Positions 1 through 64,000 of a stretch of 64,000 bases of DNA are shown here, piece after piece. The notes under the pieces are model-generated. The model was given only the letters and a program-made list of their open reading frames with translations, was not told the origin of the DNA and made no database searches. The DNA is taken from positions 62,001 through 126,000 of the forward strand of contig CAMOPX010000001.1 of the NCBI GenBank assembly GCA_946622415.1, read 5' to 3'. This DNA is from an uncultured bacterium. GTDB taxonomy: Bacteria; Cyanobacteriota; Vampirovibrionia; Gastranaerophilales; Gastranaerophilaceae. The number at the start of each line of letters is the position of its first letter. The stretch's first letter is position 1. Made by a program: the position numbers and the translations under genes.

Positions 1-286
1 TTGCCGCATCTGCTTTTAAATACATTTCCATTAAATTGTCATTAACTTCGTTTCCTGAATTTGACATAATAAATACGTCTTTATTTCTCATATCGTCTTT
101 AATATTGACATACGTTTCGCCGTTTGCGAATTTTTTTGTAACGGTTTCCGTGGGGTTAATACCCAGTTCGTTTTCAATACTTTTTTCCAAATCCGTAGGC
201 TTTGAAGAAGGTATGATTCTGATATCTTCTTTTCCTTTGAATTGTAAAGAATTAAATTTGTTTGTTAATGAAATCGGTTGTATCAT
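1..286 (-). CDS. prs: Ribose-phosphate pyrophosphokinase, N-terminal part (cut by window start)
   Basis: Makes PRPP from ribose-5-phosphate and ATP for nucleotide, histidine and NAD synthesis. Only about 95 residues are inside the window. They match the start of the PRPP synthetase fold: an isoleucine-rich first strand, 'FANGETYVNI' where the family has 'FSDGEI', then 'RNKDVFIMSN' and 'NDNLMEMYL'. The start ATG at 284-286 follows a good Shine-Dalgarno (AGGAAAA on the minus strand). About 20 residues precede the usual first strand and contain a short 'LQFKGK' motif. An extended -10 (TGGTATAAT, 334-342 minus) would give a leader of about 40 nt. The family call is fairly secure; the rest of the gene is outside. 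Confidence 0.85.
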   Translation of the reverse strand, partial: MIQPISLTNKFNSLQFKGKEDIRIIPSSKPTDLEKSIENELGINPTETVTKKFANGETYVNIKDDMRNKDVFIMSNSGNEVNDNLMEMYLKADAA

Positions 287-393
287 AATTTTTTCCTCAT
301 ATAAAGTAGCAAATCATAGCATTTAATCCAATAATTATACCAAATTTTATGCATGCCGAGTATGTTTTTTAAGAAATATATCAAAATCTATAT

Positions 394-410
394 TTAGCCT
401 AATCGGCTAA
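394..410. promoter_or_regulatory. Perfect inverted repeat upstream of the efflux operon (possible operator)
   Basis: TTAGCC, five bases, GGCTAA: a perfect 6-bp inverted repeat 36 bp before the TolC-like start codon. The spacing and lack of a T-run suit a repressor site better than a terminator. No regulator gene lies next to it, so function is inferred. Confidence 0.35.
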
Positions 411-446
411 TTTAAATCAGATTCAAAATACTAAAAAATTCAATGT

Positions 447-1763
447 ATGAATATATTTTTTTATTTAATACTATTTTTTATTTTTGGAGCAGAAAATTGT
501 TTAGGAAACGAAATTAATATTGAGTTTTTTAAAAAATTTAATGATGAATGCTTGATGGAATATATTATTGAAGCTTTGGAAAACAACCACGATTTAAAAC
601 AGGCAAATCACAGTGTTGAACAATACAGATTTGAAATTAAGTCACAATTTTCTAAAGAAATGCCTTTGTTGAATGTAGGAAGTTCTTATTTGGGTGTTCA
701 TTTTCCAAAAAGTGATATGTCGGATTTTTTGTTTGTGCGCCCGAATGCTTATATATTACCTTTTAGAGTTCAATATGAGCCTGATTTTTTGCTCAAAAAT
801 AGAGATAAAACAAAATCTTTAAAAAAACTCTATTTTGCAAAACTTGCAAACCGAAAGGCAATATATATTTCACTTTTATCTGATGTTGCAAGCGGTTATT
901 TGAATATTTTGCTATCGGATTATTTAATAGAAAAACAAGAAGAAATTTTAAACAGTAAAAGGAATAATCTCTATTTAACGGATAAAAAATTTAAAGCGGG
1001 GGTTGTTGATTCGGTTATATTAAATGACTATAGAAAAAAATACATAAATCAGGTACTCATGTACGACAATTTAATTAAAAACAGAAAAACAATGCTTTAT
1101 AATTTTGCTGTTTTGTTAGGCAAGAGTCCTCAATGTATTGAAGAACTTAAAAGAGGAAGTATAAAAAATATTGAATATGCGGAAAATATTCCCGAAATAA
1201 TTAATTCGGATTTGATATTTAACCGCCCTGATTTAATAGAAGCCGAAAATAAATTAAGAAGTGCAAAAATTGATATCACAATTGCGAAAAAAGAGTTTTT
1301 CCCGAGTTTCAATTTGAATGCTTTATACAGTATGGATTCTGCGACAGGCGGAAACTTTTTTTCTTGGAACAGTGCTTTTGGATTTTTGGTTGCGGGTCTT
1401 ACTCAGGATATTTTTAAAGGCGGCTATAAAATCGCAAATTTAAAAATTAAAAAAGAAAAGTATGAAGAACTCTTGGAAAAATATTTTCAAACTGATTTAA
1501 ATGCTCTAAAAGAAGTTAATAATGCTATGAATTTAATAAAGCAGGATACAATATCCGAAAATTCATCTCTTAAACAATTGAAGCTTCAAAACGCAATATA
1601 TAAATCATCAAAGAAAAAATTACATCGCGGTACTGTTTCCAAAATGGAATATTTTGATAATAAAGCAGCTCTGAATACCATAGAACAGTCGTGGGCAAGC
1701 TCTAAAACAGCAAGACTCGTTGATTATGTAACTTTATATAAGGCATTAGGCGGACAATTATGA
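447..1763 (+). CDS. TolC-family outer membrane efflux protein
   Basis: Outer membrane channel of a tripartite exporter. The 438-aa protein has a hydrophobic N-terminal signal peptide (about residues 1-20, ending near 'GAENCLG') and the duplicated long-helix layout of TolC/OEP proteins, including 'FNRPDLIEAENKLRSAKIDI', a recurrent motif at the start of the second repeat in NodT/TolC-type proteins. It is the first gene of a five-gene operon and overlaps the HlyD gene by 4 bp (ATGA), so it is very likely the dedicated exit duct for the ABC exporter behind it. No clear Shine-Dalgarno precedes the ATG; another ATG lies 4 bp upstream out of frame. The substrate cannot be read from the sequence. 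Confidence 0.88.
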   Translation: MNIFFYLILFFIFGAENCLGNEINIEFFKKFNDECLMEYIIEALENNHDLKQANHSVEQYRFEIKSQFSKEMPLLNVGSSYLGVHFPKSDMSDFLFVRPNAYILPFRVQYEPDFLLKNRDKTKSLKKLYFAKLANRKAIYISLLSDVASGYLNILLSDYLIEKQEEILNSKRNNLYLTDKKFKAGVVDSVILNDYRKKYINQVLMYDNLIKNRKTMLYNFAVLLGKSPQCIEELKRGSIKNIEYAENIPEIINSDLIFNRPDLIEAENKLRSAKIDITIAKKEFFPSFNLNALYSMDSATGGNFFSWNSAFGFLVAGLTQDIFKGGYKIANLKIKKEKYEELLEKYFQTDLNALKEVNNAMNLIKQDTISENSSLKQLKLQNAIYKSSKKKLHRGTVSKMEYFDNKAALNTIEQSWASSKTARLVDYVTLYKALGGQL

Positions 1764-2611
1764 AAATAAAAATAATTATATTTGTTTTGCTTGTTGTTTT
1801 ATTAATTGTTTTTTTGATATTTTTTGTTTTTTTTAATAACGATAAAAATATTATAGAAACCTATGGAAATGTTGAAATAAGACAGGTGGATTTGTCTTTT
1901 CAAGTGGATGGAATAATAAACAATGTTTTTGTTGAAGAAGGAGATTACATTAAAAAAGGTGATTTAATTGCAACTCTTGATGATAAAGACTACAGAGCTA
2001 ATTATAAAAAAGCATTTTTTCAAGAAAAAACAAGTAAAGCAAATGCTATGGAAAATCTCTCAAAATATAAAAGAAATCTTCCTTTGTGTTCCGACGACAC
2101 TGTTTCAAAAGAAGAATGCACGACACTTTTAAATAACAAAAATTATTATGAAGCAAAATTAAATCTGGATAAGGCAAATCTTGAATTTATAAAAAATAAG
2201 CTTGAATACACTAAAATGTATGCTCCGCAAGATGGTATTATTTCTTCCAGAGTGCAGGAAAAAGGCGCAAGAATCCAAGCGGGACAAACTGTTTATGTAA
2301 TGAACCTCCATAAACCTTTATGGATTAGAACCTATATAAATGAAAAATATTTAGGAAACATAAAATACGGAATGAAAGCAGACATTTTAACCGATACAAA
2401 GGACATAAAAACAGGGAAGAAAAAGACCTACAAAGGCACAATCGGCTATATTTCTCCGGTTGCGGAATTCAGTCCGAAAATCGTTCAAACAAAAGAATTG
2501 AGAACGGATTTAATGTATAGATTGAGAGTGTACATAGATGAGGCAGATGAATTTTTAAGGCAGGGAATGCCTGTTACTATTCAAATCAGATTGGATGAAA
2601 ATGGCGGATAA
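1760..2611 (+). CDS. HlyD/YbhG-type periplasmic adaptor (membrane fusion protein)
   Basis: Links the inner-membrane ABC transporter to the TolC-like channel. One N-terminal transmembrane anchor (residues about 3-26) is followed by half of a biotinyl-lipoyl domain ('VDGIINNVFVEEGDYIKKGD'), a helical hairpin rich in Lys/Ala/Asn, the second lipoyl half ('YAPQDGIISSRVQEKGARIQ') and a beta-barrel ending at 'QGMPVTIQI'. 283 aa is compact, like E. coli YbhG (EmrA/HlyD proteins are usually longer). It overlaps both neighbours (4 bp upstream, 17 bp downstream), indicating coupled translation. The two cysteines in the hairpin ('LCSDDTVSKEEC') could form a disulfide. Confidence 0.88.
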   Translation: MKIKIIIFVLLVVLLIVFLIFFVFFNNDKNIIETYGNVEIRQVDLSFQVDGIINNVFVEEGDYIKKGDLIATLDDKDYRANYKKAFFQEKTSKANAMENLSKYKRNLPLCSDDTVSKEECTTLLNNKNYYEAKLNLDKANLEFIKNKLEYTKMYAPQDGIISSRVQEKGARIQAGQTVYVMNLHKPLWIRTYINEKYLGNIKYGMKADILTDTKDIKTGKKKTYKGTIGYISPVAEFSPKIVQTKELRTDLMYRLRVYIDEADEFLRQGMPVTIQIRLDENGG

Positions 2612-4091
2612 TTGTATAGAAATTGAAAATTTATATAAAAGCTTCGGTAAAATAAAAGCACTATCAGATATTAATTTAATTTTAAAACGAGGTAAAACCG
2701 TTGCCCTTATTGGTGCGGACGGAAGCGGAAAAACGACGCTTTTAAGATTACTTGTGGGTTTATTGTATCCTGATTCGGGTAAGATATTAACTTTAAATTT
2801 TAATCCTTCAAAAGATAAAGCGTCTATTCTAAAAAATACGGGTTACATGCCGCAAAAATTCGGACTGTACGAGGATTTAACGGTTATAGAAAATTTAAAA
2901 CTGTATTCGAAATTGAAAAATACGGATAATAATTTTGATATCTTATTGGAATTTACAGGCCTAAAATCTTTTCAAAACCGTCTTGCGGGAAATTTATCGG
3001 GTGGAATGAAGCAAAAATTGGGTCTTGCCTGTGCGTTATTATCGGAACCCGAATTGCTTGTTTTGGATGAACCATCTGTCGGAGTTGACCCTTTAAGCAG
3101 AATGGAATTGTTGAAGCTTGTTAAAAAAATGATAAACAAAAATACAAGCGTAATTTGGTCAAGTTCATATCTTGATGAAGCGTACAGCTTTGATTCTTGT
3201 GTGATTTTAGATAAAGGAAAAATTATATATAAAGGTTTAACCAAAGATTTAGGTAATAATTATGAGGATTTTGAAGAAAAAGTTATCAAATTAATGGGTG
3301 GTTTTATTGAAACTCCTTCTTTAATTGCGAAAAATTACAATGTAGCAGAACACAACAAAGAATGTGTCGTATTGGCGGAAAAATTATCAAAAAAGTTCGG
3401 GGATTTTACTGCCGTAAAGGATAATTCTTTCTGTATAAAAAAGGGAGAAATATTCGGACTATTGGGTCCTAACGGTGCCGGAAAATCTACAACATTTCAA
3501 ATGATGTGTGCATTAACAAAGCCGACTTCCGGAAACGGTTACATAATGGGAATTGATGTAGTTGAAAATCCTGCCAAAGCAAGAAGTTATCTTGGGTACA
3601 TGGCGCAAAAATTTTCACTCTATTCAAGACTTACGGTTTACGATAATTTGAATTTTTTTGCGGGTGCGTATGGGTTATTTGGTAAAAATAAAAAAGAAAA
3701 AATCAAAAGGATGCTTGATATTTTTGAATTAAATGAATATAAAAATACAATTTCGTCCCTTTTGCCTTTAGGTTTTAAACAGAGGTTGTCTTTATCTTGT
3801 GCCTTAATCCATGAGCCGCCCGTGTTGTTTTTGGATGAACCGACGAGCGGAGTCGATGTAATTCAAAGAAAAGAATTTTGGACGCATATAAAGGCTTTAT
3901 CGAATATCGGTGTCAGTATTTTGGTTACTACTCATTTTATGGAAGAAGCAAGATTTTGCGATAATATTTCATTGTTTTACGGCGGTGAAATAATTGCAGC
4001 AGATAAACCCTCAGAAATTGTTAAAAATTCCGGTACAAAAAATATGCAGGAAGCATTCATTAAATTAATCAAAAAAGCTAGGAATGAGTAA
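2595..4091 (+). CDS. ABC exporter ATPase with two fused nucleotide-binding domains (YbhF-like)
   Basis: Drives the two ABC-2 permeases encoded next. Two ATPase domains lie in one 498-aa chain: residues about 5-230 with Walker A 'GADGSGKTT', signature 'LSGGMKQ' and Walker B 'LLVLDEP'; and about 258-495 with Walker A 'GPNGAGKST' and Walker B 'VLFLDEP'. The domains are asymmetric: the first has Ser where the H-loop His belongs ('VIWSSSYLDEA'), and the second has 'LPLGFKQ' in place of the LSGGQ signature but keeps the His ('VTTHFMEEA'). As I recall, E. coli YbhF also carries an LPLG-type signature in its second domain, so this looks like family design with one functional composite site rather than decay. 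It overlaps the adaptor gene by 17 bp and the next gene by 1 bp. Confidence 0.9.
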   Translation: MKMADNCIEIENLYKSFGKIKALSDINLILKRGKTVALIGADGSGKTTLLRLLVGLLYPDSGKILTLNFNPSKDKASILKNTGYMPQKFGLYEDLTVIENLKLYSKLKNTDNNFDILLEFTGLKSFQNRLAGNLSGGMKQKLGLACALLSEPELLVLDEPSVGVDPLSRMELLKLVKKMINKNTSVIWSSSYLDEAYSFDSCVILDKGKIIYKGLTKDLGNNYEDFEEKVIKLMGGFIETPSLIAKNYNVAEHNKECVVLAEKLSKKFGDFTAVKDNSFCIKKGEIFGLLGPNGAGKSTTFQMMCALTKPTSGNGYIMGIDVVENPAKARSYLGYMAQKFSLYSRLTVYDNLNFFAGAYGLFGKNKKEKIKRMLDIFELNEYKNTISSLLPLGFKQRLSLSCALIHEPPVLFLDEPTSGVDVIQRKEFWTHIKALSNIGVSILVTTHFMEEARFCDNISLFYGGEIIAADKPSEIVKNSGTKNMQEAFIKLIKKARNE

Positions 4092-5212
4092 TGAAAATTT
4101 GTTTTGCTTTAATACAAAAAGAATTTTATCAGATAACAAGAGATTTTTCCTCTCTTTTGATTGCTTTTGTTTTGCCTTTAATGATTCTTTTATTGTATAG
4201 ATACGGTGTCAATTTAGATACGGTTAAAATTACCCTCGGAATAAAAAACGACGATATAAACCCAAAGCTTTCAACACTTGTTGAAGCATTTAATAAAAGT
4301 AAATATATAAAAACAGAATATTTTTTTAACAAAGAAGAAATGTATAATAAAATAAAAAATTCAAAATTAAAAGGCGGAATAATTATTCCGAATGATTTTA
4401 TATCCAATCTTGAAAAAGAAAATACGGCAGAAATTCTTGTGATAACTGACGGTTCAGAAGCAAATCTTGCAAATTACGTTTCAAACTATATATTAGAAAT
4501 TGCAAACAATTGGCTTAATTCTTCGGATTTTAAATTTAATCTCAATTCTCCTCTCGTTGTTCCAGTTACAAGGTATTGGTACAATCAGGACATAAATTCT
4601 CACTATTTCATATTGCCGGGTTCGCTTGCCATAACAATGAATATGATAGGAATGTTATTAACGGCTCTTGTTATATCAAGAGAATGGGAAAGAGGTACAA
4701 TAGAGGGGTTGTTTAGTACCAATATAAGTAAATTTGATTTTGTTTTATCAAAATATATACCCTATTTTATGCTCGGGATTTTATCGTTTTTGTTTAACGT
4801 TTTTATTTGTATTTATGTATTTAAAATACCCTTTAGGGGAAATATTCTTATTCTTATTTTTGTGGGTGCGCTTTATCTTTTTTGTTGTTTGGGAGTAGGT
4901 TTAACAATAAGTTCAAACTATAAAGAACAATTTTCATCTTCGCAAATGGCCTTGTCTTTTGGACTTTTGCCTGCATTAATGTTGTCGGGTTTGATTTATC
5001 CCATTAATTCCATGCCTAAAATCTTTCAATATTTAACACTAATACTTCCACCGAGGTATTTTATTATATTTATTCAGAGTGAATTTATGGCGGGAAGTAT
5101 ACCGAAAATTATTCTTATAAATTCCGTATTTCTTTTTATTCTTGGTGTTGCTTTGTTTTTATTGGTTTATTCAAGTATTAATTTGAGGTTAGAGAAATGT
5201 TTAAAGAAATAA
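4091..5212 (+). CDS. ABC-2 type permease 1 (YbhS-like)
   Basis: Inner-membrane half of the exporter. The 373-aa protein has one N-terminal transmembrane segment ('SSLLIAFVLPLMILLLYRYG'), a roughly 130-residue extracytoplasmic domain, and five C-terminal transmembrane segments from about residue 175. It carries the ABC-2 hallmark 'REWERGTIEGLFSTNIS' before a helix and 'LPPRYFI' near the C-terminus. The start is TAATG-coupled to the ATPase stop, and the 3' end overlaps the second permease by 16 bp. It is clearly paralogous to the next gene, with which it probably forms a heterodimer. Confidence 0.88.
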   Translation: MKICFALIQKEFYQITRDFSSLLIAFVLPLMILLLYRYGVNLDTVKITLGIKNDDINPKLSTLVEAFNKSKYIKTEYFFNKEEMYNKIKNSKLKGGIIIPNDFISNLEKENTAEILVITDGSEANLANYVSNYILEIANNWLNSSDFKFNLNSPLVVPVTRYWYNQDINSHYFILPGSLAITMNMIGMLLTALVISREWERGTIEGLFSTNISKFDFVLSKYIPYFMLGILSFLFNVFICIYVFKIPFRGNILILIFVGALYLFCCLGVGLTISSNYKEQFSSSQMALSFGLLPALMLSGLIYPINSMPKIFQYLTLILPPRYFIIFIQSEFMAGSIPKIILINSVFLFILGVALFLLVYSSINLRLEKCLKK

Positions 5213-6321
5213 AAATTCGTTTGCTTGCATTAATAAAAAAAGAATTTTTATCGATTTTTAAAGATCCGAAAAATCGTGCCTTGATTATTTTTCCTCCTAT
5301 AGTTCAACTCTTTATTTTTGCTCAGGCGTTGACTTTGGAAGTAAAAAACATAGATATGACGGTTATAAACTACGATAACGGTTATTATTCAAGGGAGCTT
5401 ATTTCAAAATTCTACAATTCAAATTATTTTAGAAGCGTAAAATTCGTACAGAATCCTAATAAATTAAAGCACGATATAGATTTAAAAGAATCGCAATTGG
5501 GGCTTATTATACAAAACGATTTTTCAAAAAATATTAATTCAAATTCTAAAGCGGAAATTCTCGTTATTGCAGACGGCAGACAAACAAATTCAGCCTCTTT
5601 GGTATCGGCTTATGCAAACGGTATAATCAACGAATTTAACAGTGAACTGGAAAAGAAAATAAATAAAAAATCCCCAAAGATTGATATTGTAACGAGAAAC
5701 TGGTATAACCCTAATATTGAATACAAATGGTTTTTGACGGTGAGTATGATTGTTATGCTTGCTATGATTTTAAGCTTATTGTTATCGGCTTTATCTGTTG
5801 CAAGAGAAAGGGAACTTCTTACTTTTAATCAGCTTCTTGTGAGCCCTTTATCCGAGGATGAAATATTAATCGGAAAATTAGCCCCTCCTATAATAGTTGC
5901 TTTTTGCTTGAGTATGGTTATTACTTTGATAATCATAATATTATTTAAAATACCGTTTAGAGGCTCTGTTTTTCTTTATTTGATTGCAACATTGGTTTCT
6001 CTTTTTTCAATAATAGGTGTCGGTCTTTTTATTTCTTCTTTATCTTATACTCAACAACAGGCAATACTGGGTGTTTTTGCCTTTCAAATGCCTGCTGTGT
6101 TGTTGTCGGGTTTTGTTTCTCCGGTTGAAGATATGCCTTTATTTTTTCAGTATTTAAGTCTGTTAAATCCCTTGAGATATTATATGCTAATTATTAAAGG
6201 AATTTATTTAAAAAATATGGATGTATTTACTGTTTTTGAAAATCTTGTTCCATTAATTCTCATCGGAGTTTTAACACTTTATATTGCAAGAATGAGTTTT
6301 AAAACCCAATTAAATCGCTAG
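5197..6321 (+). CDS. ABC-2 type permease 2 (YbhR-like)
   Basis: Second membrane half of the exporter, 374 aa. Same layout as permease 1: N-terminal transmembrane helix ('ALIIFPPIVQLFIFAQALTL'), long extracytoplasmic domain, five C-terminal helices, with 'ARERELLTFNQLLVSPLSE' and 'LNPLRYYMLI' as ABC-2 motifs. It is the last gene of the TolC-HlyD-ATPase-permease-permease operon, which encodes a complete envelope-spanning exporter of the YbhGFSR class (drug or cation/peptide export is known for relatives). No obvious intrinsic terminator follows in the 186 bp before the next gene. Confidence 0.88.
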   Translation: MFKEIKIRLLALIKKEFLSIFKDPKNRALIIFPPIVQLFIFAQALTLEVKNIDMTVINYDNGYYSRELISKFYNSNYFRSVKFVQNPNKLKHDIDLKESQLGLIIQNDFSKNINSNSKAEILVIADGRQTNSASLVSAYANGIINEFNSELEKKINKKSPKIDIVTRNWYNPNIEYKWFLTVSMIVMLAMILSLLLSALSVARERELLTFNQLLVSPLSEDEILIGKLAPPIIVAFCLSMVITLIIIILFKIPFRGSVFLYLIATLVSLFSIIGVGLFISSLSYTQQQAILGVFAFQMPAVLLSGFVSPVEDMPLFFQYLSLLNPLRYYMLIIKGIYLKNMDVFTVFENLVPLILIGVLTLYIARMSFKTQLNR

Positions 6322-6507
6322 TTTTGACTGAAGTTCAAGCGGGATGCCCTTTAAATCTACAATCTGATTTGTTTGTCAATAGGAAATGCCCTAAATTTAA
6401 CATTTTTAAAAAAAATTTACGTTATGAAATATTTTGTGTTTTTCAATAAAACTTGTGATATAACATAAATAACGAAAACGAACGAAGATAATTTATGGGG
6501 GAATTAA

Positions 6508-7002
6508 ATGAGCCAATATCTTAGTAAGGAAGAAATCAGACAATGGAGAAGCTCTTTAGAAAAAATTACCCTTGAGGAATATGCTAAAAGACTTGGCAAG
6601 GTTCTTGAAGAAGACAAAAAAACCAGCGATATTATCGATATCGTTATGAAAAATGAAAAGCGTCTTTATTCAACAAAAGAGCAAGGTACTAATACTATTC
6701 TCAAAGTTGCTAAAAAATCTATTGATATGCAAAGGAATGCGGACAAAACTTCCGTTAGCGTTTCAGTTAAAGAAATAAAATCAAAACTAAGCTTCAAGAA
6801 AAATTTAACAGAGAGAGAAGATGCGGTTTTGTGTCATTTTATAAAAAACAAAGGTCAAATTGTTTATGCGAGAGATTTAGCTGCAATATTGGATTTGCCT
6901 TGTGATTATGTGTATAAATATATTAAAAATCTCAGAACAAAAATAAATAACGACATTATACAAAATGCAACCAAAGGCGGTTATATTTTTGAACTGAATT
7001 AA
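6508..7002 (+). CDS. Winged-helix DNA-binding protein (OmpR/PhoB-type effector domain, no receiver)
   Basis: Putative transcription regulator, 164 aa. The C-terminal 65 residues ('LTEREDAVLCHFIKNKGQIV' to 'NATKGGYIFEL') match the OmpR/PhoB C-terminal winged helix, including the 'YIKNLRTKIN' recognition-helix region and the final 'GGYIF' wing. The N-terminal 95 residues are charged and helical and show no receiver-domain signature. Start chosen at the ATG after a strong Shine-Dalgarno (GGGGG). It precedes a histidine kinase and a lone receiver by 47 bp, so it may act in that pathway, but it lacks the Asp pocket needed for direct phosphorylation. Confidence 0.7.
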   Translation: MSQYLSKEEIRQWRSSLEKITLEEYAKRLGKVLEEDKKTSDIIDIVMKNEKRLYSTKEQGTNTILKVAKKSIDMQRNADKTSVSVSVKEIKSKLSFKKNLTEREDAVLCHFIKNKGQIVYARDLAAILDLPCDYVYKYIKNLRTKINNDIIQNATKGGYIFELN

Positions 7003-7036
7003 TGTTAAAAAGTTGCCACGAATACATATAATGGCA

Positions 7037-7042
7037 TAAAAT
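7037..7042 (+). promoter_or_regulatory. -10 box (TAAAAT) of a leaderless start
   Basis: TAAAAT ends 6 nt before the ATG of the histidine kinase at 7049 and there is no Shine-Dalgarno. Transcription would start at or next to the A of the ATG. Confidence 0.5.
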
Positions 7043-7048
7043 TTTATT

Positions 7049-8278
7049 ATGCACAGTGTCTTAATCAGAAGTTTAAATTTAATAGACAGATATATAAACG
7101 AAACAGAAGCAAAAGATTCTGATTTTTATGAATCATGTTTGCTTTTGTTGTCGTCTTTATTTGATGAAGTTTCTGTTGCGATTTATTTTTTGGAAGATTG
7201 TGAATACTGTTTGAAAACAGCTTTGAAAAATTCAAAACAAGTCCAAGGTTATGAATTATCAAACTGTGAAATTGCAGAATTTTTAAAGACCGAAAAAAAA
7301 TATAAAATATTAAAAACAAAAAAAGATAAATTTTTGAATAATAATACGCTTATTACAAAACTCGCAATAAGAGATTCCGTGTTCGGGTTTTTGATTGTGA
7401 GTATTAATGATGATTTTAATAATGAAACGGTTCAAAGTCTTGTTACCTTATCAAATGTAATAAGTTACAAAATAAAAGACTATGAATTATCAGAGGTATT
7501 TAAGCTTCAATTAAAGGCTATGCAAGATGCCGTATTGGATAAGCAAAAAGCCTATGAAATAATAAAAAAACAGCACAAAAAACTGCAAGAAATTGATAAA
7601 ACAAAAAATCTCTTTTTAGCTAATATTTCTCACGATTTAAGAACACCTTTAAATGCAATTATCGGTTTTTCTCAAGCATTGGACAGTAAAATTTTCGGTG
7701 AATTGAATGAAAAACAGGCGGAATACATTAAGGATATCCAAATTTCAGGTTTGCACTTATTGGGAATGATAAATGAAATACTTGATATTTCTAAGCTTGA
7801 AGCTCATGTTATGAAATACACGCCGACGGAATTATCCGCAAAACAGGTAATACAAGAAGCAATAAACGTGCTTGAGCCTTTATATACAAATAAAGATATA
7901 AATGTTAAATTTAATTGTGAATTTGACGGATTAATTAAAGCCGACTACCAAAAATTCCAGCAAATTCTTTTTAATTTGCTTTCTAATGCAATAAAATTTA
8001 CGCATAAAAACGGTAAAATTGTTATAACATCGGCATCCGACAAGAAAAACTACATATTAAAAATTCAAGATAACGGAATAGGAATAGAAAAGAAAAACCA
8101 TTCAAAAATATTTAAAAAGTTTGTTCATCTTGATAATGTCTACACAAAAAATTCAACAGGTTTGGGACTTACAATCACAAAAGAGCTCGTTAAATTGCAT
8201 AACGGAAAAATTACGCTCGAATCCGAATTAAATAAGGGAACGACGTTTACTTTGGAGTTTAAAAATTTAATCGTATGA
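7049..8278 (+). CDS. Sensor histidine kinase, apparently soluble
   Basis: Autophosphorylating sensor, 409 aa. Residues about 1-150 have no membrane helix and look like a divergent GAF-type sensor ('VSVAIYFLEDCEYCL', 'VFGFLIVSIND'). A coiled coil (about 150-185) leads into HisKA with the phospho-acceptor His in 'LANISHDLRTPLNAIIGFSQ', then an HATPase domain with N box 'NLLSNAIKF', G1 'DNGIGIE' and G2 'STGLGLTI'. The stop overlaps the receiver gene by 4 bp (ATGA), so the two are almost surely partners. No Shine-Dalgarno; TAAAAT lies 6 nt before the ATG, suggesting leaderless translation. Confidence 0.88.
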   Translation: MHSVLIRSLNLIDRYINETEAKDSDFYESCLLLLSSLFDEVSVAIYFLEDCEYCLKTALKNSKQVQGYELSNCEIAEFLKTEKKYKILKTKKDKFLNNNTLITKLAIRDSVFGFLIVSINDDFNNETVQSLVTLSNVISYKIKDYELSEVFKLQLKAMQDAVLDKQKAYEIIKKQHKKLQEIDKTKNLFLANISHDLRTPLNAIIGFSQALDSKIFGELNEKQAEYIKDIQISGLHLLGMINEILDISKLEAHVMKYTPTELSAKQVIQEAINVLEPLYTNKDINVKFNCEFDGLIKADYQKFQQILFNLLSNAIKFTHKNGKIVITSASDKKNYILKIQDNGIGIEKKNHSKIFKKFVHLDNVYTKNSTGLGLTITKELVKLHNGKITLESELNKGTTFTLEFKNLIV

Positions 8279-8634
8279 AAAAAATACTCGTTACAGAAGA
8301 CAATGAATTAAATTTAAAGCTTTTTGTTGATATTCTAAAATATCAAAATTATGATGTCGATGTAGCAACAGATGGCGTTATTGCGTACGAAAAAATTAAA
8401 AAAAATTCTTACGATTTAATTATTCTTGATATTCAACTTCCAAAAATGGATGGTTTTTCTATGCTTAAAAAATTGCAGGAGGAAAATTTTGCGCTTCCGC
8501 CTGTCATAATTGCAAGCGCCTGTGTTATGGATGTTGATAAAATCAGAGCGAAACAATTCAATGTTTCCGCATACATTACAAAACCGATTGATATAAATTT
8601 ATTTATAAAGACAGTAAAACAAACTATTATATAA
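8275..8634 (+). CDS. Single-domain response regulator (CheY/DivK-like)
   Basis: Receiver-only protein of 119 aa. The acidic pocket ('VTEDNELNLKL'), phospho-acceptor Asp ('LIILDIQLPKMDGF'), switch Ser ('IIASACVM', in place of Thr/Ser) and Lys-Pro ('YITKPID') are all present, so it should be phosphorylatable. It has no output domain and must act by protein contact. Translation is coupled to the kinase by a 4-bp overlap. The 'EDNELNLKL' N-terminus is typical of receivers associated with hybrid-type kinases. Confidence 0.9.
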   Translation: MKKILVTEDNELNLKLFVDILKYQNYDVDVATDGVIAYEKIKKNSYDLIILDIQLPKMDGFSMLKKLQEENFALPPVIIASACVMDVDKIRAKQFNVSAYITKPIDINLFIKTVKQTII

Positions 8635-8645
8635 AGGAAAAGATT

Positions 8646-9104
8646 ATGGCTGATACTAAAGAAACACTTATTTGCCCCGCTTGCGGAAGTGAAATGGAAA
8701 AAGTTTATTCAAACGAACACGATATTTATGTTGATATATGCACAAAAGGTTGCGGTGGAATGTTCTTTGACAACAGAGAACTGAAAAAATTTGATGAAGG
8801 CAAGGAAAATATAAACTTTATTTTGGCTGCTATAAATAACAAAGAATTTAAAAGAGTTGATACAACAAAACAAAGAACCTGCCCTGTATGTTCTGCAATT
8901 ATGGTAAAAAATCACACTGATTTTTCGGGTGAAATTGAAATTGATGAATGTTATTCCTGTGGCGGTGTATTTTTAGATAACGGCGAACTCATTAAATTGC
9001 GCAGCCAATATGAAACAGAAGAAGAAAGAGCAAAAAAATTCAACGAAATATTCCAAAGAAAATGCAGTGAAATGACTGATTCTGAAATATCCGATATTAA
9101 TTAA
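8646..9104 (+). CDS. Protein with two TFIIB-type zinc ribbons
   Basis: 152 aa containing two copies of the zf-TFIIB module: 'CPACGSEMEKVY...CTKGCGGMFFDNREL' (about residues 10-48) and 'CPVCSAIMVKN...ECYSCGGVFLDNGEL' (about 79-118). Each module has two Cys pairs that would bind one zinc. The C-terminus is an acidic helix. It has a good Shine-Dalgarno (AAAGGAAAAG) and follows the receiver gene by 11 bp, so it may be co-transcribed with the two-component pair. Biochemical function is unknown; the stop overlaps the convergent small gene by 4 bp. Confidence 0.75.
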   Translation: MADTKETLICPACGSEMEKVYSNEHDIYVDICTKGCGGMFFDNRELKKFDEGKENINFILAAINNKEFKRVDTTKQRTCPVCSAIMVKNHTDFSGEIEIDECYSCGGVFLDNGELIKLRSQYETEEERAKKFNEIFQRKCSEMTDSEISDIN

Positions 9105-9370
9105 GCAACATTATTCTTATCTGTATCGAGAGAATTCATTATTGCCTTTTCGTTTGGCAAGCCTCTTGTTTTTAAAAGCACTTCTACAATTTTTTTCATT
9201 TGACATTTAAAAGAGTAGTTTGCTTTAGCGATGGGACATTGTTCGCAATTTGATTTTAATTTATAACATTCAAGAGCTGATAAGGTCCAATTCTGTGTGA
9301 TTGAATCAGAAACGGAACCGTTTGTTTGGCATATATAGTTCTCTTTTTTTATACTGTTAGCGTAAAACAA
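9101..9370 (-). CDS. Small cysteine-containing protein, unknown function
   Basis: 89 aa, not recognised. The middle holds a Cys cluster, 'LECYKLKSNCEQCPIA' followed by 'FKCQMKKIV', which could bind a metal or FeS centre. The start is TTG at 9368-9370, supported by AGGAAAA upstream on the minus strand; no ATG is available. The C-terminal third is helical and charged. It sits tail-to-tail with the zinc-ribbon gene. Confidence 0.55.
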   Translation of the reverse strand: MFYANSIKKENYICQTNGSVSDSITQNWTLSALECYKLKSNCEQCPIAKANYSFKCQMKKIVEVLLKTRGLPNEKAIMNSLDTDKNNVA

Positions 9371-9470
9371 TTTATTTTTCCTAAAACCAAGTCAGCAAAT
9401 CGAATTTATGTTTACATTATGACTCTATTTTTAAGAAAAATCAAATTAATCCTATAAATGTAGTAGAAAA

Positions 9471-9884
9471 CTAAATCTTCTCTTTTTCTTTTTCAAGCAT
9501 TTCATCCAATGTTTTAGCGCAAAATTCAACCATATTTATGCAATGGTTTCTTCTTTCGGGTGAATGAAAATCTTTAAAATCTTTTGTCAATATTTTACAA
9601 CAAGTTACTTTATGAACGGATGCGAATTTGTCATAAAATTCTTTTGCTTTTGCTCTTGCAGTGTTATCTTTGTATTTTCCGTACAACAAACCTATAACCA
9701 TTTGTGCGCCTGCAACTGCTCCGCACAAGCATCCTGATGACATTCCGCCCGAAAAACTTGTTGCCACGGAAACAAGGTCTTTATTTGTTAAACCTAAATC
9801 AACCGCAGCTTGCGCAATTGATTCAGAACATGAATATCCGTTTTTAAAATAATCTACCGCTAAATTTTCAAAATTTTTTTCCAT
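9471..9884 (-). CDS. C_GCAxxG_C_C family redox-type protein
   Basis: 137 aa with the spaced cysteines that name this family: 'YSCSES', then 'SSGCLCGAVAGAQ', a 'TCCK' pair, 'NHCINMV' and 'FCAKTL'. These are thought to bind metal or take part in redox chemistry in anaerobes; no precise reaction is established. The start ATG has a Shine-Dalgarno (GAGGATAAA). It lies 11 bp from the dnaB stop, in the same direction, so it follows dnaB in a likely operon. Confidence 0.8.
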   Translation of the reverse strand: MEKNFENLAVDYFKNGYSCSESIAQAAVDLGLTNKDLVSVATSFSGGMSSGCLCGAVAGAQMVIGLLYGKYKDNTARAKAKEFYDKFASVHKVTCCKILTKDFKDFHSPERRNHCINMVEFCAKTLDEMLEKEKEKI

Positions 9885-9895
9885 TTTATCCTCAT

Positions 9896-11263
9896 CTACA
9901 TTTCTACAACCGGCTTCATTTTGTTTTTGAATTTTGTGGTTGAGCCAAAATACAACAAATTAACATCTCCGACAGGGCCGTTACGTTGTTTTGCGATTAT
10001 GATTTGAGCTTTGTTTTTTAATTCGGGATTTTCTTTATCATAGTATTCGGGTCTGTGTACGAACATAATAACGTCTGCGTCTTGTTCGATTGCACCTGAT
10101 TCTCTAAGGTCTGACATCATGGGAACTTTGTCTTGTCTGTCCTCTACTTTACGTGAAAGTTGCGAAATTGCAATAATTGGTACTGCAAGTTCACGCGCAA
10201 GCGCTTTTAAACCTCTTGAAATTCCTGAAATTGCTTGGTTTCTGTCTTGTGTGGATTTATCTTCAATTAATTGAAGATAATCTATTATAACCAAACCTAA
10301 ATCAGGATATTTTGTCTTTATTCTTCTTGCTTTTGCTCTTATATCCGAAAGTGTTATCCCTGTAGAATCATCTATTAAAATGGGTGCTTCGTGTAACTGG
10401 TTCATTACATCGGCTATTTTTTCCCATTCCTGTGCGTTTAATTCACCTGTTCTTGCACGTTGTGCATCAATTTCCGCTTCTGAGCACAAGATACGATTTG
10501 TTAACTGCGACGCCGCCATTTCAAGAGAAAATATTAAAACAGGTACCTTTTGTCTGACACCTATATTTTGTGCAATATTAAGCGCAAAGGCGGTTTTCCC
10601 CATTGAAGGACGTGCTGCAAGAATTATTAAATCGGATTTTTGAAAACCCGCAAGCATTGCATCCAAATCATAAAATCCGCTGGGGATTCCTGTGCAGGTA
10701 CCTTTATTATTAAATCTGTATTCAAGCTGTTCAACCGTTTCTATTAACAGGTTTGAAATAAGTTGAACATCTTGAGAAGATTTTTTCTGTGCAATCTCAA
10801 AGATTGCTTTTTCTGCAATCTCTAATGAAACTTCTGCTTCGGGGTTTTTAAATACTTCTTCTATTATGTTTGAACCCGCATTAACAAGTTTTCTTTTGAG
10901 TGAATTTTCTTTAATAATTTGTGCGTAATATTCGATATTGGATGATAAAACCGTATCTAAACCCAGTTCTCCCAAGTATTCTACTCCGCCGATTTCATCC
11001 AGTTGGTTTCTTGATTTAAAATATTCCGTTAAAGAAACGCCGTCTACGGGTTTATTTTGGCTATTCAGATTAAAAGCCGCTTCGTAAATAAGTTTATTTT
11101 TTGGAGAATAAAAATCGTCAGGCTCTAAAATCTCAACAACTCTATTGATACTGTCTGAATTTATTAATATAGAGCCTAAAACAGCTGTTTCGGCTTCTAT
11201 ACTGTGCGGCGGCACAAGTTTAATAGGGCTGTTATTCGGCTTTACAGCGGGCTTAAATGCCAT
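9896..11263 (-). CDS. dnaB: Replicative DNA helicase DnaB
   Basis: Hexameric 5'-3' helicase that unwinds DNA at the replication fork. 455 aa is normal for the family. The N-terminal domain begins 'PPHSIEAETAVLGSILI' (about 18-110), and the RecA-like domain has Walker A 'ARPSMGKTAFALNIA' (about 217-231), Walker B 'LGLVIIDYLQLI' and the C-terminal arginine-finger region ('HRPEYYD'). There is no intein. It starts at an ATG after a strong GGAG-type Shine-Dalgarno. Confidence 0.97.
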   Translation of the reverse strand: MAFKPAVKPNNSPIKLVPPHSIEAETAVLGSILINSDSINRVVEILEPDDFYSPKNKLIYEAAFNLNSQNKPVDGVSLTEYFKSRNQLDEIGGVEYLGELGLDTVLSSNIEYYAQIIKENSLKRKLVNAGSNIIEEVFKNPEAEVSLEIAEKAIFEIAQKKSSQDVQLISNLLIETVEQLEYRFNNKGTCTGIPSGFYDLDAMLAGFQKSDLIILAARPSMGKTAFALNIAQNIGVRQKVPVLIFSLEMAASQLTNRILCSEAEIDAQRARTGELNAQEWEKIADVMNQLHEAPILIDDSTGITLSDIRAKARRIKTKYPDLGLVIIDYLQLIEDKSTQDRNQAISGISRGLKALARELAVPIIAISQLSRKVEDRQDKVPMMSDLRESGAIEQDADVIMFVHRPEYYDKENPELKNKAQIIIAKQRNGPVGDVNLLYFGSTTKFKNKMKPVVEM

Positions 11264-11312
11264 ATCCTTTCATCTCCTTTTATAATATTTTATCAAAAAA
11301 TCTATACTTTAG

Positions 11313-11340
11313 TTAGATAAATTTCTAACTTTGTTATAAT
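11313..11340 (+). promoter_or_regulatory. Flagellin promoter (extended -10)
   Basis: TGTTATAAT (11332-11340) is a perfect extended -10; a weak -35 (TTAGAT, 11313-11318) lies 16 bp upstream. It predicts a 5' leader of about 160 nt before the flagellin ATG. It resembles a housekeeping rather than a sigma-28 promoter. Confidence 0.5.
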
Positions 11341-11366
11341 TCTTTTCAATTTCAAATGAGGTTAAT

Positions 11367-11405
11367 ATGAATGTGTCAGAGGGAAACCAAAGACAAACAG
11401 GTTAG
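11367..11405 (+). other. Possible 12-codon leader ORF before flagellin
   Basis: An ATG preceded by GAGG (11358-11362) opens a 12-codon frame ending in TAG inside the flagellin 5' leader. It could regulate translation or be chance. Confidence 0.2.
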
Positions 11406-11506
11406 AAAAAAGTATTGCCCCATTTTATCTTTTATTTTAACCACCGGTATAGATAGATAGTTTTCATAACAGGACGTTATGAGTATTAGTTTAAAGGAGT
11501 ATTGCC

Positions 11507-12496
11507 ATGAGTGTAGTTATTAACACCAACGTAGATTCAACCAAAATTCAAAATTGTTTAACAAATGCGACAAAAGATCTTTCTAAAACAATGGAAAGAA
11601 TGTCCAGCGGTTTAAAAGTAAAATCCGCACAAGATGATGCAGCAGGATGTGTTATTTCAGCTCGTATGAAAGTTCAATTGAACGGTACACAAATTGCACA
11701 AAACAACATCCAAAACGCAAAATCATTATTATCAACAACAGAAGGAAATTTAGACGTTATTTCCGATAACTTATCAAGAATCAGAGATTTAACGCTTCAA
11801 GCAAAGAACGGTACTTATTCTGCAGAAGAAATTAAAGCAATGGACGATGAAGTTCAAGAACGTATTCAAGAAATCAACAGGGTTTCTTATTCCGCCAAAT
11901 ATTCTTCTTCATTCTTATTTAACAACGGTAAAGTTGTTACACAAGAGCAAACAACCGGTCTTGGCGGTTTGGGTGCTACATTCCAAGCAGGACCTAACGC
12001 AGGTGATGATAACACCGTTGTTGCCGATAAATCATTGTTTGCTTCAGTTGAATTTTCAGCTATGTCAGGTATTAAAAACTTTAGCCTCGTGAAAATATCT
12101 GCAGGCGAAGGAGATAGTATTGAATACGGTCAAAATAATGTTCAATATAATAACGGCGGCACACTTGAAAGTACACCAAAAGTAATTAAAAACGATGGTA
12201 CGGCAGATGCGGAAACAAGTGATTTTGATAAAGCAATTCTTGCAATGGATAGAGCGATTGATAATATTACCGATAGAAAATCAATCATAGGTTCTGCAGG
12301 TAACCGTCTTGATTCTGCTTTAAGCACATTAAAAACACAATTTGAAAACCTTGAAAGTGCAAATTCGTTAATCATAGATGCTGATATAGCGTCAGATGCT
12401 TCTAAATATACGCAATCATCAATTCTGCAACAAGTATCAACATCTCTATTAGCTCAAGCTAACTCTGCACCTTCAATAGCAATGAGTTTAGTATAA
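11507..12496 (+). CDS. fliC: Flagellin
   Basis: Filament subunit, exported by the flagellar type III apparatus. 329 aa. The N-terminal D0/D1 region ('MERMSSGLKVKSAQDDAAG' at about residues 30-48) and the C-terminal D1/D0 region ('SSILQQVSTSLLAQANS') are well conserved, and the central variable part (about 150-240) is short. The start has a strong Shine-Dalgarno (AAAGGAG). It is the only gene between its own promoter and a terminator, so it is monocistronic. A FliA-like sigma factor lies at 23.4 kb. No hook, motor or export genes are in the window. Confidence 0.95.
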   Translation: MSVVINTNVDSTKIQNCLTNATKDLSKTMERMSSGLKVKSAQDDAAGCVISARMKVQLNGTQIAQNNIQNAKSLLSTTEGNLDVISDNLSRIRDLTLQAKNGTYSAEEIKAMDDEVQERIQEINRVSYSAKYSSSFLFNNGKVVTQEQTTGLGGLGATFQAGPNAGDDNTVVADKSLFASVEFSAMSGIKNFSLVKISAGEGDSIEYGQNNVQYNNGGTLESTPKVIKNDGTADAETSDFDKAILAMDRAIDNITDRKSIIGSAGNRLDSALSTLKTQFENLESANSLIIDADIASDASKYTQSSILQQVSTSLLAQANSAPSIAMSLV

Positions 12497-12526
12497 TAAA
12501 AATCTAACTGGTGATGGCAATACAGT

Positions 12527-12556
12527 GGGTCGATTCTAGGGTCGACCCTTTTTTTT
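12527..12556 (+). terminator. Intrinsic terminator after flagellin
   Basis: GGGTCGA (12527-12533) pairs with TCGACCC (12542-12548) and is followed by eight T. Confidence 0.85.
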
Positions 12557-12658
12557 ATTTTACTGTGCGTAATAATCGGCAAATGTTTCGTTTGTTTTGT
12601 ATTGCCGTAAATCCTTATAGGAATTGAAAATAAGTGAATGGTGAAGAAATATGTTTAT

Positions 12659-12696
12659 GGATTGCCACAAAATCGCAAGCGATTTCTCGCAATGAC
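12659..12696. repeat. GTCATTGCGAG-type palindromic intergenic repeat
   Basis: Outer bases GGATTGCCAC and CTCGCAATGAC are those of a dispersed intergenic repeat seen in many bacteria. They enclose a 7-bp stem, AAATCGC/GCGATTT, with a 2-nt loop. Confidence 0.6.
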
Positions 12697-12720
12697 AGAT
12701 TGGATAGTATTGCCCTCATC

Positions 12721-12768
12721 TGCGTTCGCTAAGTTTGCTTTTGCAAACTAAGGCTCACTTGATTCGGG
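12721..12768. repeat. Repeat C, copy 1
   Basis: Begins TGCGTTCGCTA and ends GGCTCACTTGATTCGGG. The core is a 7-bp stem AGTTTGC/GCAAACT around TTTT (12732-12749). Copy 2 is nearly identical; copy 3 keeps the flanks but has a different stem. Confidence 0.75.
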
Positions 12769-12779
12769 ATTTCCGCCTG

Positions 12780-12796
12780 TCAAATCAGAGATTTGA
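12780..12796. repeat. Repeat A, copy 1 (variable-stem hairpin)
   Basis: Seven-bp stem TCAAATC/GATTTGA with a 3-nt loop, preceded by CCTGT. Repeat A copy 2 (12928-12948) follows the same CCTGT but has a different perfect stem. Confidence 0.5.
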
Positions 12797-12821
12797 AACG
12801 GCGGTCATCTAAGGACTTCAT

Positions 12822-12850
12822 AAACGTCAAAACTCAACGTTTTGCCGTTT
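12822..12850. repeat. Repeat B, copy 1
   Basis: Outer stem AAACG/CGTTT and inner stem CAAAAC/GTTTTG around the constant loop TCAAC. Copy 2 (12973-12999) keeps loop and outer stem and swaps an A-T pair for G-C in the inner stem. Confidence 0.55.
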
Positions 12851-12871
12851 ATTTCGCACAGCTTTGCCCTC

Positions 12872-12918
12872 GCGTTCGCTAAGTTTGCTTTTGCAAACTA
12901 AGGCTCACTTGATTCGGG
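12872..12918. repeat. Repeat C, copy 2
   Basis: Begins GCGTTCGCTA and has the same AGTTTGC/GCAAACT stem and right flank as copy 1, about 150 bp downstream of it. Confidence 0.75.
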
Positions 12919-12927
12919 TATGCTCCT

Positions 12928-12948
12928 GTGGAAATTGAAAATTTCCAC
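12928..12948. repeat. Repeat A, copy 2 (variable-stem hairpin)
   Basis: Nine-bp perfect stem GTGGAAATT/AATTTCCAC with loop GAA, in the same position relative to repeats B and C as copy 1. Confidence 0.5.
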
Positions 12949-12972
12949 GTCGCCTTAGTACGGCTTCGTGCT

Positions 12973-12999
12973 AACGGCAAAGCTCAACGCTTTCCCGTT
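12973..12999. repeat. Repeat B, copy 2
   Basis: Outer stem AACG/CGTT, inner stem AAAGC/GCTTT, loop TCAAC. Differs from copy 1 by a paired A-to-G and T-to-C change. Confidence 0.55.
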
Positions 13000-13026
13000 C
13001 GCGCTTCGCACACTTCTGCCTAAATC

Positions 13027-13069
13027 TGCGTTCGCTAAGTGCAGTTGCACTAAGCTCACTTGATTTAGG
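13027..13069. repeat. Repeat C, copy 3
   Basis: Same left flank (TGCGTTCGCTA) and right flank (CTCACTTGATT) as copies 1 and 2, but the stem is AGTGCA/TGCACT with a 2-nt loop: both arms changed together. Confidence 0.7.
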
Positions 13070-13070
13070 A

Positions 13071-13100
13071 TAAAAAAACGCTCCAAAAAAATATTGGAGC
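13071..13100 (-). terminator. Intrinsic terminator for the gene at 13140
   Basis: On the minus strand GCTCCAA pairs with TTGGAGC (13080-13100), followed by a run of seven T (13072-13078). Confidence 0.8.
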
Positions 13101-13139
13101 TTCGATGTTATTGAAAGGAAAAGTATAAACCTGTTACTA

Positions 13140-13646
13140 CTATTTCGCTCTCTCGTTTTGTGTTGTGTCTTTCTTGCCAGTATTTGCGAAGGGGTTATAG
13201 TTACTATTAGAGGAGTTTGAATTGCTGTCTGTTATTGTGAAAGTTCTTATTTGTGTTTCGGGTTTTTCAATGGTTTTTGGTACTGCTATTTCACTTGCTT
13301 GTACAGATTGTGTCATTGATACATTTTTTTGGACATTTGCCGCAGAATATAAGCTTGCTGCTGCTTTTGAATTTAATTCCGCTACATTTACGGATTGAAC
13401 ATACAAACCTGCCTGATTCATCGCAATTTGTTTTTGCAATTGAACGTTTGTTCTTGATGAATATAAATCTATTCCGAGACTTGCTCTGTTGAATTTGGAA
13501 TAGTCGATTTCTTTAACGACAGGCTGTTGATTTTTTGCTGAATTAAGAATGTTACCTGCGATTTTTTCAACATTTATAAGATCAACACCCTGTGCGTTAT
13601 ATAAAGCTGTATTCAAGCTGACATTCATTTTTCCTTGTTGTCCCAT
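13140..13646 (-). CDS. Unknown protein, Ala/Ser/Asn-rich
   Basis: 168 aa, not recognised. No signal peptide or membrane segment. Residues about 1-115 are rich in Ala, Asn, Gln and Val and probably helical ('NVAELNSKAAASLYSAANV'); the last 50 are low-complexity with a Ser/Asn stretch. The start ATG follows AAGGAAAG. It is monocistronic: tpiA upstream ends in its own terminator and a terminator follows. Its place next to flagellin suggests, but does not show, a flagellar link. Confidence 0.6.
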   Translation of the reverse strand: MGQQGKMNVSLNTALYNAQGVDLINVEKIAGNILNSAKNQQPVVKEIDYSKFNRASLGIDLYSSRTNVQLQKQIAMNQAGLYVQSVNVAELNSKAAASLYSAANVQKNVSMTQSVQASEIAVPKTIEKPETQIRTFTITDSNSNSSNSNYNPFANTGKKDTTQNERAK

Positions 13647-13744
13647 CTATTGTCTTTCCTTATATTCTTTAATTCGGCATTTTTTCTTTAAACTTTAGGA
13701 TTTTATGTTATTTTGTTACAAAACTTTACTTTAATTTTTCCAAT

Positions 13745-13774
13745 AAAAAAAGGCGCAATTTGCGCCTTTTTTTT
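13745..13774. terminator. Bidirectional-looking terminator after tpiA
   Basis: GGCGC/GCGCC hairpin flanked by A-run (13745-13751) and T-run (13767-13774). On the minus strand it sits 20 bp past the tpiA stop. Confidence 0.85.
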
Positions 13775-13792
13775 GATTATATTATTTATTTT

Positions 13793-14563
13793 TTACATAG
13801 CACCTTTAATTAATTCTACAAAGCTGTCTGCTTTTAATGAAGCGCCGCCGATTAAGCCGCCATCAATTTCGGGTTGTGCCATTTGTTCAACAATAGTTGA
13901 AGGTTTAACAGAGCCGCCATATAAAATTCTGATTTTGTCCGCAATATCTTGAGAATATAATTTTGCAACAACTTTTCTGATTTCGCCTATTGTTCTGTTT
14001 GCTTCTTTAGCATCACATGATTTTCCTGTTCCGATTGCCCAGATTGGTTCATAAGCAATTACTGATTTTGCAGCATCTTCTGCTGAAATATCTTTTAAAG
14101 CTTTTGTAATTTGAGATGCTATATGAGTATCGGTAACTCCGCTTTCACGTTGTTCTAATGTTTCTCCGCAGCAAATAATAGGAATCAAACCTTTAGCTAA
14201 AATTGCTTTTGCTTTTTCATTAATAAATTCGTCTGATTCGTTGAACATTTGTCTGCGTTCACTGTGTCCTATGATTACAAATTTAACATTAAAATCAGCT
14301 AACATATCAAGAGAAACTTCACCTGTGTATGCTCCTGAAGGGTTAGGGTTTACGTTTTGTGCAGCAAGTGCAATTTTCGGTTCATTTTTAATTAAATCGT
14401 ATGCTTGCCAAAGTGCGGTATATGTCGGTGCAATAATAACTTCAGGCATTTTAGAGGCATCAAGTTGAGAAATTCCATACATGATTCCATCTACAAGTTC
14501 TTTTGCCTGTGCTTTATTGTTGTTCATTTTCCAATTGCCTGCAATAATGGGTCTTCTTGCCAT
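13793..14563 (-). CDS. tpiA: Triosephosphate isomerase
   Basis: Interconverts dihydroxyacetone phosphate and glyceraldehyde-3-phosphate in glycolysis. 256 aa, normal length. Substrate-binding Asn/Lys in 'AGNWKMN', catalytic His in 'GHSERR', catalytic Glu in 'AYEPIWAIGTG' and the phosphate loop 'YGGSVKPS' are all present. The start has a clear AAGGAG Shine-Dalgarno. It may be co-transcribed with the minus-strand genes 57 bp upstream. Confidence 0.97.
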   Translation of the reverse strand: MARRPIIAGNWKMNNNKAQAKELVDGIMYGISQLDASKMPEVIIAPTYTALWQAYDLIKNEPKIALAAQNVNPNPSGAYTGEVSLDMLADFNVKFVIIGHSERRQMFNESDEFINEKAKAILAKGLIPIICCGETLEQRESGVTDTHIASQITKALKDISAEDAAKSVIAYEPIWAIGTGKSCDAKEANRTIGEIRKVVAKLYSQDIADKIRILYGGSVKPSTIVEQMAQPEIDGGLIGGASLKADSFVELIKGAM

Positions 14564-14619
14564 ATATTTACTCCTTATTATAATTCTTACTAAATTATTC
14601 TATCACAAAAATAAATTCG

Positions 14620-15228
14620 TTAATTGTCTTCAGTGGTATATTTTTCTTCTTCAAAAGTATCGTTTTCATCCGCTTTTTTAACAATCAAATAAAATTTTTC
14701 GCCTTTTTTTATTTTTATTTCTTCTCCGTATTTTATATAGGATAAAAACGAATCGTCATAGACTCTTTTTATCCCTGATTTAAAACGATTGTTTTCTTTG
14801 TTTTCTTTTATGCCTTCCGCAAAAGATACTCCGTAATTCAATCCTTTTACAACAAAACTTCCCGCAATAAGACCGGCTTTTTTAGCGATTTTACCCTTGT
14901 TTTCTGAAAGTGTTGTTTTTTCGTATCTTGCAATATATTTATCTTTAAATTTATGTGTTCCTATATAATCTTCGTATTCATCAAGCGAAAAATATATTTT
15001 TGCGTTGCGTTTTGCTCTTTTTGGGTCTGTGATTTTTTCTGTTTTGCAGTTTATGATATCATTTTCTATCATTAAGATGTTATCTAAGCGTTCATCCTCC
15101 AGCAGTTTTACTTTATAATAGTCCTTCGGAAATTCGGAATCAAAGTCCTCAAGTGCTTCCACACGAAGTTTGTCGGAAGCAAAACATATTGAATTCAAGA
15201 TGAATAGTAGTACAAAAAATTTCTTCAT
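14620..15228 (-). CDS. Exported protein of unknown function
   Basis: 202 aa with a signal peptide (hydrophobic residues about 3-16, cleavage near 'CFAS'). The mature part is Lys/Glu-rich; one stretch ('KKAGLIAGSFVVKGLNYGVSFAEG', about residues 113-136) is Gly/Ala-rich and mildly hydrophobic. No family recognised. It overlaps the upstream gene by 4 bp and so belongs to the operon membrane protein - miaA - 15225 gene - this gene. Confidence 0.65.
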   Translation of the reverse strand: MKKFFVLLFILNSICFASDKLRVEALEDFDSEFPKDYYKVKLLEDERLDNILMIENDIINCKTEKITDPKRAKRNAKIYFSLDEYEDYIGTHKFKDKYIARYEKTTLSENKGKIAKKAGLIAGSFVVKGLNYGVSFAEGIKENKENNRFKSGIKRVYDDSFLSYIKYGEEIKIKKGEKFYLIVKKADENDTFEEEKYTTEDN

Positions 15229-15791
15229 TTTGTATTTTTAGGATTATCTCCTCTTGTTATATCAATAAATTTCAACGCCAAAGGTTTTTTTACCATATTG
15301 TCGCCTATCCAATGAGCAACCAGTTTTCCTGTTTCATTATAAATAAATTGTTCATCTCCATCAACCGAAAAAGTAACCGAGATTAAATTTCCGTATCTTG
15401 AATACCCGTAGGTTTTTATGGGATAGCTATCGTTGATTGTTTTATCAAATTTAATTAAACTTCCTAAAATATTATAGTAAAATGTGTATTCTATATTATC
15501 AAGATAAGTAACGGAATATGTTGCAAGAGTGCTTTTAATATAAAAAGGCTCAAGAAGTCTTTCGTTTTCGATTTCAAAAATTGAATTTTTAATGCTTTCT
15601 ATATTTTCTTTTCTGTTTATGTCTTTAAGATAGCTTCTGTAGAAATCCTTGTTTATCTTTCTTTCTACATCTTTAAAGGCTTCCACTCTTGCCGTTGCTT
15701 CATTGTATTTTACCTGAGCTTTTATGGTTTCTTCTTCGGCAAAAGAAAAATTTATAATTAAGACAAAAATAATAAATAAAATCTTTTTCAA
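15225..15791 (-). CDS. Exported protein of unknown function
   Basis: 188 aa with a signal peptide ('KKILFIIFVLIINFSFA', cleavage after Ala-18 or so). The mature protein begins with a charged helix and then has alternating aromatic/polar strands around residues 85-165, where stretches such as 'YGYSRYGNLISVTF' and 'YNETGKLVAHW' resemble YD/RHS- or MORN-like beta units but are too few to call. It overlaps miaA by 4 bp and the next gene by 4 bp. Confidence 0.65.
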   Translation of the reverse strand: MKKILFIIFVLIINFSFAEEETIKAQVKYNEATARVEAFKDVERKINKDFYRSYLKDINRKENIESIKNSIFEIENERLLEPFYIKSTLATYSVTYLDNIEYTFYYNILGSLIKFDKTINDSYPIKTYGYSRYGNLISVTFSVDGDEQFIYNETGKLVAHWIGDNMVKKPLALKFIDITRGDNPKNTK

Positions 15792-16660
15792 TCTTCTGTT
15801 TCCTTTAATATTTCATCAATTGTATTTATTGTTTTTATTTTGGAGTTTGATTTGAAATAAGTCAACTGTCTTTTTGCAAAATTTCTTGTATGCTGTTTGA
15901 TTTTTTCAACCGCCTCTTCAAAATCCTGATAAATACCTTCATTCAGTTCATAAAATTCTTTATAGCCGATTGTGTTGAGCATTATCTTTGTTTTTCCGTA
16001 TTTGGAATCATTCTTTTTCCATTCGTCAAAAAGCCCTTCTTTTATCATTTCGTCTACTCTTAAATTGATTCTTTCGTAAAGAACAGCTCTATTTATGTCG
16101 GGCATATACCATTTTGCATCGTATTTTTGGTTTTCTTCTCTTGTGTATTCGCTTATGGGAGCGTTTAAATACCTGCAGAGTTCAATTGAGCGAATAATTT
16201 TATCTTTATTGTTGGGATGAATTTCTTTTGCTCTTTTTGAATCTAATTTGTTTAATTCTTCCCAAAGCGTAGTACTTTCTATATTTTCCAGCTTCTTTCT
16301 TAATTTGGAATCAATTTCGCATTTAGGAAGTTTTACTTCATCTAAAAGACTTTTTATGTAAAACCAAGTACCGCCGGATATAATTATCGGATTAGAGGAC
16401 TGATTGATAATATCTTCCGATAAACGAACAAAATCGCCCGCCGAAAAATCCTTGTCAGGGGTAATTATATCTATTAAATGATGAGTTATTTTGTTTTGTT
16501 CTTTGAGTGTCGGTTTTGCCGAAACAATATCCAAATCTTTATATACGATTCTTGAATCAGCACAGATGATTTCTGTGTTAATCTTCTTTGCCAGCTGTAT
16601 CGACAGTTTCGTTTTCCCCGATGCTGTCGGGCCTGTCAGAACAATTATTTTTTGCGTCAT
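15788..16660 (-). CDS. miaA: tRNA dimethylallyltransferase MiaA
   Basis: Adds a dimethylallyl group to A37 of tRNAs reading UNN codons. 290 aa. P-loop 'GPTASGKT' (residues 8-15), the 'ADSRIVYKDLDI' motif, 'HHLIDIITPDKDFSAGDF' and 'ISGGTWFYIKSLL' are family hallmarks, and the C-terminal 'QHTRNFAKRQLTYFK' carries the tRNA-binding region. The first 83 nt overlap the 3' end of the upstream membrane-protein gene in another frame, which is long for a bacterial overlap. Confidence 0.96.
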   Translation of the reverse strand: MTQKIIVLTGPTASGKTKLSIQLAKKINTEIICADSRIVYKDLDIVSAKPTLKEQNKITHHLIDIITPDKDFSAGDFVRLSEDIINQSSNPIIISGGTWFYIKSLLDEVKLPKCEIDSKLRKKLENIESTTLWEELNKLDSKRAKEIHPNNKDKIIRSIELCRYLNAPISEYTREENQKYDAKWYMPDINRAVLYERINLRVDEMIKEGLFDEWKKNDSKYGKTKIMLNTIGYKEFYELNEGIYQDFEEAVEKIKQHTRNFAKRQLTYFKSNSKIKTINTIDEILKETED

Positions 16661-17441
16661 AGTAATTAAATATTAACATAACAACAATGGCACTGAAATA
16701 GATATAAATAAGGAATAATACCATTGATATTATTGTGTTGCTTCCTGCTAATCCTCTTAAGACATTTATTAAAATATATGCAGCATATATTGAAGCATAT
16801 ATAGCTACTGTCATTAAAAAGTTTTTGAATGTAAATTTAAGAGATTCCCAAAAAGCAATAAACGGTCTTACAAATATGTTTTTTTCGGAATTAATAAGAA
16901 AAGGACAATATGTTATGAATATAAAACCTAAAATACAGCTCGCAATAATAAAACAGAATTGCCAACCGTAGAACGTCATTTGTTTATCGTCAGGCAGTGC
17001 TTCTAAAGCAAGAATAAGATTATTGTTTCCTTGCATTGAGGTCATTATATCCTGAAGTACAATTTTTATATCGCCAAAGAAGTGATTTGCAACAAATCCT
17101 GATACATATAAAAACAACATTAATATAGCAAAATAGAAGATAAATGCTATTATAAGAGGTACAATATTTCTTCCTATACCTTCCAAAAATACTGAAAATA
17201 CAGTTTTGTTTTCTAATTCGTTATTTTTTTCGATTGCGATTGCATTAACAAGTTGAAACCATCCCGCAAAATGAACAATGGTAAGCAAGATAATACAAAT
17301 TCCAAGCACCATTGCCAAAATATCATTTCTTATAAACGGGGTAATGACTCCGATTATAATTAAATATGCCACTAAAAATATCATTATAGAACTGTTTTCA
17401 AAAACTTGTTTAAAAGATTTTTTAATTAAACTTAATAACAT
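16578..17441 (-). CDS. Multi-pass membrane protein, unknown function
   Basis: 287 aa with about six hydrophobic segments (near residues 20-60, 100-125, 160-190, 205-225 and 235-262). No catalytic motif recognised; the pattern of long helices with short loops resembles uncharacterised membrane proteins of the DUF975/YciC-like type, but I cannot assign it. The start follows a GAGAGG Shine-Dalgarno. The last 27 residues are polar and are read from DNA that also encodes the MiaA P-loop. It is divergent from the thymidylate-kinase-like genes, with about 70 bp between. Confidence 0.65.
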   Translation of the reverse strand: MLLSLIKKSFKQVFENSSIMIFLVAYLIIIGVITPFIRNDILAMVLGICIILLTIVHFAGWFQLVNAIAIEKNNELENKTVFSVFLEGIGRNIVPLIIAFIFYFAILMLFLYVSGFVANHFFGDIKIVLQDIMTSMQGNNNLILALEALPDDKQMTFYGWQFCFIIASCILGFIFITYCPFLINSEKNIFVRPFIAFWESLKFTFKNFLMTVAIYASIYAAYILINVLRGLAGSNTIISMVLFLIYIYFSAIVVMLIFNYYDAKNNCSDRPDSIGENETVDTAGKED

Positions 17442-17511
17442 TTAGCCTCTCTTTTGTTTTTCCTATATAATCTAATATAATATTTGAATAATAAAAATAC
17501 AAGGGTATAAA

Positions 17512-18201
17512 ATGTTAAGATTTTCAAAAAATCATGATTACTCAGGTAGGCTTATATGTGTTGAAGGAATTGACGGAGCAGGAAAGTCAACCCAAATTGA
17601 ACTTTTACACAGCTGGCTTGTTCAGACGGGAGTTGACGTTGTGTTGACTCAATGGAATTCTTCGGAATTGATTTCAAAAACAACAAAAAAAGCTAAAAAG
17701 AAAAATCTTTTATCAGGAAGAACATTCTCGCTTTTGCATGCCGTTGATTTTGCCGACAGATTAGAAAGAACAATCATACCGGCTCTGAAGGCAGGGTTTG
17801 TTGTTTTGGCGGACAGGTATGTTTATACGGCATTTGCAAGAGATGCTGCTCGTGAAGTTGATTCAGCGTGGGTTAGAAATTTGTATTCTTTTGCAATAAA
17901 ACCTGATATTACTTTTTATTTTGATGTTAGCCCGAAAGACAGCTTGGATAGAATTTGTTCAAACAGGCAGCCGAAATTTTATGAAGCCGGCATGGATATG
18001 AAATTATCAAGAAACCCTTATAAGAGTTATTTGTTGTTTCAAAATAGAATCGTCGAACAATACAAAAAAATGGTTGATGAATTTGGCCTGATTAGTATAG
18101 ATGCAAATGACAGCATATATAACAAACAAAGACTTATGAGACAAAAAGTTGCGGAACTGTTAAAACAAAAAAATATTAATATTGAGGTTGATACTTTATG
18201 A
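17512..18201 (+). CDS. Thymidylate kinase-like protein, copy 1
   Basis: Probable nucleoside monophosphate kinase, 229 aa. P-loop 'EGIDGAGKSTQ' (about 17-27), 'LADRYVYTAFARD' with the DRY motif and a 'YFDVSPKDSLDRI' core strand match thymidylate kinases. The 'REPGG' motif that follows strand 2 in ordinary Tmk is replaced by 'TQWNSSELISK', so substrate specificity may differ. The start ATG has an AAGGG Shine-Dalgarno. It overlaps copy 2 by 4 bp. Whether a canonical tmk exists elsewhere in the genome decides if these are the housekeeping enzyme. Confidence 0.75.
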   Translation: MLRFSKNHDYSGRLICVEGIDGAGKSTQIELLHSWLVQTGVDVVLTQWNSSELISKTTKKAKKKNLLSGRTFSLLHAVDFADRLERTIIPALKAGFVVLADRYVYTAFARDAAREVDSAWVRNLYSFAIKPDITFYFDVSPKDSLDRICSNRQPKFYEAGMDMKLSRNPYKSYLLFQNRIVEQYKKMVDEFGLISIDANDSIYNKQRLMRQKVAELLKQKNINIEVDTL

Positions 18202-18860
18202 ATATAAACCACGGCTATGACGGATTGCTTATTGTTATTGAAGGAACGGATGGTGCGGGTAAATCTACACATGTAAACATGCTATCCGAATATATTCAAA
18301 AAAAAGGTTTTGGGTGTACCGTTTCTCAATGGAAAACTTCAAGACTGATTTCCGGTGTTATTAATGAGGCAAAAGAAAGAAACATGTTAAATACAACGAC
18401 ATTCTCTCTTTTGTATGCGGCTGATTATACAGACAGATTAGAAAATGAAATAATTCCCGCCCTAAAATCAGGTTTTGTTGTATTGATGGACAGATACATT
18501 TATACTGCCTATGTTAGGGATTCTGTCAGAGGTCATGATATAAATTGGGTTAAAAACCTATATAGTTTTGCACCTAAGCCTGATTTGGTTTTTTATTTGA
18601 ACGTTCCGCCTGATATTTTAATAAAAAGGTTAATAGCAAAGAATGGCGTCCTTGATTATTTTGAATCAGGCAGAGATATAGGAATATCGGTTGATATATA
18701 TAATAGCTTTGAAATATATCAAAAAAGATGCCTTGAAGAATATCAAAAGCTAAAAGATGAATATAATTTTATCGAATTAAACGGGGTTCAGCCTGTTGAT
18801 GTAATTCATAATGAAATGGTATCCAGAGTTCAAGAGCTTCTTAACAGGAAATTAAATTAA
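18198..18860 (+). CDS. Thymidylate kinase-like protein, copy 2
   Basis: 220 aa, a clear tandem paralogue of copy 1: P-loop 'EGTDGAGKSTH', 'SQWKTSRLISGV' in the position of 'TQWNSSELISK', 'LMDRYIYTAYVRD' and 'FYLNVPPDILIKRL'. The pair is translated from one transcript with an ATGA overlap, suggesting a heteromer or two related activities. Both keep the catalytic P-loop Lys and DRY motif, so neither looks dead. It faces the TPR gene tail-to-tail with a 4-bp overlap. Confidence 0.75.
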   Translation: MNINHGYDGLLIVIEGTDGAGKSTHVNMLSEYIQKKGFGCTVSQWKTSRLISGVINEAKERNMLNTTTFSLLYAADYTDRLENEIIPALKSGFVVLMDRYIYTAYVRDSVRGHDINWVKNLYSFAPKPDLVFYLNVPPDILIKRLIAKNGVLDYFESGRDIGISVDIYNSFEIYQKRCLEEYQKLKDEYNFIELNGVQPVDVIHNEMVSRVQELLNRKLN

Positions 18861-19426
18861 TCAATTTGTTTTAAAATTAATCTTACATCATCCGATATTA
18901 TCATATCGGGATTGTCGTTTATAAATTCATCAAATATGTTTTTTGCGGCGAATTTGTTTCCTGTTTTTAAAAATATTAAACCTGCTATTATTCTTTTGTA
19001 GGGATTTATTTCATCTTTAAAACATTTTTTGAGTTCTTCTTCTTGTATGTTTAACTGAATGTAGCAATCAACAAGTGCTTTATAATATGTCATATTTAAA
19101 CAATCTTTTTTTATTGCTTCATCTAAATATATTTTTGCTTGTTTATAATTTTTTAGTGCCGTATAACATCTTGAAAGGTTATATAAATAAACTGAAGATG
19201 ATGAAGAATTCCAAGTCAGACGGTAAGCAATTTCATATTCTTTTATTGCGGATATAATATTGCCTTCATCAAAATAGATGTTTCCCATATTGGAATGTCC
19301 TCTTGCGTTTTTTACGGCATCGATAGTATATTGTATGTTGCCATCCAGACCGTGTTTTGATTCCATGGCAAGACAGTTAATAGTCAAAAATCCTGTTATT
19401 ATAGCTATTATAATTAATTTCATCAT
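18857..19426 (-). CDS. Exported TPR-repeat protein
   Basis: 189 aa with a signal peptide (residues about 1-21). Residues about 40-130 form two to three tetratricopeptide repeats ('NMGNIYFDEGNIISAIKEYE', 'YNLSRCYTALKNYKQAKIYL'), a protein-binding scaffold. The start overlaps the end of the MBL-hydrolase gene by 4 bp, so it is the last gene of a likely four- to five-gene minus operon. Partner unknown. Confidence 0.75.
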   Translation of the reverse strand: MMKLIIIAIITGFLTINCLAMESKHGLDGNIQYTIDAVKNARGHSNMGNIYFDEGNIISAIKEYEIAYRLTWNSSSSSVYLYNLSRCYTALKNYKQAKIYLDEAIKKDCLNMTYYKALVDCYIQLNIQEEELKKCFKDEINPYKRIIAGLIFLKTGNKFAAKNIFDEFINDNPDMIISDDVRLILKQID

Positions 19427-20298
19427 AATTCGAACTGATAATTTTCTTTTGCGAAGAAGATGTTGTTTTTTGAATATTCTTTTTCCAATTGTGTTAATTT
19501 TTTGTCATCGTAGTCAGGGTCGTAGTGGAAGAAGAACAATTTTTTTGCATTCGTTTTGTGAAATACTTCTTTTGCCATGTCAAATGTTGAATGGCCGAAG
19601 CCTTTTTTACCTTTATAATCCTGATTTGTGTATTGTGCATCATGGATTAAACAATTGCAATTTTTTGCAAAATTAATAAATTCCGTGTCATCTTCCAGAC
19701 TTTCTTTATCTGTCGCATATACAAGTGTTTTATTATTGTATTCTATTTTTATGCACAAACAACCTTCTTTCGGGTGAGAAGTTTTATGAGAAGTTATTTT
19801 GATTATATTTTCATTTAATTTAATGTTATTATCACGTGAGTCAAATTTTTGTGTTTTTCCGTCTTGATTAATTAATATTGTTTCGTTTTCGGAAAAATTT
19901 TGTATTTGAAAATTACTTTTTATTTCATCTAAATTTAGAGGAAAAACAGTGTCGAAGAGAATATTTTTTAATGTTGTTTTCAAATCCTCATTCGCCTTTT
20001 TTAATCCGAAAAGATTAATTGTAGAATCCTTATTAAATAAAGGTTTATAAAATTGCAAACCTTGAATATGGTCTTGGTGAATATGGCTCAACAGAATGGT
20101 TGTTTGTTTTTTGGCAAAGTTACTATTTTCAATATCGCGCCCGATATCTATTATCCCTGTCCCGGAATCAAGGATAATCAGTTGTTTTCCGCAATTAATT
20201 TCAACACAGGAAGTATTTCCTCCGTACTTTAAAAAGTTTATGTTTGCGTTCGGATAAGAACCCCTTACTCCCCTGTATTTAATTGTGAAATTTGTCAT
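19423..20298 (-). CDS. MBL-fold metallo-hydrolase (RNase Z / PhnP-like)
   Basis: 291 aa metallo-beta-lactamase fold enzyme. The metal-binding motif is 'LLSHIHQDHIQGL' (about residues 90-102), with further ligands in 'THKTSHPKEG'-like and 'LIHDAQYTNQDY' regions and 'FGHSTFDMAKEV'. The N-terminal 'GVRGSYPN...YGGNTSCVEI' is typical of the RNase Z/PhnP branch that cleaves phosphodiesters, cyclic nucleotides included. The exact substrate is not predictable. It shares one base with the stop of the phosphoesterase gene and overlaps the TPR gene by 4 bp. Confidence 0.8.
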   Translation of the reverse strand: MTNFTIKYRGVRGSYPNANINFLKYGGNTSCVEINCGKQLIILDSGTGIIDIGRDIENSNFAKKQTTILLSHIHQDHIQGLQFYKPLFNKDSTINLFGLKKANEDLKTTLKNILFDTVFPLNLDEIKSNFQIQNFSENETILINQDGKTQKFDSRDNNIKLNENIIKITSHKTSHPKEGCLCIKIEYNNKTLVYATDKESLEDDTEFINFAKNCNCLIHDAQYTNQDYKGKKGFGHSTFDMAKEVFHKTNAKKLFFFHYDPDYDDKKLTQLEKEYSKNNIFFAKENYQFEL

Positions 20299-21449
20299 TA
20301 AGTTCCCTCTGGTGCGGCAGTTTTATTTCTTTTAAATATATTCCAACTTTTCTTTGCTTTTACTTTTTTCTCTTTTTGTACTTTTTGTTTTTTAACTTCT
20401 TTAGGTTTCGGATTTTCAAGCTTCTTTAGTTCTCTTTTTGACATCTTTTGAACTTTTGAAGCGGATTTTATTTTTCTCTTTTTGTAGCTTACGGATTTTG
20501 GGTGCTTTTTGTAATATGTAAATTCAAGAGTTCTGTCTTTTTCTGTACCTGCTAAAGTACTATAGGATATTACACTTTGACGATTTTTTTCTTTTATTTC
20601 ATCTAATCCGGTTGTAATAAAATCGAATTTATATTGTACTCTGTCTTTAAAATTAACAATTTTTATGTGTCTGAATGCCATCGGATATGTAACTAAAGAT
20701 GGAGTAGATACATAAACAATATTTCCTATTTGTCTTATTTTTGTCGTGTGATAGTGTCCCGAAAGCACGATTATCGGATTTTTGTATTTAACCAATATTT
20801 CATTCATACTGTCTGCATTTAGCAATTTATGCTCATCTGATGCAAAAGGTTCAACCGGAGGAAAATGCAGAGCAATAACGGCAATCTTATCTTGGTTTTG
20901 AGATAATTCGTTATCTAAGAATTTTAATTGTTCTTCCGTTAATTTTCCGTTTGCTGTTGATTCGTCACTTGTAACGCCATCCAGAATTATTATTCTGAAA
21001 TCTGTTTTCGGAGTAAATGCGTAGTATGTATCCGAGAAGGTATAATTTGGATTATAAGTTTTAACAAGATCTAAGACTTCATATTTTGACATTGTTCCGT
21101 AATTGAAATCATGGTTTCCGAAGGCATTTAGGGAAGGATATTTCAAATGAGATAATAATCTATAATATTCTCCGTAGTTTTCCCTTGTTGCGCTATCAAC
21201 CATATCTCCCGTGAACAGTACAAAATCTAAACCTTTAATTTCGTTTATCTGTTCAATTGCATCTTTCAAAAGCAAAGAGGATGAGCCCAAAGCTTTATAT
21301 GATGTATCACTTCTGTCTGTTGAAATATGTGTATCTGACATATGAATAAAATCAAGTGTCATATTTCGGAATGAAAAAGCGTATGCGCTTATTGTTCCTG
21401 CGATAATTAAACAAAAAACAATTATGTATTTTAATATTTTATTTTTCAT
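20298..21449 (-). CDS. Calcineurin-like metallophosphoesterase with membrane anchor
   Basis: 383 aa. Signal/anchor segment at residues about 6-25, then the metallophosphoesterase core: 'IHMSDTHIS' (D-x-H), 'FTGDMVD' (GD), 'FGNHDF' (GNHD), 'ALHFPP' and 'SGHYHTTK' (GHxH). The set of metal ligands is complete, so it should be active, outside the cytoplasmic membrane. The last 80 residues form an unusual Lys/Arg-rich tail ('KRELKKLENPKPKEVKKQK'), which may bind nucleic acid or acidic cell-wall polymer. Confidence 0.83.
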   Translation of the reverse strand: MKNKILKYIIVFCLIIAGTISAYAFSFRNMTLDFIHMSDTHISTDRSDTSYKALGSSSLLLKDAIEQINEIKGLDFVLFTGDMVDSATRENYGEYYRLLSHLKYPSLNAFGNHDFNYGTMSKYEVLDLVKTYNPNYTFSDTYYAFTPKTDFRIIILDGVTSDESTANGKLTEEQLKFLDNELSQNQDKIAVIALHFPPVEPFASDEHKLLNADSMNEILVKYKNPIIVLSGHYHTTKIRQIGNIVYVSTPSLVTYPMAFRHIKIVNFKDRVQYKFDFITTGLDEIKEKNRQSVISYSTLAGTEKDRTLEFTYYKKHPKSVSYKKRKIKSASKVQKMSKRELKKLENPKPKEVKKQKVQKEKKVKAKKSWNIFKRNKTAAPEGT

Positions 21450-21474
21450 ATTCCAACCTTATAAGATTTGTTTA

Positions 21475-23391
21475 TTATTTTTCGGATACAAGCTTTTCAA
21501 GTTTATCCAGAAGTTCCTGATGGTTTTTATAGAAATCCCATCCTCTAGCTTTCATAGCATAAATTAAAACTAAAGGCAAGTTTAGAGCTTCTTCTTTTCT
21601 TAACTTTTCTTGATAAAATTCTTTAAAATTATTATTAATTCTTAATGTCCAATTTGGATCACCTGAAGTTCCGGGGGTATTATATACTTCGTTAATCCCG
21701 AAGAAATCCGTAAAGAATATTTGTATGTTTTCGGCTTTAGATGCAAAACATTCAACAAGCTTCATAAAAGCAAAATATTTTTCATCCGTGTACATTTTGT
21801 GCCATACTTCATCTTTGTTACCGAATTCAGAGCATAAATCTTCTATTAAATTTTTAATATACGGATTAGCTTCTTCCGTATTAACAAGTTTGGATGCCCA
21901 CATTCTGATTGGTTCGTTGTCATGGGTTCCGACCATTACCCAGGAATTAGGGGTTATGTTTTTGCATCTGTACGGATGTTCGGGTTCTGTCGGAACAACA
22001 AATTGCACAAGCTTCATGCCGTTCAATTTATATTTTTTCATTACTTGAACAACAGGATATGTGAGAGTACCCAAATCTTCCGCTATGATAGCATCTTTAT
22101 CGAGACCTGCTTCGTATGCAGCTTTAATAACTATATGTTCAATCATTCTGCCATACAAAGTAACTTGTTCATCGGATAAATTGTCAATCCACTTTTCATC
22201 ATCAGGAGTAACAAATTTTCCTTCTATCGGGGTTTTATTTATGTTTTCTTCTTTTGCAATCGAATATTTAGCGAGTTCCGGGTGTTTTGGAGAAGAATAT
22301 AATCTTCCTGCACCTTCTTCTACTTTTGGTAAGTGTCCTTTTTTATATACCCATGGGTCAATTAAACCTACCGTATGGTCAATTCTCACTCCGCCGGGGT
22401 TTTCTTTAAACATTTTTAAATATAATTTTTTAAGTAATTGTCCTGCTTCACCTAAAGAGTTATCTTTGTTGAATAATTTATCGGGATTAATTACGCTAAA
22501 GCCCCATGCTTGTCCGTCTTCAGAGAAATAATCCGGAGGACAACCCAAACACCAACCGTCTAAGAATAATGATTGATATGCCCAGTTGTCTCTGTCAGAG
22601 AAGGCTACTTGTCTGTCGGCGATTAATTTTATACCGATTTTTTTTGTGTATTCCGTTGTTTCGTCGCTTTGTTTTTGAACAATAAATTGTTCAAGCTTGT
22701 ATTTTTCTATTGTATCAATATATTTTTTTGTTATTGTATCTATTCTTTTTTGAGCCTGTTTTTTATCGGCAGAACCAAAAAGTGTTCTATCTAATTCGCT
22801 TTTCCATTGAGGCCAGTAATCGGAATTGTTTTCTATGGATAAAGCTTCGTACAAAGCATCTTTATCGAGCCAGAAAGCATTTTCTTTTTTGAAGTTTTCA
22901 AATTCTGATTTCAATTTTTTAGAAGCACTTTTTTTGAAATTTTTATAAAATTCGTTGCTTGCAAGAGATAAACTTTCGTTTGCGTATATGTATGCGGCTC
23001 TGTTTGTGCCTTTGTTCGGGTTCATTTCAATAATTTTATTAAGAGTTTTTTTGGATAAAATTTTATCCCATTTATCAGTTGTTAAATCTTTTAAGTTGAT
23101 AAATAAAGGATTTTTTGAAAAAACCGTTCCTGTATAAGGAGATGAGTCGGATAGTTTTGTTTTTCCTTGGGGGCCTAATTGAATTGCCGTAAATATTCCT
23201 TTTGTATAATCAAAAAGTTCTTTTGCGGCATCAGAATTATATGTTCCAAAGCCTGTATCTTCGTCTTCATTTGAGGGAAAACTAACACCTTGCACGATTA
23301 GAGCAAGGTTTTTTTTGCCTAAAACGTCCAAACCTTCTTTTATTGTTTTTTTATATTCGTCGTTAAACAGTTTTGTTTTTTCCAATAACAT
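21475..23391 (-). CDS. malQ: 4-alpha-glucanotransferase (GH77)
   Basis: Transfers alpha-1,4-glucan segments between chains (amylomaltase). 638 aa, within the GH77 range. Catalytic residues are visible: nucleophile D338 in 'GGVRIDHTVG', acid/base E438 in 'IIAEDLGTLT' and transition-state D491 in 'VGTHDNEP'. The N-terminal 250 residues are divergent. The start ATG follows GGAGAGAGG. It points to glycogen or maltodextrin metabolism; no other such genes are nearby. Confidence 0.93.
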   Translation of the reverse strand: MLLEKTKLFNDEYKKTIKEGLDVLGKKNLALIVQGVSFPSNEDEDTGFGTYNSDAAKELFDYTKGIFTAIQLGPQGKTKLSDSSPYTGTVFSKNPLFINLKDLTTDKWDKILSKKTLNKIIEMNPNKGTNRAAYIYANESLSLASNEFYKNFKKSASKKLKSEFENFKKENAFWLDKDALYEALSIENNSDYWPQWKSELDRTLFGSADKKQAQKRIDTITKKYIDTIEKYKLEQFIVQKQSDETTEYTKKIGIKLIADRQVAFSDRDNWAYQSLFLDGWCLGCPPDYFSEDGQAWGFSVINPDKLFNKDNSLGEAGQLLKKLYLKMFKENPGGVRIDHTVGLIDPWVYKKGHLPKVEEGAGRLYSSPKHPELAKYSIAKEENINKTPIEGKFVTPDDEKWIDNLSDEQVTLYGRMIEHIVIKAAYEAGLDKDAIIAEDLGTLTYPVVQVMKKYKLNGMKLVQFVVPTEPEHPYRCKNITPNSWVMVGTHDNEPIRMWASKLVNTEEANPYIKNLIEDLCSEFGNKDEVWHKMYTDEKYFAFMKLVECFASKAENIQIFFTDFFGINEVYNTPGTSGDPNWTLRINNNFKEFYQEKLRKEEALNLPLVLIYAMKARGWDFYKNHQELLDKLEKLVSEK

Positions 23392-23417
23392 TTATCCTCT
23401 CTCCCTTATTTATATTT

Positions 23418-24089
23418 CTAGTAACTTGTTAAGCCTCTTTTTTGCAGGTATGCTTTAACATCGTTTAGCGACGCCTGAACGATTCTTGTTACACGCGAAC
23501 TTGAAAGCCCTACCATTGCGGCAATTTGTTTAACCTGCATGTTGCGATAAAACCTGTATTCTACGATAGTTCTGTCTTTTTGGGGAAGTTTTGCTATTGC
23601 TTCTTTTATTAATTTACCCAATTCTGAAATTTCAGCTTTTTCATCCGGTGTTGCCGATGTGTCCTTAATAAAATCAAACGGAGAATCGTTATCCGAGCTG
23701 TTTGCCATAATAGAATCAATGGATAGAATTGTTTCGTATACGGCTTCTCTGACTTTTGCGGGAGAAACATCTAGTGCTGATTGATTTTCCGAATATTCAT
23801 CATCTCCCGTCATTATGGTATCGCCTTCTTCTTTTTTATGTTTCAGGGTGTACCATTTGTAACGATTTCTGAGTTCGTTTCTGATTGCCCAGCGAACCGC
23901 AGTCGCAATATAAGAAGAGTTATAGTTCTTTATTTGTTCGTCGGTTTTATTTTTAAACAGAGCTTGCAAAGCAATAATCCCGATAGAAACAAGCTCCTCA
24001 CAATCCAACATATGCGAGGGGATTCTCTTGTACTCAACTTTTGCAACTTTTTGAATTATATCAATATAATCTTTTAATTTAGACTGCAA
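23418..24089 (-). CDS. RNA polymerase sigma-70 family factor (FliA/SigB-like)
   Basis: Alternative sigma factor, 223 aa. Region 2 spans about residues 25-85 ('CEELVSIGIIALQALF', 'YIATAVRWAIRNELRNRYKW') and region 4 about 155-218 ('IAKLPQKDRTIVEYRFYRNM', 'GLSSSRVTRIVQ' as helix-turn-helix). Region 1.1 is absent. The size and domain set fit group 3 factors such as FliA, so flagellar gene control is plausible. The start is TTG at 24087-24089 because no in-frame ATG occurs before an upstream stop; no strong Shine-Dalgarno is seen. Confidence 0.82.
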   Translation of the reverse strand: MQSKLKDYIDIIQKVAKVEYKRIPSHMLDCEELVSIGIIALQALFKNKTDEQIKNYNSSYIATAVRWAIRNELRNRYKWYTLKHKKEEGDTIMTGDDEYSENQSALDVSPAKVREAVYETILSIDSIMANSSDNDSPFDFIKDTSATPDEKAEISELGKLIKEAIAKLPQKDRTIVEYRFYRNMQVKQIAAMVGLSSSRVTRIVQASLNDVKAYLQKRGLTSY

Positions 24090-24170
24090 TTTTTCTACCG
24101 TCGTTCTTCTATCTATTCAAATTTTACTATCTTGAAAAAAATAATGCAAATCGTAAATTTATTTCCATGG

Positions 24171-24176
24171 TAAAAT
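24171..24176 (+). promoter_or_regulatory. -10 box (TGG-TAAAAT) of a leaderless start
   Basis: Extended -10 TGGTAAAAT ending 6 nt before the ATG at 24183, with no Shine-Dalgarno. Confidence 0.5.
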
Positions 24177-24182
24177 TCCCTT

Positions 24183-24833
24183 ATGAATAAAATATTCATA
24201 GATGCAGGCACAACTTGGACCAAAATATTAAAAATTGATAATGAAAAGAAAGATTATTCAATAATCAAAACTTCATCATTATCAAAATTGAATTATAAAT
24301 ACGATAAATGCACGGGTCACAGTCTGAATAAAACAAAAAACGTCTATGAAAATGAAGTTGTTGCACTTGCTTACGGCGCAAAAAAGTATCTTGAAAACGA
24401 TTTTACGGTTTTAGATTTGGGGTCAAGGGATATTAAATTTGTTCAATATAAAAATAAAAAATTTTCCGATATGGATTGGAACAGTGTTTGCGCTTCCGCT
24501 ACAGGTGCCACTGTTGAAATGCTTTTAAAATTTTATAATGTAGATATAGATAGTTTAAAATTTCAAAAAGAAAAATATTCCGTTACCTGCGGGATATTTG
24601 GTCTTGAAAAAATTATGGATGATGTTGCGGGAGGAATTGACCCTTCTGTTGCAATTTCTAAATTTATCCATGGAATAGCTTTTAATGCTTATAATTTTGC
24701 AAAAACTCCGTCTAAAATCTGCATCTCGGGAGGTTTTTGCGAAAACAAATGTTTTCTTGAGAGCTTGTCGCAATATTGCGAAGTCGAGCCTTTAGGCAGA
24801 TTTGTTCTTGTGGACGGTTTGAGTTCAATGTAA
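24183..24833 (+). CDS. BadF/BadG/BcrA/BcrD-type ATPase (2-hydroxyacyl-CoA dehydratase activator-like)
   Basis: 216-aa ASKHA-fold ATPase related to the activators that load electrons into 2-hydroxyacyl-CoA dehydratases or benzoyl-CoA reductases. ATP-binding 'IDAGTTWTKIL' at the N-terminus and 'LDLGSRDIKFV' in the middle are present. The two Cys that hold the shared 4Fe-4S cluster in this family have counterparts ('SVCASATGA' and 'TCGIFGLEK'), and the adenosine motif is 'ISGGFCEN'. It is shorter than typical activators (about 260 aa), and no dehydratase subunit is adjacent. Translation is probably leaderless (TAAAAT 6 nt before ATG). Confidence 0.7.
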   Translation: MNKIFIDAGTTWTKILKIDNEKKDYSIIKTSSLSKLNYKYDKCTGHSLNKTKNVYENEVVALAYGAKKYLENDFTVLDLGSRDIKFVQYKNKKFSDMDWNSVCASATGATVEMLLKFYNVDIDSLKFQKEKYSVTCGIFGLEKIMDDVAGGIDPSVAISKFIHGIAFNAYNFAKTPSKICISGGFCENKCFLESLSQYCEVEPLGRFVLVDGLSSM

Positions 24834-24834
24834 A

Positions 24835-25368
24835 TTATTGAATCGAAAACTGACATCCGCAGTATTTTTGAGCATACATATTATTTTCTTTTGCGATTTG
24901 TCTTGAAATTTTAAAACCGTCCTGCTTTTTAAAATTGTATTCCAAAAAATTAATCTTGTATTTTTCTGCGATTATTCTTCCGACTTCAAAAATTTGATTT
25001 GAATCTTTATGAGGAGAAACAGTGAGAGTCGTTGTAAAATATTCAATATTATTTTTAATTGCAATTTGTGCCGTTTTATCCAATCTTAAATAAAAACATT
25101 TAGAACACCTTTTTCCTTTTTCGGGTTCTGTTTCCAATCCTTTAACAAAATCCAAAAATACTTCGTTTTGGTATTTTTCTTCTAAATATTCAATATTTAA
25201 TTTCTTGCAATAGTTCTTTAATTCGTTTCTTCTTATTTCGTATTCTTCAAAAGGGAATATATTTGGATTGTAAAAAAATACTACAGGCTCATATCCTTCT
25301 TCTTTTAATTTTTGAATCGGATAGGTTGAACAAGGTGCGCAACATGCCTGTAGAATTATCTTTTTCAT
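24835..25368 (-). CDS. queH: Epoxyqueuosine reductase QueH
   Basis: Last step of queuosine tRNA modification: reduces epoxyqueuosine to queuosine. 177 aa. Family cysteines are complete: 'ACCAPCSTY' at residues about 8-16, 'RCSKCFYLRL' in the middle and 'KYCGCQFS' at the C-terminus, which bind a 4Fe-4S cluster and nearby metal. The start has an AAAGG Shine-Dalgarno 12 bp after the VKOR gene stop, so the two are co-transcribed. Confidence 0.92.
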   Translation of the reverse strand: MKKIILQACCAPCSTYPIQKLKEEGYEPVVFFYNPNIFPFEEYEIRRNELKNYCKKLNIEYLEEKYQNEVFLDFVKGLETEPEKGKRCSKCFYLRLDKTAQIAIKNNIEYFTTTLTVSPHKDSNQIFEVGRIIAEKYKINFLEYNFKKQDGFKISRQIAKENNMYAQKYCGCQFSIQ

Positions 25369-25379
25369 ATTAAATGCCT

Positions 25380-26585
25380 TTATTTATTCAAGGCTCTTTT
25401 TTTTGCAAGTTTAACTTTTTCTTTAAGTTCATCATACGGCATGTAACCCACATATAACGTGTCGTTGATTTCTAATGCAGGGGTTCCTTCAATACTTTTT
25501 GAAAAAGTTTTTTCTATATCGCTAAGTAATTCTTTTTCGATTTCCGGACTGTTTGCATCGCTTTTTAATTTATCAAAATCAAGTTTTAAATTTGCCTTTG
25601 ATAATTCTTCGATGATTTGTTCGGGAGTTTGCGGATTTTTATAATATAAAACATTTGCTACACCCCAGAATTTTTCTTGCTTTTTACCTGCAAGAGCATA
25701 TTTCGCATACAAACATGATGTTTCATGTCCGCCTAAAGTTCCGCCTATTCTTTTATTGCAGCTTATATCCAAAGGATAATTAATTTCTTCCACTTTTATA
25801 TCTTCTTCTCTTACAAGTTTATGTAACATGATGTTAACAACCTTGCAGTAAGGACAATTCATATCTGTATAAACTTTAATTGTTACGGGAGCGCCTTCTT
25901 TTCCTAACAGATTTCCTTTAATAGCGTATTTGTTGGTTTTGGCTTCAAAAAATTCTTTTTGTGTCCTTTCTTTTTTCAGTTTTGGTGAAAATATCATTGT
26001 TTTATCTAAGTAATATAATGTGGTAATAAAACCGATTAAACAAATCATAAATAAAGCAAAATATTTTTTTGCTCCGTCAATAAAATCGACAATCGTATTT
26101 TTTATATCTTCAACGAATGTTCCTGCTAAAGCCGTAATTGCAATAAACAGGTCAACAAAATATGTACAAAAACAGAGTGCGCAAATTTTATGAATTACAT
26201 ATATTGAAATACCTGCCAATATCATAGAAAGCAAAAATTGTAACAATGCTAATGTTCCGATGTAACTTTTCGGGTTTTTAAATACGTCAAAAATTGTATT
26301 GGGGAATTTTTCTTGAATTTTATCCACAAACATTAAAAATAATAGTATACAATATACAAATAATCCCCACAATGCATTAGGTACACCGAATGATACACTG
26401 TATTGTGTTTTTGCAACACCGTCACAATCAATTAATTCCGATACCGTGCAAAAACTCTTTGTGGCATTTTCTAAGAAATTGGTTTTATAGAATATGTATG
26501 CTAAATCCGCACATAATACTATACCTATTAATATTAGAATTAATATAATCGTAAATCGAGTTTTTGATAATTTTAATTTTTCCAT
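25380..26585 (-). CDS. VKOR-thioredoxin fusion (disulfide-forming membrane enzyme)
   Basis: Catalyses disulfide formation in exported proteins, passing electrons to quinone. 401 aa. Residues about 10-200 are a VKOR domain with five or so membrane helices: loop cysteines 'FCTVSELIDCDGV' and active site 'KICALCFCTYF'. Residues about 215-401 are a DsbA/thioredoxin-like domain with 'MNCPYCKVVN' as the CxxC site and the cis-Pro region 'SIEGTPALEIN'. This fusion is characteristic of cyanobacteria and relatives. The start ATG follows AAGGTGA. Confidence 0.92.
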   Translation of the reverse strand: MEKLKLSKTRFTIILILILIGIVLCADLAYIFYKTNFLENATKSFCTVSELIDCDGVAKTQYSVSFGVPNALWGLFVYCILLFLMFVDKIQEKFPNTIFDVFKNPKSYIGTLALLQFLLSMILAGISIYVIHKICALCFCTYFVDLFIAITALAGTFVEDIKNTIVDFIDGAKKYFALFMICLIGFITTLYYLDKTMIFSPKLKKERTQKEFFEAKTNKYAIKGNLLGKEGAPVTIKVYTDMNCPYCKVVNIMLHKLVREEDIKVEEINYPLDISCNKRIGGTLGGHETSCLYAKYALAGKKQEKFWGVANVLYYKNPQTPEQIIEELSKANLKLDFDKLKSDANSPEIEKELLSDIEKTFSKSIEGTPALEINDTLYVGYMPYDELKEKVKLAKKRALNK

Positions 26586-26771
26586 CTTTTCACCTTAATT
26601 TTATTTAATCAGACACTTGTCTTAGTTAATTCTACCATAAAATTATTATACAACCGGATATTAATTTTGATAATAGACTAAAGTATTATTCTCGATTTAT
26701 TTAAGATTTTTAAGAATTGTAAATATAAAATTTAAAATTTGGCAACCATTTTTGTTTAGCTTTGTTTCATA

Positions 26772-26777
26772 TATTAT
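26772..26777 (+). promoter_or_regulatory. Candidate -10 (TATTAT) of the kinase-like gene
   Basis: TATTAT lies 30 bp before the ATG at 26808, giving a leader of about 24 nt that holds the AAAGG Shine-Dalgarno. No good -35 is seen. Confidence 0.3.
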
Positions 26778-26807
26778 ACACGTGTTTACTAATGCAAAGG
26801 CAAGAAA

Positions 26808-27908
26808 ATGTGCAATATTTCCTTTTTGGGCTGCAAGCCTGTGTATACGAAAAACGGATACATTATCACCCCCATCGCAAAAGACCCTTCAGATGCTGAA
26901 ATTACAAGGACGATGGACGCTGCTGAGGATTTTTCCAAATATATAAACAGGGGAATTCATGCGAGTGTATATTCTTTGGGAAAAGATTTGGTTGTTAAAA
27001 AATATCAATGTACAACAAGAGCGCAAGATGAAATATCTGCACTCGATAATATGTATGATAATGACATCAAATCATCCGGTATTCAATCGGGAATGTATGC
27101 GTTTACTACGCCCAAAGGGGTATGTTATCTTGTTTCTAAAAAAATTTCAGGTGAACCAATAAAGAGAGTAAAATTTAATAAAGAAAATCTATCTTGCATT
27201 GTTGATGCATTATTGCAACTTGATAAACCAAGATTGGAAAATAATAAATACGGTGTGTATATTAACTATGATATGCATGATGAGAATATTCTTGCGTCGG
27301 AAAATTCTGCAGGAATTATTGATTATGAGTATTTAAAATTCATTTCATTGGATGAATCAATGTCAGTTTTTAATAAAGGCAGACATGATATTAGAACGTC
27401 GGATATTCCCGGGTATTTGTCCAATTTAAGAACATTTGAAATAGGAATACTATATAGATATTTAAATAGGGATTATATTTCCAAAAGTGAAAGAGAAATA
27501 CTCTTTTATATTTATCTGTTACTAAAATCCGAATATCACCAAAAAATGAGCGATTACTTGCAAAATGAGTATGAGCGTTCAAAAAATGAATATTTAAAAG
27601 AATTAGCAATTAAACACAAAGCGCATGCTCAGATGTTAAAAAATCCCGACAAAAATGTTATTAATGCGGAATATTTAAAAATGGAAATAGGTAATATTCT
27701 GTCCGGATACGCAGGAATCTCGCACGAATTGGCAAACAAAGCATACTATTTTGTTTCATCGCAATATCTAATGGCACAAAACAGTATCCAAAATATATAC
27801 TGGGCTGATTGCAAAAAATATATAGAAAGTGCTTGTAAAATGACATATTCCGATATAATTGAAAAAATTCCATCTGAAATTAAAAAAAATAAAAATCCGA
27901 AATATTAA
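26808..27908 (+). CDS. Kinase-fold protein (APH/protein-kinase-like), unknown substrate
   Basis: 366 aa with the ordered landmarks of a kinase fold: a loose glycine loop ('[13 protein letters not shown]', about 46-58), a Lys in the VAIK position ('LVVKKY', K64/K65), catalytic-loop 'YDMHDENIL' with Asp155 and Asn160 in the D-x4-N spacing, and 'GIIDYEYL' with Asp172 as the metal-binding Asp. This is closest in style to aminoglycoside phosphotransferase or choline-kinase-like enzymes. Residues 180-366 are helical and unique. The N-terminus has a short 'ISFLG' motif also seen in other genes here. The ATG follows AAAGG. It overlaps dnaJ tail-to-tail by 4 bp. Confidence 0.6.
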
Positions 27909-28966
27909 GAACTTAATTTTTTCAATTTTTCGTAGAGCTCCATTGCTTCTTTTGACAAATTTTCAGGTGTAACAATTTTGATTCTTACTTCTAAATTGCC
28001 TTTTGTTCCGTCTTTTTTTGTTAAGCCGAGTTCTTTAAGACGCAATTTTTTACCTGTTGATGTTAGTTTTGGGATTTTAATTTTGATTTTTCCGTTAATC
28101 GTTTCTATCTCTTTTTCACAGCCTAAAACGGCTTCATAAGGAAGAAGTTCGATATCTTTTATTAAATCAAAATCGTTTATTTCGTAGTTATTATCTTTAA
28201 TATTAACAACAAGATACACATCTCCCTTGTTGCCGTAGGAATCTGTTTTACCTTCACCTTTTAATCTTATTTTTTGTCCTGATTTTACAAATTTTGGCAC
28301 TTGGAACGTAAGACTCTTTGTGACTTTTTCAATTCCTGTTCCCGAGCAATTACTGCAAAATCCTATTTTTTGTCCGTGACAAACGGGACAAGGCTGATAT
28401 GAGCTTATTGTTATCGTTTTTTTAGGACATTTTATTAAATCATTAACCGTTAAATTAACGTTTTGAATTATATCTAAATTTTGTTCTTTTTGTGCTGCTT
28501 TTCTTGCGTTTTCTCTTGCTCTTTGGGTTGATTGTTGAGCTCTTTGATTTGCAAAACCTGAAAAATCATTAAAGCCCCCGCCGCTGAAGCCGCCAAAATT
28601 GCTAAATCCGCTGCTTCTGCCTGATTGTCCGCTCATAATGTCGCCAAAAATTGCGGAAAAGAAATCGGAAAATCCCCCCGCATTTCCGCCCATTGAGCTG
28701 AAGCTAAAGTTTTCAAACCCCGGAGGCGGAGTAAAATCGGCACCTTGTGACCAATTTGAACCTAATTGGTCATAGCGCTTTCTTTTATTTTCGTCACCTA
28801 AAACTTCGTATGCTTCATTTATGTCTTTAAATTTTGCCTGAGCATCCGGAGCTTTATTTACGTCAGGGTGATATTTTCTTGCGAGCTTTTTATATGCTGT
28901 TTTTATTGCCTGTTGTGTCGCTGATCTTTCGACACCCAGAATTTCATAGTAATCTTTATATTGCAT
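27905..28966 (-). CDS. dnaJ: DnaJ-type co-chaperone with a half-size zinc finger
   Basis: Hsp40 partner of DnaK. 353 aa: J domain (about 1-70, HPD motif in 'KYHPDVNK'), a long Gly/Phe-rich linker (about 80-145), a zinc finger with only two CxxC motifs ('CPVCHGQ' and 'CSNCSGTG', about 193-211) where classic DnaJ has four, then the C-terminal substrate domains. It could bind one zinc instead of two. The start is probably leaderless: TATTAT (28973-28978 minus) ends 6 nt before the ATG. Confidence 0.9.
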
Positions 28967-28972
28967 ACTTAT

Positions 28973-28978
28973 ATAATA
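28973..28978 (-). promoter_or_regulatory. -10 box (TATTAT) of dnaJ, leaderless geometry
   Basis: Minus-strand TATTAT followed by 6 nt and the dnaJ ATG at 28966; no Shine-Dalgarno. Confidence 0.45.
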
Positions 28979-29039
28979 ATATCAAATTTGAATTTTTATA
29001 CAGTTCTTAATTATTTTTTTATAATTTAAAAATTTATAT

Positions 29040-29045
29040 TATAAT
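29040..29045 (+). promoter_or_regulatory. -10 box (TATAAT) of nadD, leaderless geometry
   Basis: Consensus TATAAT ends 6 nt before the nadD ATG at 29052; no Shine-Dalgarno is present. Confidence 0.55.
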
Positions 29046-29051
29046 GTTCTT

Positions 29052-29660
29052 ATGAATTGTTATTTTTTTGGTACATTTAATCCCGTTCATAAAGGACACG
29101 TTGAAATTGCCAAACAGGTAAAGGAGTTATTGGGTTTTGACCGTGTGATATTCGTGCCTGCCTATATGCCTCCGCATAAAATTGAAGGTACCGCAAATTA
29201 TATCGATAGATTAAACATGGCAAAACTTGCGGTCGGCGATGATAATGTAAGTGATATTGAATCAAAATTAAAAGTACCGAGTTATACATATAGAACAATA
29301 GAAAAGCTTTATCAGGATAATAACAACAAAAGAGTTAATTTTATCTTGGGTTATGACCAGTTTTTTAAATTGGAAAGCTGGAAAGAGCCTGAAATATTGA
29401 AGGAAAAAATTCATTTTATTGTTATTCCAAGACGTTTTGAAAACGGTCAAACACTGGGAGAAGGTGCATTTAAGTATTTTAAAAATAAAGGATATTCTTT
29501 TGAAATATTGAATATAAATTTTCTTGATATATCATCTTCCATGATAAGAAGTTTTGTTGAAAACAATCTTGATATTGCAGGTCTGGTTACGTTAGAGGTT
29601 AAAAATTACATTGAAGAACATAGATTATATAAAAAAATGGCTGAGCGAAAATTTGTCTGA
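29052..29660 (+). CDS. nadD: Nicotinate mononucleotide adenylyltransferase NadD
   Basis: Makes deamido-NAD from nicotinate mononucleotide and ATP. 202 aa, usual length. 'FGTFNPVHKGHV' is the nucleotidyltransferase HxGH-type motif and 'ISSSMIRSFV' the second signature. It is followed by yqeK, a very common pairing, with an unusually long 50-nt overlap. Start: consensus TATAAT 6 nt before the ATG and no Shine-Dalgarno. Confidence 0.95.
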   Translation: MNCYFFGTFNPVHKGHVEIAKQVKELLGFDRVIFVPAYMPPHKIEGTANYIDRLNMAKLAVGDDNVSDIESKLKVPSYTYRTIEKLYQDNNNKRVNFILGYDQFFKLESWKEPEILKEKIHFIVIPRRFENGQTLGEGAFKYFKNKGYSFEILNINFLDISSSMIRSFVENNLDIAGLVTLEVKNYIEEHRLYKKMAERKFV

Positions 29661-30219
29661 AAAAAGATATAATCATTCGATAGGCTGTGCCGATACGGCA
29701 AAAAAACTTGCCCAAATGTATAAACTGGATGAAGAAAAAGCATATATTGCGGGACTTGTTCATGATTCGGCAAAGAATTTTGAAAACACTGAACTTTTAA
29801 AAATCATCAGAAATGAAGTTAAAACAGGTTTTTTAGAATCCGAATTAAAAAATCCGAAAACTTTTCATGCTATTGCGGGTGCTTATTTGATTCAAAAAGA
29901 ATTTGATATAACCGATTCAGAAATCATACAAGCTGTCAGAAACCATACAATAGGCGCTGTTGATATGACCGTATTTGATAAAATTATATTTCTGGCGGAT
30001 AAAATCGAGCCAAACAGCAGAGATGAAAAATATACAAAGAAGCTCTGGAAAATATTAAAAGACAATAAAGGTATTATCGGATTAGATTTAGCAATATTAA
30101 AGTGTTTTATTGAAACTATAAAAAGTCTTACAAAAAGAAAACTCTATATTTGTCCTACAACCATTGACGTCTACAATAATTTAATAGATAACGTAGGCGA
30201 ACTTTTGGAAGATGAATAA
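29611..30219 (+). CDS. yqeK: HD-domain hydrolase YqeK (bis(5'-nucleosyl)-tetraphosphatase type)
   Basis: HD-fold phosphohydrolase; B. subtilis YqeK hydrolyses Ap4A symmetrically. 202 aa. HD-fold metal ligands appear in 'RYNHSIGC', 'GLVHDSAKNF' and 'HAIAGAYL', and 'ADKIEPNSRD' is the family signature. The start is taken as TTG at 29611, because the 'IKKWLSENLSEKRYNHS' segment aligns with the conserved family N-terminus; AGAGG lies 12 nt upstream. No ATG in this frame precedes the conserved region. Confidence 0.88.
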   Translation: MKNIDYIKKWLSENLSEKRYNHSIGCADTAKKLAQMYKLDEEKAYIAGLVHDSAKNFENTELLKIIRNEVKTGFLESELKNPKTFHAIAGAYLIQKEFDITDSEIIQAVRNHTIGAVDMTVFDKIIFLADKIEPNSRDEKYTKKLWKILKDNKGIIGLDLAILKCFIETIKSLTKRKLYICPTTIDVYNNLIDNVGELLEDE

Positions 30220-30243
30220 AATTTTAAATAATTAGAGAAATTT

Positions 30244-30278
30244 AAGACAGTTTTTAATTATATAAACTGTCTTTTTTT
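30244..30278 (+). terminator. Intrinsic terminator after yqeK
   Basis: AAGACAGTTT (30244-30253) pairs with AAACTGTCTT (30264-30273), followed by seven T. Confidence 0.85.
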
Positions 30279-30461
30279 GTTGTTTTTTGAATTTTTCTTC
30301 ACAGTTAAAACAATTTCAAAACAATGTAAGCGAACCAAAAATAATAAAAAATCAAATATATAGATAACAAATAAATATTAATATCATAATAACAAATATG
30401 TTATCCAAAAAATTATTATTTAATTTGTGATATATTAAATTTGTCGAAAATTGAGGAAAAA

Positions 30462-30677
30462 ATGAAAATCAAAAGTCTAAAATTAAAAAGCGCTGAAAAT
30501 GAAATGATATTGAATATAAATGATAAAACATACAAAATTAACAAGAAAAAATTATTAATTGTTTTAAATAAACTTGAAAACATTGATTCTGATTCGTTGT
30601 CGGATAATGAAATAATTAAACTCATGGATAAATATTATTTGTTTGAAAATGCTTTTCTTGATTGGATTTCAGATTAA
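30462..30677 (+). CDS. Small protein of unknown function
   Basis: 71 aa, charged, rich in Lys, Asn and Ile/Leu, no signal peptide. The ATG at 30462 is preferred to the upstream TTG (30441) because GAGGAAA sits just before it. The segment 'MILNINDKTYKINKKKLLIV' looks like a short beta-hairpin plus helix. No family recognised; the coding call rests on frame length and the Shine-Dalgarno. Confidence 0.5.
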   Translation: MKIKSLKLKSAENEMILNINDKTYKINKKKLLIVLNKLENIDSDSLSDNEIIKLMDKYYLFENAFLDWISD

Positions 30678-30740
30678 AATGTTTTTAGGTGTGCATTCAA
30701 AAAATGAAATCACCCAAAATTAAATTGTAAAGATTTATTA

Positions 30741-30775
30741 ATTTTTTCAAATTCCTTGCAATTTAGTATAATATA
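30741..30775 (+). promoter_or_regulatory. Candidate promoter of the 30813 gene
   Basis: TATAAT in the run 'TTTAGTATAATATA' before position 30775, with TTTTCA about 17 bp upstream. Leader about 40 nt with AAAAGGAAAA. Confidence 0.4.
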
Positions 30776-30812
30776 TACACTTTATATATTATGTATATAA
30801 AAGGAAAAAGAA

Positions 30813-31403
30813 ATGTCGGAAAGTAATTTTTTAGATATATCAGGTCGATTAAAAAATGAATCTTTTCAAATAACCAAAAATGCAACCAATCCAATATTAA
30901 TAAGTGATGATGGTGATATTAATATTGATTTTGGTTTTAAAAATGATGATTTAAGTTCTGCTAAAAGCAGTACTCTGTTTTCATACGAACATGATTTTAA
31001 TCCTGAAACTTTTCTAAAAGAATACGATATATCGGAAGAAGATCTAAAATATGCGACAGGTGAAGAGTTGTTTAAAATTTATAATGACGTCAATTATTAT
31101 GACGATAAGAAATACAAACAACATAATTCAATGATGATTACTTTGCTTGCGGGTGCACCGAAAGAAACAATACAAGGTTTTATGAATTCGTTTGAATCTG
31201 CAACGGGCGGTTGTGATATTTATGACGAAAGCTATGACTATTCATACGATAATTTAGGCAAGCAACTTTTATATGCTTCGAGGGCATCTGATATTATAGG
31301 TCAGGAAAAATTTAGTGAATTTATGGAAACAGTAAAAGCAAATCCGGATTTATTTCCAAATTATAATGAATACGCAGGTATTGCATTAGGCAACCAGCTT
31401 TAA
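30813..31403 (+). CDS. Acidic protein of unknown function
   Basis: 196 aa, strongly acidic (many Asp/Glu/Tyr) and apparently cytoplasmic: no signal peptide or membrane helix. Residues 1-60 look unstructured with 'DDGDINIDFGF'; the rest is helical, ending 'NPDLFPNYNEYAGIALGN'. No family recognised. The start has a good Shine-Dalgarno (AAAAGGAAAA). It is monocistronic and convergent with hemW, 3 bp apart. Confidence 0.6.
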   Translation: MSESNFLDISGRLKNESFQITKNATNPILISDDGDINIDFGFKNDDLSSAKSSTLFSYEHDFNPETFLKEYDISEEDLKYATGEELFKIYNDVNYYDDKKYKQHNSMMITLLAGAPKETIQGFMNSFESATGGCDIYDESYDYSYDNLGKQLLYASRASDIIGQEKFSEFMETVKANPDLFPNYNEYAGIALGNQL

Positions 31404-31406
31404 AAA

Positions 31407-32495
31407 CTATACTTCAATAAATTCGCATAATATTTCATTTGAAACAAGAATTCCCGTTCTTGTTAATTTAATGCCGTTTTTTGTCGGTTCCATAAAGCCT
31501 TCGTTTGTGAATTTTTTAAATATATTTTCGTATTTTTTATAAACATTAATTCCGTATTTATTTCCTATATGTTGAAAATCTATTCCTTCTTTTAACCTTA
31601 ATCCTAAAAATATTTCTTCTTCTATTGCCTGTTGTTTTGTTAAAGATGAGTATTCTTTTTTTATCGGGTTTTGTATGTATTTTTTCAGATTTGTTGTATT
31701 TGTGTATCTTTTGTCATCTATAAAACCGCTTGCACTCAAACCAAAACCAAAATAATTTTCTCTTTTCCAATAGGCGCAATTGTGTTTGGATGTATATTTT
31801 TCGTTTTTTGCAAAAGACGAAAATTCATAATGAATGTAATAATCTTTTAAAATGTCTTGTGCAAGTTCATACATTTTTGCTTGTTCATCTAATGACGGAA
31901 GATTTTCGGGTGTAAATTTATAAAAATATGTTCCTTTTTCTATTTTTAAGCCATACAAAGAAATATGTTCGGGATTTAGCGCTATCGCATCTAATAATGT
32001 TTTTTCCCACTGTTTAAGATTTTGATTCGGCAAACCGTACATCAAATCTATACTAAAATTTTTTATGTTTGCTTTTTTAATATTTTCTATGCAATCGTAG
32101 ATTTCTTTTTTTGAATGATTCCTTCCGATTGTTTTTAATATTTCGTCGTCAAAATTTTGCACACCCACACTGATTCGATTAATTCCGAGTGATTTAAACT
32201 GTTTTAATTTTTCAAAATCAACGGTATTTGGGTTAACTTCTATTGTTATTTCAGTTTTATTATCGGTATTGAATAAAGAAAGTATTCTCTCTGTTTCGTT
32301 GCATGTTAATAACGATGGCGTTCCGCCGCCTAAATATATTGTTTTTGTTTTTTCGTTATCATAAAAATATTCAATTTCTTTTATTAAGGAATTTAAATAA
32401 CTGTTTTTTTCTTTAATAAGCTCAAAAGAGCAGAAGGAACAATACTTACATTTTTTTTGACAAAACGGAATATGAATATAGATACAATTTATCAT
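31407..32495 (-). CDS. hemW: Radical SAM protein HemW (CPO-like, heme chaperone type)
   Basis: 362 aa of the oxygen-independent coproporphyrinogen oxidase-like family. The SAM FeS motif is 'IPFCQKKCKYCSFCSF' (CxxxCxxC, about 11-26), followed by 'YLGGGTPSLL' and 'EVNPNTVDFEKL', and the HemW C-terminal winged domain. The single-chain length and lack of an N-terminal extension favour HemW over true HemN. Start: the minus TATAAT (32502-32507) ends 6 nt before the ATG, no Shine-Dalgarno. It shares this box with the divergent SIS gene. Confidence 0.87.
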   Translation of the reverse strand: MINCIYIHIPFCQKKCKYCSFCSFELIKEKNSYLNSLIKEIEYFYDNEKTKTIYLGGGTPSLLTCNETERILSLFNTDNKTEITIEVNPNTVDFEKLKQFKSLGINRISVGVQNFDDEILKTIGRNHSKKEIYDCIENIKKANIKNFSIDLMYGLPNQNLKQWEKTLLDAIALNPEHISLYGLKIEKGTYFYKFTPENLPSLDEQAKMYELAQDILKDYYIHYEFSSFAKNEKYTSKHNCAYWKRENYFGFGLSASGFIDDKRYTNTTNLKKYIQNPIKKEYSSLTKQQAIEEEIFLGLRLKEGIDFQHIGNKYGINVYKKYENIFKKFTNEGFMEPTKNGIKLTRTGILVSNEILCEFIEV

Positions 32496-32501
32496 TTTTA
32501 A

Positions 32502-32509
32502 ATTATAAT
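32502..32509. promoter_or_regulatory. Palindromic double -10 (ATTATAAT) for two divergent leaderless genes
   Basis: ATTATAAT reads TATAAT on the plus strand (32504-32509) and on the minus strand (32507-32502). Each is 6 nt from an ATG: 32516 (plus) and 32495 (minus). A possible plus -35 is GATACA at 32481-32486, 17 bp away. Confidence 0.6.
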
Positions 32510-32515
32510 ATGAAT

Positions 32516-33556
32516 ATGAGTTATTTGATGGAAGAAGAAATAAATTCTCAAGCGGAAATTATTCAAAATCTGATTGACAGATATATTGTAAATTACTGTT
32601 TTTTGCTGGATTTACCGCTTGAAATTAAAAGAATAATTATTATTGCGAGCGGTTCTTCGTATAATGCAGGGCTGTTTGGAAAATATTTTTTTGAAAATAT
32701 AGCGAATGTAGAATGCTCTGTTGAATATTCAGCCGAATTTTCAAATTCAAAATTTACAAATTACAACAGAGACACTCTTTATGTATTTATCAGTCAATCA
32801 GGTAATAGTGTTGATACCGTTCTTTCAATGTCAAAAGTTGCACAAAGAGGGTGCAGGACTCTTTGTATAACGAATAATGTTAAATCAGAAACATATAAGA
32901 TGGCGGATTATAAATTCTCTATTGAAGCAGGAGAAGAATTTGCAATAGCTGCAACAAAGACGTTTTCTGCAAGCATTATGATGTTGTGGATTCTGGCATG
33001 TAAAATTGCACAAAATAAACATATAAACGTATCTGAAGAAACAAAAAATGTATACACAATACCGGCTTCGATAAGGGATACTATAGAAAATGTTGAAAAT
33101 ATTGATTCTGCGGTAAAATTAATTTCAAAACAAGAGGAATTTTCAATTTGCGGATACGGATATAATTATCCTTTATCAAGAGAAACCGCTTTGAAAATAA
33201 AAGAAACGAGCTATATAAACACAAGCTCATATCCTTTGGGTGAATTTATTCACGGCCATTTTGCGATATTAAATAAATCAAAAGTATTTATGACATTTTT
33301 AGAAGAAGATTGCGAAAAATTTGAATTAGAAATATTAAACAAAATATTTTCAACTTATAAAGCAAAATCAATCATTGTTTCTGATTCTTGGGATGATTTC
33401 GGATGTGATTGTTTAATTAAAATTCCAAAATGCCAATTAAAAATCGCAACAATTATGAGCATGATTGTAACAATTCAAATTTTGGCTTTAAAAGTGGCAA
33501 TAAAGTTGAAACGTAATGTTGATAAGCCGAAGGGCTTATCAAAAATTGTTAAATAA
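32516..33556 (+). CDS. SIS-domain sugar isomerase (GlmS C-terminal / FrlB-like)
   Basis: Two SIS domains without the glutaminase domain of GlmS: 'IIASGSSYNAGLFGKYF' and 'FISQSGNSVDTVLSM' in the first, 'SICGYGYNYPLSRETALKIK' and 'SYPLGEFIHGHFAIL' in the second. Binds phosphosugars; probably a deglycase or sugar-phosphate isomerase. The ATG at 32516 is chosen over that at 32510 because it lies 6 nt after TATAAT; the second would lie inside the promoter. It is 10 bp upstream of etfB, an unexpected partner. Confidence 0.82.
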   Translation: MSYLMEEEINSQAEIIQNLIDRYIVNYCFLLDLPLEIKRIIIIASGSSYNAGLFGKYFFENIANVECSVEYSAEFSNSKFTNYNRDTLYVFISQSGNSVDTVLSMSKVAQRGCRTLCITNNVKSETYKMADYKFSIEAGEEFAIAATKTFSASIMMLWILACKIAQNKHINVSEETKNVYTIPASIRDTIENVENIDSAVKLISKQEEFSICGYGYNYPLSRETALKIKETSYINTSSYPLGEFIHGHFAILNKSKVFMTFLEEDCEKFELEILNKIFSTYKAKSIIVSDSWDDFGCDCLIKIPKCQLKIATIMSMIVTIQILALKVAIKLKRNVDKPKGLSKIVK

Positions 33557-33566
33557 GGGGTAAAAA

Positions 33567-34337
33567 TTGAATATTGTTGTTTGTATAAAACAGGTTCCTG
33601 ATGTTGATGATATTAAATGGACAAATGAAAACAATTTAGATAGACAAGGCATGTTGTCCAAATTGAATTCTGCGGATGAGTGGGCTTTGAATTGGGCAAT
33701 GAATTTAAAATCAAAATTTAAAGAAGCCTCTGTCACGGCAATTTCTATGGGGCCGAATCAGGCACTTGATGTTTTGGAATATGCTCTTGCAAAAGGCGCC
33801 GAAAGGGCAATTTTGTTATCGGATAAATCATTCTCGGGTTCCGATACTTTAATAACGGCAAAAATTTTATCCCATGGGATAGAAAAATATATTCCTGACT
33901 ATAATTTAATTATTACGGGTCAAAAAGCGGATGACGGAGATACAGAGCAGGTTCCTGTGAGCTTGGCTCAATATTTAAATATTCCTGATGTAACTCATAC
34001 GGTTGAAATTCATAATGCGGATAAAAATTCGGCTTTGGTTTCTCAAAACATTGATTCCGAGGTAAATATGTATGAAATGACTACTCCCTGTTTGGTTGCG
34101 GTTAAAAAAGAATGTCCAAAGATTATTACCCCAAGGATTAATGATTACATTAGAGCTGAAAGTACCGCTATCGAAGTATATGGTGCAAATGATTTAGGCT
34201 TAACGCAAGAACAAACCGGAATAATAGGTTCGCCTACCGTAGTTTACAGGGCATTCAGACCGCAAATTGAAAAAAATACCGTTGAAATAAAAGAAAACTA
34301 TGCAAGAAATATTCTGGATATGATATTTAAGGTGTAA
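33567..34337 (+). CDS. etfB: Electron transfer flavoprotein, beta subunit
   Basis: EtfB/FixA, partner of the next gene. 256 aa. Starts 'MNIVVCIKQVPDVDDIKW', with 'GADDGDTEQVP'-type AMP-binding region seen as 'TGQKADDGDTEQVPV'. The start is TTG at 33567, supported by AAGGGG just upstream. Works with an acyl-CoA or other dehydrogenase, possibly by electron bifurcation, in an anaerobe; the dehydrogenase itself is not in the window. It is 2 bp from etfA. Confidence 0.93.
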   Translation: MNIVVCIKQVPDVDDIKWTNENNLDRQGMLSKLNSADEWALNWAMNLKSKFKEASVTAISMGPNQALDVLEYALAKGAERAILLSDKSFSGSDTLITAKILSHGIEKYIPDYNLIITGQKADDGDTEQVPVSLAQYLNIPDVTHTVEIHNADKNSALVSQNIDSEVNMYEMTTPCLVAVKKECPKIITPRINDYIRAESTAIEVYGANDLGLTQEQTGIIGSPTVVYRAFRPQIEKNTVEIKENYARNILDMIFKV

Positions 34338-34339
34338 AA

Positions 34340-35347
34340 ATGAATAAAATAATTGTATATAGCGAAATAAATGCCGAAAAAGTAACGGATGCGTCATTAG
34401 AATTAATTTCAAAGGCGTATGAATTAAAATTGCAATCAAATACCGAATTTCAAAAAGATATACTGGTGGAAGCGGTTGTAATTGCAGTTGAGTTGGATGA
34501 ATTATCAAAACAAAGAATCTATAAAGCGGGGGCGGATAGAATTATTTTTATAAAAGATACTTCTGCTTTTTGTTTTATGCCTACAATATATTCAAAGATT
34601 TTTGTTGATTATTTTAATCAAAACCCGTCAGACGTTATTTTATTCCCTGCTTCCGAAAAAACAAGAACTCTCGCGCCGAGAATAACGACATTATTGGATA
34701 CCGGTTTGGTTGCCGATTGTACAAATTTAGAGCTTGTCTTAAAAAATAATGACATTAAATTAGCATCCACAAGACCGACTTTTGGCGGAGAATTAATGGC
34801 GACAATATTATCCAAAAAGATTCCCCAGTGTGCAACTGTCAGACCCGGAACATTTAAAATTAAAGATGTAAATTTGGGTATGAAGGAATATTTTGAATTC
34901 ACACCGTCTATCTACGAAGAAAACAGAATTAAATTGTTGAGAAGCTTGCTCGATAATAAGGTTTCGACTTCTACTTTACAGAATGCAAAAATAGTTTTAG
35001 CGGGCGGATATGGTATTGTATCAGCCAATAAAATCGAATATTTTGATAAATTACAAAAGTTAGCAAAAATTTTAAATGCCACGGTTGCATGCACAAGAAA
35101 AGTTGTTGATTATGGCATTATGCCTTCTTCTTCTCAAGTAGGTCAGACAGGGCAAACGATTACACCTGAATTATATATTGCATTCGGTATATCAGGTGCA
35201 ATACAGCATATTATGGGTATGAAAAATTCGAAAATTATAATCGCAGTAAACGAAGACGAAAATGCAGATATATTCAATTATGCGGATTATAAAATCGTTG
35301 CGGATGCTAAAAAAGTTATTGATGATATGCTGGGTTCTGTTTTATAG
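34340..35347 (+). CDS. etfA: Electron transfer flavoprotein, alpha subunit
   Basis: EtfA/FixB, 335 aa. The C-terminal FAD domain is intact: 'VLAGGYGIVSA', 'CTRKVVDYGIMPSSSQVGQT', 'AFGISGAIQHIMGM' and 'VNEDENADIF'. No ferredoxin domain is fused to it. Operon order is SIS-etfB-etfA. A hairpin region follows the stop. Confidence 0.93.
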   Translation: MNKIIVYSEINAEKVTDASLELISKAYELKLQSNTEFQKDILVEAVVIAVELDELSKQRIYKAGADRIIFIKDTSAFCFMPTIYSKIFVDYFNQNPSDVILFPASEKTRTLAPRITTLLDTGLVADCTNLELVLKNNDIKLASTRPTFGGELMATILSKKIPQCATVRPGTFKIKDVNLGMKEYFEFTPSIYEENRIKLLRSLLDNKVSTSTLQNAKIVLAGGYGIVSANKIEYFDKLQKLAKILNATVACTRKVVDYGIMPSSSQVGQTGQTITPELYIAFGISGAIQHIMGMKNSKIIIAVNEDENADIFNYADYKIVADAKKVIDDMLGSVL

Positions 35348-35406
35348 ATTTATTAAAAGCAGATTCTTTAAGATATTTTTTCTGAATTTTAACCAATTTT
35401 TTGCAT

Positions 35407-35432
35407 AAAAAAAAGCCGTCTTTAAGGCGGCT
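35407..35432 (-). terminator. Hairpin with T-run on the minus strand, after etfA
   Basis: AGCCGTC/GGCGGCT (35414-35432) with an A-run at 35407-35413 (T-run on the minus strand). No minus-strand gene ends here, so it may only mark an antisense end or be part of the etfA 3' end. Confidence 0.4.
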
Positions 35433-35455
35433 ACTAGACTTGGGGAGGAGGTTTC

Positions 35456-35497
35456 GAGTAAGGGTTTTACCCCTTATTCAAATCATTATGTTTTTTT
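35456..35497 (+). terminator. Probable terminator of the SIS-etfBA operon
   Basis: GAGTAAGGG pairs with CCCTTATTC (35456-35479, 9 bp, one G-T), and a T7 run follows 11 nt later (35491-35497). Confidence 0.5.
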
Positions 35498-35592
35498 ATT
35501 CGACATTCAAAAAAATAACTTTAAGACATTTTTTTAATTTCATCTAAAAGGTGTAATTTTTCTAAAACAATAAAAAAATACTTCATATTTGT

Positions 35593-35598
35593 TAAAAT
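35593..35598 (+). promoter_or_regulatory. -10 box (TGT-TAAAAT), leaderless geometry
   Basis: Extended -10 TGTTAAAAT ending 6 nt before the ATG at 35605; no Shine-Dalgarno. Confidence 0.5.
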
Positions 35599-35604
35599 TA
35601 GAAT

Positions 35605-36354
35605 ATGAAGAAAGTGTTAAAATACAGCTTAATATTCTTAATTTTTATTTCTTTCTTTTCATTTTGTTTTGCGGATACTTCCTTAAAAAGAAAATTATCT
35701 TCAAAACAAAAGATTGAATTTGCGACCCGTGACGGTTTTATTCTTGTCGGGGATTTGTATCTTGCACAGAAAAAATCAAATAAACCTTTAGTTGTTTGTA
35801 TTCATTCCTTTTCAATGAATGCTTCCGCATGGCAGGATTTAGCAAACAATTTGCGCCTGAAAGATTATAACGTTCTTGCTATGGATTTAAGAGGTCACGG
35901 CAGATCGGTATACAACAGTAAATTAAAAATTAAATCACGCTACCAATTTGCAAAAGAAGATTGGCAAAGATTGCCAAAGGATTTTGTTCAATCGGTTAAC
36001 TACATTAAATCTAACTACGCAGATATTAATGCAAATGATATTATTCTTGTCGGGGCTGATTTGGGTGCAATAGCCGGTGCGATGGGTTCTCTTAATTTAA
36101 AACCCGTACCATCTAAAATGGTGCTAATTTCACCTGTTATGAATTTCAAAGGTTTGAGCATGCCGGTTAAGACGCTCAAATTCTATAATTCAAAAATGAT
36201 GTACATTACAACAAAATCTGATAGAGTATATTTGAATTTCTATTTGAATACTCAACCTGTTATTAAGCAATATCCTCTGGGGGGTCCGGGGACACAATTA
36301 ATCAAGGTTAATTCCTCTGCCGTTAATGATATTGTTAATTTCATTATTAATTAG
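35605..36354 (+). CDS. Exported alpha/beta-hydrolase-fold protein with altered catalytic residues
   Basis: 249 aa with a signal peptide (hydrophobic residues about 8-22, cleavage near 'CFAD'). The fold is clear: 'VCIHSFSMNASAWQ' oxyanion region, 'AMDLRGHGRS', and the nucleophile elbow 'LVGADLGAIAG'. The elbow has Asp152 where Ser is expected (GxSxG), and the usual final His is replaced by Pro228 ('PLGGPGTQLI' where relatives have 'HG'). The acid-loop Asp ('KSDRVY') remains. An Asp nucleophile exists in dehalogenases, but without the His the protein may be non-catalytic. Probably leaderless. Confidence 0.75.
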   Translation: MKKVLKYSLIFLIFISFFSFCFADTSLKRKLSSKQKIEFATRDGFILVGDLYLAQKKSNKPLVVCIHSFSMNASAWQDLANNLRLKDYNVLAMDLRGHGRSVYNSKLKIKSRYQFAKEDWQRLPKDFVQSVNYIKSNYADINANDIILVGADLGAIAGAMGSLNLKPVPSKMVLISPVMNFKGLSMPVKTLKFYNSKMMYITTKSDRVYLNFYLNTQPVIKQYPLGGPGTQLIKVNSSAVNDIVNFIIN

Positions 36355-36376
36355 ATTACCGTTAATTTTAAAGTGT

Positions 36377-36412
36377 AAAAAATACACCCCCTCAAGTTAC
36401 AAGGAAGTGTAT
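36377..36412 (-). terminator. Intrinsic terminator of the yitT-like gene
   Basis: On the minus strand ATACACTTCC pairs with GGGGGTGTAT (10 bp, two G-T) and is followed by six T. Confidence 0.75.
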
Positions 36413-36463
36413 CTCATCTAGTTGGTCAAAATACAGTGGATTATACTATATATTTCCACGTTG

Positions 36464-37294
36464 TTATTTTTTATAACGTGTTCCGTACACTTCATGCACA
36501 TTTTCTATTGAAATAAAAGCATCTTTATCAACATTAGACACTACGGCTTTTAGTTTATTGAGGTCAATTCTCGGGATTACACAATAAACCATTGTTTTTG
36601 ATGTTTTTGAATATCCGCCTTGAGCTTCCAGATATGTAACGGTTTTATCCAGATTTTTAATAATTGCTTCGCCTAATTCATAGCCTTTATCTGTTATTAT
36701 TCTGATTGATTTTTCTTCATTAAAACCTTGAACTACAGCATCTATTGCTCTATATGCAACAAGATATGTTAATGTTGAATACATTGCTTGTTCCCAGCCA
36801 AAAAGAAAACCTGCCGAAGCAAAAATAAATACATTAATAAACATTATAATCTCACCTACAGAGTAGGGGTATTTTTTTGCGACTTTCATGGCAAGTATTT
36901 CCGTACCATCCAAGCATGCACCGTTTTTTAATACAAGACCCACACCAACACCTAAGATACCGCCTCCGAACAATGCTGACAATAAAAGGTCATCGGTTAT
37001 CGGTTTTATATGATTTGATATTAAATTGACAGATAATGCCAAAAATCCGACACTATAAATTGCGTTGAAAATGAATTTTTTACCGTATTCATTGTATGCC
37101 ATAAAGAAAAACGGCAAATTAAATATAACAAGTAATGTTCCCAAATTTATTTTTGTAACAAAAGAACTCATAATTGAAATACCGACTATTCCGCCGTCAA
37201 TAATTTTATTCGGAACAAGAAAGCATTCCAATGCAAAAGCTGCAATTGCTGCACCGATTGTGCAAAAAATAATACTAATTAAGAAATCTTTCAT
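36464..37294 (-). CDS. YitT-family membrane protein (DUF161 + DUF2179)
   Basis: 276 aa from the ATG at 37292-37294. Four to five hydrophobic helices (about 7-30, 38-70, 80-100, 105-125, 145-185) with YitT hallmarks 'LVPNKIIDGGIVGISIM' and 'GGGILGVGVGLVLKNGACLDGTEILA', then the cytosolic DUF2179 domain ('RIITDKGYELGEAIIKNLDK', 'IPRIDLNKLKAVV'). Function in the family is unknown. An upstream start at 37330 would cross the divergent gene's start, so 37294 is preferred; TATCAT lies 6 nt before it. Confidence 0.87.
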   Translation of the reverse strand: MKDFLISIIFCTIGAAIAAFALECFLVPNKIIDGGIVGISIMSSFVTKINLGTLLVIFNLPFFFMAYNEYGKKFIFNAIYSVGFLALSVNLISNHIKPITDDLLLSALFGGGILGVGVGLVLKNGACLDGTEILAMKVAKKYPYSVGEIIMFINVFIFASAGFLFGWEQAMYSTLTYLVAYRAIDAVVQGFNEEKSIRIITDKGYELGEAIIKNLDKTVTYLEAQGGYSKTSKTMVYCVIPRIDLNKLKAVVSNVDKDAFISIENVHEVYGTRYKK

Positions 37295-37300
37295 AATTTT

Positions 37301-37310
37301 ATGATAAGAT
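37301..37310. promoter_or_regulatory. Overlapping divergent -10 boxes, leaderless geometry
   Basis: TATCAT on the minus strand (37306-37301) and TAAGAT on the plus strand (37305-37310), each 6 nt from an ATG (37294 minus, 37317 plus). Only 22 nt separate the two start codons. Confidence 0.45.
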
Positions 37311-37316
37311 AATTCT

Positions 37317-38093
37317 ATGAAAAAGTACACAATATTTATATTAATTTTTATATCAATTATTACGCTTTTTGTTGGCGGATGTACTTTTAAACAAAAAAAA
37401 CAGACAGATTTGGAAAAAATAATTGAAAGAGGATATTTGATTGTAGGGGTTAAGACAGATTCCCCGCCTTTTGGTTATTATAACAACAAAAATGTACTCG
37501 AAGGAATTGATATTACATTAGCAAAACATATAGCAACCGCTATTTTTAAAGAAGTAAGTCCGGAAAATATTAAGTTTGTTAAAGTTACAGCACAAGACAG
37601 AATTTCAAAATTGAATTCAAAAGAAGTCGATATGCTTGTTGCAACAATGTCTATTAACAGTAAAAGAAGACTTGTTATTGAGTTTTCCGATCCTTATTTT
37701 GAAACCACTCAAAAAATCATGGTTAAACCTTTATCTAAAATCAAAACTCTTACATATTTTAATAAAAACGGAAGATTGGTTGTTGTAATGGGCACTACGG
37801 GAGAAAAAATAATCAGGCTTATTGCGCCCAATGCTCAGGTTATTGGCGCAAAAACCTATAGGGAAGCATACAATCTATTACTCAATGATCAAGCTGATGC
37901 AATTTTTGGTGATGACTGTATTTTAAGAGGTATAAACGAAGATAACTTCAAAATCGTAAACAGGGCTTATTCTAATGAATATTATGCTGTTGCTGTAAGA
38001 AAATCTCCGGATTCTGAAGAAATGTTAAATATAGTAAATTCAGTTATAGCAACACTTTTAGATAAAAAAATGTTAACCGTTCCTAAAAAATAA
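37317..38093 (+). CDS. Amino-acid ABC transporter-type substrate-binding lipoprotein
   Basis: 258 aa. Lipoprotein signal with lipobox 'LFVGGC' (Cys at about 22), then an SBP_bac_3 domain: 'IIERGYLIVGVKTDSPPFGY', 'LEGIDITLAKHIA', 'KLNSKEVDMLVATMSINSKR' and 'FSDPYFETTQKIMV'. It would bind a polar amino acid or similar small solute outside the membrane. No permease or ATPase gene is adjacent, so it may serve a transporter elsewhere or a sensor. Confidence 0.88.
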   Translation: MKKYTIFILIFISIITLFVGGCTFKQKKQTDLEKIIERGYLIVGVKTDSPPFGYYNNKNVLEGIDITLAKHIATAIFKEVSPENIKFVKVTAQDRISKLNSKEVDMLVATMSINSKRRLVIEFSDPYFETTQKIMVKPLSKIKTLTYFNKNGRLVVVMGTTGEKIIRLIAPNAQVIGAKTYREAYNLLLNDQADAIFGDDCILRGINEDNFKIVNRAYSNEYYAVAVRKSPDSEEMLNIVNSVIATLLDKKMLTVPKK

Positions 38094-38125
38094 TCATTGT
38101 TTTGCCAACAGGCTCTAATTTTTAA

Positions 38126-38131
38126 TATAAT
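38126..38131 (+). promoter_or_regulatory. -10 box (TATAAT), leaderless geometry
   Basis: Consensus TATAAT ending 6 nt before the ATG at 38138; no Shine-Dalgarno. Confidence 0.55.
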
Positions 38132-38137
38132 TATTGT

Positions 38138-40216
38138 ATGGATAGAAACAGCAAATTAAAACAGATAATGTGGAATACGATATTTTGGATATCGTTGTTT
38201 GTTGCGCTTTATTTAAGCTATGCTGTTTATTTTGTTAATACGGTTACAACAAAATCAAAATGGATTGGATTGTTTTCCGGCGCAATAGCTATTCTTCTTG
38301 CTGCGGTTAAGTTTGTTGAAAATGTGTATAGCTATTCAAAAAACCCTGATTTAATAAAAAAAATTAAACTCTATTTTTCGGGGCTGGATGGTTTTTTTGT
38401 TAAATCAGCAAAAACGATTCTTGTTCTTGTTGTATTTTTTTCAATATTTACATGCAAAATAATAGGTCTGCAGTTTACTTGCGCATTTTTAATCGGTATT
38501 ATATGCTCCATATTTTTAAATATTAATAATTATCGCGCCTTGTTTTCAACTTCCTTTAGAGAAGCATTTGATTTTCAAAACCAAGATTCATTTAAAAGAT
38601 TTTTTAATACTTCATTATCATCAACGCTATTGATGTATGGTTTTGTTCTTGCGTTATGTGTAATCATTTATCATATGTATAAAGATTACCAGATGCTTGC
38701 CGGTTTTTCTCTCGGTATTTGCGTTTGCGGATTTATATTTTCGCTTTGTTCCGTTATATCAAAAAAAGTTACATCCGCTTCAGGTGATTTATTAGAGGAA
38801 AGTGAGTATAGAAATAGTGAAGAAAGAAGACTTTTGGTTTTTGCGGATGATATAAATAAGGGTATTGCACCTTCGATATACCAAACGAATAATATCTTGA
38901 TGTCGTTTGCGGGTATTTTAGTTGCTGCAATTTCGGTCGGTATGTACTGTATGGAGATTATGGCATCGTTTTTACCTATTGTTATTGTTACAAATGCCCT
39001 GTTTGCATCGACTTTTGTAACTGCATTTATCAGATTAACAAAAAAAACCGATTACATAAAATTACTAATTGCATCAATGGCAGCAGAAATAGTTTTATTT
39101 AATGCAATAAACTATTTTACAATAAAATTCTGGCTTCCCTCTTGTATTAATTTATTATATTGTCTTATCTTAGGAAGTTTTTTAGGCTTTTTTGCTATTT
39201 GTTATTTAATAAGAAATATTTTTTATTCGGATAAATTATCTTTAAAATTGATTAATTCGGCATCAATCGGGATTAAAAATCTTATTGTGCAATGCGTAAA
39301 AGATTCCTGCAAAAAAACCATCATTCCCTCAGGGTTGATTTTTGTATCCGTATTACTATCTTTTTGGTTTGCGTACGGATTGGAAAATTCTCTTTTAGGC
39401 ATATGGGGAATTATACTTTGTGCAACAGGTTTTTTGTGCAGTGCTTTTTTGCCCGTAGTATTTATGTATTTATCTCAACATCTTATTAATATAAACAATT
39501 TTTCCGATATGTTTAATAAAGAATTGGATTTGGGCCTGATTAAAGAAACAGGAAAAAAATTCTCTCTTGTATTTAGTAAATATCTTAATTTTTCGGTTGT
39601 TATTGTTGTTATAGCCTTAATTTTAAGCTATAGTGTAGTTGCCGATTTAGAAGAAATTGATTTAATAAACCCTTATGTAATTTCATCTTTAATACTCGGT
39701 GCAGGGGTACCTTTTGTTTTTGTATATTTTTGCATAAATAACGTAATTAAAAATTCAAAAAAAATTATTTTTGAAACAAAAAAAGAGCTTAAATATCATC
39801 TTCAAAATCAAGAATTATCAGACGGAATGTTTAAATTAATCGTAAAAAAACTGTCCGAAAATATTTCAACAGAAGTCGGTTTTTCTGTTGGTATCGTGCT
39901 TTTGATATTCTTTTTCATTGCAATTCTTTTAAAAACAGAAGCTCTTGCCGGACTTTTAATCGGAATATTAATTTCATGCACGGGAATTAATTTTGTTATT
40001 TCAAATATCTCTGCTATTGTGAAATTAGCACAAAATGCGCTGGATATAGAATCTATAGAGCAAACTAATTCTGCAGGATTTGAAAATCTAAATGTGGCGG
40101 ATGAAGTATTTTCTTTTACAAAGAACTTTTTATCTCCCGTATTAAATCTTCTCATTCTGTTTTTGAGTATTGTTTGTTTTGCAATAATCCCTGTATTAAT
40201 TAGTTTTGTAAAGTAA
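38138..40216 (+). CDS. Degenerate membrane pyrophosphatase (HppA-fold pseudoenzyme), about 16 membrane helices
   Basis: 692 aa and about 16 hydrophobic segments, the size and topology of ion-pumping membrane pyrophosphatase. Anchor points align in order: 'LAGFSLGICVCGFIFSLCSV' with the family's 'LTGFGLGASSIALFARVGGG'; 'SASGDLLEESE' (213-223) with 'DVGADLVGKVE'; 'LLVFADDINKGI' (232-243) with 'AVIADNVGDNVGD'; 'SILNLLGI'-type mid helices; 'AGLLIGILISCTGINFV' and 'SPVLNLLILFLSIVCF' (666-681) with the C-terminal 'GPSLNILIKLMSIVSL'. The Asp/Asn/Lys residues that bind Mg-PPi are mostly gone. It is intact as a frame, so it is probably expressed. First gene of a four-gene operon. Homology is inferred by eye; no active pyrophosphatase is in the window. 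Confidence 0.65.
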   Translation: MDRNSKLKQIMWNTIFWISLFVALYLSYAVYFVNTVTTKSKWIGLFSGAIAILLAAVKFVENVYSYSKNPDLIKKIKLYFSGLDGFFVKSAKTILVLVVFFSIFTCKIIGLQFTCAFLIGIICSIFLNINNYRALFSTSFREAFDFQNQDSFKRFFNTSLSSTLLMYGFVLALCVIIYHMYKDYQMLAGFSLGICVCGFIFSLCSVISKKVTSASGDLLEESEYRNSEERRLLVFADDINKGIAPSIYQTNNILMSFAGILVAAISVGMYCMEIMASFLPIVIVTNALFASTFVTAFIRLTKKTDYIKLLIASMAAEIVLFNAINYFTIKFWLPSCINLLYCLILGSFLGFFAICYLIRNIFYSDKLSLKLINSASIGIKNLIVQCVKDSCKKTIIPSGLIFVSVLLSFWFAYGLENSLLGIWGIILCATGFLCSAFLPVVFMYLSQHLININNFSDMFNKELDLGLIKETGKKFSLVFSKYLNFSVVIVVIALILSYSVVADLEEIDLINPYVISSLILGAGVPFVFVYFCINNVIKNSKKIIFETKKELKYHLQNQELSDGMFKLIVKKLSENISTEVGFSVGIVLLIFFFIAILLKTEALAGLLIGILISCTGINFVISNISAIVKLAQNALDIESIEQTNSAGFENLNVADEVFSFTKNFLSPVLNLLILFLSIVCFAIIPVLISFVK

Positions 40217-40218
40217 AA

Positions 40219-40620
40219 ATGACTGTTATTATAGAAAAATTTAATATTAAATCAAACGGATTCGATGATGTAATTGATATTTTGCCAAAGTTAAACGAAT
40301 CTTTTTTGAATACTGAATTTCAAAACGGTCTTGTTAACGTATACGTAAAATCTTCGCTTTCGGGTTTATATATGGGAAAAAGCGAAGACTTTTTTAAATT
40401 GAATAAATTTTTGGATGACATTACAAAAACAAAAGATTTAAGCTATAATAGCGAAATTTATACTCTGATATTGAATTATAAAGCAAATTTCTTTAAAAAC
40501 AGTATTACCTTACCTGTGGAAAACAGAAAAATTTTGATTGATAATCAAGATAGAATATTTTTTGTCGATTTTGAAAACAGTAAGAAAATAAAAGAAATTA
40601 TTGTGAGTATGGTGAATTAA
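40219..40620 (+). CDS. Divergent YjbQ/UPF0047-like protein
   Basis: 133 aa. The order of strands follows YjbQ: 'FNIKSNGFDDVIDILPKLN' (family: 'GFxDITexV'), 'NGLVNVYVKSSLSGLYM' (family: 'GLxxVFVxHTTASLxxNE') and 'SITLPVENRKILIDNQDRIF' (family: 'SLTLPVxxGRLxLGTWQ'). The conserved His-Thr-Thr and Asn-Glu residues are replaced ('KSSLSG'). It begins 2 bp after the degenerate pyrophosphatase gene and ends 2 bp before the peptidase gene, so it is translated in the same operon. YjbQ itself has only weakly defined activity (thiamine phosphate-related). Confidence 0.5.
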   Translation: MTVIIEKFNIKSNGFDDVIDILPKLNESFLNTEFQNGLVNVYVKSSLSGLYMGKSEDFFKLNKFLDDITKTKDLSYNSEIYTLILNYKANFFKNSITLPVENRKILIDNQDRIFFVDFENSKKIKEIIVSMVN

Positions 40621-40622
40621 AT

Positions 40623-42263
40623 ATGACAAAACTTGATAAATTAAGATGCGAACAAATAAAATTTTATACAGACTTGTTGGATGAAAATTCTATTCTGCTT
40701 TTAAAATCAACTGATGAATTTTATAAATGTCATTATACAGGTTCGCCTTTAAATATTTTAACGGGGTTTTCGGGCACGGCAGGAGAGGCTTTGATTGATT
40801 CCGATGGCAATATTACTCTTTTCGTTGATACAAGATATCACATTTTAGCTGATAAACAAGCATATAAAGATATCAAAATTGTTAAAATGCCTTTATCTGA
40901 AACCTTCTTTGAAGCTTTTAAAAAAAATTATAAAAAAGGTACAAAACTCTTCGTCTATGATGATATTTTATTGAGTGATTACCTAAATTATGATTCTTAT
41001 TTTGATTTAAGAAAATATAAATTAAACAAAAATTTTACAAAAAATCTTGATATAGATGAATCAAAACCGTTATTTGAGGTTAGCGGTTCTATTGAAAAGA
41101 ATAATTTTATAAATAAAATTGAAAAATATAAAAAAACAAATCCAACAGTAGAAAGACTTTTGATATTTAATCCTGATATAATTTCTTATTTTACGAATTT
41201 AAGAAGCTTTAAGTGTTTATATTCTTCTAATTTTAAATCCGTTTTGTATTTGGATTTCAATATGCAAAATCACATTCTTTTTGTAGAAAATGTTAATGAA
41301 ATAAAAAATATAAAAATTGATAAATTAAAAATTATGCCTTTAGCAGAATATTATGACTTTGTTAATAATATAGATTCTGATATTTATATAAACTATAAGG
41401 ATATTACGCTTGATAAATTTTTATCAATCAAAAAACCAAAACAAATCAAAAACGACAATTTGCCTTTAATTGTCTCAATAAAACCGATGAGTGTTATTGA
41501 ACATTTAAAAGATTCTTTTTCAAAATTGGATAATGCTATATATAATTTTAAAAGCAAAATTAAAGCAGGCTTATCCGAATGGGAATTAGCCCAAATATTT
41601 GATAAAGAATTAAAATCCGCGGGTGCAATTGCACCTTCTTTTAAAACACTTCTTGCTATAGATGAAAATTCGGCTTCAATACATTATTCAAGTTATGATA
41701 AAAACAAAATATTAAAAGATGAATCCATACTTTTGCTTGACTGTGGCGGATATTATGAGGCTGGATATGCAACAGATATCACAAGAACCTTTTATTTCGG
41801 AAACAATCCTAAACCCATACACAAAAAAATATATACATCCGTATTAAAAGCATTTTTAACCTGTTATTTGTCTAAAAATACAAATGCAAAAGAGCTCGAT
41901 TCAATGGCAAGAAAAATTTTATCACCCTTTTATGATGACGGTTTTAATTTTAACCATGGGTTGGGCCATGGGATAGGAACATCTGTTCATCAAAATCCGC
42001 CCGTATTATCAACTGTTTCAACCGATATTATAAAACCTTATCAGGTGCATTCGATTGAACCGGGGTTATACGGAAAAAGTATTTCTCAGGGGGTTGAATT
42101 CGGTATAAGAATAGAAAACTGTGTTTATTCCGATATTGAATACAATAAAATCAGCCTGTCAAAATTTCCGTTTGAGGAGGTTTTAATAGATTATAGTATG
42201 TTGAATATTATAGAAATGGAAACAGTAAAAGCTTGGCAGAAGGAATTTGAATGCAGAAATTAA
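40623..42263 (+). CDS. M24B Xaa-Pro aminopeptidase
   Basis: Cleaves N-terminal residues before proline. 546 aa: two N-terminal creatinase-like domains (about 1-290) and the pita-bread catalytic domain (about 300-546). Dinuclear-metal ligands are visible: Asp in 'LLLDCGGYYE', Asp in 'YATDITRTFYFG', His in 'FNHGLGHGIGTSVHQ', Glu in 'HSIEPGLYG' and Glu in 'GIRIENCVY'. All are intact, so it should be active. Its stop overlaps the SpoU gene by 13 bp. Confidence 0.92.
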   Translation: MTKLDKLRCEQIKFYTDLLDENSILLLKSTDEFYKCHYTGSPLNILTGFSGTAGEALIDSDGNITLFVDTRYHILADKQAYKDIKIVKMPLSETFFEAFKKNYKKGTKLFVYDDILLSDYLNYDSYFDLRKYKLNKNFTKNLDIDESKPLFEVSGSIEKNNFINKIEKYKKTNPTVERLLIFNPDIISYFTNLRSFKCLYSSNFKSVLYLDFNMQNHILFVENVNEIKNIKIDKLKIMPLAEYYDFVNNIDSDIYINYKDITLDKFLSIKKPKQIKNDNLPLIVSIKPMSVIEHLKDSFSKLDNAIYNFKSKIKAGLSEWELAQIFDKELKSAGAIAPSFKTLLAIDENSASIHYSSYDKNKILKDESILLLDCGGYYEAGYATDITRTFYFGNNPKPIHKKIYTSVLKAFLTCYLSKNTNAKELDSMARKILSPFYDDGFNFNHGLGHGIGTSVHQNPPVLSTVSTDIIKPYQVHSIEPGLYGKSISQGVEFGIRIENCVYSDIEYNKISLSKFPFEEVLIDYSMLNIIEMETVKAWQKEFECRN

Positions 42264-43018
42264 AAATCACCGGTACTCAGAATAATTTAATTAAAGACAT
42301 TGTTAAATTGCATATGCCAAAATACAGAAAAGAAAAACATCTTGTTTTTATAGACGGAGAAAAATCAGTTGAAGGTTTAATTGATGATGGTTTTGAAATT
42401 GAATATTTGTTTGCGAATGATGATGATAAATATTCAAATTGTAAAACAGTGAAAAATTTAATTATTGTTAATGATGAGATATTAAAAAAAATATCAACAA
42501 CAAAATCTCCTTCGCCTGTTGCTGCTGTTATAAAAGAGCCTTGTGTCGACAAATGTGAATTTTTTAAATATTCTAAAATCGCTCTTATTGACGGAATAAA
42601 AGATGCGGGAAATTTGGGTACAATAATAAGAAGCGCTGCAGCATTTTCTATTGACGGAATTATATTGTTTAACGACTGTGTTGATTTATACAATACAAAA
42701 ACAATCCGAGCTTCAGCTCAAAATTTATTTAAGATTCCGGTTATTGCAACTTCCGATATAAATTTCATAAAAGAATTAAAAAAGAATCATAAACTTATAT
42801 CTACCGTCGTAAATTCAAAAAATAATTTTAATAATTATAAATTTGAAGATAATTTTATTCTCGCACTTGGTTCTGAAGCAGAGGGAATAAGCAAAGAAAT
42901 TCTTGATATTTCGGATGATACATTGACGATTGAATTGGATAGAAACGTTGAAAGCCTTAATTTGGGTGTTTGCGCTTCTATTTGTTTTGCGTTGATTAAA
43001 AATAAAACTAATTTATAA
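42251..43018 (+). CDS. SpoU/TrmH-family RNA 2'-O-methyltransferase
   Basis: Methylates ribose 2'-OH in rRNA or tRNA with SAM. 255 aa: an N-terminal RNA-binding domain ('RKEKHLVFIDGEKSVEGLID'), then the knotted SPOUT domain with motif 1 'DGIKDAGNLGTIIRSAAAF', motif 2 'LALGSEAEGIS' and motif 3 'SLNLGVCASICFAL'. It resembles RlmB/TsnR-type enzymes; the exact nucleotide is not predictable. Last gene of the operon. Confidence 0.9.
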   Translation: MQKLKITGTQNNLIKDIVKLHMPKYRKEKHLVFIDGEKSVEGLIDDGFEIEYLFANDDDKYSNCKTVKNLIIVNDEILKKISTTKSPSPVAAVIKEPCVDKCEFFKYSKIALIDGIKDAGNLGTIIRSAAAFSIDGIILFNDCVDLYNTKTIRASAQNLFKIPVIATSDINFIKELKKNHKLISTVVNSKNNFNNYKFEDNFILALGSEAEGISKEILDISDDTLTIELDRNVESLNLGVCASICFALIKNKTNL

Positions 43019-43021
43019 TTT

Positions 43022-43048
43022 AAAAGCCTTTCAATTTGAAAGGCTTTT
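43022..43048. terminator. Bidirectional terminator between the SpoU gene and clpC
   Basis: AAAAGCCTTTC pairs with GAAAGGCTTTT around a 5-nt loop, between two convergent genes; the T-run is part of the stem. Confidence 0.8.
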
Positions 43049-43052
43049 AAAT

Positions 43053-45509
43053 TTATTCTTCGATTTTTTCAATTACAATTTTATCGTCCCTATAATCCAT
43101 TTTTAATTTATCGTGGGATTTATAGTTTCCGCTCAATATTTCTTCCGCTAAAACATCTTCCACTTTCTTTTGAATTATACGTCTTAAAGGACGAGCACCA
43201 TAGGTTTCTGAGTATCCTTCTTTTGCAAGATAATCTTTTGCGGCATCCGTTACCTCGATTGTTAAATCTCTTTCTGAAAGACGTTTGAATAAATCTTTCA
43301 GCATTAATTCAACAATTTGTCTTATTTCTTCTTCGCTCAAGTGAGCAAATACGATAATATCATCAACACGATTTAAAAATTCAGGTTTGAAAGCTTTCTT
43401 GAGTTCTTCATTAACCGTATCTTTTAATTTTTCGTATCTGTCTTTTTTATCATCTCCTGATACCGAGAAGCCGAGTTTTTGCGTGTTGGTAATCATACTT
43501 GCACCAACGTTACTCGTCATAATGATAATTGTATTTTTAAAGTTGATATGACGACCTTTTGAATCGGTTAAACGTCCGTCATCCAATATTTGCAACATTA
43601 TATTGAAAGTATCAGGGTGTGCTTTTTCGATTTCATCAAACAATACAACGGAATAAGGTTTCTTTCTGATGATTTCGCACATATTTCCGCCGTCATCGTA
43701 TCCTACATATCCCGGAGGAGAACCTATTAATTTTGATGTAGCATGTTTTTCCATAAATTCTGACATATCAATTCTGACCATATTGTCTTCAGAACCAAAT
43801 ACCGCTTCTGCAAGAGCTTTTGCAAGTTCTGTTTTACCTACACCGGTGGGACCTGAGAAAATAAAGCTTCCGATTGGTCTATTTGGTGCTTTTAAACCGA
43901 CTCTTGCACGTCTGATTGATTTAGCCAGAGAAGTAACAGCGTCACTTTGACCGATTACACGATTGTGGAGAGTTTCTTCTAATTTAAGAAGTTTTTCTGA
44001 TTCTGCTTCGGTTATTTTTGTAACAGGGATACCTGTAATTGTGGATATAACCTGTGCAACTTCTTCCACTCCTACAGTGGGTTTGTTTTCGTCTTGTGTT
44101 TGACGCCATTTTTCTGATATTTCATGGATTTTATCTTTTAAGTTTGCTTCGTCATCTCTTAAATCAGATGCTTTTTCAAACTCTTGATTTCTTATTGCTT
44201 CTTCTTTTTCTTTTATTATTGCTTTCAATTCTTTATCAAGTTCTTTTCCTTCAGGCGGAAGAGTGGAAACATTCAATCTTACTTTTGATGCTGCTTCATC
44301 AATTATATCTATCGCCTTATCGGGTAAAAATCTTTCTGTTATGAATTTGCTGGATAATTCGGTTGCGGCAACAATTGCTTCATCCGAAATAATAAGCTTG
44401 TGGTGTTCTTCGTATTTTGGTTTTAAACCTTTAATTATTTCTATTGTTTCTTCAATTGTCGGTTGATCAACAATTACTGTTTGGAAACGTCTTTCTAATG
44501 CCGAATCTTTTTCAATGTATTTTCTGTATTCATCCAGTGTCGTTGCACCGATAACCTGAATTTCGCCACGTGAGAGAGCGGGTTTTAAAATGTTTGCCGC
44601 ATCAATTGCACCTTCTGCCGCACCTGCACCGATAAGCGTGTGCATTTCATCAATAACAAGAATTATATTTCCTGCTTGGCGAATTTCATCCATAATCTTT
44701 TTTAAACGTTCTTCAAATTCACCACGATATTTTGTACCTGCAATCAAAAGACCCATATCAAGCTGAATAATTTTTTTATTTTCCAATATATCGGGTACTT
44801 CGCAATCGACGATTCTTTGTGCTAAACCTTGCGCAATTGCAGTTTTTCCGACACCGGGTTCACCTATTAATACAGGGTTGTTTTTTGTCCTTCTTGCGAG
44901 AATTTGTATTACACGTTCAATTTCTTTTTCACGTCCAACCACAGGGTCAAGCCTTTGTTCTTGTGCTGCTTGAGTCAAGTCGGAACCGAATTCATCCAAT
45001 GACGGTGTTTTAACTTTTGATTGACTTGCACCGGGGGTTGTGAGTTGGGAGGTTGAACTTCCTGAAGTTGTTTTTGTTTCGCCGAGCATTTTAATAACGT
45101 TAGAACGACATTTATTAAGGTCGACGCCTAAATTTTCAAGAACTTTAGCTGCAACCCCTTCGCCTTCTCTTATTAATGCGAGCAAAAGGTGTTCTGTCCC
45201 TATGTAATTATGTCCTAACTGTCTTGCTTCGTCCCAAGAGAGTTCAAGAACTTTTTTAACGCGTGGAGTAAAAGGTATTTCAACTGCAACAAATCCGCAG
45301 CCTCTGCCTATGATTTTTTCAACTTCTTCTCTGGCTTCTTTGATGTTTACACCCATTGATTTTAAGGTTTTATATGCAATACCAGTACCCTCTACTATTA
45401 AGCCGAGCAACAATTGTTCCGTGCCGACAAAATTGTGTCCGAGTCTGCGGGCTTCATCTTGAGCATGCATTATTACTCTGATTGCTTTTTCCGTAAATCT
45501 TTCAAACAT
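43053..45509 (-). CDS. clpC: ATP-dependent Clp protease ATPase subunit ClpC
   Basis: Unfolds proteins for ClpP. 818 aa, full length. Order: two N-terminal Clp repeats (about 1-150), AAA-1 with Walker A '[12 protein letters not shown]' (about 216-227) and Walker B 'LVIDEMH', a UVR motif ('[14 protein letters not shown]') in the middle, and AAA-2 with '[12 protein letters not shown]' and '[11 protein letters not shown]'. The UVR motif identifies ClpC rather than ClpA or ClpB. The start ATG follows AAGGAAG. No CtsR or CIRCE-like site was seen upstream. Confidence 0.97.
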
Positions 45510-45585
45510 CTGAACTTCCTTATAAAAAGTCTATATATCCACACTTAAATTTTACTATATAAATTTAATAATACAATATTTATAT

Positions 45586-45619
45586 TAAAAAAAACTGTCT
45601 GTACAAGTACAGACAGTTT
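45586..45619 (-). terminator. Intrinsic terminator of the 45640 gene
   Basis: AAACTGTCTGTAC pairs perfectly (13 bp) with GTACAGACAGTTT; on the minus strand the hairpin is followed by a T-run. Confidence 0.9.
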
Positions 45620-45639
45620 AAATAATGTATACTAATCTT

Positions 45640-45939
45640 TTAATTTAATTTTACGCATTGACCAAGTTTGTAGAACACTTTAGCTGATTCCATTTGTGTT
45701 CTTGATGTTTCTCTGTCGCAAAGTACATAAACACCTGTGTTGTAGTCTTTTACTTTGCAGAATCTTTGTTTTGCAACAAAACAGTTGTACTGATCCCCGT
45801 ATCCTTCAGCATTGAAGAATTGAGTTTTGATTTGTTTATACTCAGGGTCTTTAATAATGTCTTTACTGCGTGAACGGTATGCTTGAGCTGAAACCGTTGT
45901 GAACATTGCAAGTAGTGCTAATAAAAATAATTTTTTCAT
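45640..45939 (-). CDS. Small exported four-cysteine protein
   Basis: 99 aa with a typical signal peptide (cleavage near 'AQA'). The mature part is basic and holds four Cys ('YNCFV', 'RFCKV', 'VLCDR', 'GQCVK') that would form two disulfides outside the cytoplasm, a possible client of the VKOR-thioredoxin at 25.4 kb. Unknown function. The start has an AGGAGAAG Shine-Dalgarno and a strong terminator follows. Confidence 0.65.
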   Translation of the reverse strand: MKKLFLLALLAMFTTVSAQAYRSRSKDIIKDPEYKQIKTQFFNAEGYGDQYNCFVAKQRFCKVKDYNTGVYVLCDRETSRTQMESAKVFYKLGQCVKLN

Positions 45940-45996
45940 ATCTTCTCCTAAATATTGCTTTTTCTATATATAAAACCTAAACAAGAATTTTTTTGC

Positions 45997-47259
45997 TTAT
46001 ATTATATCAAATCCTGTATATTTTCTCAAAACTTCCGGAATGATTATATGTCCGTCTTTCGTTTGGAAGTTTTCACAAATTGCAGCGAGTGTTCTTCCGA
46101 CAGCCAGACCCGAACCGTTCAGAGTATGAACAAATTCTACGTTTCCGTTTTTTCTTCTGAATCTGATATTGGCGCGTCTTGCTTGGAAATCGCCAAAATT
46201 AGAACAGGAAGATATTTCTTTGTATGAATTATATGAAGGCATCCATACTTCTAAATCATAACATTTTTTTGCAGAAAATCCAATATCCCCGGAAGATAAA
46301 CATACTCTTCTATATGGAAGTTTTAATAATTCTAAAACGTTTTCGGCATCTTGTGTTAATTTTTCGTGTTCTGCTTCCGATTCCTCGGGTTTTGTTAATT
46401 TAACAAGTTCAACTTTATTAAATTGATGCTGTCTGATTAAACCTCTTGTGTCTTTTCCTGCAGAACCTGCTTCCCGTCTGAAACAGGGAGTATATGCCGT
46501 CATATATTTCGGTAAAAAGTCTTCATCAAGAATTTCATCTTGATAAATATTTGTAACGGGTACTTCTGCTGTCGGAATCAAATATAAATCTTCATCCACG
46601 CATTTAAACATATCTTCTTTAAATTTCGGTAATTGTCCTGTTCCTGTCATTGTTTTTGTATTCGCCATTACCGGAGGAAGTATTTCTTCATATCCTCTTG
46701 TCAGGGTATGTGTGTCTAAAAAGAAATTTATTATCGCGCGTTCTAATTTTGCACCTAAGTTTCTATAAAGAGTAAATCTTGTGTGAGCTAATTTAACACC
46801 TCTTTCAAAATCAAGCATTCCGAGCTCAGGGCATAAATCCCAGTGTGCTTTGAATTCAAAATCAAATTTTGTGGGTTCGCCCCATCTTTTAATTTCGACA
46901 TTGGCACTGTCATCTGCGCCTATTGGGATACTTTCATCAGGGGTATTCGGTATTCTTAAGAGTGCATCTTTTTGTTTTTCATCCAATTCTGTTAATTTTT
47001 CTTCGAGTGCTTTTGCATCTTCTCCGAGTTTTCTTATTTCGGCTTGAATTTCTGTGGTATCAATACCTTCTTTTTTCATTGCACCGATTTTATTGGATTC
47101 CGATTTTCTTGTTGCTCTTAAATTATCGAGTTCAAATTGAAGTTTTCTTCTTTGTTCATCTATTTTTAAAACTTCATCAACAGATAAATCAGGATTTCTT
47201 CTTTTTAAAAGTTCGTTTATTTTTTCTGGATTTTCTCTTATTAATTTAATATCAAGCAT
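45997..47259 (-). CDS. serS: Seryl-tRNA synthetase
   Basis: Charges tRNA-Ser. 420 aa, normal. N-terminal coiled-coil arm (about 30-105), then the class II core with motif 2 '[20 protein letters not shown]' and motif 3 '[15 protein letters not shown]'. The start ATG follows AAGGAAG. Monocistronic or with the upstream rluB-like gene 71 bp away. Confidence 0.97.
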
Positions 47260-47330
47260 TTTTTATACTTCCTTTTCTTTGTTTTTCTTAATTATATCAA
47301 AAAAAAGTTATTTTTTGACCTTCATATTTA

Positions 47331-48047
47331 TTATCTTAATTTTTCAAGGTATTGTTTTAATTCTTTTATTTGTTTCGGTTTGATGGGTTTTATTTGACCC
47401 TTTTTTAGTCCTGTCAAATCTATATTTGCGTGTCTTATTCTTTTTAAACTTATTACGCTGCATCCTAAATAATCGAACATTTTTCTTATTTGCCTGTTTA
47501 AACCTTGATTAAGCGTAATTTCAAAAAATGTGGTATTTTTATCTTTTTCTAATATTTCCCATTCGCAATACGCAATTTTATCTTTTTCTATTTCAATACC
47601 TTCCGTTAGTTTTTTCAGTTTACTGTCGGTTATATCTCCTTCTACTCTGACATAATAAACCTTTGAAACTTTAATTGAAGGATGAGTTAATTCGTATGCT
47701 AAATTTCCGTCGTTAGTTAATATAATAAGACCCGTAGAATCTTTATCCAATCTTCCGACAGGGTTGAGGTGATGATATTCTTTCGGAATTATATCGTATA
47801 TCGTTTTCCTTCCGTTTTCGTCTTCTTTTGTTGTAATATAACCTGCGGGTTTATAGAATTTAAAATATTCGAGTTTATCATTTTTTATTAACTTATCATC
47901 AATTGTGACTTTGTCTTTTGTTCGTATTTCAAATCCGAGCATAGTAACAACTTTACCGTTTACTTTTACTCTGCCTGATACGACATAATCATCAGCTTTT
48001 CTTCTTGAACAAAAACCGCTTTGAGCTATATATTTGTTTATTCTCAT
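47331..48047 (-). CDS. Pseudouridine synthase RsuA/RluB family
   Basis: Converts uridine to pseudouridine in rRNA. 238 aa from the ATG at 48045-48047. N-terminal S4 domain ('RINKYIAQSGFCSRRKADDY'), catalytic Asp in 'PVGRLDKDSTGLIIL', and 'LNQGLNRQIRKMFDYLGCSV' at the C-terminal end. RluB-like rather than RluE by length. TGCTATAAT (48054-48062 minus) ends 6 nt before this ATG, so the mRNA is probably leaderless; the longer upstream reading would start inside the neighbouring gene. Confidence 0.9.
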   Translation of the reverse strand: MRINKYIAQSGFCSRRKADDYVVSGRVKVNGKVVTMLGFEIRTKDKVTIDDKLIKNDKLEYFKFYKPAGYITTKEDENGRKTIYDIIPKEYHHLNPVGRLDKDSTGLIILTNDGNLAYELTHPSIKVSKVYYVRVEGDITDSKLKKLTEGIEIEKDKIAYCEWEILEKDKNTTFFEITLNQGLNRQIRKMFDYLGCSVISLKRIRHANIDLTGLKKGQIKPIKPKQIKELKQYLEKLR

Positions 48048-48053
48048 AGAAAA

Positions 48054-48062
48054 ATTATAGCA
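48054..48062 (-). promoter_or_regulatory. Extended -10 (TGCTATAAT) of the rluB-like gene, leaderless geometry
   Basis: Consensus extended -10 on the minus strand, ending 6 nt before the ATG at 48047; no Shine-Dalgarno. Confidence 0.6.
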
Positions 48063-48069
48063 CAAATAT

Positions 48070-49776
48070 TTATTGCTTTTCATAAACTCTTAAACGGCAG
48101 TAGTCATCAACATTTCCTAAATATTTTAAATGTTTATCCGCTATAATCAAAGTATCTCTCAGAGCTTTTCCTATCGTAAAAGGAAGCATATCAACTTCAT
48201 TGTAATTATATTCATCTATCCCTTCTTCTCTTGGTGTTGTAAGCAGATTTTCAAAAAATATGTAAACAAATAATCTCTGTCCTTTTTTCATAGTGTTGAA
48301 TATTTCAACAAGATTATCTTCGTAGGCTTTTTCCGGTATATCATTCAACCCGTTATACATAAGGTAATCTCTGATATTGTTTTTGTTTAAATTATAGTAA
48401 TCTTCACCGAAATAAAATAATCCGGATTTTTTATTTTTTAATAAAAGTGCTTCATCTATTGAAAAATCAATAAATTTACCTTTTTTTATGTAATAATACA
48501 TTTTTCTTCCGGAACAAGGTGAAATGATTAAATCGTCATCTTTTATATCCCAGACATCTCTTGCACAGTATCCAACCATATTATTGTCTTGTCTGTGTAA
48601 ATTAAATATTGTTCTTTCTTCTGTAATCAAAAATAAAAAGTTTAATTGCAAAAGCAAAAAGAAAAATACAAACGATAAAATTTTATTTTTCAACAAAGAA
48701 AAACCAAAACACATGCATAAAATTACAATAGGGTATATCATACATAAGTATCTGGTTTGTACGGAAACCAAACTGAGAGAGCCGAGAATAAATATTAAAA
48801 TAACAAAAATGTAAGTCGGGATGAGAAATAAATTTGCTTTTTTTTCTTTTGTTATCATACCCCTGATTAAAAAACAAAGTCCTATAATCATTGGAATCAA
48901 AACAAGAAATATTGTTCTTGCAGAGGATATATAATCAGAAAAATTTTTATATGTATTAAAATCCTGACTGATTATGATATAGTTTGATGATGTAAAGAAG
49001 TTTTCAATTATATCGTAGATAATTTTAAATGAAAAATCGAAATTATTTTTTTGAAATGAAAAGATATTACTGTTTAATTTAATTACGTTGTATCCGACAA
49101 ATGCAAATCCGCCGATTGAAAATAAAAATGTATAGGCATATGTTTTTAGCAATTTAAAAAAATTGTCGCTGTTTTGTTTAATACTATAAAAAGCACCCGT
49201 TAATGCCTGTATGATAAAAAACAAAACCGCAAGAGGAAAGGTGTAATTATATATTGTTTGAAAAACTATATATAATTTTTCATCTTTTGAATTAAAATTT
49301 TCGGTTATTTTAGTGTGGAAATAATTACTTAATAAAGCAAGAACAAAAATTATTCCGTAGAACCTTATTTCCGTACAATAATATACGCAGAATGTACTTA
49401 ATGTAACAAAAATACAAGCTATATATCCCGTTGTTTTATTAAAGATGTTTTTTCCGACAATATATATTGCAGGGATTAAAGGTATTGAAAAAAGAAGTGT
49501 GCAATAACGCATGCATTCCGAATTATCGCCAAACAGTTTTATCCAAAAATGCAAAAGTATAAAATAAAATGGCAAATGTACATCTTCTTTTGCTGATATT
49601 ACGATAGTTTTAAATATAGAATCCTGATTGGAAAAATCCCATGAATACAATTCATCCATCCATATTGAGCCGTAGTTTTTGACGGTAATTATTCTTAATA
49701 CAATAGCGATTATTGTGATTAATGAAACTATAATAATATCTGTTTTATTCTTTAATACTTCTTCTTTTATTTTCAT
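48070..49776 (-). CDS. GT-C membrane glycosyltransferase (GT39/ArnT-like)
   Basis: Probable lipid-linked-sugar transferase. 568 aa with about ten hydrophobic segments. The loop after the first helix carries 'WMDELYSWDF' (the catalytic Asp region), and 'EDVHLPFYFILLHFWIKLFG' plus 'YYCTEIRFYG' fit the GT39/PMT-type pattern. The acceptor is unknown. ATG 49776 is used (an upstream TTG is possible); TATAAT (49786-49791 minus) ends 9 nt before it, so the leader is at most about 3 nt. It lies just upstream of the rluB-like gene, which has its own promoter. Confidence 0.78.
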   Translation of the reverse strand: MKIKEEVLKNKTDIIIVSLITIIAIVLRIITVKNYGSIWMDELYSWDFSNQDSIFKTIVISAKEDVHLPFYFILLHFWIKLFGDNSECMRYCTLLFSIPLIPAIYIVGKNIFNKTTGYIACIFVTLSTFCVYYCTEIRFYGIIFVLALLSNYFHTKITENFNSKDEKLYIVFQTIYNYTFPLAVLFFIIQALTGAFYSIKQNSDNFFKLLKTYAYTFLFSIGGFAFVGYNVIKLNSNIFSFQKNNFDFSFKIIYDIIENFFTSSNYIIISQDFNTYKNFSDYISSARTIFLVLIPMIIGLCFLIRGMITKEKKANLFLIPTYIFVILIFILGSLSLVSVQTRYLCMIYPIVILCMCFGFSLLKNKILSFVFFFLLLQLNFLFLITEERTIFNLHRQDNNMVGYCARDVWDIKDDDLIISPCSGRKMYYYIKKGKFIDFSIDEALLLKNKKSGLFYFGEDYYNLNKNNIRDYLMYNGLNDIPEKAYEDNLVEIFNTMKKGQRLFVYIFFENLLTTPREEGIDEYNYNEVDMLPFTIGKALRDTLIIADKHLKYLGNVDDYCRLRVYEKQ

Positions 49777-49860
49777 AACTTTAAAATTATAAGATAACAA
49801 GGTTTATTTTGGCAATTTTTAAACAAAATATGTTTTTATATATAAAGGTGAGGAATTTCT

Positions 49861-50580
49861 ATGAGAAAATTTTTTATAAAGCTTACGCTCGTTATTTTTG
49901 ATTTTATTTATAAATATCAAAACAAAACCCATGAAAAAAGAATGAATAAATTAAAAAACAAGGTTTTATCCTCTAATATTTCGGGCGGAAAAAATTATTG
50001 CACATCCGGTGCTACTCTGGCGATAAAAAGTAAAAACGAAAAAAACGTTAACAAAGAAAAGCTTGAAAAAATCATTGAAAGTTATTTATCCGAACCTAAA
50101 AAGTTTTTTGAATATATTAAAGGCGCAAAAACTCAAATACACATATTAAAGCATGCAAAAAAGCTCTTATCTTTTATCGATGAAAATGAAGGTTTTATTT
50201 ATCCGAAAACGGGTTTTAGGGCGTTATATTTAAATTTAATATTGAATAAAAAAATAGCTTTTAAAACAAAAGAAATGTTTGTTATGAGTTCATATAACGT
50301 TAACGTTTATGCGTTTATGTATCAATTTTATAACTGGTATTGCTATAAAATGAAATTAAATGGTTTTGAAGAAGAAACTCAAGAAAAATTTAAACATGTG
50401 TTTGAATTTTGCGAAACGCCAAAGATAAATACTCTTTCTTACGAAGAAATAATTGCTCTAAAAACAGCAATAAAACGCGATGTGGAAGCAATTGAATTTG
50501 TTAAAAATATTGTGGTTAAAAAATCAATGGCAAAAAAGAATCTTGATAAAATTAAACAGGGTAAAAAAGTTAACATTTAA
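49861..50580 (+). CDS. Unknown basic protein
   Basis: 239 aa, Lys-rich. N-terminal hydrophobic segment ('FFIKLTLVIFDFIYKY') may be a weak membrane anchor. Residues about 70-225 look all-helical with conserved-looking aromatic pairs ('VYAFMYQFYNWYCYKMKL'). Not recognised. The start ATG follows AAAGGTGAGG. Monocistronic, with a bidirectional terminator after it. Confidence 0.6.
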   Translation: MRKFFIKLTLVIFDFIYKYQNKTHEKRMNKLKNKVLSSNISGGKNYCTSGATLAIKSKNEKNVNKEKLEKIIESYLSEPKKFFEYIKGAKTQIHILKHAKKLLSFIDENEGFIYPKTGFRALYLNLILNKKIAFKTKEMFVMSSYNVNVYAFMYQFYNWYCYKMKLNGFEEETQEKFKHVFEFCETPKINTLSYEEIIALKTAIKRDVEAIEFVKNIVVKKSMAKKNLDKIKQGKKVNI

Positions 50581-50611
50581 AAAAAGAGCCTTAGATAAAG
50601 GCTCTTTTTTT
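50579..50611. terminator. Bidirectional terminator
   Basis: AGAGCCTT/AAGGCTCT hairpin with A-run and T-run on its two sides, between convergent genes. Confidence 0.9.
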
Positions 50612-50630
50612 AAATGTATTAAATTCTGCT

Positions 50631-51113
50631 TTATACAGGAATGAAGTTGATTGTAAGCAGTGTAAAGATATTATATACGCTAACCGTACAAGCTGTAACA
50701 TAAACAAGTAAAATCGCCCATGTTAATAATTTTTGCATATCTCCAAACACAATCAATTTTTTGCTTTTTTTCATTGTAGAATGTTCTTCAAATTCTTTGT
50801 GGTAGGGTTGTTCAGGAAGTTTTGTTTCCATATATTCAAGAACTTTTGCATATTTTACTCTTATCAAAGTTTGATAAGTATCAATACTCATTAACCACAT
50901 AAATGTTACCGCTATACCAATGATTGAAAGTATTAGTATGGGGTGATATTGTGGCGTGAAGGACGCCAAAATATATGCTGTAATTAATATTATAATGTTA
51001 ATTACAAGATAAAATTTATTGGTTGAAAATTGCCTGTCTATAAATTTTTCTTTTGCGTCCGAGTATATTCTATATTGTTCTAAAATTAAGTATCTTTCGT
51101 CTTGTGATTCCAT
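50631..51113 (-). CDS. RipA-like small membrane protein
   Basis: 160 aa. Three hydrophobic segments (about residues 27-45, 53-72, 130-152). The N-terminal 'YLILEQYRIYSDAKEKFIDR' and the middle 'LMSIDTYQTLIRVKYAKVLE' with 'METKLPEQPY' match the octameric RipA-type membrane family by eye; function is unknown. The ATG at 51111-51113 is chosen because GGGG lies just upstream; a longer reading starts at TTG. Confidence 0.6.
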   Translation of the reverse strand: MESQDERYLILEQYRIYSDAKEKFIDRQFSTNKFYLVINIIILITAYILASFTPQYHPILILSIIGIAVTFMWLMSIDTYQTLIRVKYAKVLEYMETKLPEQPYHKEFEEHSTMKKSKKLIVFGDMQKLLTWAILLVYVTACTVSVYNIFTLLTINFIPV

Positions 51114-51188
51114 AAAAACCCCTTTCGTTTTATGCAATTATAACATGATAATAGTTTGTGTAGTTAATTCAAAAGTATGATTTAGGGG

Positions 51189-51212
51189 AAAAAAAATGGG
51201 GTAAGTACCCCA
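51189..51212 (-). terminator. Terminator after the M16-like gene
   Basis: GGGGTA/TACCCC (51198-51211) with an A-run (T-run on the minus strand) at 51189-51196; about 100 nt past the stop. Confidence 0.6.
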
Positions 51213-51315
51213 ATTCGCATACTAGCCGAAGCATTAACAACACATTTATCATACATTTTATTTACAAAAAAGAAAAGATATTGTTAAGAAATGTAATATT
51301 TTTAGATGATAAAAT

Positions 51316-52560
51316 TCATAACAAATCTTTAATTTGTTCCTTATATTCATCAGGTGCAATAATCGCTGTTGTCTTTTTTGTATTGATAATTTTGTTTGCA
51401 ATGTAACAAATATCATCTTTTGAAACATTATATACATCATCAAGATATAGTTCTTTGTATTTTAACCCAAGACCCATAATAAAATTATACCCTTGTACGG
51501 ATGCGATTTGTGAATTATTTTGTGAAAAATATTTTAATTTTCCCGAAATATTTTCTTTTGCACCTTTTAATTCTTCATCCGTAACTTTTTCGTTTGCGAG
51601 TTTTTCTAATTCAATTCTAAACCCTTCAAGCGATTTTTTAATATTTTTTGGTGTTGTGCCTATATACATATTAAAAATTGCACTATGAAGCATAGTGTCG
51701 TACTGACTTCTCACATTATATGCTAATCCTTGTTTATCTCTTAAATTAACAAACATTCTTGATGATAAGCCGGATGAGCCTAAAATATTATTCATGACGG
51801 AAATTTTTGCACACAATTGCGAATTAAATGAATCTAAAAGACAACCTTGAATAATTTGTGCTTGTTTTGCATCATTTTTTGAAATCCAAACGTATTCATC
51901 TTTTTCTATATTATTATTAAACAAATCCTCTATTTCATCTTTCGGATTATCAGATTTCATGAATGAAAATTCCTGCTCGAAATATGATAGAATTTTTTCC
52001 TCGTTTTCAATATCTCCCACAACAACGATTGCTTTTTTTGAATTTAACATTTGTTTGTGAGCTTCTATAATATCTTCTTTTGTTATTTTGTCTAAATCAT
52101 TTAAAATACTTGTATTTGTTTCCGAATACGGGTGGTTTTTATATATTGTTCTAATAAAAGCATCTGTCATTTTTACTTTTGGATTATCCAAATCCGAATT
52201 TATATCGCCTTTTATTTTTATTATTTCTTTTTCAAAATCGTTGAATGTGGAATTTAAGATTAAATCTTTTACTAAATCCATTGCAAGGTTAAAATCTTCA
52301 TTTAAAAAACAGAGAGAAATTTTTATATAATCTTGCTTTGCTTTAGTTGATACGTCAATACATTCGTTTTCAAACATGTAAGCGAGTCTTGAAGCTGAAT
52401 ATTTTTTTGTTCCCTGCAAAAGAAGCCTTGCGAGTAAGGAATTTATGCCGTTATATTTTTGTTTTTTAGAAACCTTAAAAAAGAATTGAACACTGAATCT
52501 CGGTGTTTTTGGGGCGGATTCCGTTAAAATATTTATACCGTTTTTATTAAATAATTCCAT
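51316..52560 (-). CDS. M16 peptidase family, non-catalytic subunit
   Basis: 414 aa with the two-half M16 fold. The zinc motif HxxEH is absent: the place that reads 'HFVEHLLFKGT' in the neighbour reads 'NSLLARLLLQGT' here. The C-terminal 'GLAYNVRSQYDTMLHSAI' segment with Arg/Tyr, which contacts substrate in the second subunit of M16B heterodimers, is kept. It directly follows the active gene in the same operon, so the two probably form one heterodimer. Confidence 0.87.
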   Translation of the reverse strand: MELFNKNGINILTESAPKTPRFSVQFFFKVSKKQKYNGINSLLARLLLQGTKKYSASRLAYMFENECIDVSTKAKQDYIKISLCFLNEDFNLAMDLVKDLILNSTFNDFEKEIIKIKGDINSDLDNPKVKMTDAFIRTIYKNHPYSETNTSILNDLDKITKEDIIEAHKQMLNSKKAIVVVGDIENEEKILSYFEQEFSFMKSDNPKDEIEDLFNNNIEKDEYVWISKNDAKQAQIIQGCLLDSFNSQLCAKISVMNNILGSSGLSSRMFVNLRDKQGLAYNVRSQYDTMLHSAIFNMYIGTTPKNIKKSLEGFRIELEKLANEKVTDEELKGAKENISGKLKYFSQNNSQIASVQGYNFIMGLGLKYKELYLDDVYNVSKDDICYIANKIINTKKTTAIIAPDEYKEQIKDLL

Positions 52561-53897
52561 TATTTTTCTCCTCTCGGCAAAAGTAATGCCACAGAAACAA
52601 CATTAGAGTTTAAATATTTTTTTGCTATTTTTTCAAGATAAGCACAGTCTATTTTTTCCAGTGTTGCAAGATATTTTGATGCTAAAGATATATCATCCGT
52701 TACGGTTGCATAATATCCTATTGTATCTGCAATGTCACAGACTGTTTCTGAATCTTGTGCAAAATTAACCATTGCTCTTTTTTTTGCTTTTTTGAGTTCT
52801 TCTCCGGTTATATAATCCAAATCATCCAAATGGTCTTTTAATTCTTTTATTGCAGCTTCTTTTTTGGCAGGGTCAAAAACAGCTTCAATAAAGAAATTAT
52901 CCCCGTCTTTAAATTGATAATGACAGGAATCTACCTGATAAAAATACGGTTCATCCGTTTCTTCTATTAAGTCACTGTATAATCTTGAACTTTTTCCGTC
53001 ACCCAGTATTGTTGATAACAAATCGAGCGCTATCGTTTCTTTTAGGTTTTTTGCACTGTCGCATAATGCGCCCATCATAATATATCCGCTGTTTACTTCT
53101 GCAAAATCAATAGTCAAAGATGTTTTCTTTATTTTTGTTTCTTTTTTATATTTATCCGGAATGCATTTTTCAACTTTTGAGAAATCCTTGAATACAAAAT
53201 TCTTTTGAATTAAATCAATAACATAATCCTCATCAAACTCTCCCACTACTATGGTTGTTATGTTTTTTGGGGTATAGAAGGTTTGGTAGTATTTGTTGAT
53301 TTCATGTCTCGATATATTGGCAATAATTTCCTTTGTTCCGATTACTTCTCTTTTGTAGGGGTGATTGTCATACATAGAAGAATTTAAATTTTTATATATT
53401 TTTCTCCAGTTGTTATCTTCGCCCATTTTTATTTCTTCTATAACAACATATCTTTCACGTTTTTCATTCGGCGGTGCGCCGTTGGGATTGAAAACGGGAC
53501 CTATTTCGCAATTTGGAAATTGCGCATCAACTATCATATCACTGTGCATTTCAAGAGCAATTTTAAAATGTTCTGTCGGAATGTTTATGTAGTAAAATGT
53601 ATAGTCTTTCCATGTTGCCGCATTTATTATTCCGCCTTTTTGCTCCATGGTTCTGTCAAATACTCCTGCGGGATATTTTCTTGTTCCTTTAAAAAGCAAG
53701 TGTTCAACAAAATGCGAAACACCGTTATTGTCGTTGTTTTCATTTATTGAGCCTGTTTTTACCCAAGAGCTTATGTTTATCATCGGACTCTTTTTATGAG
53801 CTAAAACTACTTTGTGTCCGTTTTCAAAAGTGTATACACTCAACGGTTTTTCAAGATAAGGATAATTAATTTGTTCTTTTTTCGTTACTTTAGCCAT
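52560..53897 (-). CDS. M16B zinc peptidase, catalytic subunit
   Basis: 445 aa. Zinc site 'HFVEHLLFKGT' (HxxEH, about 64-74) with the third ligand Glu further on ('YVVIEEIKM'). Cleaves peptides or unfolded proteins; the family includes processing peptidases such as PqqF and mitochondrial MPP. It shares one base with the non-catalytic subunit gene (TAATG-type junction). The start ATG follows an AGAGG Shine-Dalgarno. Confidence 0.9.
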   Translation of the reverse strand: MAKVTKKEQINYPYLEKPLSVYTFENGHKVVLAHKKSPMINISSWVKTGSINENNDNNGVSHFVEHLLFKGTRKYPAGVFDRTMEQKGGIINAATWKDYTFYYINIPTEHFKIALEMHSDMIVDAQFPNCEIGPVFNPNGAPPNEKRERYVVIEEIKMGEDNNWRKIYKNLNSSMYDNHPYKREVIGTKEIIANISRHEINKYYQTFYTPKNITTIVVGEFDEDYVIDLIQKNFVFKDFSKVEKCIPDKYKKETKIKKTSLTIDFAEVNSGYIMMGALCDSAKNLKETIALDLLSTILGDGKSSRLYSDLIEETDEPYFYQVDSCHYQFKDGDNFFIEAVFDPAKKEAAIKELKDHLDDLDYITGEELKKAKKRAMVNFAQDSETVCDIADTIGYYATVTDDISLASKYLATLEKIDCAYLEKIAKKYLNSNVVSVALLLPRGEK

Positions 53898-53908
53898 TTA
53901 AAACCTCT

Positions 53909-54268
53909 TTAAATATCTTTTCTTAAAACACTTGCACCTTTTAAATATATGTGCTTTATTTCCTCTTGTTGCTTTTCCGTATTAACATTTAAAAGTATTC
54001 TAAGACATTTTCTTAAACTGTCTTTTACATCTAATTCCGTATAGCACATCATAGGTACATATTTAAAACCGCAGTTTTCTCTGGCAAATTTTGCCGGAAA
54101 TGCGGCATTTAAGTCGCTTGTTAAAGTAAATATCGCAAACGAAATATCTTCTGTTTTTATATTGTTTTTTGTAATTATCTCGTTCAACAATTCAATTGTT
54201 GCATTTTTAATGTCGTCAATTGTATTATTATCTACGCTTATTGCTCCTCTTATACCTCTTGAATACAT
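53909..54268 (-). CDS. aroH: Chorismate mutase, AroH class
   Basis: Converts chorismate to prephenate for Phe/Tyr synthesis. 119 aa, the size of B. subtilis AroH. 'RGIRGAISVDNNTI', 'FTLTSDLNAAFPAKFAREN', 'VPMMCYTELDV' and the final 'HIYLKGASVLRKD' match the trimeric AroH fold. It shares one base with the fmt stop and lies just upstream of the M16 pair in the same operon. Confidence 0.92.
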   Translation of the reverse strand: MYSRGIRGAISVDNNTIDDIKNATIELLNEIITKNNIKTEDISFAIFTLTSDLNAAFPAKFARENCGFKYVPMMCYTELDVKDSLRKCLRILLNVNTEKQQEEIKHIYLKGASVLRKDI

Positions 54269-55209
54269 TATATAAACATATCTCCTATTTTAATTCTTGC
54301 GCCGTTTGCCCATGAAAACGCATCCATCTCGCCTTTTCCTTCAGGCTTTACTTTAACGATTTTTAATCCGCCGTTTTTACATTTTACGGTTATACCTGTT
54401 TTTTCTATGTTTATTATTTCGCCGTTTTTGCCTTCATTTGCACTGCAGGGAATCGTTTTTATTATTTGAACTATTTTGTTATTGTATGTTGTGTGGTTTG
54501 TATTGATAAGATACATACCTCTTATCTTATTATGAAGCACATAATTATCGCTATCCCAATTTATTATTTTTTCTTCTTTTTTTAATTTTTTTGTAAAAGT
54601 AGCATCAGCATTGTTTTGGGGTATTGTTTTCAGGGTTCCTTCGTATAGTCCTTTTAAAGTTTCATCAAGAAGCTTGGGAGAAATGTCCGATATTTTTTCC
54701 ATTAATTCAACAACATTCATATTTTCGGGTATTTCAATTTTTTCTTGTAAACAAATATCACCGGCATCTAATTCAAGAACGGTTTTCATTGTTGTAATAC
54801 CTGTATATTTATGTCCTTCTATGATTGATTGAGCAATTGGGTTTGCACCTCTTAATTTCGGAAGAAGGCTCGCATGGAGATTAATTGTTGCAAATTTCGG
54901 TATGTCAATAACTTCTTGAGATAGAATTTGTCCGAATGCAAACGTTACAAAAAAATCAGAATCCATTGATTTTAAAATATCAATCAGGTCTCTATCCTTA
55001 GAAATTTTTTCGGGTTCAAAGATTTTAATATTGTTTTCTCTGGCGAATTTAACTATATTGTGTTCTTTTGTTTTACCTCTTGTTTGTCCTCTTTGGGGTT
55101 GAGTGATAAGTGCGCAAACATCATAATCGTTTGATTCAATAAAAAATTGAAAACTTTTTATTGCTATGTCGGGAGTTGCTAAATATATTATTTTAATTTT
55201 TTCATTCAT
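54268..55209 (-). CDS. fmt: Methionyl-tRNA formyltransferase
   Basis: Formylates initiator Met-tRNA. 313 aa from the ATG at 55207-55209. Catalytic Asn-His-Asp appear in 'NLHASLLPKLRGANP' and 'ELDAGDICLQ', and the C-terminal tRNA-binding domain is complete. The ATG is chosen because it overlaps the def stop by 8 bp in the usual def-fmt arrangement and precedes the first strand ('KIIYLATPDIA'). Confidence 0.95.
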   Translation of the reverse strand: MNEKIKIIYLATPDIAIKSFQFFIESNDYDVCALITQPQRGQTRGKTKEHNIVKFARENNIKIFEPEKISKDRDLIDILKSMDSDFFVTFAFGQILSQEVIDIPKFATINLHASLLPKLRGANPIAQSIIEGHKYTGITTMKTVLELDAGDICLQEKIEIPENMNVVELMEKISDISPKLLDETLKGLYEGTLKTIPQNNADATFTKKLKKEEKIINWDSDNYVLHNKIRGMYLINTNHTTYNNKIVQIIKTIPCSANEGKNGEIINIEKTGITVKCKNGGLKIVKVKPEGKGEMDAFSWANGARIKIGDMFI

Positions 55210-55834
55210 TTGTGTCGTCTGTTTCTTGTGTTTCTTCCTTTTGTTTTTCAACAATTTCAGGATGTTCTTTTTCAAATTTGACTATTTCTTCTTCAAGGAA
55301 ATCTTCATTAATTAACTTGTCTTCTTCAACGGGAGGTAAGTTGTATTTGGATAAAACTTCATTAGCTTCAAACCTGTTTCTGCAGTGGTCGATAAATAAT
55401 TTTCCTTCCAAATGGTCAAACTCGTGCTGAATGCATCGTGCAAGCAAACAGCCTTCTTTTGCTTCTTTAACAAACGGACGGTTATTAATATCATAAGCCT
55501 TTACTAAAATGTTTTTATACCGCCTTACGTTTGTATATGCTTTCGGAAAACTTAAACAACCTTCATAACTGTTTATTGCACCTTCTTTTTTGATTATTTT
55601 CGGATTAATAAAAATGATAGGGTCAATGGGGCCTTTGGGGTCTGATACATCTACAACAAAAATTCTTAAATTTTCTCCCACTTGCGGTGCGGCAAGACCA
55701 ACGCCATTGGCGTGATACATTGTATCTAACATATCATTTACAAGAGTCTTTATTTTCTTTGATATTTTTGTTACTTCCCTAGTCGGCTGTCTTAAAATCG
55801 GATTTCCGTATTTAATAATTTTTAATATGCTCAT
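55202..55834 (-). CDS. def: Peptide deformylase with acidic C-terminal tail
   Basis: Removes the formyl group from new proteins. Motifs 1-3: 'GVGLAAPQVG', 'EGCLSFP' and 'QHEFDHLEGKLF'. 210 aa, longer than the usual 170 because of an acidic Glu/Thr-rich tail of about 40 residues. Start: TGTTAATAT (55841-55849 minus) ends 6 nt before the ATG; no Shine-Dalgarno, probably leaderless. First gene of def-fmt-aroH-M16-M16. Confidence 0.95.
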   Translation of the reverse strand: MSILKIIKYGNPILRQPTREVTKISKKIKTLVNDMLDTMYHANGVGLAAPQVGENLRIFVVDVSDPKGPIDPIIFINPKIIKKEGAINSYEGCLSFPKAYTNVRRYKNILVKAYDINNRPFVKEAKEGCLLARCIQHEFDHLEGKLFIDHCRNRFEANEVLSKYNLPPVEEDKLINEDFLEEEIVKFEKEHPEIVEKQKEETQETDDTNE

Positions 55835-55840
55835 AACTCG

Positions 55841-55849
55841 ATATTAACA
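55841..55849 (-). promoter_or_regulatory. Extended -10 (TGT-TAATAT) of def, leaderless geometry
   Basis: Minus-strand TAATAT with an upstream TG, ending 6 nt before the def ATG at 55834. The hexamer matches consensus at four of six positions. Confidence 0.35.
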
Positions 55850-55960
55850 TATAAATATTATTTGAACAAATTTTGATTAGAGTTATATACTTTGGCAAAA
55901 AAAATATTTTTCGGGTTTTTAAATTTTATCAAACAAATATATTATTTTGAAAGGATAAGT

Positions 55961-56320
55961 ATGAAAACGAATTTTACAAATATTAATTTTGGCGGAAATA
56001 TCTATTTTGAAAAGCCTGAGTTATGGACAAACGGTATGCTCACTGCAATAGCCAAGAATGAAAGTATTCAAAATAAGCTCAATGATACCGATATAGTTGC
56101 ACGTATTTCAACAAAAACTGCGACTGATTCTTATATTAATACTTTCCACAGAAAAGGTGACACTCTATATAAAGTGAGCCTTGTTGAAGTGCCGGAAGCA
56201 AAGACATTTTTGGATAAAGTATTAAATTTTTTCGGTATCAATAAAACAATACATCCCGTAAACAAGCACTATCATTCTGCTTATACTACATGTAAACGTT
56301 TAGAAAATTTAAAAATTTAA
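55961..56320 (+). CDS. Small protein of unknown function
   Basis: 119 aa from the ATG at 55961, which follows GAAAGGATAAG. The N-terminus reads 'NINFGGNIYFEKPEL', echoing short motifs at the start of other proteins here. The rest is soluble, with a His/Tyr-rich tail ('VNKHYHSAYTTCKR'). Not recognised. No terminator is obvious before the rpoB promoter. Confidence 0.6.
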   Translation: MKTNFTNINFGGNIYFEKPELWTNGMLTAIAKNESIQNKLNDTDIVARISTKTATDSYINTFHRKGDTLYKVSLVEVPEAKTFLDKVLNFFGINKTIHPVNKHYHSAYTTCKRLENLKI

Positions 56321-56464
56321 TTTGATATAACCTATAAAGAAACTATAATTATTTTTTTAAAAATAGCGAACAAAAGAAAAAAAATTCAAAATTCAATTGG
56401 CAATTCATTTTACACGATTTTTTAAAAAATTCAAGTTTTTGTAAAATTTTATGAAGCCAAAATC

Positions 56465-56492
56465 TTGACCCTGCTTATTTAGCCAATATAAT
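56465..56492 (+). promoter_or_regulatory. rpoB promoter
   Basis: TTGACC (56465-56470), 16-bp spacer, TATAAT (56487-56492): a near-consensus housekeeping promoter. The 5' leader would be about 128 nt. A second -35-like TTGACA (56528-56533) has no good -10. The rest of 56321-56626 is A/T-rich with no gene seen. Confidence 0.7.
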
Positions 56493-56626
56493 TATTAGAG
56501 TCTTATAAAATGTTGCATTGTGGCAATTTGACATTTTTCGGATTTAAAAATCTTAAAAATATAGGTAGAGAGCTGCTTTTGCATTAATTTTAAAATGATT
56601 GTTATAACATATTTAGAGGTACTTAG

Positions 56627-59600
56627 ATGACAACAACAAACAAAGCTAGCCGTGTTACTCCACAAGGGATTCCCGGCACTCGTCTTACGGATTTACCTGA
56701 TTTAATTGAAGTTCAAAAGAAATCTTTTGAACAGTTTTTGAAAGAGGGATTAAAAGAAGAATTACTTTCTTTCAGCCCCATTAAAGACTATACGGGTAGA
56801 TTAGAACTTCACTTCTTGCCGAATTATACATTCGATAAACCGAAATATACAATTGAAGAAGCAAGAATTCATGACGCTACTTACGCAAAACAACTCAGAG
56901 TTATGATGCGTTTGGTTAATCGTGACAGTGGTGAAATAAAAGAACAAGAAGTATATATCGGCGACATTCCGACAATGACCGATAAAGGTACATTTATTGT
57001 AAACGGTGCAGAACGTGTTATTGTTTCACAAATCGTTCGTTCTCCCGGTATTTACTATAAAAAAGAAGTTTCTCCCACAGGTAAACGTTTGTATAACGCT
57101 ACGTTAATTCCTAACCGTGGTGCTTGGTTAAAAATTGAAACAGATTCTAACGACCTTGTATATGTAAAAATAGATAAAAACAGAAAAATATTGGCAACAA
57201 CATTATTAAAGGCTTTAGGTATTACTCCCGTTGAAATGGAAACATTGTTTACCCACTTTGATTTCTTAAAGAAAACATTGGATAAAGATACGGCAGCAAC
57301 AACCGATGAAGCTTTAGTTGAAGTTTACAAGAAATTAAGACCCGGTGATCCTGCTACTCCTGCAGGCGGTCGTTCTATATTGGAAGCTCGTTTCTTTGAT
57401 GAAAAGAAATACGATATAGGTAAAGTGGGTCGTTATAAATTAAATAAAAAACTCGGTTTAAACTTACCTGAAACGCAAAGAACAATCACAATACAAGATA
57501 TCGTTGCAGGTATTGAATATTTAATAAACCTCACATACGACGAAGGTACTCTGGATGATATTGACCACTTGGGAAATCGTAGAATCCGTTCTGTCGGTGA
57601 ATTATTACAAAACCAATTTAGAGTTGGTTTATCAAGAATCGAAAGAATTGTTAAAGAAAGAATGACTCTGCAAGATTCTGAAACTTTGACCCCGTTAAAT
57701 CTTTTAAATACTAAACCTTTAGTTGCGTCTTTAAAAGAATTTTTCGGTTCATCACAATTATCACAATTCATGGACCAAACAAATCCTCTTGCAGAACTTA
57801 CTCACAAACGTCGTATTTCCGCATTAGGCCCCGGCGGTTTAATGAGAGAAAGAGCAGGTTTTGCTGTTCGTGATATTCACCCTTCTCACTACGGACGTCT
57901 TTGTCCTGTTGAAACTCCGGAAGGTCCGAACGCAGGTTTGATTAACTCGCTTGCAACACACGCAAGAGTTAATGACTATGGTTTTATTGAAACTCCTTTC
58001 TTCGTTGTTAAAGACGGACAAGTAACAGATGAAGTTCACTATTTAACTGCAGATGAAGACGAAAACTATCGTGTTGCTCCTGCGGATATCGAATTAACAA
58101 AAGACAGAAAAATTAAAGACCCATACGTTCCTGTTAGATACAGAAGTGAATTTACAATGGGTGAATCAACAAAAGTCGATTATGTCGGTGTTTCTCCGAT
58201 ACAAATCATTTCTGTTGCAACATCATTGATTCCGTTTATTGAACACGATGATGCTAACCGTGCATTGATGGGTTCTAACATGCAACGTCAAGCCGTTCCT
58301 CTTTTGATTACTCAAAGACCGGTTGTTGGAACAGGTTTAGAAAAACGTGTTGCAAAGGATTCCGGAATGGTTGCTGTTTCGCCCGTTGACGGTACTGTTG
58401 TTAAAGTTATGGGTGAAGAAATTCATATTAAAGATTCAAAAGGTAACGTACATCAATGTCAACTTTTGAAATATGTTCGTTCAAACCAAGATACCTGCAT
58501 AAACCAAAAACCGCTTGTAAGTGAAGGTGACAAAGTAAAAGCAGGTGATGTTATAGCAGATGGTGCTTCAACCAATATGGGTGAACTTTCATTAGGTAAA
58601 AACGTTCTTGTAGCGTATATGCCTTGGGAAGGTTATAACTACGAAGATGCTATCCTGTTATCCGAACGTTGTGTTTATGATGATGTATTTACGTCACTTC
58701 ACATAGAAAAACTGGAAATTGACGCTCGTCAAACAAAACTCGGACCTGAAGAAATCACTCGTGAAATACCGAATGTTTCGGAAGATTCAATCAGACACCT
58801 TGATGAAAGAGGTATTGTTAGAATCGGTGCAAGAGTTTATGCAGACGATGTCTTAGTTGGTAAAATTACACCCAAGGGCGAATCCGAACATCCGCCGGAA
58901 GAAAAATTATTGAGAGCAATCTTTGCTGAAAAAGCAAGAGATGTTAAAGATAATTCACTTCGTGTTCCTCATGGTGAAGGCGGACGTGTAGTCGATGTTA
59001 AAGTATTTGACAGAGAAAAAGGTGATGAACTTCCGCCGGGTGCAAATACCGTTATCAGAGTTTATATTGCTCAAAAACGTAAAGTATCTGTTGGTGATAA
59101 ACTTTCAGGACGTCATGGTAACAAAGGTATTGTATCAAGAATTCTTCCTAAAGAAGATATGCCGTTCTTGCCTGACGGTACACCGGTTGATATAGTATTG
59201 AATCCTCTGGGTGTTCCTTCACGTATGAACGTTGGACAAACTTATGAACATTTACTCGGTTTAGCTTCTTATTTAACCGGAAATCACTATGAATCACCGT
59301 TGTTTGATGAAATGTACGGTGCAAACCAATCCGAAAAGAATACAAAAGCAGAACTTTTAAAAGGTATTAAGGAAAAAGGCATAGACTGGGTAGGAGAAGA
59401 CGGAAAAGTTACACTGTATGACGGCAGAACCGGTGAACCGTTTGATGAACCTATTGCCGTAGGTATTTCATACATACTTAAACTTGTCCACCTTGTTGAT
59501 GATAAAATTCACGCAAGGTCTACAGGTCCATACTCACTGGTTACTCAACAACCTCTGGGTGGTAAAGCTCAATTCGGTGGTCAAAGATTCGGTGAAATGG

Positions 59601-59941
59601 AAGTTTGGGCACTGGAAGCATACGGTGCAGCTTATACTCTGCAAGAAATGTTAACAATAAAATCAGATGATGTTAATGGTCGTTCAAGGGCTTATGAAGC
59701 TATTGTTAAAGGCGATAATATTCCTCGACCCGGTATCCCTGAATCATTCAAAGTATTGGTTCGTGAACTTCAAAGTATCGGTTTGGATATTGCGGTATCT
59801 AAAAAAGGCGGTGAAGAAGTTGATCTTATGTCCGATACGGATGACCTCAGAAAATCAGCACCGAAGAGAGTATTATCAGATATGGACTCTGAATTGTTGA
59901 ATTTCGACTTTTTAGACACAGGTGCCGGTTTTAAAGATTAG
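56627..59941 (+). CDS. rpoB: RNA polymerase beta subunit
   Basis: Core transcription subunit, 1104 aa. Starts '[18 protein letters not shown]' and carries family hallmarks such as '[19 protein letters not shown]' (rifampicin region), '[20 protein letters not shown]', '[18 protein letters not shown]' and '[13 protein letters not shown]'. rplL/rplJ do not precede it, which fits cyanobacterial relatives. The start follows AGAGG. Confidence 0.98.
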
Positions 59942-59995
59942 TTTAATTATTTAAAACAGGTTAAAGTTAAAGATTATTAAATCAAAGGAGAATAA

Positions 59996-61708
59996 ATGTC
60001 TACAAGTATCGATTATTTTGATTATATAAGAATTTCAATAGCATCGCCCGAAAGAATTCTGAAATGGTCATACGGGGAAGTTACTAAACCCGAAACAATA
60101 AACTATAGAACACTTAAACCGGAAAGAGACGGTTTGTTCTGCGAAAAAATCTTTGGACCAACAAAGGACTGGGAATGTTTTTGCGGAAAATATAAAAGAG
60201 TAAGACACAAAGGTATTATATGCGAACGCTGCGGTGTTGAAGTTACCGATTCAAAAGTGCGTCGTCACAGAATGGGTCACATTAAGCTAGCTGCTCCTGT
60301 TTCTCATATTTGGTTCTTAAAAGGTATTCCATCCTATCTTGGCTTACTTTTGGACATGACATTAAAAGATTTGGAACAAATCATATATTTCAACAACTAT
60401 GTTGTTGTTGACGGTGCCGATAGTCCTTTCAAGAAATTCCAATTATTAAACGAAGAAGAATACGAAAACTACGTTATGGAAAATGAAGATACCAAGTTAA
60501 AAGTTGGTATCGGTGCAGAAGTTATTAAAGAACTTCTTGAAGAAATTAATCTTGAAGAATTGGCAAACGATATCAGAAGCGAACTTGAAAGTTCAGGCGG
60601 TTCTGTTCAAAAGAGAGCAAAATTAATCAAAAGATTAAGATTAATTGAATCTTTAATCGAATCCGGTACTGAACCTTCTTGGTTTATTATGACAGTATTA
60701 CCTGTTACACCGCCGGATTTGCGTCCTATGGTACAACTCGACGGTGGCAGATTTGCTACATCTGACCTTAATGACCTATACAGACGTGTAATTAACAGAA
60801 ACAATCGTTTGTTAAGATTATTGGAAATGGGTGCACCCGAAATTATCGTTCGTAATGAAAAACGTATGTTACAAGAAGCTGTTGATGCTTTGATTGATAA
60901 CGGACGCAGAGGAAGAACGGTAGTCGGACCTAATTCAAGACCTTTAAAATCATTATCAAATATTATCGAAGGTAAACAAGGTCGTTTCCGTCAAAACCTT
61001 CTTGGTAAACGTGTTGACTATTCAGGCCGTTCCGTTATCGTAGTAGGTCCTCAATTACAATTGAATCAATGCGGTTTGCCTAAAGAGATGGCAATCGAAT
61101 TATTTAAACCGTTCGTTGTTAACAAATTAATTGAACGCGGATTGGTTCAAAATATTAAATCAGCTAAAAAGAAAATTGAACGTTCCGAAGCCATTGTTTG
61201 GGATATTTTGGAAGAGGTTGTAGACGGACACCCCGTTATGTTAAACCGTGCTCCTACCCTTCACAGACTCGGTATTCAGGCGTTTGAACCGGTGCTTGTT
61301 GAAGGTCGTGCTATTCAACTTCACCCGCTCGTATGTACAGCATTCAATGCCGACTTCGACGGTGACCAAATGGCTGTTCACGTACCGCTTTCAATAGAAG
61401 CTCAAGCAGAAGCAAGAATGCTTATGCTTGCAACAAATAACATTCTTGCTCCGGCTACAGGTAAACCTGTTATTACTCCTACGCAAGATATGGTACTTGG
61501 TATGTATTATTTAACAATTATTAAAGATCCGAATGCCCCGATAAAAGGTTACTTCCACGACTTTACGGATGTAATGGCAGCATTTGAAACAGGTGTTCTG
61601 AAGCTTCACGATAAAGTAATTGTTAGAGATGAAAACGGCGAAAGAATTGAAACTACTCCCGGCAGAATTATATTTAATGAAACCGTTAGAAAATCAGTTC
61701 TTGCATAG
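59996..61708 (+). CDS. rpoC1: RNA polymerase gamma subunit (N-terminal half of beta')
   Basis: 570 aa, corresponding to the front part of beta'. The N-terminal zinc ribbon '[19 protein letters not shown]' and the catalytic Mg motif '[12 protein letters not shown]' are both present. The stop at 61708 is followed by a new ribosome site and ATG for rpoC2, so this is a true split gene, as in cyanobacteria and plastids. The start follows AAAGGAG. Confidence 0.97.
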
Positions 61709-61758
61709 AACATCAATCTTTATAATAGTTAATTAAACAATAATGAGGTAATAAAATA

Positions 61759-64000
61759 ATGACAACTATAACTCCTGAAAGTTCAAAGAAAAGAAAAAGC
61801 ATCGAGTTTATAAATAAAGTTATGAACAAGAAAGCTCTTAATCAGCTTTTATCCCAAGTATATCTTGAATGGGGCGGTGCAAAAACTGCTGAACTTGCAA
61901 ATAACCTTAAAAATTTAGGTTATAAATACGCAACAAAATCAGGTACTACTATTTCAATTAAAGACTTAGAAGTTCCTAAGGAAAAAGGAAAACTCCTTAA
62001 AGAAGCACAAGAAGAAATTGCTCGTTCTACTCGTCGTTACTTAAAAGGTGAAATTACAGAAGTTGAAAGATATACAAAGGTAATCGACACTTGGAGTGAA
62101 ACGACGGCAAAATTAACCGAAAAGGTTGTAGAAGGCTTTAATAAATTAAACCCTGTTTATATGATGGCATTCTCCGGAGCCCGTGGTAACTTATCACAAG
62201 TATCGCAATTGGTTGGTATGCGTGGTTTGATGGCTGATGCACAAGGTCAAATCATCGACTTGCCTATCAAATCAAACTTTAAAGAAGGCTTATCCGTTAC
62301 TGAATACATCATTTCATCATACGGTGCAAGAAAAGGTCTTGTAGATACAGCGTTAAAAACAGCCGATTCAGGTTATTTAACAAGACGTCTTGTTGACGTT
62401 GCTCAAGATGTAATCATCAGAGAAGAAGACTGTCACACGGAAAAATATATCAATTTAACCGCAATTACAGACGGGGAAGATGTTATTGTTCCTTTGGAAG
62501 ACAGATTATTAGGAAGAACCGTTGCACAAGATATAGTTGATAAAGACGGAAATGTGTTGGTTACTAAAAATACTACTGTAGATAGAGACGATCTTGAAAA
62601 AATCAAAACGGTAGGTTTAAAAGAAGTTCGTGTTCGTTCAACTCTGACTTGTGAATTAGAATACGGCATCTGCCAAAAATGTTACGGCTGGTCAATGACT
62701 ACTCAAAGACCTGTTGATATAGGTGAAGCAATCGGTATCATTGCTGCTCAATCAATCGGTGAACCAGGTACACAACTTACAATGAGAACATTCCACACAG
62801 GCGGTGTATTCAAAGGTTCAGGTGTTACACGTCAAGCTAAAACCATTATAGACGGTAAAGTTATGACGGAAGTTAAAACTAAAGAACAAAGAACACGTCA
62901 CGGGGATGTTGTTCAAATCGCAATAAAAGAAGCCGATGTAGAAATCAAAGGTAAATCTGATTCTGATAAAGTCCACGTTCCTATGGGCGCTAAAGTGCTT
63001 GTTAAAAAAGGTGACACTGTTGTTGCAGGACAAGCAATTGCTGAATTTGAACCTGCATCCAAGGGTGACGGCTCTCGTTTAACAGAAAAAGCCTTAAAGG
63101 ATATTACATCAGATATTTCAGGCGAAGTTGTATTTGAAGACTTTGTCGCAGATGAAAGAAAAGACAGACAAGGTAACGTATCAAGAATTGCAAACAAACA
63201 AGGTATTGTTTGGGTACTCGGCGGAGATGTATATGCACTTCCCGCAGGTTCAAAGGTGCTTGTTGAAGATGGTCAAAAAATCAAAAAAGGTCAAAAACTT
63301 GCAGAAACTTTGATTATATCAGAACACGGCGGTGAAGTAAGAGTTAATAATGCTCTTGAAGTTAAAGAAGTTGAATTTGAAGGTAAAAAAATTAAAAAGA
63401 TTGTATCAGGTAAAGAATTAACAATCGTAATCGCTTCAATTCAGGCTTCCAATGCTGTATTTGAGCAAACGAAAAAAGAACAATTATGGACTGTTCCAAA
63501 GACAGGCGAAAAATATATCGTTAAATCTCCGGTTGATACAACCGTTGAAAACGGAATGATTATTGCCGAATTAATTGATGATACTTATAAAGTTGAATCT
63601 TCCGGTGAAATTAGATACAACGGATTGGAAGTTGACGAAAATCAAATCGTTACCACTCCGGGTCAATTAATATTTGTTCCTGAAGAAATTCATCAAATTT
63701 CAAAAGATTCATCACTAAAACTTGTTGAATCAGGAACATATGTAGAGGCAGGCTGCGAAGTTGTAAAAGATATTTACACACACATTGCAGGTATTGTTGA
63801 AATTAAAGAATTTAACGATATTATTCATGAAATTGTTGTTCGTCCCGGTGAACTTCATACTCTTGATTCAATTAATGATTTGAAAGTCGGTGAAAATGAA
63901 GTTATATCTGCAGGCACGGTTGTTGCAGGAAAAATAAAAGCTAAAGTTGATTCAATTGTGACAATTGTTGAAAACGAATCAGATATGATGGAAATTGATG
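61759..64000 (+). CDS. rpoC2: RNA polymerase beta' subunit, C-terminal half (cut by window end)
   Basis: The reading frame opens at ATG 61759 (Shine-Dalgarno GAGG at 61745) and is open to the window end, about 747 codons. It continues beta' after the split: 'GARGNLSQVSQLVGMRGLM' (bridge helix / trigger loop region), 'CELEYGICQKCYG' (second zinc-site Cys) and 'IIAAQSIGEPGTQLTMRTFHTGG'. Many lipoyl/SBHM-like beta repeats follow, as in cyanobacterial RpoC2 with its large insertion. Confidence 0.96.
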   Translation, partial: MTTITPESSKKRKSIEFINKVMNKKALNQLLSQVYLEWGGAKTAELANNLKNLGYKYATKSGTTISIKDLEVPKEKGKLLKEAQEEIARSTRRYLKGEITEVERYTKVIDTWSETTAKLTEKVVEGFNKLNPVYMMAFSGARGNLSQVSQLVGMRGLMADAQGQIIDLPIKSNFKEGLSVTEYIISSYGARKGLVDTALKTADSGYLTRRLVDVAQDVIIREEDCHTEKYINLTAITDGEDVIVPLEDRLLGRTVAQDIVDKDGNVLVTKNTTVDRDDLEKIKTVGLKEVRVRSTLTCELEYGICQKCYGWSMTTQRPVDIGEAIGIIAAQSIGEPGTQLTMRTFHTGGVFKGSGVTRQAKTIIDGKVMTEVKTKEQRTRHGDVVQIAIKEADVEIKGKSDSDKVHVPMGAKVLVKKGDTVVAGQAIAEFEPASKGDGSRLTEKALKDITSDISGEVVFEDFVADERKDRQGNVSRIANKQGIVWVLGGDVYALPAGSKVLVEDGQKIKKGQKLAETLIISEHGGEVRVNNALEVKEVEFEGKKIKKIVSGKELTIVIASIQASNAVFEQTKKEQLWTVPKTGEKYIVKSPVDTTVENGMIIAELIDDTYKVESSGEIRYNGLEVDENQIVTTPGQLIFVPEEIHQISKDSSLKLVESGTYVEAGCEVVKDIYTHIAGIVEIKEFNDIIHEIVVRPGELHTLDSINDLKVGENEVISAGTVVAGKIKAKVDSIVTIVENESDMMEID

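Follow-up and report, generated by a model that had tools for sequence, protein, structure and literature searches.

The window analysed here, i.e. the whole stretch of 64,000 nucleotides, belongs to the genome of a gut bacterium, 1.88 Mb in 50 contigs (G000), whose closest named relatives are Candidatus Gastranaerophilales metagenome assemblies (best match of the triosephosphate isomerase, 87% identity). Between 13069 and 12712, read on the minus strand, it contains an array of palindromic modules arranged in the order C-B-A-C-B-A-C with a period of about 150 bp. The features of this locus are as follows:

13140-13646, minus strand: 168-aa ORF, the gene upstream of the array, present in 26 of 28 same-genus genomes
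13071-13100, minus strand: intrinsic terminator of the gene 13140-13646 (terminator scan); the array starts directly past its T-tract
13018-13069, minus strand: first C module, outer stem CCTAAATC/GATTTAGG, terminal stem AGTGCA/TGCACT (covariance-model match G000:C1:75018-75069, and sequence)
12955-13017, minus strand: B module, GTGTGCGAAGCGCGAACGGGAAAGC-GTTGA-GCTTTGCCGTTAGCACGAAGCCGTAC (sequence; B family by frame and loop)
12920-12954, minus strand: A module, GGCGACGTGGAAATT..AATTTCCACAGGAGC (sequence; A family list)
12866-12918, minus strand: second C module, stem AGTTTGC/GCAAACT, 3' arm with a 4-nt deletion (covariance-model match G000:C1:74866-74918)
12805-12865, minus strand: B module, AATAAACGGCAAAAC-GTTGA-GTTTTGACGTTTAT (sequence; B family)
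12770-12804, minus strand: A module, CCGCCGTTTCAAATC..GATTTGACAGGCGG (sequence; A family)
12712-12768, minus strand: third C module, outer stem CCCGAATC/GATGAGGG with a GA/GA mismatch, terminal stem AGTTTGC/GCAAACT (covariance-model match G000:C1:74712-74768)
12659-12696, minus strand: GTCATTGCGAG-stem-GTGGCAATCC element, belonging to another repeat that has swapped stems of its own (sequence; four copies in the genome)
11507-12496, plus strand: flagellin gene, with its own terminator-like site at 12527-12556

A preliminary description of this DNA had reported three C copies with common flanks (GCGTTCGCTA / CTCACTTGAT) and two alternative terminal stems, A modules with the stems TCAAATC/GATTTGA and GTGGAAATT/AATTTCCAC, a changed B stem and a recurrence of about 150 bp. 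All of these are present in the sequence, the spacing between successive C copies being 150 and 151 bp. The outer arms of C form an additional covarying stem that had been overlooked (CCTAAATC/GATTTAGG in the first copy, CCCGAATC/GATGAGGG in the third). Conversely, the suggested link with flagellin is to be dropped, as the array belongs to the opposite strand and starts directly past the terminator belonging to gene 13140-13646, on the minus strand; its position ‘downstream of flagellin’ is incidental. Compared with dinucleotide shuffles, the fold of the 376-nt array has z-scores of -6.3 (minus strand) and -5.5 (plus strand). None of the Rfam 15 covariance models matched the window at the gathering threshold, nor the region 12400-13300 at E up to 1.

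An exact search for the C frame gave five occurrences in the genome, and none for the reversed pattern. A blastn search of the array against its own genome returned 60 matches (approx. 30 at E below 1e-9) on many contigs and often at contig ends, which merge, with the window array, into 22 regions displaying the same module order. Exact-frame counts, fold z-score and further blastn copies thus indicate that the C repeats are not owing to chance. From 25 copies of the same genome we built a covariance model of C comprising 52 positions and 16 pairs. With a threshold of E up to 0.01, this model retrieved 47 copies in the genome and detected the module in 22 of 24 same-genus genomes, copy numbers in the genus ranging from 0 to 47. 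In a first sample of 15 genomes from other genera of the order, it gave no match, and among 146 genomes sampled more widely in the order, 12 were C-positive, all from one family, four of them belonging to three other genera. A contig search with a single exact A-motif pattern gave no match, near genomes possibly being left out of the contigs searched. All these comparisons are based on draft, metagenome-type assemblies, and the evidence comes from searches together with some 60 sequence stretches, each 1.7-3.9 kb long.

The modules, of roughly 52 nt (C), 60 nt (B) and 35 nt (A), form one hairpin each, all on one strand. The proposal that stems stay paired while their letters change is borne out for C, and likewise for B and A. 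Among the first 25 C copies, 97.2% of the pair cells were standard and 62 showed double changes, versus 16 in shuffles; among 127 distinct copies from the genus, 97.5% were paired, with 483 double-change cells against 146 and a covariation score of 0.61 against 0.24. As the alignment was fitted to the covariance model, these counts are biased towards it, but shuffles remain far off, and so do slides, in which moving one arm by 1-3 columns lowers pairing to 27-38%. Neither a lack of further copies nor arm changes that disrupt pairing, the two outcomes named beforehand as refuting, was encountered. In B modules, the stems are swapped within the constant frame TGTG...(stem)-GNTGA-(stem)...CCGTAC or TGGACT: 43 distinct cores carry 17 different 5-nt arms, and 168 of 172 cells of the inner stem are Watson-Crick, in a search set with no pairing requirement. 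A modules likewise exchange their stems within the frames CGACGT..CAGGAGC and CCGCCGT..CAGGCGG. The internal loops of C are short and keep their letters, loop 3 being GA/GA in 120 of 150 copies and loop 1 GA/GA in most. GA/GA mismatches can form stable sheared pairs, and their complement is TC/TC, so that this is possible on one strand only. The pair cells of C comprise 1900 Watson-Crick, 32 G-T (1.6%), 8 A-C and 42 other combinations. From the GA/GA mismatches and the excess of G-T, we infer that the CCCGA strand is the one whose fold matters.

Arrays are extragenic, clustered, close to stop codons and mostly sense-oriented. Empty and filled, or duplicated, states are seen at four kinds of site, namely past the terminator of the 168-aa ORF, between rpsH and rplF, in RNase P RNA and at tRNA genes:

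— Transcript ends. Upstream sequence sufficed for 93 array starts. Of these, 25 are located 0-5 nt past the stop codon of an ORF (at least 60 aa) on the same strand, versus 2.7% of control intergenic positions (a 10-fold enrichment), and 15 directly follow a hairpin and T-tract, versus 4.0% of controls; the sites being partly orthologous, p-values overstate independence. Selection against other sites and shared ancestry of sites may account for part of the stop-codon enrichment. A terminator-like hairpin follows the 168-aa ORF in nearly all of the 26 orthologous loci, and arrays with stems unrelated among species start at its T-tract in 8 of 26 genomes (a count that includes a remnant in G019, called by eye). 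In the spc operon, the rpsH-rplF gap is filled in 11 of 27 genomes, a few nt from the rpsH stop, and empty (68-155 nt) in 16; two of the filled gaps (G005 and G012) hold related modules without C. We also observed, upstream of rplF in nearly all genomes, a conserved hairpin-like leader (GGGTTAAATCG...CGATGCGTTCCCGCT).

— tRNA genes. At tRNA-Leu, tRNA-Pro and tRNA-Met genes, the array is preceded by some 10-14 nt of tRNA 5' sequence; the promoter region and tRNA 5' end (about 26-63 nt) recur as a direct duplication on its other side, ahead of a complete tRNA. A uniform target-site duplication was sought at stop-codon and terminator sites, and none was seen there.

— RNase P RNA. Among the 24 genomes with a readable 5' part, the loop of the P3 hairpin, to which the Rfam alignment assigns the insertion, holds an array in 14 (G000, G001, G004, G011, G013, G015, G017, G018, G019, G021, G023, G039, G041 and G042) and is empty in 10; in the filled set three arrays are partial at contig ends, that of G015 is reversed and that of G041 is a remnant. 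P3 stays paired at the junction, e.g. GCGTACCC...GGGTATGAGGAAAGTCC in the genome of the window. In seven genomes, this one included, B-A modules occupy the P12 loop, the segment measuring 183-207 nt when filled (where bounded) versus 55-66 nt when empty. In G000 itself, rnpB (G000:C11:11756-12234 and upstream) holds inserts of about 290 nt in P3 and about 150 nt in P12. Set against empty relatives, these inserts offer a natural test of the amount of additional RNA that an essential ribozyme can accommodate. Separately, the G019 assembly contains two RNase P RNA genes; as one of them (on C36) shares its 5' region with that of G003, this bin is probably contaminated.

Judging by position rather than by RNA data, the arrays in rnpB and in the spc operon, at the least, must be transcribed. 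In practice, these repeats can disturb the annotation of rnpB, tRNA genes and the spc operon in Gastranaerophilales.

Taken together, the copies, the architecture, the conserved structure, the lineage-specific presence and the empty orthologous sites (rpsH-rplF, P3 and P12 of rnpB, the terminator of the 168-aa ORF) make it likely that the array is one insertion of a non-autonomous, modular family of mobile hairpins, similar to BOX and BIME elements. Counting against this reading, searches for Y1/RAYT, RVT_1 and IS110 domains revealed no mobilising enzyme in the genome, stop-codon and terminator sites showed no uniform target-site duplication, and the assemblies are drafts; some orthologous fillings could also stem from a single ancient insertion with later exchange of its modules, rather than from repeated insertion.

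Two other readings bear on why the hairpins are kept. The modules might be RNA elements serving the host, i.e. hairpins of 3'-UTRs or operons that tune transcript ends, stability or translation and are under selection as RNA. Their mostly sense orientation, their position 0-5 nt past stop codons and within transcribed units (rpsH-rplF, rnpB), and the excess of G-T over A-C cells on the CCCGA strand (32 versus 8; p = 0.0002, for copies that are not independent) are in line with such a role, as is the reported effect on translation of Escherichia coli REPs located 15 nt or less from a stop codon (PMC12306157). However, presence is patchy among relatives at any single locus, copy number ranges from 0 to 47 within one genus, and the insertions in RNase P loops and beside tRNA genes share no common regulatory logic, so that we regard this role as unlikely to explain the family. 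Somewhat more plausible, though still doubtful, is that pairing is made by mutation, through hairpin-templated correction copying one arm onto the other with no selection on structure, a process compatible with a mobile family. Indeed, distinct C copies that differ at exactly one pair do so on both sides in 51 comparisons and on one side in 36, G-T cells are rare, and in a few copies perfect pairs have replaced the GA/GA mismatch (CCTAAATC/GATTTAGG, CCGTAAAC/GTTTACGG, CCCGAATC/GATTCGGG). Against pure correction, which would erase it, GA/GA persists at two to three constant positions in the majority of copies, and G-T cells outnumber A-C cells by 4:1, which singles out one strand. The survival of GA/GA together with this excess suggests that selection on one strand is also at work; paired arms can be maintained through selection acting on the fold, through hairpin-templated correction or through the two combined.

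The remaining readings concern the origin of the copies. REP/BIME and REPIN elements, associated with RAYT transposases, are extragenic palindromes forming mosaic arrays, often by stop codons (PMC2817692, PMC3733652, PMC3116915), and REP sub-families possess alternative complementary stems (PMC3733652), all of which recalls the present arrays. REP hairpins also bear an unpaired GTAG or CGTC tetranucleotide at their foot (PMC3733652). Such a terminal tag is missing here, C modules starting with CCC and ending with GGGC, with GTAG confined to the interior of one C sub-type; moreover, the modules are larger (52-60 nt, multi-helix), with conserved GA/GA internal loops and rare G-T pairs. A nearby REP-type transposase had been anticipated, but the Y1/RAYT domain (PF01797) is absent from the genome of the window and matched in only 1 of 24 same-genus genomes. 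The modules are dispersed, inserted elements, as first suspected, yet a REP/BIME family moved by a RAYT transposase is a very improbable identity for them. Least credible of all is an artefact of metagenome assembly or binning, with repeats collapsed or misplaced: many arrays do reach contig ends and G019 has its two rnpB genes, one with the 5' region of G003, but the same insertion points recur with different stems in independent assemblies of different species, which makes misassembly an unlikely source.

Among known systems, the BOX elements of Streptococcus pneumoniae are composite intergenic repeats (boxA-boxB(n)-boxC) that form stem-loops and are thought to be non-autonomous and parasitic (PMC3049150). 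The present family shares with them distinct modules in a fixed order, a variable internal copy number, an intergenic location and stem-loop formation. Compared by description rather than by sequence, it differs in its (C-B-A)n-C order, in the wholesale replacement of stems with pairing kept and in its insertions in RNase P RNA and beside tRNA genes; in addition, a survey of Y1 and IS110 types found no donor insertion sequence here. Mobile hairpins that enter genes and structural RNAs are exemplified by the palindromic elements of Rickettsia and the double-hairpin elements of fungal mitochondrial DNA, from which our arrays are set apart by lineage and architecture, again on the basis of descriptions, not sequences. 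Regarding rnpB, entire covarying hairpin modules occupy the P3 and P12 loops, unlike STRR sequences, which are reportedly short (heptanucleotide) tandem repeats. In heterocyst-forming cyanobacteria, STRR sequences sit inside the gene for RNase P RNA (Vioque 1997, cited in PMC2858038); being repeats in this RNA from cyanobacteria broadly defined, they are the nearest precedent for the rnpB insertions. The literature on Gastranaerophilales and Melainabacteria repeats that we covered, which excludes most subscription journals, yielded no description of a C-B-A hairpin family.

The elements enter at transcript ends (stop codons, terminators), in hairpin loops of RNase P RNA and in the 5' regions of tRNAs, and presumably move through a folded single strand, either RNA or single-stranded DNA. 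A trans-acting enzyme would presumably read the conserved unpaired GA/GA and GNTGA signals, so that the stems would be free to vary provided that both arms change jointly; a compact, self-closing insert would also be the form that an mRNA or a ribozyme could tolerate. The search for a carrier in the genome of the window covered the Y1/RAYT, reverse transcriptase (RVT_1) and IS110 domains, and none of the three gave a match. We put forward, as a speculative and rather improbable proposal, that the family spreads by a folded-strand mechanism targeting transcript ends and hairpin loops (terminators, P3 and P12 of RNase P, the tRNA 5' arm), with an enzyme of neither HUH/RAYT, reverse transcriptase nor IS110 type that would recognize only shape and a few unpaired letters, a logic like that of integron attC sites but applied to a genome-wide repeat. 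From this large natural set of hairpins, in which stems turn over and shape and a few unpaired letters stay fixed, the features recognized by the carrier of such an element could be deduced directly.

The (C-B-A)n-C arrangement occurs at many loci, and identical C-B-A units adjoin one another in arrays, from which array growth is read as local tandem duplication. Identical terminal C arms are found in 37% of within-genome pairs (from different loci) versus 11% of between-genome pairs (0 of 300 permutations), so that C copies inside one genome tend to evolve together. Further inserts are located at fixed points within modules: in C, GGATTTTG...CAAAATCC elements follow the GAG, whereas A holds segments rich in GCGAAG. 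The former elements, on contigs C18, C20, C13, C27 and C40 of G000, have differing interiors at one fixed point of C and look like a second insertion family. Beside the array, the GTCATTGCGAG-stem-GGCAATCC elements display the same arm-swapping habit in another short repeat, with three different stems among four copies (window 12659-12696, minus strand; G000:C3:114029, C31:18532 and C32:1928). Finally, a tandem repeat with GGGTCCGGTGACTCTGCCGAG.. units next to tRNA genes, together with degenerate tandem copies of a tRNA-Arg region, was observed at G000:C3:118627-119193 and 119654-119904.
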